Positions 1 to 22,236 of a stretch of 22,236 bases of DNA are shown piece by piece. How positions within the stretch are numbered: position 1 is the stretch's first letter; each line of letters starts with the position of its first letter. The translations under genes and the position numbers were made by a program. Source of the stretch: a virus; IMG/VR virus record IMGVR_UViG_3300022752_000432, positions 1-22,236 of that record; one strand, written 5' to 3'. Below the pieces are notes generated by a model. That model saw only the letters and a list, made by a program, of their open reading frames with translations, ran no database searches and was not told where the DNA came from.

Positions 1-66
1 AGCCATCGTTGGAGCTGGGAAGAAGCATGGCAGATATTTCGTAACAACCTAGTTGACCCTGTATAA
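1..66 (+). CDS. 3' end of an unrecognised gene (partial)
   Basis: Reading from base 1 gives 21 residues ending at a TAA at 64-66. They are rich in tryptophan and charged residues (begins SHRWSWEEAW, ends NNLVDPV). Of the three plus frames this one stays open longest, and its stop overlaps the late promoter of the next gene, a compact arrangement typical of phage. The other two frames also stay open for 13 to 16 codons, so the choice is not firm. Too little is present to recognise a family. Confidence 0.35.
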   Translation, partial: SHRWSWEEAWQIFRNNLVDPV

Positions 67-69
67 ATA
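62..69 (+). promoter_or_regulatory. T4-type late promoter, exact TATAAATA
   Basis: An exact match to the T4 late promoter octamer. In T4 this octamer occupies about -13 to -6, which puts +1 at base 75, the A of the ATG of the secreted-protein gene. No Shine-Dalgarno sequence can fit between promoter and start, so the late transcript would be leaderless. Confidence 0.7.
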
Positions 70-74
70 TTACT

Positions 75-389
75 ATGCGAATACTCACTGCATTGTTGTT
101 GAGTCTGTTGACAATTACCGCTCAAGCACAAACCAAACGCCCGGCCGACACAGTTAGAGAAGCTGATTGGAAAATATCCTGTGCTAGTCACGGTTATGTT
201 GTTGACTTCTTAGCCGAATACGAAGAACGCCCTATAATAACAGGTAATATAGGTCGTCGAGGCAAAATGGCCTTTCTTATAAATACTAGTACCGGCACTT
301 GGACTTTATTGGCATATACAGATCAAGGTGCTTGTATTATGGCCGCAGGCGAAGATGCTGAACTACTCGAACCCCGTCTTAGAGATTAA
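75..389 (+). CDS. Small secreted protein of unknown function
   Basis: This 104-residue protein starts with a clear Sec signal peptide: Met-Arg, a hydrophobic core of about 13 residues, then a TAQAQ cleavage region near residue 19. The mature part of about 85 residues has two cysteines (near the start of the mature chain and in the CIMAAGE motif close to the C-terminus) and short beta-like stretches such as TGTWTLLAY. The pattern of a signal peptide, a GTWT-type strand and a terminal C-x-x-A-A-G motif is one I associate with small secreted hypothetical proteins of phages and proteobacteria. A periplasmic role is inferred from the signal only. The gene lies directly behind an exact late octamer with no ribosome binding site, pointing to late expression, perhaps from a leaderless mRNA. 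The main alternative is a non-spanin accessory lysis or exclusion protein. Confidence 0.75.
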   Translation: MRILTALLLSLLTITAQAQTKRPADTVREADWKISCASHGYVVDFLAEYEERPIITGNIGRRGKMAFLINTSTGTWTLLAYTDQGACIMAAGEDAELLEPRLRD

Positions 390-528
390 CCAACGGATTG
401 CCGACGCTTATGCGGGCATGTTTGTCACTGCTTGGTTTTGGCCTTACTTTGTAATAGGTAATTTAGAAAGCTGGCAAAAGCTAGGTATAACTATGAATGG
501 CATTAAGCCAATGTGTTCTAAGCCGTAG
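355..528 (+). CDS. Possible overlapping small membrane protein
   Basis: An open frame different from the secreted-protein gene runs to a TAG at 526-528. It can start at ATG 355, which has an AGG five bases upstream, or at GTG 328; ATG 355 gives 57 residues. The region after base 389 belongs to no other gene on this strand and has coding-like composition, with a hydrophobic stretch around FVTAWFWPYFVIGN that could span a membrane. It overlaps the end of the upstream gene by 35 bases and the end of the convergent fibre gene by 11 bases. A frameshifted extension of the upstream gene is an alternative, but that protein looks complete. I do not recognise a family. Confidence 0.35.
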   Translation: MLNYSNPVLEINQRIADAYAGMFVTAWFWPYFVIGNLESWQKLGITMNGIKPMCSKP

Positions 529-3500
529 TCATCGGCAACCAATCGTTTCCATCATAAAATACCGGATACGGACGATTACCCGATCTTGCAGCTGGGTCCC
601 AATTTTGATTATCTGCAATAGCGATCATACCAGCTACCGGACTGGTCGGGGCAGTAGCAAGCGGTGTCATTTTAACTACGTCAGTTATGCTGACATTAGT
701 TAATGTTGGCCCACTGGCAAATACTAAATTACCTGTACCGGTTTCATCAGAAATAACACCAGCAAGTTCTGCACTTGTTGTGCTGGCGAATTGACTGAGT
801 TTGTCGCCAGTAAAAGCAAAGTTATCATCTGAAACTGCTGTGTTAAATTGAGACTTTGTACCTGAAAGTGTATTATTTGTAAGATTTACTGTTTTATTAG
901 TAAGAGTTTGTGTGTCGGTGGTACCAACCACTTCTCCTGTAGGTATGACTTTTTGAGCTGCTGTACCATCTAAGTTACCCGATGCATTAGACAAAACAAA
1001 ACTAGTGGCTGCTATACCAGATACAGTATTGTTACTAACGTTGATGGTTTTGTTTGTCAGTGTTTGTGTGTCAGTAGTGCCAACCACAACACCAGCCGGA
1101 ATCACCTTCTGTGCTGCTGATCCATCTAAATTGCCCGATGCGTTTGATAGAACAAAACTAGTACCTGCTATACCAGATACAGTATTGTTACTAACATTAA
1201 TAGTTTTATTTGTCAGTGTTTCTGTGCCGGCCAAACTTGCAAAATCGGCATCACTTAGAGCAGTGTTAAATTGGGTTAAGTTTCCAGATAAAGTATTATT
1301 TGATAAATTAACTGTTTTGTTAGTTAGTGTTTCTGTGCCCGCTAAACTCGCAAAATCAGCATCACTCAAGGCTGTATTAAATTGAGCAAGCGTACCAGAT
1401 AATGTATTATTAGCTAGATTAATTGTTTTGTTAGTCAGTGTTTCTGTACCGGCTAAACTAGCAAGGTCTGCATCGCTCACGGCTGTATTAAATTGAGCAA
1501 GCGTACCAGATAATGTATTATTAGCTAGATTAATTGTTTTGTTAGTCAGTGTTTCTGTACCGGCTAAAGTAGCTACTGTACCAGTAGTTGGTAAGGTTAA
1601 ACTGGAGGCTCCAGTTAAAATAAATTGTAGATTAAAATTACCTGCGGTTTGGAAATTACCACCTAATGTGATTGTTTTAGATCCGTTATTAACACCGGTG
1701 CCACCATAAGTTGGTCCTACCACACTGCCCTGCCATATGCCAGTCGAAATAGTTCCAACTTGAGTTAGACTACTGTAGAGAACTGTTGAACCCAAAGTAC
1801 TAGTGTTTGCTAGTAAAACGTTGTTTATTCTATATTCTTTACCTAAGGCTAGATCAAAGTGTTCGCTACTAGTCCATGCATTAGTTGACTGTAACCAATT
1901 AATAGTCTTTTGTGTGGTACCACGTAGTGTAATACCACCGCCATCGGCTGTGACATCAGTGGGAGTTGTTATACTTCCTAATTCAATGTTTTTGTCATCT
2001 ACTGTTAATGTTTGTGAATTAACTGTAGTTAGTGTACCGTTTACGGTAAAATCTCCTGCAATTGTTACATTTCCGCCCACTAATAAGTTATTTCTTATAT
2101 TTGTTACGCCCGTAGCTGCCGCCAAGTTTAACGTAGTTGCATCGCCAAACGCATTTACTGTTGTAGCAGTAGTATTAAGTAGATTAAATGTAGTTTGGTT
2201 GGTGGTAATATCACCACCACGTATGTCAAGATCTAAGTCAACTTGAAGGTTATTTCTTATATTGGTTAGCCCTGATGCAGCACCAATAGTTAAAGCAGTT
2301 GCATCACCGGCAAAATTAAGGGTAGTAGCTGTAGTATTTAGAAGATTAAAGGTAGTTTTATTTGTAGTTAAACTTTGCCCTTTTACTTCTAAACTATGGT
2401 TTACATTAGTAATACCATTTGTGTTACCTATGTTAACAGTTGTTGCATCACCGAATGCATTGATTGTTTGGCTGTAAGTGTTGAGTAAATTAAATGTCAA
2501 TGATGTAGAATTAAATCCCGGACTACCTATTGTAAGGGATCCAACTAGTACAAAGTTTCCACCAACATTCAAATTATTTTGAATATCCACACTATTGTCT
2601 ACATCAACACTGCCGTCAATATTAACTGTGCCGTCTACTACTAAATTGGTGTCAATATTTAATGAACCACTTACGTTCACGTTGTTTGTTACATCTAAAT
2701 TATTCCTAATTGAAGTAGTGCCTGTGGCTGCACCAAATTGCAAATTTGTGGCCGCTGCAAATGCAGAAACATTAGTGGCATTTAAATTAAAAAGAGTAAA
2801 TGATGAACTATTAGTACTTAAAGTTCCACCATCGATGTTTACAGTGCCGTCGACATCTAAGTTATGCTTTATTGTAGTTAAACCCGAGCTTGCACCCAAA
2901 TTAACTACAGTAGCAGCACCAAACGCTTGAACTACACCAGCATTGGTCATTAGTAGATTAAATGCACCAGCATTTGTAGTTAGATCGCCGCCAGAGACTG
3001 TTAAGTCTAAGTCAACAACTAAATTATGTCTGATGTTAGTTGTACCTGTCGCAGCACCAAGAATGATAGATGTAGCTTGACCGGCAGCATTAACAGTAGT
3101 TGCAGTTGTGTTTACTAAATTAAATGTCGTAGCCGATGTAGTAAGATCGCCACCGTCTATGTTTAGATCTAAATCAACATCTAAATTATTTTTAATATTA
3201 GTGGTACCAGTGCTAGCGGCTATATTAAGCGTGGTAGCTGACCCAGCAAAATTTATAGTTGATGCACTAGAATTAATTAAGTTAAATGTAGAACTTGTGG
3301 TAGTAAGTGATAAACCATTTACTGCTAAAGTACCCCCTACTGTGGTCGCACCTGTAAACGTACCCGTGGTACCTGTTATAGCACCGAATACTGCATCGCC
3401 AGGGGTACCAGTAAAAATTTCACCAACATTTAAAGCATCGGGAATAATCGTAAATGCTTGGCTACTATCATCCCATCCAAAGAACCCAGTTCTTGGGGCT

Positions 3501-5527
3501 GTACCAGTATGCCATGTAAATTGTATACCACGGTCTTTGTTATCATCGCTGGCAGCTGGTGGAGACCCACCAAGTATTATAACAGGGTCAGCTACGACAG
3601 CTACAGCACTGTTATAGGTAACTGAAATACCATTAACAGCTAGATTACCAACTACAAATAGATTATTCTGTATAGTTGTAGTACCAGCTGCACCAGTATC
3701 GCCCAAATTTAATACTGTAGCCCCGGTAAATGCATTTACTATTCGGTTCGTATTTAATACATTAACAGCCGTTGTGCCTGCGGTGATATACCCGCCATCA
3801 AAATTGATGTCGCCGTCAACATCAAGGTTATTTCTTACTCGAGTGGTACCAAAGTTTTGACCTATTCGTAGATCAGTTGCAGCCGGAGCTAAGTGAAAAG
3901 TAGTCGAACTAACATTCAAATTACTGCCATTCACGAGTAAGTTACCGTTGACCGTTAGTAAATTACCCACATAGGTTGAGCCATCTACAGCGTTTACAGT
4001 GAATCGACTACCAGCTATACTCAAATTGCTACCAACATCTAGTGTACCGCCAACAATGGCATTATTTGTTAAACTAATTGTGCTGGCCGAAATATTAACA
4101 GCAGCGACATCTCCAGTTAATGATGTGGTGCCTGACACAGAAAGGTTATTAGCTACAGTAGCGTTACCATTAATTATAATATTAGCTACTCTGGTATTTC
4201 CTGCTGACAATGTGCTGGATAGTGTTGTTGCACCAGATACCTGTAGTGTTGTAGATATATTAGCTTTGGATAATACCGTATCCGCAGCCGCTAATACACC
4301 GAGGGCGGTATTAGCTGATACTGTTAATTTACCCGATAATACTGCGTTAACTGTGGTTAAGGTATTGTTTCCGGTATTGAAAGTAAAGTTACTAGAATCA
4401 TTCAAAGAGCCGCCGCTGCCAACGATTGCGATCCTACCGGCTGTCAAATCAGTTACCGATACGCTAGCTAACGTACTTTCGCCTGATACCTGTAATGTAT
4501 TTCCAATAGTTGATGCACCAGTAACAGCTAAAGAATTTATTATACTGTTTGCTGCACTTAAATTACCCACTAATGCTGTGTCGCCAACGACACTAAGTCT
4601 ACCCGAAACAGTGGAATTACCAACGACGACGGAATTACCTCTGACTAATAAATTGCCACTGACCGTTGCATTGCCCGAAATAGCAACTTTGGTCAATGTT
4701 GTGTTTCCGGCACTCAAATTACCGCCAAGATCTGTATCCCCTGTCACTGATAAAGAGTTACCTACAATGGCATTGCCTGATACATCAACACTTAGACTGC
4801 TGAAATTGCCAGAGAAAATGTCTCCAAAATTTGTAGAGCCATCGACAATTAGATTATTCCTAATTATGGTGTTACCTGTGGTTGCACCAATTCTAACAGT
4901 AGTACCAGAGGCAGCTACATTGGCATCAGTTGAAGAATCCAAAACACTGGCAACAGTTAAAACATTGTCGCCATTTATCTGATAAGTTCCACCAGAATTT
5001 ACACTGATACTTTCCGAGCTGATCCACGTATTACTTGACCTATCCCATAAAAACGTGTGATCAACATTACCTCTTAGTATAATACCACCGTTGTCGGCGG
5101 CAGCATCGGTGGGAACAGCTATATTACTTAATACTATCTGATGATCAACAAGAGCCAAAGTCTGTTGTTGAACATACGTAGTTTGGCCGATTACTGTGAG
5201 ATTGCCAGTAACTCTAATGTTAGTTGCGTTGATGGTACCAATATTACTGATGTTGTTAGAATCTCTAGCAACAATTGTATTGGGTATGTTTAAATGAGTG
5301 GCATTGCTTGTGATTATAACATTGCCGGTTGGTTGATTTACTGATATGCCAACACCAACGGTAGTAATATGGGACAAACCTATTACAGAGCCACCCGGAG
5401 TAACACCGTCGCTTACTCGAAAACTATTAGTGTCGTGGTCATACCAAATGCGGCCTGTTTGACCTACCCGAGTTTCACCGTCACTATAATTTCTTCGGCT
5501 AGTAAATAAGTCTTGAGTAAAACCCAT
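518..5527 (-). CDS. Giant repetitive tail-fibre / adhesin-like structural protein
   Basis: A 1669-residue protein almost wholly made of short beta-strand repeats rich in Asn, Thr, Gly, Val and Leu, with almost no cysteine. The N-terminal 40 residues (TGRIWYDHDTNSFRVSDG) resemble modules at the start of fibre-like proteins in marine T4-like phages. Residues 60-540 alternate GNLSVxGxT-type motifs. Residues 545-1160 carry about eight or nine units of roughly 50 residues built on TTFNLLNTTATTVNAFGDAT followed by TNIRNNLLVDLDL. Two copies of a module containing DDKNIELGS-like and TPTDVTADGGGI-like text occur near residues 110-160 and 1180-1220. Residues 1310-1600 hold ETLTNKTINL repeats of 37 residues or longer. 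The last 50 residues (PVAGMIAIADNQNWDP and PYPVFYDGNDW) form a distinct cap. Such texture predicts a trimeric beta-helical fibre. It is third in a minus-strand late operon, 11 bases after the preceding stop, without an obvious ribosome binding site. Host-receptor binding is inferred, not shown. Confidence 0.85.
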   Translation of the reverse strand: MGFTQDLFTSRRNYSDGETRVGQTGRIWYDHDTNSFRVSDGVTPGGSVIGLSHITTVGVGISVNQPTGNVIITSNATHLNIPNTIVARDSNNISNIGTINATNIRVTGNLTVIGQTTYVQQQTLALVDHQIVLSNIAVPTDAAADNGGIILRGNVDHTFLWDRSSNTWISSESISVNSGGTYQINGDNVLTVASVLDSSTDANVAASGTTVRIGATTGNTIIRNNLIVDGSTNFGDIFSGNFSSLSVDVSGNAIVGNSLSVTGDTDLGGNLSAGNTTLTKVAISGNATVSGNLLVRGNSVVVGNSTVSGRLSVVGDTALVGNLSAANSIINSLAVTGASTIGNTLQVSGESTLASVSVTDLTAGRIAIVGSGGSLNDSSNFTFNTGNNTLTTVNAVLSGKLTVSANTALGVLAAADTVLSKANISTTLQVSGATTLSSTLSAGNTRVANIIINGNATVANNLSVSGTTSLTGDVAAVNISASTISLTNNAIVGGTLDVGSNLSIAGSRFTVNAVDGSTYVGNLLTVNGNLLVNGSNLNVSSTTFHLAPAATDLRIGQNFGTTRVRNNLDVDGDINFDGGYITAGTTAVNVLNTNRIVNAFTGATVLNLGDTGAAGTTTIQNNLFVVGNLAVNGISVTYNSAVAVVADPVIILGGSPPAASDDNKDRGIQFTWHTGTAPRTGFFGWDDSSQAFTIIPDALNVGEIFTGTPGDAVFGAITGTTGTFTGATTVGGTLAVNGLSLTTTSSTFNLINSSASTINFAGSATTLNIAASTGTTNIKNNLDVDLDLNIDGGDLTTSATTFNLVNTTATTVNAAGQATSIILGAATGTTNIRHNLVVDLDLTVSGGDLTTNAGAFNLLMTNAGVVQAFGAATVVNLGASSGLTTIKHNLDVDGTVNIDGGTLSTNSSSFTLFNLNATNVSAFAAATNLQFGAATGTTSIRNNLDVTNNVNVSGSLNIDTNLVVDGTVNIDGSVDVDNSVDIQNNLNVGGNFVLVGSLTIGSPGFNSTSLTFNLLNTYSQTINAFGDATTVNIGNTNGITNVNHSLEVKGQSLTTNKTTFNLLNTTATTLNFAGDATALTIGAASGLTNIRNNLQVDLDLDIRGGDITTNQTTFNLLNTTATTVNAFGDATTLNLAAATGVTNIRNNLLVGGNVTIAGDFTVNGTLTTVNSQTLTVDDKNIELGSITTPTDVTADGGGITLRGTTQKTINWLQSTNAWTSSEHFDLALGKEYRINNVLLANTSTLGSTVLYSSLTQVGTISTGIWQGSVVGPTYGGTGVNNGSKTITLGGNFQTAGNFNLQFILTGASSLTLPTTGTVATLAGTETLTNKTINLANNTLSGTLAQFNTAVSDADLASLAGTETLTNKTINLANNTLSGTLAQFNTALSDADFASLAGTETLTNKTVNLSNNTLSGNLTQFNTALSDADFASLAGTETLTNKTINVSNNTVSGIAGTSFVLSNASGNLDGSAAQKVIPAGVVVGTTDTQTLTNKTINVSNNTVSGIAATSFVLSNASGNLDGTAAQKVIPTGEVVGTTDTQTLTNKTVNLTNNTLSGTKSQFNTAVSDDNFAFTGDKLSQFASTTSAELAGVISDETGTGNLVFASGPTLTNVSITDVVKMTPLATAPTSPVAGMIAIADNQNWDPAARSGNRPYPVFYDGNDWLPMTTA
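1371..1568 (-). repeat. Exact 87-bp direct repeat with 111-bp period inside the fibre gene
   Basis: The 87 bases at 1371-1457 recur identically at 1482-1568. The offset of 111 bases is 37 codons, so the repeat is in frame and encodes the ETLTNKTINLANNTLSGT-type module. Neighbouring copies toward base 900 are diverged versions of the same unit. Identity at synonymous sites suggests a recent duplication or gene conversion. Confidence 0.9.
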
Positions 5528-5538
5528 TGCCCGGCCCG

Positions 5539-5745
5539 TTAATTAAAAGGTTCTTCTTCGTCGGCTTCGTCAAATACGTTACTCATGCCTGCGTTTCGCT
5601 TCATGAGCTCGAGCTTTTGCTGTAATGGAGGTACCATAGTATCTAGCTCGGGTTCTTCGTCGTCAGCAGGCGAGTCAGCGGCTGGGTCTTCGTTACCTAT
5701 CTTAATACGGATAGGAAGATTAATGATAAATTCTCTTGCTCTCAT
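5539..5745 (-). CDS. Small acidic conserved phage protein
   Basis: This 68-residue protein starts MRAREFI, is strongly acidic in the middle (DEEPELD) and at its end (DEADEEEPF), and has a PPLQQKLELMKRNAG segment likely to be a short helix. An MxAREF start with a PLQQxLELxK helix and acidic tail is familiar from small hypothetical proteins next to structural genes in marine T4-like phages. No function is known to me. It is second in the minus-strand late operon, between the 43-residue basic protein and the giant fibre, so co-expression with the fibre and a role in assembly is possible but only inferred. An AAAGG about 13 bases upstream may serve as ribosome binding site. Confidence 0.75.
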   Translation of the reverse strand: MRAREFIINLPIRIKIGNEDPAADSPADDEEPELDTMVPPLQQKLELMKRNAGMSNVFDEADEEEPFN

Positions 5746-5806
5746 ATGTTTATTTACCTTTGTCTAATTTATTCTGGTTTCTGCTTTATGAGAACATAAT
5801 TCGATA

Positions 5807-5938
5807 TCAACCTTGGCCACGACTTTGTTTATACCCTCTACGCTGGTGTTTATTCATAGAACTAGTTTTAGGTTTCTTTCCACCTTGGCTGGTGCGTTTG
5901 AATAAAGATTTTTTATTTGAATTTCCGGTTTTGGCCAT
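5807..5938 (-). CDS. Very small basic conserved phage protein (43 aa)
   Basis: The ATG at 5938 is preceded by AGGAG at 5949-5945 and a late promoter at 5967-5960, and the frame runs 43 codons to TGA. The product starts MAKTGNSNKK, is rich in Lys, Arg, Ser and Gln, has no hydrophobic core, and contains KTSSMNKHQRRGYK before ending SRGQG. Tiny basic proteins with a KTSSMNK-type centre and RGQG end are familiar as hypothetical proteins in T4-like marine phages. Nucleic-acid binding fits the charge but is speculation. It is the first gene of the late operon that ends with the giant fibre. Promoter, binding site and family-like text together make it convincing despite its size. Confidence 0.8.
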   Translation of the reverse strand: MAKTGNSNKKSLFKRTSQGGKKPKTSSMNKHQRRGYKQSRGQG

Positions 5939-5944
5939 TTTGAT

Positions 5945-5970
5945 CTCCTATAATACAGCTATTTATAGAG
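5945..5970 (-). promoter_or_regulatory. Late promoter with a possible SD-sequestering hairpin
   Basis: The minus strand carries an exact TATAAATA at 5967-5960, with predicted +1 near 5954. CTC-TATA (5970-5964) can pair with TATA-G-GAG (5952-5945), seven base pairs with one bulged G, and the right arm contains the AGGAG ribosome binding site. A transcript starting at 5954 lacks the left arm and leaves the site free; a longer read-through transcript could mask it. The promoter is secure; the hairpin is short and AT-rich. Confidence 0.65.
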
Positions 5971-5998
5971 GTATGAACTGTACCAAAAAAACAACAGG

Positions 5999-6027
5999 TT
6001 GACAAGAGTAAAATAACCCTATATAAT
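5999..6027 (+). promoter_or_regulatory. Perfect consensus sigma70 promoter
   Basis: TTGACA at 5999-6004 and TATAAT at 6022-6027 are separated by exactly 17 bases, so both hexamers and the spacing match the bacterial sigma70 consensus. The only gene directly downstream is the 124-residue protein at 6058, which also has a full AGGAGG ribosome binding site. Strong immediate-early expression by unmodified host polymerase is the natural reading. Confidence 0.85.
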
Positions 6028-6057
6028 TGCGGTTCAGTACTAATCTAGGAGGTCGCT

Positions 6058-6432
6058 ATGACTATGCATCTCGAAGGTCCCTGGTTGTCTACTACTGGTC
6101 GCCGTAAGGGTAAATTTAAGTGGGCCAGTGCCGAAGCCAAGCGTCAGCATGAACAATTGCAACAAGAATGGCAAGCTCTTAAGGAACGCACTATGACCCG
6201 TCCCGCCGCCGCCCGACCTTTGACTCGTGCCCTACCCAAACTAGGTCCTCCACCCGGTCGAGAAACTCCCCATTACCCTAGTAAAGATTCCGGTGTCGGT
6301 GTTGCCGCGAAGAAAGATGTTCCGGTTTATACCGGCGACCAAATGCTAGGTGTTACTATAATGCACAAGAGTTGCTTACAGCCTGTGTTCAGCGAACAGG
6401 CTGCTGTTGACGCTGCCCATATGCGTAGGTAG
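6058..6432 (+). CDS. Conserved hypothetical basic protein behind a perfect early promoter
   Basis: A 124-residue protein. Residues 1-25 (start MTMHLEGPWLSTTGRRKGK) are basic, residues 25-48 look like a charged helix (EAKRQHEQLQQEWQALKER), a Pro/Arg-rich middle follows, and the end has GDQMLGVTIMHKS, PVFSEQAAVD and a terminal AHMRR. The LEGPWLSTTG start and the LGxxxMHKSxxxPVFS...MRR end are a combination I know from hypothetical proteins of many marine and freshwater tailed phages; I know no function. The start is fixed by AGGAGG at 6047-6052, five bases before the ATG. It stands alone between two late operons, and the hairpin after its stop may insulate it from the gene at 6474. An early host-takeover or nucleic-acid-associated role is inference. 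Confidence 0.85.
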   Translation: MTMHLEGPWLSTTGRRKGKFKWASAEAKRQHEQLQQEWQALKERTMTRPAAARPLTRALPKLGPPPGRETPHYPSKDSGVGVAAKKDVPVYTGDQMLGVTIMHKSCLQPVFSEQAAVDAAHMRR

Positions 6433-6436
6433 CTCG

Positions 6437-6471
6437 GTTAGGTACCGATAAATACTATTTCGGTACCTAAC
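6437..6471 (+). promoter_or_regulatory. 11-bp inverted repeat with a late promoter in its loop
   Basis: Bases 6437-6447 (GTTAGGTACCG) and 6461-6471 (CGGTACCTAAC) are a perfect inverted repeat around a 13-base loop. GATAAATA, seven of eight bases of the late octamer, lies at 6447-6454, placing +1 near 6460, at the start of the right arm. A late transcript thus lacks the left arm, while read-through from the early promoter at 5999 would contain the whole hairpin two bases before the ATG at 6474. There is no U tract, so an intrinsic terminator is unlikely. Confidence 0.75.
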
Positions 6472-6473
6472 TA

Positions 6474-9400
6474 ATGATACGTCAATATACAGTAACCCTT
6501 CACAGGTATGAAGACCTGGAGCAATTCTATGAGGACATGGAAACTCCGGGGGGCGATCTTTACATTCCAGATCGTGCTGTAGAAGTAACAAATCGCAGAC
6601 CATTAAGTAGGAACACAGTTTATTGGCTAAGTGATGCTGAAGCCGACTCGTTAAGATCGGATCCACGTGTTTTTGCTGTAGAGCTCAGTTTAGAAGAGCA
6701 AGGGATTCAAATAGAACCCTTATGGAGCCAAACCGGCAACTTTTATAAAGGTTCTCCTTACAGCAACGCAGACCTAACTGGTACAGATCGTAACTGGGGC
6801 CTACTGCGTATGACGCAGGGCACCGACGTGCTTGGTCATGGATGGGACGGTCAACGTAGGCACACTGCAACTATATCAACAAATTTAGATGGCACCAACG
6901 TTGATGTTGTCATTGTTGATGGTCATATACGACCGAATCATGCCGAATTCGCGGTTAACAATGACGGTACCGGCGGTAGTCGTGTACAGCAAATAGATTG
7001 GTTAGCTTATGCTTCTTTTATAGGTAAAACACCACCATCTACGTCTGTGACGTCACCGGTACCACTCACTTATGATTACGCCAGCTATTATAACAGTGAC
7101 TTAGGTGATCACGGTGCTATGGTTGCTGCTATTGCAGCAGGCAATACCCAAGGATGGGCGAGAGCAGCAAATATTTACAATATAAGCCCATACAATGAAT
7201 CTGGTATGGTAGCTGCCGAGGATGCACTAGATTACGTTAGATATTGGCATAACAACAAACCGGTTAATGGGACAACTGGTAACAAAAATCCCACTGTAGT
7301 TAACCTTAGTTGGGGATTTTACAGACTAATTAACGTACTAGATATAACCACCATTACTTATCGAGGAGTTACATATTCTGGTCCTTGGACTAATACTGGT
7401 GATGGAACAAGAACATATCAACAACTTGGTTTAGGTTTTAACGGTGCTAGACAATATAGACTAGCGTTAGGTGACACTGCCTACTACATTAAGGTAAGTC
7501 AACCGATCGCAGCATGGCAGGCCGACGTTGAAGATCTTATCACTGACGGCGCCCATGTTGTAGTTGCTTCTGGTAATGATGGACTGGTACATGATGTAAG
7601 TACAGGATTAGATTATAATAATAGCATAGTAACGACGAGTATTCCGGGCGGAGTATTCTATAATAGACGGTCGGGTGCGGCCAGTGCTAATGCTATTTCT
7701 GTAGGCAGTATTGATGCTAGTTCTTACGCACCTGGGGTAGACAGTTACAGTAATCGAGGACCGGCCATTGACGTTATGGCGCCAGGGTCAGGCATTGTTA
7801 GTGCAATTAATAGAACTACCAGTATAGCAGGGTCTGTTGTAGATGCACGAGGGCTTAATGGCGATAGGATCATTGTTGGTCAAGGTACCAGTTTAGCAGC
7901 ACCACAAATAGCCGGCTATCTTGCCACTATTCTAAGTGACCTAGGACATAGAACATACTCGCCAGCTCTAGCAAAGGCCTTTATGGCCGGCACTGCCCAA
8001 GTAGAACAATTAGTTGATTATGAAGCTCCTTATAACCTAGCAGGCACTCCTAATAGGTATGCTTTTTATCGGGCTTATTACCTAACAACTACAACTACAA
8101 TATTTCCAACCACTACAACAACATCCACCAGTACAACTACAACCAGTACCAGCACTACCACTAGTACCAGCACTACCAGTACATCAACCACTAGTACCAC
8201 AACGCTTTACTATCCGCCTTCGGTCACAGTAACACTACCAATTATTTGTTTAGCTATACCCGATGCTGGTAATGTAAATGTAGTAGGTAATGTTGCTTGG
8301 TATTCGTTTACTGTATCTAGTACACAAACTGTAGTTGTTGATACTATAAGATCAGCTGCACCTACAATAGACACGCATATTGCTGTATTCAATAGTTTGG
8401 GCGAAGTTATTGCCGAAAATGATGACACAGGTAATATTGATTTAAGTTATATAGAAGTTGAACTCGTAGCAGGCACATACTGGGTCGCCATAGGTATATT
8501 TGAAACCCAGTATAACCAAAGATTCCGCGCCTATGGTTTAACGCCGCTGCCTAGTGGTATATGTCTAACCATATATGATCGTGCCAATCCAGTTACAACA
8601 ACCACATCAACTACAACATCAACCACCACTACTTCTACATCAACCACCACTACAAGTACCAGTACGACCAGTACAACAACCTTTGCACCATATCCGGTTC
8701 GTCCACCAGGATTACCTAATTACGCTCTTGTTAAGTCCTGGTGTGATAATTTTGTTCTTTGGGGTCTTTACAGAAATCAATTCAATGAAACATATTCTGC
8801 AATAATAGAAAGAGATAGCCTAGCTTGTGGTTTTAAAATAATTACTACCTCTACTAGTACTACCACAACTACCACTAGTTTAATTCCTGCATCAACTTGG
8901 GACAGCACTGTAACACGATTAAGTATAGTGCTTGATAGGGTGCGTATCTATAAACTTCCCGTTGAAGAGCCCACGCACCTATTTAGACTAGCTCGTGGTG
9001 AAATGCCACCAGGCACGTCATTGTCTAACGTGGGCATTATTACCGGCACTCCTGCTATTCCAGATCGTGACTATAAATTTGAGCAGCCAATATATGTTTA
9101 TTCTTTTGGTGTTATAGGACGAGATGTAAGCGGTTTTGAAAGTTACAGACAATATAGCATTGGTGTTGTAAATAATGGATTATTTGTACCGGAAAAGTTT
9201 TTGCCAACCAATTCTAGTTTCGAAGGACGTACCTACACCTATACCATCAACACACCGTATACGCCCGATGTAGCAAATAATAAAGTATGGCGCCTACGTT
9301 GGGGACTGTTACCACCAGGCGCGAGTTTCGGCGCAGACGGCGTTTTGCGAGTAGAAGCTAAAACAGCAATACGTTCTTTCGTTCGTACCGAATTCCTCAC

Positions 9401-10904
9401 AGACTTTTTCTTAAACACTGCCAACAATAATCAGAGTACCTGGGACGCTTGGCTTAAAACCTTCTTAAGTAGAACACATGATTTTGACTATCAGTTTGTT
9501 GTTGAATTAAGTGATAACAATGGTAATGTTGACACCAGCCATACCATTAGAATAGTTCACACTAAAGCTCCTACTTACGAATCTTGGTTTCAAAATAATG
9601 CCGCTGACCTAACAGTTGATCTAAGCAGAACTTATTTTATACTATTAACTACCGAACACGATAGTGCTCGCTGGACTACAGGCTCGGATTTAGGATCTAT
9701 TGATAATGGCGGAATAAGCAAACAACAAATTATTTCAAGTAATGATTCTGGGTCAACTCTAATACATAGTATTGAACCCAACACTTATTCTAGATTTCCA
9801 CAAGGATTAAAGTTACAGTCTGATGGAATGATTATTGGTAGACCAAGTTTTAGAACCTACAAAGACGATCCTAATAGTTTGCCTGTAAATGACATTTATG
9901 AATTCACAGTGCGAGCATCAACTAACAATGGGCGCAGCTACAGCACACGTAGATTTAAAATAACTATAAATCGTGTCAACGAGTCTGCTTCAGACAATTT
10001 GTATATACGTGCCTTTCCTAGTATTGAACAGCGTCAGCAACTTGCCAACTTATTGACTCAGCCTAATATAATTCCACCGCAATCTATATTTAGACCAAAC
10101 GATCCGTGGTTTGGCTTACGCAAAGACATGTATATTGAATTTGCTGTTGGTCTAAATAAAACCAGTCCAGCGACTTATGAACAACTACTAGGATATGAAC
10201 ACTATAACAAATCATTCAGTTTTGGGTCAATAGAAACAGCAGTTATTCTTAATCAAGATCGCACAGTTGAATATGAAATAGTCTATGCGACTTTAGTTGA
10301 TAATAAACTAGGTATAAATGTTACTAATCGTCTAAGCGAACCACAGAGACCCTTAGTAGATTTGACCGGAACTCGTACATATTACTATACCCAAACTACT
10401 GAGCTTGATCTTTGGTACTATCGAGAGCAACCCCAAATCAAATACTACATAATGAGTGAGAACTCAATATATAATATGAAGTATAGGATTCGAGATAAAG
10501 TTGGGTATGTTAACGATTATGGTAACCTAATCCCCGAGTGGGCTAATAGTGAACAGCCTATTACCGGCACAGATAAATTCTCTGCACCGATTGGGTTTAT
10601 ACCAGTTGTAGTGTTAGCTTATACTAAGCCTGGGTTTGGGGCAGGCATTAAATTACAGTTAAATCAAATTAACTTTAATTTTCTAGAATTTGATTTTGAT
10701 AGATATCAACTAGAAAATCATTTATCCGAGTACTGGAACACCGAGACTCGCTCTTTCCTGTTAGGGCAACCCACAGTTTTTGATGCCAATGGTACTGTAT
10801 TTGACTACAACAGCACTAGGTTTATCGAAAACCAAGAGCAATATCGAGAGCAGCATACTGCCGATAAATATATAAAATTCCCAAAAACCGGAGTATTCCG
10901 TTAA
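6474..10904 (+). CDS. Tail protein with N-terminal subtilisin-type (S8) protease
   Basis: A 1476-residue modular protein. Residues 1-75 resemble the propeptide found in front of subtilases. Residues 145-510 are an S8 domain with the full triad: Asp149 (VIVDG), His213 (GDHGAMVAA) and Ser473 (GTSLAAP), plus the oxyanion Asn368 (ASGNDG). Thr/Ser linkers at about 538-577, 707-736 and 791-802 separate modules: residues 590-690 look like a pre-peptidase C-terminal (PPC) type beta domain (DTHIAVFNSLGEVIAENDD), and later segments have PPGxSLxxxGxITGTP motifs typical of Ig-like putative He_PIG repeats. The last 300 residues (FRPNDPWFGL, HYNKSFSFG, ILNQDRTVEYEIVYA) resemble the C-terminal region of large structural proteins of T4-like cyanophages. 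It probably sits on the tail, cleaving host surface proteins or itself. There is no secretion signal, as expected for a virion protein. Confidence 0.88.
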   Translation: MIRQYTVTLHRYEDLEQFYEDMETPGGDLYIPDRAVEVTNRRPLSRNTVYWLSDAEADSLRSDPRVFAVELSLEEQGIQIEPLWSQTGNFYKGSPYSNADLTGTDRNWGLLRMTQGTDVLGHGWDGQRRHTATISTNLDGTNVDVVIVDGHIRPNHAEFAVNNDGTGGSRVQQIDWLAYASFIGKTPPSTSVTSPVPLTYDYASYYNSDLGDHGAMVAAIAAGNTQGWARAANIYNISPYNESGMVAAEDALDYVRYWHNNKPVNGTTGNKNPTVVNLSWGFYRLINVLDITTITYRGVTYSGPWTNTGDGTRTYQQLGLGFNGARQYRLALGDTAYYIKVSQPIAAWQADVEDLITDGAHVVVASGNDGLVHDVSTGLDYNNSIVTTSIPGGVFYNRRSGAASANAISVGSIDASSYAPGVDSYSNRGPAIDVMAPGSGIVSAINRTTSIAGSVVDARGLNGDRIIVGQGTSLAAPQIAGYLATILSDLGHRTYSPALAKAFMAGTAQVEQLVDYEAPYNLAGTPNRYAFYRAYYLTTTTTIFPTTTTTSTSTTTTSTSTTTSTSTTSTSTTSTTTLYYPPSVTVTLPIICLAIPDAGNVNVVGNVAWYSFTVSSTQTVVVDTIRSAAPTIDTHIAVFNSLGEVIAENDDTGNIDLSYIEVELVAGTYWVAIGIFETQYNQRFRAYGLTPLPSGICLTIYDRANPVTTTTSTTTSTTTTSTSTTTTSTSTTSTTTFAPYPVRPPGLPNYALVKSWCDNFVLWGLYRNQFNETYSAIIERDSLACGFKIITTSTSTTTTTTSLIPASTWDSTVTRLSIVLDRVRIYKLPVEEPTHLFRLARGEMPPGTSLSNVGIITGTPAIPDRDYKFEQPIYVYSFGVIGRDVSGFESYRQYSIGVVNNGLFVPEKFLPTNSSFEGRTYTYTINTPYTPDVANNKVWRLRWGLLPPGASFGADGVLRVEAKTAIRSFVRTEFLTDFFLNTANNNQSTWDAWLKTFLSRTHDFDYQFVVELSDNNGNVDTSHTIRIVHTKAPTYESWFQNNAADLTVDLSRTYFILLTTEHDSARWTTGSDLGSIDNGGISKQQIISSNDSGSTLIHSIEPNTYSRFPQGLKLQSDGMIIGRPSFRTYKDDPNSLPVNDIYEFTVRASTNNGRSYSTRRFKITINRVNESASDNLYIRAFPSIEQRQQLANLLTQPNIIPPQSIFRPNDPWFGLRKDMYIEFAVGLNKTSPATYEQLLGYEHYNKSFSFGSIETAVILNQDRTVEYEIVYATLVDNKLGINVTNRLSEPQRPLVDLTGTRTYYYTQTTELDLWYYREQPQIKYYIMSENSIYNMKYRIRDKVGYVNDYGNLIPEWANSEQPITGTDKFSAPIGFIPVVVLAYTKPGFGAGIKLQLNQINFNFLEFDFDRYQLENHLSEYWNTETRSFLLGQPTVFDANGTVFDYNSTRFIENQEQYREQHTADKYIKFPKTGVFR
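8085..8204 (+). repeat. Thr/Ser low-complexity linker 1 (ACN-type codon repeat)
   Basis: About 40 codons consisting almost only of Thr and Ser join the protease domain to the PPC-like domain of the protein at 6474. At DNA level it is a degenerate tandem of ACN and AGT codons (units such as ACCAGTACC and AGCACTACC). Two further stretches of the same kind occur at 8592-8681 and 8844-8879. In-frame slippage or recombination could vary linker length. Confidence 0.85.
8592..8681 (+). repeat. Thr/Ser low-complexity linker 2
   Basis: Roughly 30 Thr/Ser codons between the PPC-like domain and a short cysteine-containing domain (WCDNFVLWG ... DSLACGF). Codons are again mostly ACN with interspersed TCA and AGT, forming a short tandem array similar to linker 1, so recombination between the two arrays would remove the PPC-like domain in frame. 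Confidence 0.8.
8844..8879 (+). repeat. Thr/Ser low-complexity linker 3
   Basis: About 12 Thr/Ser codons after the cysteine-containing domain and before the Ig-like part of the protein. Same composition as linkers 1 and 2, but shorter. Confidence 0.75.
10863..10870 (+). promoter_or_regulatory. Late-promoter-like octamer GATAAATA
   Basis: Seven of eight bases match the late octamer, and it lies 35 bases before the ATG at 10905, giving a leader of about 29 bases with CGGAG at 10889-10893. It is inside the last codons of the upstream gene, so chance is possible; it could boost expression of the second fibre gene. Confidence 0.4.
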
Positions 10905-12092
10905 ATGCCAACTGATTATAGAGATTACACTAGCCAAGTCAACACTGTAGGGTTAAATGAAAACTTTCCAGTAGCAGGCACCAACAATTCCAGCCAAGGT
11001 CTAAGGGACAACTTTGGTAAAATCAAAGGCACTTTTGGCCAAATAGCGGCAGAATTGACTGAACTTCGTAATTACGTTTTACGTAAAATAGATGAAGGTG
11101 AGATCTTTAGTCATGACAACGACCTTACTTATTTTAAATTAATTAGAGCGCAACTAAAAGCCTATAGCGAAACCTTTTATGACATAGGCCAAGCAGACAC
11201 AGTAATTAATGCAAATTTTCAAAATGGTAATTTTCAAAAAGTTACATTAACCAAAACAGCAGATTTAAGTTTAGGTGGATTTCCTACTACACATAATGCA
11301 GTTGGGCGCCTCACACTATGGGTAACAGTTAATAATGTAGCACACAGAATCTTCTTGCCCAATGATGTTTTATATGGAACTAGTGTCGGTTATGTTACCG
11401 CTGGACAGATAGTATTTCCATCTGAAGGTAACTATTTACTAGAAATAGTAAGCGTAAACTATGCTAACCAATATTGGTTAGTAGGCGTACAAGGTTTGGA
11501 TTCTGGGTCAGGCGGTGCCGGCGTTCCTTATCAGCTACCTATAGCTAGTGTAAGCACGTTGGGCGGTGTCAAGGTTGATGGGGTAACCGTAGGTATCACT
11601 AATGGTGTTTTGCGAGTAATTGGTGGAGGCGGTGGCGGAGCTTACGCCATTGGTGCTACTGGAGCAACCGGATCAGCAGGAGCAGCCGGAATTCAAAAAA
11701 CAGGATCAGTCTATAGTTACATGTATGCTGGATACAAGAGTTCGGGCAACAATACAAGATTTAAAATGATTACTATAAATGGTGTAGGCGCTAATGGTAC
11801 CCTAGAGCTTGTATTATCGCATCATCATTCGGGTGGCGGTCAACATGGTGCCTATGCACGATTAGCCTACGCAATTAACGCTTACACAGATCTAATTGAA
11901 CTAGAACGCTATGAAAAATCTTTTGATGCTGGAACCACTACCGGATATGTAGGATTTAATATCGCTAGACCTACAACATCAAACATAGATATATATTGGG
12001 CAGGTAATACCAGTTATGGCTTATCGTACTCATTTTACATGACCATAAACTCAAATCAACCTGTGACAATTATTAATCAAGGTCTTGACTAA
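10905..12092 (+). CDS. Fibre-like structural protein with short collagen-like segment
   Basis: A 395-residue protein starting immediately after the TAA of the protease-tail gene (no gap), with CGGAG 11 bases upstream, so it is translated in the same late unit. The N-terminus (SQVNTVGLNENFPVAGTNN, then GLRDNFGKIKGTF) resembles the start of fibre-like structural proteins in T4-like cyanophages, where an xxFPVxGxDN...QGxRDNF pattern recurs. Residues 195-255 are glycine-rich, including a run of six glycines and a collagen-like GATGATGSAGAAG. The last 150 residues are a probable globular beta head with a histidine-rich SHHHSGGG motif near residue 306. A trimeric short fibre or receptor-binding tip partnering the protease-bearing tail protein is the likely role; the exact position in the virion is inferred. 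Confidence 0.8.
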   Translation: MPTDYRDYTSQVNTVGLNENFPVAGTNNSSQGLRDNFGKIKGTFGQIAAELTELRNYVLRKIDEGEIFSHDNDLTYFKLIRAQLKAYSETFYDIGQADTVINANFQNGNFQKVTLTKTADLSLGGFPTTHNAVGRLTLWVTVNNVAHRIFLPNDVLYGTSVGYVTAGQIVFPSEGNYLLEIVSVNYANQYWLVGVQGLDSGSGGAGVPYQLPIASVSTLGGVKVDGVTVGITNGVLRVIGGGGGGAYAIGATGATGSAGAAGIQKTGSVYSYMYAGYKSSGNNTRFKMITINGVGANGTLELVLSHHHSGGGQHGAYARLAYAINAYTDLIELERYEKSFDAGTTTGYVGFNIARPTTSNIDIYWAGNTSYGLSYSFYMTINSNQPVTIINQGLD

Positions 12093-12113
12093 ATTCTGTA
12101 TTTGTTGTAAAAT
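12085..12113 (+). promoter_or_regulatory. Sigma70-type promoter for the MazG-GroES operon
   Basis: TTGACT at 12085-12090 and TAAAAT at 12108-12113 are separated by 17 bases; each hexamer matches the consensus at five of six positions. The -35 overlaps the stop codon of the fibre gene. Predicted +1 near 12120 is just before CGGAG and the ATG at 12134. Confidence 0.7.
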
Positions 12114-12133
12114 TATATCAATCGGAGACTTAA

Positions 12134-12571
12134 ATGAGCCAAGTTGATTTACACAAATATTCACAATTTGTAAAAGCAGTTACTAGTAAAGAAAGTAATG
12201 ATCTTACCAGTTTCATGAACAGACTAGATGTCATAGATGGTAATTATGATTTTGCCAATAACCAACACGGACCGTACGTTAATGTACCATTAATGCTTAC
12301 TGGTGTTATGGGACTAAGCAGTGAAACTGGCGAACTAATGGAAATCGTTAAGAAGATTACATTTCAAGGCAAACCATTAACCGAAGAATCACTGTTTCAT
12401 ATGAAGCGTGAGCTAGGCGACATTATGTGGTACTGGGCAAATATGTGCCGGGCATTGAATTTGGACCCAAATGATGTGATTGCTGAAAATGTTCGCAAGC
12501 TAGAGTCTCGTTATCCAGGTGGCAAATTTGACGTTTATCACAGCGAAAATAGGCAGGAAGGAGATTTGTAA
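12134..12571 (+). CDS. mazG: MazG-like nucleotide pyrophosphohydrolase
   Basis: A 145-residue protein of the all-alpha MazG-like NTP pyrophosphohydrolase superfamily, which hydrolyses (d)NTPs to monophosphates and pyrophosphate. The metal-binding ExxE...ExxD signature is visible: Glu64 and Glu67 in SSETGELMEIVKK, Glu93 and Asp96 in KRELGDIMWYW. The C-terminal KLESRYPGGKFDVYHSENR is typical of phage members. Phage MazG proteins have been proposed to alter (p)ppGpp or nucleotide pools, but substrate cannot be told from sequence. CGGAG lies upstream of the ATG and a sigma70-type promoter at 12085 drives it. It opens an operon in which the next three genes overlap or nearly abut, ahead of the GroES-like gene. 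Its length is that of single-domain MazG, about half of the E. coli two-domain enzyme. Confidence 0.88.
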   Translation: MSQVDLHKYSQFVKAVTSKESNDLTSFMNRLDVIDGNYDFANNQHGPYVNVPLMLTGVMGLSSETGELMEIVKKITFQGKPLTEESLFHMKRELGDIMWYWANMCRALNLDPNDVIAENVRKLESRYPGGKFDVYHSENRQEGDL

Positions 12572-12810
12572 TGTTTCATCCACTGGCACCAGATCTATCA
12601 AACTTATCTATGGACGAGCTTCTCTCCAAGTATAACGAGCTTAACAAAAGATTCATGCAGGCCAGTCGTATGGGGTCTGGTAGTGTGTTAAATCAAATGG
12701 GCATGTTACTAGAAGATTACCGTCAAGAAATAGGTCGTAGACAGCGTAAAATGCTAGACGATGCTAGTAATAAAAATAAAAACTTTAAAAACATTATTGA
12801 TATTCAATGA
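12571..12810 (+). CDS. Conserved small helical phage protein
   Basis: A 79-residue protein whose ATG shares one base with the stop of the MazG-like gene (TAATG), with GGAG about 10 bases upstream. It starts MFHPLAPDLSNLSMDELLSKYNEL, and the rest is probably two amphipathic helices with a charged tail (RQRKMLDDASNKNK). A FHPLAxDLSxLxxxEL start is one I associate with a hypothetical protein of T4-like cyanophages, typically with a MLLxDYxxE helix as also seen here. No enzyme motif is visible. Tight translational coupling suggests a role with the early operon; nothing more specific can be supported. Confidence 0.75.
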   Translation: MFHPLAPDLSNLSMDELLSKYNELNKRFMQASRMGSGSVLNQMGMLLEDYRQEIGRRQRKMLDDASNKNKNFKNIIDIQ

Positions 12811-13322
12811 AGTATGACGAATATGGACAGTTAGTGTTAACCTGTGCAGATCTATTTGCACAGTTATATCAACGTCCAGATTTAGATTTCAATAATGTTA
12901 AAGTAACTGATCCTGAACAATACAACGCTAGTTTGGAAAGTTTACACTTAGATTCTAGTAGACTAGAGCAATATAAACTACCCAGTATCTCTGTAAGCGA
13001 ATTTGATCGTTCTAATCAAAATAATTGGTTAATGCCTGATACCTATGCCAATTTCGACATAGCCGAATGGGTATTACATCAGTGCCAAAGTGAACCTGAA
13101 TTGCAACGAGCCGGGCAAGAACTACTGTTATTTCAGGAAAGAAATCTATTCCCGTTGCTTAACTACCTTAAATATCTAGTAGATACCATGCGTGAACATA
13201 ACATTGTATGGGGGGTTGGGCGCGGAAGTAGTGTTGCTAGTTTTGTTTTATATAAAATTGGCGTGCATCACATCAATTCATTGTACTATGATTTAGACAT
13301 TCATGAATTTTTAAAGGTGTAA
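12807..13322 (+). CDS. DNA polymerase III alpha-like palm fragment (orphan)
   Basis: A 171-residue protein. Residues 108-170 follow the bacterial PolIII alpha (DnaE) segment in front of the catalytic aspartates: NLFPLLNYLKYLVDTMREH matches the YFLIVxxFIxWAK helix, VWGVGRGSSVASFVLY (135-149) matches the conserved GPGRGSxAGSLVAY motif, and IGVHHINSLYYDLDIHEFLK matches the ITDxDPLxxDLLFERFLN segment. The protein stops just before where the catalytic PDxDxDF motif would be, and no PHP, fingers or beta-binding region is present, so polymerase activity is not expected. Residues 1-105 are not recognisable. It overlaps the previous stop by four bases (ATGA). It could bind primer-template or host replisome parts, or be a relic; both are inference. 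Similar fragments occur, to my recollection, in other marine T4-like phages. Confidence 0.7.
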   Translation: MKYDEYGQLVLTCADLFAQLYQRPDLDFNNVKVTDPEQYNASLESLHLDSSRLEQYKLPSISVSEFDRSNQNNWLMPDTYANFDIAEWVLHQCQSEPELQRAGQELLLFQERNLFPLLNYLKYLVDTMREHNIVWGVGRGSSVASFVLYKIGVHHINSLYYDLDIHEFLKV

Positions 13323-13323
13323 A

Positions 13324-13659
13324 ATGAAAAAAACATATCGCACTGCATTGGGTAAACAGGTTGACATGGATCATCTTCGTTTAACCAATGAAGAAGTTAT
13401 TGCTGTAGGAAATATGAAAGTAAACGCACGAGGTGACGAGTTAGGACCAAACGGAACCATTGTGCGAACAAGAAATGAAGTTATGTCCGAATATTACAAT
13501 ACCCAAGGTAGCGTAATTAAAAAAGAACCGGTTAGTGCTTTGTCTGAAACCCAAGCTATTAAACAAGCACAGGCCGCTCATGAACAACGCACTTCTGGGC
13601 AGCGTCCAAGAGGATCGGCTGCTCGGCGTGTACTAGAAGATCAAGATGGTGTAGAATGA
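13324..13659 (+). CDS. Conserved hypothetical phage protein
   Basis: A 111-residue hydrophilic protein starting MKKTYRTALGKQVDMDHLRL, with VGNMKVNARGDELGPNGTIV in the middle and a disordered, Gln/Ala/Arg-rich tail. The TALGKxVDM start plus AVGNMxVNARGD motif is a pattern familiar in T4-like marine phages, always as a hypothetical protein. It starts one base after the previous stop and overlaps the GroES-like gene by four bases (ATGA), so it is translated as part of the early operon. No catalytic motif is visible, and its position next to the co-chaperonin does not prove a link. Confidence 0.75.
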   Translation: MKKTYRTALGKQVDMDHLRLTNEEVIAVGNMKVNARGDELGPNGTIVRTRNEVMSEYYNTQGSVIKKEPVSALSETQAIKQAQAAHEQRTSGQRPRGSAARRVLEDQDGVE

Positions 13660-14009
13660 CTGTATTCGTAAATCAAATATCACAACTTAAACCTATTCAC
13701 GACACTGTATTAGTTACAGAGATGAACTTTGCTGACCGTACCACTAGCAGTGGAATTTTAATTCCCAGTGACAATGGAAAAAATCACGGTATTAGACCAC
13801 GCTGGGGACGCATTTTTGCAGTTGGACCCGAACAACGCGATGTCACAGTTGGGCAATGGATCTGCGTAGAGCATGGACGTTGGACTAGAGGTGTTAGGGT
13901 AGAACTCTCCGATGGCGAAATGATTGTACGTAGAATCGACCCTAAAGACATTCTTTTGGTGTCAGACACCGAGCCTCAGGACGAAACTTTCAGTGACAAA
14001 GGGTTATAG
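13656..14009 (+). CDS. GroES/Cpn10-like co-chaperonin
   Basis: A 117-residue protein with the Cpn10 fold pattern: LKPIHDTVLV (residues 10-19, compare LRPLHDRVIV of GroES), a flexible segment with SSGILIPS, which fits the mobile loop carrying the hydrophobic tripeptide that binds GroEL, RWGRIFAVGP for GEVxAVGxG, VTVGQWICVEH for VKVGDxVLF, and a C-terminal IDPKDILLV for VxExDILAV. Phage co-chaperonins such as T4 gp31 replace GroES to help host GroEL fold the major capsid protein; that role is inferred here. It is longer than GroES (97 aa), with an acidic C-terminal tail of about 12 residues. It overlaps the preceding gene by four bases. Its tail contains the -35 of the next promoter. Confidence 0.85.
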   Translation: MTVFVNQISQLKPIHDTVLVTEMNFADRTTSSGILIPSDNGKNHGIRPRWGRIFAVGPEQRDVTVGQWICVEHGRWTRGVRVELSDGEMIVRRIDPKDILLVSDTEPQDETFSDKGL

Positions 14010-14021
14010 ACCTCGTATAAT
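13993..14021 (+). promoter_or_regulatory. Sigma70-type promoter in front of the clamp loader
   Basis: GTGACA at 13993-13998, a 17-base spacer and a perfect TATAAT at 14016-14021. The -35 lies in the last codons of the GroES-like gene; predicted +1 is near 14028, giving a short leader with AAGGG before the ATG at 14049. This would let the clamp loader gene be expressed apart from the MazG operon. Confidence 0.75.
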
Positions 14022-14048
14022 CCTTGTACGTTAATTCAAGGGTCAACT

Positions 14049-14987
14049 ATGACAATCAAACAACTTTGGGCGGAGAAATACCGGCCACGTACTATCACCG
14101 ATTATGTCTTTGTCGATGACCATGTTAAATCACAAGTAGAGTATTGGATCAAAAGTCGCAGTATTCCGCATTTGTTATTTCATGGGTCATCAGGCACAGG
14201 TAAAACAACGTTAGCTAAAATATTAATTAATGAACTCGATATTGATCCAAATGATGTAATGATCAGTAACGGTAGTAAGGAAGGTCGAAAAATTGAATGG
14301 GTCGACCGACTAATTGGTTTTTGCCAAACTATGCCTCTTACCATAGGCGGGTTCAAGATTGTTTTAGTTGATGAAGCAGATTACCTAAACAAAGACAGTG
14401 TGCAACCGGCCATGCGTAATTTGATGGAAGAATTTTCTACATCAGTACGTTTTATTTTAACTTGTAATTATCCAAACAGGATTATTCCCCCGTTAAAAAG
14501 TCGCTGTCAAGAAATACACATTGACAAAACTAATAAAGAAGAATTTGCTTTGCGTATTGTCAACATAATGAGTCAAGAAGGCATCGACTTTGATCCAGAA
14601 AACTTGATGACTTACATTGATGCAACATATCCAGATTTACGCAAATGTCTTAATTTGCTACAGGCAAATAGCATAACTGGACAGTTAATCGATGCTCGCG
14701 AAACTGATCGGGGTGAAGCTGACTATAAACTAGAGGCAGTTAGTTTGTTCAAACGTGGACAAATACGTGCTGCTAGAGAACTAATATGCAGCCAAGTGCG
14801 CCCAGACGAAGTTGAGGACTTTTTTCGTTGGGCCTACGACAATCTAAACCTTTGGAGCGAGAGCCCCGACGGACAAGACCAAGCAATCGTAATTATTAGG
14901 AATGGCCTAGTTAGCCATACTAGCTGCGCCGATCCCGAAATTAACTTATCAGCAACTTTAGTTGAATTAACCACTATAAAGGACTAG
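14049..14987 (+). CDS. 44: Sliding clamp loader ATPase, T4 gp44-like
   Basis: A 312-residue AAA+ ATPase of the clamp-loader (RFC small subunit/gp44) type, which loads the ring clamp on primer-template DNA. It starts LWAEKYRPRTITDYV, the RFC box II-like sequence. Walker A is GSSGTGKT at residues 46-53, Walker B VLVDEAD at 105-111, sensor 1 TCN at 138-140, and the arginine-finger SRC motif at 151-153. The C-terminal 90 residues are a helical collar. Length agrees with T4 gp44 (319 aa). It has its own sigma70-type promoter. No recognisable gp62 follows, although gp62 is adjacent in T4; the small subunit may be elsewhere or too diverged. Assignment to the family is firm. Confidence 0.95.
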   Translation: MTIKQLWAEKYRPRTITDYVFVDDHVKSQVEYWIKSRSIPHLLFHGSSGTGKTTLAKILINELDIDPNDVMISNGSKEGRKIEWVDRLIGFCQTMPLTIGGFKIVLVDEADYLNKDSVQPAMRNLMEEFSTSVRFILTCNYPNRIIPPLKSRCQEIHIDKTNKEEFALRIVNIMSQEGIDFDPENLMTYIDATYPDLRKCLNLLQANSITGQLIDARETDRGEADYKLEAVSLFKRGQIRAARELICSQVRPDEVEDFFRWAYDNLNLWSESPDGQDQAIVIIRNGLVSHTSCADPEINLSATLVELTTIKD

Positions 14988-14988
14988 C

Positions 14989-15357
14989 ATGTTTCTAGTA
15001 GCATATTATTATCAAAAACCCAGTAACAACCGTGTGCGTACCAGCCGCGCCGGTTGGATGTTGCAACCTAATGCTGTTTCATATGATGAGCAGGTTGCAT
15101 TGACTACCAAAATTAAAAATAAAGACATGGCGATGGCCAAAGTTATTCTTGACTTGAGAGCACGCCGTGTGGTCAGGAACAGTTGGAACAAAGATACTGA
15201 TTATGAAAGTTTGTTTGAATACTATCAATCAAATTACCCGCAGTATAAAGAACTTATGAATTCCGTTAATACTGCTATGCTTAAAAAGCAAGAACGTACC
15301 CAAGCCATTGCGGTGCCAACCAGTGAAGTTAGGGTAGTCAACACTGCTACAACATAA
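14989..15357 (+). CDS. Conserved hypothetical phage protein after the clamp loader
   Basis: A 122-residue protein starting one base after the clamp loader stop. It begins MFLVAYYYQKPSNNRVRTSR, then GWMLQPNAVSYDEQVALTTK, a DMAMAKVILDLRARRVVRNSW segment, and YPQYKELM. The RAGWM...YDEQVxxT...AKVILDL...RVVxNSW...YPQY order is one I know from hypothetical proteins of marine T4-like phages; the function is unknown. Position would suggest the clamp loader small subunit gp62, but T4 gp62 (about 187 aa) shows no resemblance by eye, so I do not call it that. Its stop codon lies inside the next late promoter octamer. Confidence 0.75.
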   Translation: MFLVAYYYQKPSNNRVRTSRAGWMLQPNAVSYDEQVALTTKIKNKDMAMAKVILDLRARRVVRNSWNKDTDYESLFEYYQSNYPQYKELMNSVNTAMLKKQERTQAIAVPTSEVRVVNTATT

Positions 15358-15368
15358 ATATTTTTATG
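15353..15368 (+). promoter_or_regulatory. Late-type promoter CATAAATA at the start codon
   Basis: CATAAATA (seven of eight) at 15353-15360 puts +1 at about 15366, exactly the A of the next ATG, the same spacing as at 62-75, so a leaderless late mRNA is predicted. CATAAA (15353-15358) and TTTATG (15363-15368) are also inverted repeats around a four-base loop, which would place the ATG in a weak hairpin in any read-through transcript. Confidence 0.55.
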
Positions 15369-15611
15369 AATCCTGCCTTTTTAAAATTATTAAAAGCCGC
15401 TACCAAAAAACCTGTTGACCCCAATGCACCACCAAGGCCAACTCTCTTAGGGCAGGTAAAAGAGCTCAGACTAACACGAGAAGAACAAGAACGCACGACT
15501 CTTGAACTTACAGTGTTAAGGCATAGACTAGAGTACACTGAATCTAAGTGTAAACGGTTAGAGTCACAGTTGCGAGATCTTGAAAACTACGTGCGTAATT
15601 ATATAAAATAG
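15366..15611 (+). CDS. Small coiled-coil protein
   Basis: An 81-residue protein. The first 28 residues (MNPAFLKLLKAATKKPVDPNAPPRP) are basic and proline-rich; residues 30-80 are a continuous charged helix with hydrophobic residues at heptad-like spacing (LTREEQERTTLELTVLRHRL, then CKRLESQLRDLENYV), predicting a coiled coil. No family is recognised. No ribosome binding site precedes the ATG; the late octamer just upstream predicts that transcription starts at the ATG itself. It precedes the methyltransferase by four bases, so the two are probably co-translated late. A structural or assembly role is possible but unproven. Confidence 0.7.
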   Translation: MNPAFLKLLKAATKKPVDPNAPPRPTLLGQVKELRLTREEQERTTLELTVLRHRLEYTESKCKRLESQLRDLENYVRNYIK

Positions 15612-15615
15612 TAAC

Positions 15616-16329
15616 ATGAATATACATCGACTAAAAGACCGCTGGTCGCAGTGGTTAAAATATCCTCAACCTAATTGGTTGCAACGAACTTTACTAGGTC
15701 TCAAAACCGATAGCTTTGATCTAGATTTTACAGCTAGAAGATTAGCCGCAGAGTCTAGCGCCAACTACCTTGTTGAAAATATGCGTCAAGCCCAAAAGTT
15801 TGACACTGACTACGACTTACATGAAGCAGTCAGGGACTGGGTTACAATCGAAGGTCATCGCTTAGAATTTGGTGTGGCTACAGGAAGAACTATCAGGCAT
15901 TGGGCTAGATTGTGGCCTGACCATACCATTCACGGGTTTGACAGTTTTGAAGGTTTACCTGAAACTTGGTTATGGAATATACGTCGAGGGCACTTCAAGC
16001 AGCAGTTACCCGATGTTCCAGCTAATGTGCAACTACATGTGGGTTGGTTTAACCATACTTTACCTCGTTGGTCATTAACAGGTCCTGTGGCATTCTTACA
16101 CATAGACAGCGATCTATACTCTAGTGCTCAGTATGTGCTCGATTATCTAGCAGACCAAATCGTCCCGGGTACTGTGGTTGTTTTTGACGAATACTTCAAT
16201 TTTCCCGGTTGGCAGCAAGATGAATTTCGTGCTTGGCAGGAATTTGTTGCTCGAAAACAACTCAAATACGAATATTTAGGCTTTGTTAGCGGGCATCAAG
16301 AAGTTGCTGTCCGAGTCATTCATAAATAG
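15616..16329 (+). CDS. TylF/macrocin O-methyltransferase-like protein
   Basis: A 237-residue class I SAM-dependent methyltransferase of the TylF/MycF (macrocin O-methyltransferase) type. Visible motifs are LEFGVATGRTIRHWA (residues 83-97, SAM-binding motif I), HGFDSFEGLPETW (106-118, the acidic loop typical of this family), LHIDSDLYSSAQYVLDYL (161-178, metal-binding Asp region) and VVVFDEYFNFPGW (187-199). TylF enzymes methylate sugar hydroxyls, so the substrate may be a glycan on the virion or the host surface; this is inferred. The first 35 residues are basic and look like an extra N-terminal segment. It follows the coiled-coil gene by four bases without a Shine-Dalgarno sequence, suggesting translational coupling. 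Related genes occur in other marine phages. Confidence 0.88.
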   Translation: MNIHRLKDRWSQWLKYPQPNWLQRTLLGLKTDSFDLDFTARRLAAESSANYLVENMRQAQKFDTDYDLHEAVRDWVTIEGHRLEFGVATGRTIRHWARLWPDHTIHGFDSFEGLPETWLWNIRRGHFKQQLPDVPANVQLHVGWFNHTLPRWSLTGPVAFLHIDSDLYSSAQYVLDYLADQIVPGTVVVFDEYFNFPGWQQDEFRAWQEFVARKQLKYEYLGFVSGHQEVAVRVIHK

Positions 16330-16330
16330 G

Positions 16331-16359
16331 TTGACCACCAGTACGATATTTGCTACAGT
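16331..16359 (+). promoter_or_regulatory. Sigma70-type promoter for the ParB-like/HNH operon
   Basis: TTGACC at 16331-16336, a 17-base spacer and TACAGT at 16354-16359 (five of six and four of six). It starts two bases after the methyltransferase stop, in a 109-base noncoding gap. The -10 lies inside an inverted repeat, so an operator or structural control is possible. Confidence 0.6.
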
Positions 16360-16389
16360 AGAACTGTAGCTTGCATGGGGCGAGCTACA
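16353..16389 (+). promoter_or_regulatory. Two overlapping, mutually exclusive hairpins in the leader
   Basis: CTACAGT (16353-16359) and ACTGTAG (16363-16369) form a perfect 7-bp palindrome with a 3-base loop over the -10. TGTAGCT (16365-16371) and AGCTACA (16383-16389) form a second perfect 7-bp stem with an 11-base loop. They share TGTAG, so only one can form. From the predicted +1 near 16366 only the second would be in the mRNA, at its very 5' end; the first is better read as DNA operator. Confidence 0.55.
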
Positions 16390-16438
16390 AAATAACACGG
16401 AAAATAAAGTCCCTGTTAACTACAATTTGGAGAGTAAC

Positions 16439-17632
16439 ATGTCGTACGCATCTACAGTAAACGCAAAATTCAGAAATTCAACTAACAACTTTCAGGATCT
16501 TAAAGAGCGTTTTAATAATGCCTTAACTAGCCTTCCGTTACCTGTTCAACAGCTATATAGGTCCCGCCTAAAACAAGAACTAATCCAGTTTCAAAAGAAT
16601 AATACTAAATTTACAAAATTTAGTGATATGCCTTTGTGCCAGGCTCAAGTGTCTACCCTTAGTCAAATCTTGATAGATAGTACCATGCAACGGGCATTGA
16701 ATCTAAATTGGGTTTTCTATATTTTAGGAAAGTTCCGCGCCACTCAAGCCATGCCAATTCAGGTTTACCGTGTTGTACCCGGTGGCAACCTTGCACATCT
16801 CAACGCCGGTGAATTTTACGCTAGTTGGGAGGGGCAACATACAGCAGTTACATTCTTTTTAATAGCTACAATGGTCTTTAACGAAGACCCTGCTAAAGTT
16901 CACGTACCTGTGGTAATTTATGATGTTAGTACCAAGGCCGAGATACGTGATAACTTTATTAAGTGCAACACCGAAGAAGGTAAGAAATTACTCGACGACA
17001 TTGACATTGTTCAACAAAAGATCTATGGTGTTCGCATTGACAACAGCCAAGATCCTGCTTGGTTAGAAGTAGAGAAGAAGCAACAGTTTCTTGAGGAAGC
17101 TGGCTTGTTTCTTACTGATAGTAAGTTCGGTGATGCCCATCAGCCCGGCGCTGTGACTCGTGTTAAAGATATCATGAGTGACAAAATGCCTGTAGAAGTT
17201 GTACGCCAATTTTGCCTTTATGCTCAATATATCATGAGCACTAATCCTAGGCCAATTAATACTAAGGAGGCGCCCATCATACTAGGTTTCCTTAAAATGG
17301 CTGCTACCGGCAATATCATCTATTCAGACGATGAAATCGTCAGCCTAGCTAGGTTGTGTACTCGATTGTTTGACGCAGACTTTGACAGCGAAGGTGCTTT
17401 TTGGGCTCAGTTAGAGACCGCATACTTTAACTGGTGGGAATCGTTCTACGAGAACGTAGACGAAAGTGTTCGCCCTGAGCGCCCGCGCATGAACAAGGAC
17501 TGGGTACAAGGTGGAACATTTTTCTGGCACCAACTTAAAAAGTCTTGGACTGACGATGATGGTAATGCTATGCGTATGCCCAGGTTGAATATTAATACAC
17601 AATTCATTCCAAGTAGAAAGGACTTGTTCTAA
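16439..17632 (+). CDS. ParB/DGQHR-like domain protein
   Basis: A 397-residue protein. ATG 16439 is chosen because GGAG lies six bases before it; an in-frame TTG at 16427 is less likely. Around residues 100-200 it has YRVVPGGNLAHLNAGEFYAS, then WEGQHTAV and HVPVVIYDVSTKAEIRDNFIKCNTEE. The order of an E/D-G-Q-H motif, a VPVxI strand and a helix with N-T resembles DGQHR/DndB and ParB-type domains, where D-G-Q-H-R lies in the nucleotide-binding or nuclease region. Here Arg is replaced by Thr (EGQHTA). The C-terminal 200 residues are helical with many aromatic residues (FNWWESFYENV). Function is unknown; DNA binding or nucleotide hydrolysis is inferred from weak similarity. It lies two bases before the HNH-like gene. 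Confidence 0.6.
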   Translation: MSYASTVNAKFRNSTNNFQDLKERFNNALTSLPLPVQQLYRSRLKQELIQFQKNNTKFTKFSDMPLCQAQVSTLSQILIDSTMQRALNLNWVFYILGKFRATQAMPIQVYRVVPGGNLAHLNAGEFYASWEGQHTAVTFFLIATMVFNEDPAKVHVPVVIYDVSTKAEIRDNFIKCNTEEGKKLLDDIDIVQQKIYGVRIDNSQDPAWLEVEKKQQFLEEAGLFLTDSKFGDAHQPGAVTRVKDIMSDKMPVEVVRQFCLYAQYIMSTNPRPINTKEAPIILGFLKMAATGNIIYSDDEIVSLARLCTRLFDADFDSEGAFWAQLETAYFNWWESFYENVDESVRPERPRMNKDWVQGGTFFWHQLKKSWTDDDGNAMRMPRLNINTQFIPSRKDLF

Positions 17633-17633
17633 C

Positions 17634-18194
17634 ATGGACTTGAAACTGCTGGAATCTAATGTCAGCAGTTTCGTACACCCCGACTACGGTCGGGTTGTAC
17701 GAGATGGTGCTGCTTATGTTGCATCTGAAAGATTTACTCGTAGGGGCCTCGGTGTGTGTCTTAAACTCTACAGGAAACTAGAAAGGCTAGACCAAACTGC
17801 TAGATTACTTAGAGATGTCATTGACTTCTTGTTACGTAGATATCACGGGTACGCAATTAAGGAAAGAATCAAAGCTCATTATCGTGACCAAAGCCTTAAG
17901 CCCAACGATAAAACTGATTTTGAACATGTGATTCCAGCAAGTATTCTTACAGCTCTATTAATACAGAATAAAATATCGATTAGCCTTGCTATGAATCCGC
18001 CTACGTGTCTTGTTAAAAAGCAGCATCATAGACAGCTTCAAAAACAGGGTTATGGAAATCGTACACCAAGTGTGTGGTGGTTCTGGCAACGGTACGAGCT
18101 CCTAGGCATTAAGATTGAAACGCACGACGGTACACCAGTGGATTTCAAATCCTGGAATTTAGGAACTCATGTAACTTATTTTAAAATCAATTAA
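17634..18194 (+). CDS. HNH-like endonuclease
   Basis: A 186-residue basic protein. Residues 98-105 (DFEHVIPA) and 121-138 (NPPTCLVKKQHHRQLQKQ) give the H...N...H order of an HNH/beta-beta-alpha-metal site: His in the EHxxP motif, then Asn, then one of the two adjacent His residues. The upstream part is helical and Arg-rich and may bind DNA. The C-terminal part has an aromatic run (VWWFWQRYELLGI). It starts two bases after the stop of the ParB/DGQHR-like gene and is probably co-expressed from 16331. Proteins with this EHVxPxxxL...NxPxxxxxKxxH layout occur in other phages as putative HNH nucleases. It could be a homing-type nuclease, but it lies in an operon rather than in an intron. The fold assignment is moderately sure; activity is not shown. 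Confidence 0.65.
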   Translation: MDLKLLESNVSSFVHPDYGRVVRDGAAYVASERFTRRGLGVCLKLYRKLERLDQTARLLRDVIDFLLRRYHGYAIKERIKAHYRDQSLKPNDKTDFEHVIPASILTALLIQNKISISLAMNPPTCLVKKQHHRQLQKQGYGNRTPSVWWFWQRYELLGIKIETHDGTPVDFKSWNLGTHVTYFKIN

Positions 18195-18204
18195 GGAAAT
18201 ACAA

Positions 18205-18417
18205 ATGCCTTATACTACAGTGGAAGTAGAAGTTAATTTAGATGATTTTGAAACCGAAGATCTAATCAAAGAGCTTGAACGTAGATCAGGCAAAACCGAA
18301 TTGCCCGGTGAGGTAAGAAAAATCTTGTCTCAAATTCATCAAGCAAGATTGACCGGACTTCCTTGGGAAGACGACCTAGATCGCTTCCTCAAGGATGTGT
18401 TAGGGCGTGCTATTTAA
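18205..18417 (+). CDS. Small acidic hypothetical protein
   Basis: A 70-residue acidic protein with AAGGAA about eight bases upstream. It starts MPYTTVEVEVNLDDFETEDL, a VEVEVNLDDF strand followed by helices. Small phage proteins with a VExxLDDF...EL start are familiar, but I cannot name a function. It is third in the ParB-like/HNH group and convergent with phoH; the two genes share the four bases TTAA, each stop using three of them. An inhibitor or partner of the nuclease is only a guess from position. Confidence 0.65.
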   Translation: MPYTTVEVEVNLDDFETEDLIKELERRSGKTELPGEVRKILSQIHQARLTGLPWEDDLDRFLKDVLGRAI

Positions 18418-19208
18418 TCTTCACCGTATAATTTTAATACTTCCGTAACAGTTGGGTGGCGTTGAACATCACGCCGCCCAAAGTCCACACTTGCAATATT
18501 TGAGCTGCCAGCGTCACGTAACCTATCTAAAAAGTCACGTAGACCATTATCGTTTTTAAACTTACGATCTTGCTGGTTCAAGTCTCCAGTAATAATGAGT
18601 TTAGACCCTTCGCTTAGACGTGTAAGAACCATCTTCATCTGGTTGGTTGTTGCGTTTTGGGCCTCATCAAAGATGATCCAGCTACGCTTAAAATTGCGTC
18701 CTCTCATATATGCTAGTGGAGCGATCTCTATAGTTTGTTCTTCTAGCATACGTGCGATATCGCGGGTCGTATAATACTCCATTACAACATCCATAATAGG
18801 TCTTGTCCAAGGCTCCATCTTTTGGTTTAATGTGCCAGGTAAAAACCCATGCTGCTCATCATCTACGCCAACTGCGGGTCTAGTCACAACTATACGTTCT
18901 ACTGTACCTTCTTTGTAGGCTTTAAGAGCAGCCATTACTGCTAGCATAGTTTTACCAGTTCCAGCCGGGCCAGTGGCAAATACTATGTGTTTAGAAGAAT
19001 CAGTTAGTAAGTCTATATATTCCTCCTGTTTTACCGTTTTAGGTAACAAAACTACTGATTTTTTGCGTTTTTGTACATAATCATCGATACCAATTACTTG
19101 TGCGGCGCGAGTATCTAAATTACGATCGCGACCATGTTGAGATTTACGTCTTGCTGACAAATCTAATTCTCCTATTTTGTGAACTTTTTTTGATGTCATT
19201 TTGTGCAT
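18414..19208 (-). CDS. phoH: PhoH-like ATPase
   Basis: A PhoH-family P-loop protein of 264 residues from ATG 19208. Near mature residue 80 is Walker A (GPAGTGKT), then IVVTRPAVGVDDEQHGFLPG, a family signature, AYMRGRNFKRSWIIFDEAQN with Walker B, and TGDLNQQD. The frame extends to 19250, but the 14 extra residues are unlike the family and AAGGTGG stands eight bases before ATG 19208, so that start is preferred. In bacteria phoH belongs to the phosphate regulon and PhoH domains are linked to RNA metabolism; in phages its role is unsettled, and it is a common marine phage gene. It is the only minus-strand gene in the right half of the window. The ribosome binding site lies partly in the loop of a small hairpin. 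Confidence 0.92.
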   Translation of the reverse strand: MHKMTSKKVHKIGELDLSARRKSQHGRDRNLDTRAAQVIGIDDYVQKRKKSVVLLPKTVKQEEYIDLLTDSSKHIVFATGPAGTGKTMLAVMAALKAYKEGTVERIVVTRPAVGVDDEQHGFLPGTLNQKMEPWTRPIMDVVMEYYTTRDIARMLEEQTIEIAPLAYMRGRNFKRSWIIFDEAQNATTNQMKMVLTRLSEGSKLIITGDLNQQDRKFKNDNGLRDFLDRLRDAGSSNIASVDFGRRDVQRHPTVTEVLKLYGED

Positions 19209-19210
19209 TT

Positions 19211-19233
19211 TGTACACCACCTTATTGTGTACA
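19211..19233 (-). promoter_or_regulatory. Hairpin displaying the phoH ribosome binding site
   Basis: On the minus strand TGTACAC (19233-19227) and GTGTACA (19217-19211) are a perfect 7-bp inverted repeat around a 9-base loop AATAAGGTG that carries most of the Shine-Dalgarno sequence. The stem ends two bases before ATG 19208. It could modulate translation or be a protein-binding site. Confidence 0.45.
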
Positions 19234-19338
19234 CAGGTATTTAAAATCATGAGGCATGGACTTTTGCGTGTAGTTAAAATTCTATAAACTGGACTAAGTA
19301 TTTTTCTGTGCGTTCAAAAATCGTAAAGGGCAAATATC

Positions 19339-19355
19339 CATAAATACCATAAATA
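19339..19355 (+). promoter_or_regulatory. Tandem late-type promoter octamers CATAAATA
   Basis: Two copies of CATAAATA (seven of eight matches to the T4 late octamer) at 19339-19346 and 19348-19355, nine bases apart, in the 120-base gap between the divergent phoH and 19372 genes. The second predicts +1 near 19361 and an 11-base leader. They would serve the whole late operon down to the holin. Confidence 0.65.
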
Positions 19356-19371
19356 CAATACGGATACGATC

Positions 19372-19965
19372 ATGCCCGCAAATATTAAAGACGTTTTAGA
19401 TAATATAAAAAATTTGTACGTGACCGAAAACACGTTAGAAACTCTCATGGATTTTGAACGTGTTCTAGATGAATTAGATACTTACGTATACAAAAACTGG
19501 ATCAAGGGCGAACTTGTTGAAGGGCCACTTTATGAAAAGTACTTTGTTACCTGTACTTTTATGTATCCAGAACGAATGATGCCAGACCCAAGAGGCGGCG
19601 AACGCCTATTAGATTACAATATACGCATACGCTATAAAAAAACAGAGTTTGAATATCCTGTAGAAGTTGAAACGCCTGACGATTACCGCCCAGGCACAAA
19701 GATGCCTAAAATGGTTACCAAACCGGTTTGGTTAGTTGAAATTACTATACCAAAACAACTAATGCGTGAAATTCATCGAGGCAGCGTTAGTTTAGAATCC
19801 GACACCATAGACTTAGAAGATATCAAGCAAAGTTATGAAACTGGTCTAGATGATGATGTATATAAGCAAGACGAAAGTGAACAAGATCGTCAAGAAAAAC
19901 AATTAGGAAATCCAGCAAATGCAGCACAACCGGCACAACCAATACCACAACCAGCAGCTTTCTGA
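19372..19965 (+). CDS. Conserved hypothetical phage protein, first of the late operon
   Basis: A 197-residue protein starting MPANIKDVLDNIKNLYVTEN. Residues 25-45 (LMDFERVLDELDTYVYKNW) are helical, followed by a beta-rich region with VTCTFMYPERMMPDPRGGER, DYRPGTKMPKM and VWLVEITIPKQLM; the last 45 residues are acidic and then Pro/Ala/Gln-rich, likely disordered. The order LDFERVLDELD...GPxxxxYxVTCTFMxP...MPDPRG...DYRPGTK...PKQL is one I recognise from hypothetical proteins of marine and freshwater T4-like phages. A virion-associated function is plausible from the late promoter and the neighbours, not demonstrated. The weak GGA before the ATG is the only ribosome binding site candidate. Its end overlaps the next gene by 47 bases in another frame. 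Confidence 0.8.
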   Translation: MPANIKDVLDNIKNLYVTENTLETLMDFERVLDELDTYVYKNWIKGELVEGPLYEKYFVTCTFMYPERMMPDPRGGERLLDYNIRIRYKKTEFEYPVEVETPDDYRPGTKMPKMVTKPVWLVEITIPKQLMREIHRGSVSLESDTIDLEDIKQSYETGLDDDVYKQDESEQDRQEKQLGNPANAAQPAQPIPQPAAF

Positions 19966-20500
19966 GGGTTTAGAAGCTGGTGATCTAGCTCATTTAGTCG
20001 ATAACACAATCACTATCGACGAATATAAGAGCAAGATGGGGTCAGATGATGAAATATGTGTTATTGCCTTTAAAGTGCAAGGTAAAGATCCTGCACGGGA
20101 TTTAGTTAGTTTTATTGAAAAAAGTTACGACTGGGTGCTAGACGCCGACGCTAGCTCAGGTGAATTAGATGATGGTAGCTATCTAGTGTTTGTAGAAATT
20201 GATCGCGAAGCAGACATGATAGCTAACTTAACCACTATGTTTGGCGATCTAGAAAGACTCACTAGCGTAAAATTCGCCGATTGGCGTGCCAAAACAGTTA
20301 AACCTAATCAAGAAGGCGACATAAGCGCAGAATCATTGCGTAGAATGATCCCAACAAGTCCTTCAGAATATCGCCAACGTACAAGGAAAATGGTTGACGA
20401 TATAGACAAACTTAAGATTTCTGCAGGTCTAGACGTAAATACTAAAGCACCAAAAAATGATTTAACAGACAGTTTAAAAAGAGCTGCCGGTATTATTTAA
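19919..20500 (+). CDS. Conserved hypothetical phage protein, overlapping start
   Basis: A 193-residue acidic protein. The ATG at 19919 lies inside the previous gene, and no other start codon occurs in this frame until residue 40; AGGA stands about 12 bases upstream. The first 15 residues (His/Gln/Asn-rich) are the other-frame reading of the Gln/Pro-rich tail of the upstream gene. From LSEGLEAGDLAHLVDNTITIDEYKSKMG onward conserved-looking text follows: DDEICVIAFKVQGKDPARDL, FIEKSYDWVLDADASSGELD, a VFVEID strand, and near the end VNTKAPKNDLTDSLKRAAGI. This layout is familiar from the gene paired with the preceding one in marine T4-like phages. No catalytic motif is seen. Coupling by overlap suggests the two products are made in step and may interact. 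Confidence 0.8.
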   Translation: MQHNRHNQYHNQQLSEGLEAGDLAHLVDNTITIDEYKSKMGSDDEICVIAFKVQGKDPARDLVSFIEKSYDWVLDADASSGELDDGSYLVFVEIDREADMIANLTTMFGDLERLTSVKFADWRAKTVKPNQEGDISAESLRRMIPTSPSEYRQRTRKMVDDIDKLKISAGLDVNTKAPKNDLTDSLKRAAGII

Positions 20501-20518
20501 CATTAAGAGGTATCAATT

Positions 20519-21058
20519 ATGTGGCAACTGTTATGGATGTTTGAATTCATACCTGATATAGTCTGGCATATATTATTGCTAGTCAGTGCTGGTATGTTGT
20601 TCCTAGCAGCATTTTTTCCGTTCGTACCCTACAGACTACCAGTGGGAATATTGAGTGGATTTATACTGGCTATTAGTATTTGGGTCGAAGGAGGCATAGC
20701 CAAAGAAGCTGAATGGCAAGCTGAAATTGACAAAATGAAAGTGGCCTTGGCCGAAGCAGAAAAGAAAGCTACGCAGAAGAATACCGAAATACAAGAGAAA
20801 GTTGTCTACAAAGATCGTGTAGTTAAAGAACGTGGACAAGCACAAGTACAGTATATCGACCGTATTGTTCAAGGCGAAACAATCAAAGAAACCGTACTTA
20901 AAGATATGACTGCCGAGCAACGAGCCGATTACGAGCGGAAAGTTGCAGAACTACAGACAGCTATTAAAAATTGTCCAGTGCCTAAGATTGTTGTAGAAGA
21001 ACACAATAAGGCAGCGGCTAAGATACTTAATGATGCAGCAAAGGGAGAAAAGAAATGA
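20519..21058 (+). CDS. Probable inner-membrane spanin (Rz-like)
   Basis: A 179-residue membrane protein with AGAGG about 10 bases upstream. Two hydrophobic segments lie at about residues 13-36 (VWHILLLVSAGMLFLAAFF) and 41-57 (PVGILSGFILAISIWVE); residues 60-110 are a long Lys/Glu/Ala-rich coiled coil, and the rest is a soluble helical tail with one cysteine (KNCPVP). Followed with a four-base overlap by a small lipoprotein and then the endolysin, it fits the inner-membrane spanin, which with its lipoprotein partner fuses inner and outer membranes at the end of lysis. Classical Rz has one membrane segment; two is unusual and would leave the coiled coil's side uncertain. The call rests on context plus architecture. 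Confidence 0.65.
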   Translation: MWQLLWMFEFIPDIVWHILLLVSAGMLFLAAFFPFVPYRLPVGILSGFILAISIWVEGGIAKEAEWQAEIDKMKVALAEAEKKATQKNTEIQEKVVYKDRVVKERGQAQVQYIDRIVQGETIKETVLKDMTAEQRADYERKVAELQTAIKNCPVPKIVVEEHNKAAAKILNDAAKGEKK

Positions 21059-21348
21059 GATTACTAGCCGTTCTCCTTACTGTTGCTGCGTTGGCCGGTT
21101 GTGGCTTCAGCAAGCCCGTACTAATGATGCCTGAGTTCCCGCAACCAGTTAAAGAATTAACAGAGAAGTGCCCAGACCTAAAACAGATCGAAGGCGACAA
21201 TGTAGCCATTACTGATATGCTAAAAACTATTGTACAAAATTACACAATGTACCATCAGTGTAGTTACAAGGTAGATGGTTGGAATGATTGGTACGTAGAA
21301 CAGAAAAAGATCTACGACGATGTAAAATTAAAGGGAAATAATGAGTGA
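21055..21348 (+). CDS. Probable outer-membrane lipoprotein spanin (Rz1-like)
   Basis: A 97-residue lipoprotein: basic start, hydrophobic core and lipobox LAGC with Cys16 as the lipidated residue, cut by signal peptidase II. The mature part has proline-containing text near its start (KPVLMMPEFPQPVKEL), two further cysteines (in KCPDL and HQCSY), and a charged end. Lipoprotein spanins are typically short and follow the Rz-like gene with overlap; here ATGA is shared with the upstream stop and the endolysin overlaps its end by eight bases. Many Rz1 proteins are shorter and richer in proline, so another lysis-linked lipoprotein is possible. Confidence 0.65.
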   Translation: MRLLAVLLTVAALAGCGFSKPVLMMPEFPQPVKELTEKCPDLKQIEGDNVAITDMLKTIVQNYTMYHQCSYKVDGWNDWYVEQKKIYDDVKLKGNNE

Positions 21349-21964
21349 CTTTATTTTAAGCCGAGATCAATTGGCAGAACTACTTAAAGGTAATCCATAT
21401 GTGGACTATTGGCATTCAGCAATGGAAAGATGTTTACCAGACTATGATATTAACACACCACAGCGTGTGGCAGCTTTTATGGCACAGTGTGGACACGAAT
21501 CCGGTAACTTCAAATTTTTAAAAGAAAATCTAAAATATCGTGCAGCCAGTCTTGTCAAAGTTTGGCCTCGATACTTTCCTAATATGGACATTGCCAACCA
21601 ATATGCCGGCAATGAAGAAAAAATTGCCAATCGTGCCTATGCTAATCGTATGGGCAACGGACCCGAAGCCAGTGGAGATGGCTGGAGGTTCTGTGGACGA
21701 GGGTTGATTCAATTAACTGGTCGAAACAACTATCAACAGTTTGCCGACAGTATCGAAACTGACATCAATGACATTCCTGCTTATCTAGCTACCTTTGAGG
21801 GTGCAGTACAATCGGCCTGCTGGTTCTGGGAAACCAATAACCTAAATAAGTTTGCCGATGCTGGCGATATGCTTACACTAACCAAACGCATTAACGGCGG
21901 CACACTTGGATTAGATGATCGTATCAAGCATTATCAACATGCCTTGCATGTTTTAGGACTATAG
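21341..21964 (+). CDS. GH19-family endolysin (chitinase-like muramidase)
   Basis: A 207-residue single-domain protein of glycoside hydrolase family 19, which in phages cleaves peptidoglycan glycan strands. Visible motifs: RVAAFMAQCGHESGNF with Glu53 as probable general acid, Glu62 nine residues later, KIANRAYANRMGNG, and WRFCGRGLIQLTGRNNY (residues 115-131) with Thr126 matching the Thr of the Glu-Glu-Thr site described for the SPN1S endolysin. WFWETNNLNKFADAGD and TKRINGGTLGLDDR are also typical. There is no signal peptide or membrane segment, so it needs the holin encoded 9 bases later. It overlaps the lipoprotein gene by eight bases. No cell-wall-binding domain is present, as is usual for Gram-negative phages. 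Confidence 0.92.
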   Translation: MSDFILSRDQLAELLKGNPYVDYWHSAMERCLPDYDINTPQRVAAFMAQCGHESGNFKFLKENLKYRAASLVKVWPRYFPNMDIANQYAGNEEKIANRAYANRMGNGPEASGDGWRFCGRGLIQLTGRNNYQQFADSIETDINDIPAYLATFEGAVQSACWFWETNNLNKFADAGDMLTLTKRINGGTLGLDDRIKHYQHALHVLGL

Positions 21965-21973
21965 GAGTCTACC

Positions 21974-22236
21974 ATGGGCATATTTTCTAAGAAGAAGGGA
22001 ACAACTAAAGTGGCCGAAGAACAAGTTAAAAAACCAGAACCAGCTGCGGAAGAAAAATCTGGTGCTGACAAACAGCAAGAAGATTGGATGCAAAAGAAGT
22101 GGCGTCCGGCCATGGGTTGGATGTACATGATGGTCTGTGTGTTTGACTTTATCGTATTCCCGATCATGTTTACCATTGTGCAGTTTTGGGAAACTGAAGC
22201 TGCCAACGATGCATTTCGTCAGTGGCAACCACTTAC
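21974..22236 (+). CDS. Holin-like membrane protein (partial, cut by window end)
   Basis: ATG 21974 has AGGAG at 21963-21967. The 87 visible residues start MGIFSKKKGTTK, then a charged, Lys/Glu-rich cytoplasmic segment, then DWMQKKWRPAMGWMYMMV, a hydrophobic membrane segment (VCVFDFIVFPIMFTIVQFW) and EAANDAFRQWQPL, after which the window ends. The WRPAMGWxYMxVCxFDFIxxPI text resembles the holin family with three membrane segments found in T4-like marine phages and gene-transfer agents. Position after spanins and endolysin supports it. It would set the timing of lysis by opening the inner membrane for the endolysin. Further membrane segments should follow beyond base 22236. Confidence 0.8.
   Translation, partial: MGIFSKKKGTTKVAEEQVKKPEPAAEEKSGADKQQEDWMQKKWRPAMGWMYMMVCVFDFIVFPIMFTIVQFWETEAANDAFRQWQPL

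Follow-up and report, generated by a model that had tools for sequence, protein, structure and literature searches.

The window analysed here is the whole of a 22,236-base virus record (IMGVR_UViG_3300022752_000432), which is probably a fragment. On its plus strand a short early-type gene with a sigma70-type promoter is followed by an inverted repeat that encloses a T4-type late promoter, and then by the gene for a large tail-type protein (Table 1).

Table 1. Features of the window discussed in the text; transcription starts and RNA properties are predicted
Feature	Position	Strand	Remark
Late octamer	62–69 (ATG 75)	+	5 nt spacing
Late octamer	5758–5751 (ATG 5745)	minus	5 nt spacing, kept in relatives
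Sigma70-type promoter, TTGACA-17-TATAAT, 12/12 match	5999–6027	+	would drive the upstream gene; putative source of read-through RNA
Upstream early-type gene, 124 aa, phrog_27048	6058–6432	+	ORF
Left arm GTTAGGTACCGA	6437–6448	+	expected in read-through RNA only; covaries with right arm in relatives
T4-type late promoter GATAAATACTATT (octamer GATAAATA at 6447–6454, plus CTATT)	6447–6459	+	
Predicted late transcription start	6460	+	T4 spacing, with the octamer from −13 to −6 (PMC2988020)
Right arm TCGGTACCTAAC	6460–6471	+	predicted ribosome landing region of the controlled gene
Controlled gene, 1476-aa tail-type protein	6474–10904	+	N-terminal subtilase domain; C-terminal part common to the hairpin genes of L006 and L007
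Late octamer	15353–15360 (ATG 15366)	+	5 nt spacing, kept in relatives

The inverted repeat consists of 12 bp with no mismatch around an 11-nt loop. A G-U pair (6436/6472) extends the stem to 13 bp, and two bases separate the stem end from ATG 6474. The stem spans about −3 to −14 of the controlled gene, and no convincing Shine-Dalgarno sequence was seen in the right arm, which offers GGT at most. When folded as RNA, positions 6425–6495 gave −22.1 kcal/mol (z −3.67), a value equalled by none of 200 shuffled sequences. The late promoter occupies the end of the left arm and the whole of the loop. Its octamer differs by one mismatch from the T4 sequence TATAAATA, and the 12 bases ATAAATACTATT at 6448–6459 are the sole exact match to that word within the window. 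The T4 late octamer begins at −13 (PMC2988020), so that by T4 numbering the +1 is predicted at 6460, where the right arm begins. An earlier note on this DNA had described an 11-bp perfect repeat ending two bases before ATG 6474; the position holds and the length is to be corrected to 12 bp, or 13 with the G-U pair. Its placing of the octamer in the left-arm end and loop, with the late start opening the right arm, agrees with the present analysis, as does its perfect sigma70 promoter at 5999, and the fold that it proposed as a check came out in its favour. When phage records were searched at the nucleotide level, the hairpin region matched none of them.

No terminator-like site was called between the sigma70 promoter and ATG 6474, and a same-strand promoter from which transcripts would read through into the hairpin is present upstream. 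This promoter is found at the same distance with 1 mismatch in the near relatives L005–L007, where the protein of the upstream gene is 84–90% identical, and in a similar place in most far relatives. It should also be noted that on the minus strand TATAAATA lies at 5967–5960 ahead of a basic ORF of 43 aa that starts at 5938 and runs divergently to the sigma70 promoter, and that both this ORF and the late octamer ahead of it are kept in the near relatives.

To further compare the junction, the upstream gene was traced to 255 viral contig stretches, 80 of which were kept. The four nearest relatives (L005, L006, L007 and L008) have the upstream gene and, in the same place at the junction, GATAAATA within a hairpin whose end lies close to an ATG. 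The arms of L008 are those of the window, while L005 and L006 share a different type and L007 has another, and all of them still pair. The octamer and TCGG served as fixed points for lining up the sequences before pairs were counted; a MAFFT alignment of the five junctions had L007 out of register and was left unused. Counted outward from the octamer, pairs 1–9 are canonical in 5/5 sequences with their three arm types, and five of these nine inner pairs (pairs 5–9) are altered on both sides among the five junctions. Beyond them, pair 10 changes from T-A in the window to A-T in L007, and the G-U pair of the window is A-U in L008. The longest uninterrupted stems measure 13, 13, 11, 11 and 14, and these lengths were reached by 0, 0, 1, 1 and 0 of 300 shuffles, respectively. 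These compensatory changes, which the earlier note had named as the comparison to make, keep the pairing in the relatives, and it is this comparison that weighs most for the proposed switch.

A stable hairpin beginning 4 nt past the stop codon of the upstream gene (6430–6432) could also be the 3′ end of the early upstream mRNA, serving as terminator, stabiliser or RNase site, with the overlap of the late promoter being incidental. However, there is no T-tract and no terminator was called, every near relative has the octamer in the loop, and other late promoters are surrounded by similar hairpins. In addition, most far relatives have no late octamer behind the upstream gene, and no such hairpin was found there either. 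A role confined to the 3′ end is therefore considered very unlikely.

Accessibility was expressed as the predicted cost of opening positions −15 to +12 in the read-through RNA and in the late RNA. For the window this cost falls from 19.0 kcal/mol in the read-through RNA to 2.7 kcal/mol in the late RNA, with corresponding values of 20.5 and 5.4 kcal/mol for L006 and 19.4 and 1.3 kcal/mol for L007. The same calculation for T4 gene e gave 16.6 and 1.6 kcal/mol. In the folded read-through RNA the AUG is mostly unpaired in the window (0.90) and paired in L006. Since the AUG of the window is mostly unpaired and lacks a convincing Shine-Dalgarno sequence, the predicted block must act on 30S docking.

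As read from the sequence, positions 6437–6474 likely form a promoter-embedded translational lock of the T4 gene e type. Early RNA from the sigma70 promoter at 5999 would read through the upstream gene and bear both arms, and its stem of 12–13 bp would shut over about −3 to −14 and exclude 30S subunits. At late times, RNA polymerase carrying a gp55-type sigma factor would initiate at 6460, inside the hairpin, giving an RNA with the right arm and without the left, which is expected to stay open and be translated. The footprint of a ribosome terminating at 6430–6432 would take in part of the left arm, and such a ribosome could briefly open the stem. It is from this that an account by translational coupling arises, in which the stem is melted by the ribosome that completes the upstream gene, so that the downstream gene is translated from early RNA as well. 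It is judged slightly less likely still than the 3′-end explanation, given that the stop codon and the left arm are 4 nt apart in the window against about 12–16 nt in L005–L007, and that coupling leaves the late promoter in the loop unexplained.

The hairpin of T4 gene e blocks translation of the early read-through RNA about 100-fold, and the same behaviour of promoter and hairpin is described for T4 e, soc, 49 and I-TevI (PMC3014915) and likewise for the hairpins of I-TevII, I-TevIII, segB and Aeh1 mobE (PMC2988022). In these T4-type cases the ribosome binding site is hidden in the read-through RNA and free in the late transcript (PMC3014915; PMC2988022). The window resembles T4 e in having the octamer in the loop, the left arm directly upstream, the right arm adjoining the ATG and a similar predicted unlocking, but its gene and arms are other ones and it belongs to a different phage group; the Shine-Dalgarno sequence that T4 e buries is strong, whereas the window has hardly any. 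With respect to soc, gene 49, I-TevI, I-TevII, I-TevIII, segB and mobE, the window differs in that its gene encodes a large tail-type protein heading a variable operon. The same layout was found before a homing-endonuclease-like gene in a close relative (G004, L088), which recalls the I-Tev and mobE hairpins. The perfect palindromic arms flanking the octamer, and the fact that I-TevI represses its own late promoter through an operator over it (PMC2988022), would also suit a palindrome acting in the DNA itself, for instance an operator through which a repressor or activator controls the late promoter, but this is the least probable of the alternatives, as the arms diverge widely yet stay complementary, the G-U pair becomes A-U in L008, and no common protein site is seen beyond CCGA beside the octamer. 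The preferred reading, that of a gene e-type switch, is the one proposed in the earlier note, and it is sustained by the joint keeping of promoter and pairing in the four nearest relatives and by the gene e-like unlocking that is predicted; the citing of T4 e and soc as precedents was also correct, both being described in PMC3014915. The layout is a known T4 device, present here in distant jumbo phages and kept despite changed stem sequence.

The N-terminal part of the 1476-aa protein is a subtilase (PF00082, E 2.5e-21) whose residues D149, H213 and S473 are invariant across the protein alignment; the protease part found no match among PDB sequences. What stands N-terminally behind the hairpin varies, being a protease in the window, no protease in L006 and another protein first in L007, while the C-terminal tail-protein part is common to the three genes at 35–37% identity. 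The tail protein appears modular (window 6474–10904, L006 3428–5179, L092 1204–3914), with a shared C-terminal part and an N-terminal module that is a protease, absent, or swapped for another protein in a separate gene. Cyanophage homologues lie directly behind a wedge/tail-pin gene in baseplate operons, the neighbours being unnamed in one case. In L003 the protease homologue is the second gene of a late operon and has no hairpin of its own, while the first gene of that operon is preceded by a late promoter and its start region is paired. It had been proposed that the switch keeps an active protease from being made early. This does not serve as a general reason, because the hairpins of L005/L006 and L007 head genes without a protease domain and protease homologues standing second in a late operon lack their own hairpin, as seen in L003 and from the order of genes in the cyanophages.

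Late-type octamers (ATAAATA) at 14–27 nt before ATGs numbered 142 in the relatives, whereas permuted words averaged 46. Pairing of −14 kcal/mol or stronger across the octamer was found at 12.7% of late sites, against 2.6% when arms were exchanged between sites and 5.9% for control words (Fisher P 0.0055). The enrichment of hairpins at late promoters is a real effect of modest size that varies from genome to genome. The idea that most late promoters of the group carry hairpins was rejected, as only a minority do, at about 2–4 fold over control words. The jumbo genome G019 showed no hairpins at strong cut-offs, and in Sinorhizobium phage Phosso alone the enrichment is marginal, with good cases also found there before virion genes. 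Phosso ORFs preceded by this layout include those at L221:10546 and L228:6447. A preference of hairpins for co-directional over divergent upstream genes was likewise dismissed, with no significant difference (22/4 vs 73/22).

At 19339–19355 a tandem pair of late-type octamers precedes ORF 19372 in the window, and homologues of this ORF have tandem or shifted octamers 6–18 nt from the ATG, so that leader length varies among relatives. A second pairing round these octamers is lost in a 92% identical homologue and was taken as chance.

A gp55-type late sigma factor is encoded in the long contigs G009, G011, G015, G016, G018 and G019 and in PA5oct and Phosso. None was found in the 22-kb window or its nearest relatives, all of which are fragments, and a search for gp33 was silent everywhere and is uninformative.

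A second arrangement was seen when the distances from NATAAATA to the ATG were pooled. Their distribution is bimodal, with 86 sites at 4–7 nt, almost none at 8–15 nt and a second hump at 16–26 nt; T4 has zero sites in the short class. Exactly 5 nt separate octamer and ATG in 43 of the 86, a distance which places the predicted +1 on the A of the ATG, and for about a third of the late promoters in these phages the predicted start is this A. A Shine-Dalgarno-like 4-mer at −17 to −4 is present in 0/86 sites of the short class versus 90/140 of the longer class, the octamer filling most of that stretch in the former. The spacing before ORF 15366 recurs as 5–6 nt in its homologues (32–86% identity) in L094, L089, L087, L092, L172, L184, L144 and L127. 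Phosso and PA5oct have only 2 short-spacing sites each. Leaderless late mRNAs would be the simplest account of the short class: with the octamer 4–7 nt before the ATG, read-through RNA would carry no ribosome site and late RNA would begin with AUG. Literature searches found no report of leaderless late mRNAs for T4-like phages, which is not proof of absence. Leaderless-type octamers were also observed behind or near the upstream-gene family in L010, L040, L042, L022 and L023, where upstream sequence pairs with early codons and the pairing encloses the start codon in its loop.

It is tentatively suggested, with a little less than even confidence, that jumbo T4-like phages have two means of confining late proteins to late mRNAs, both set by where the transcript starts, namely by the hairpin lock and by leaderless genes. 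The covariation shows that a regulatory arrangement familiar from a few T4 genes is under selection in very distant jumbo phages, where it heads a variable tail-protein operon. The cultured Sinorhizobium phage Phosso offers testable cases, and a class of leaderless late mRNAs, which is likely to be large, would bear on how late proteins are translated in these phages.
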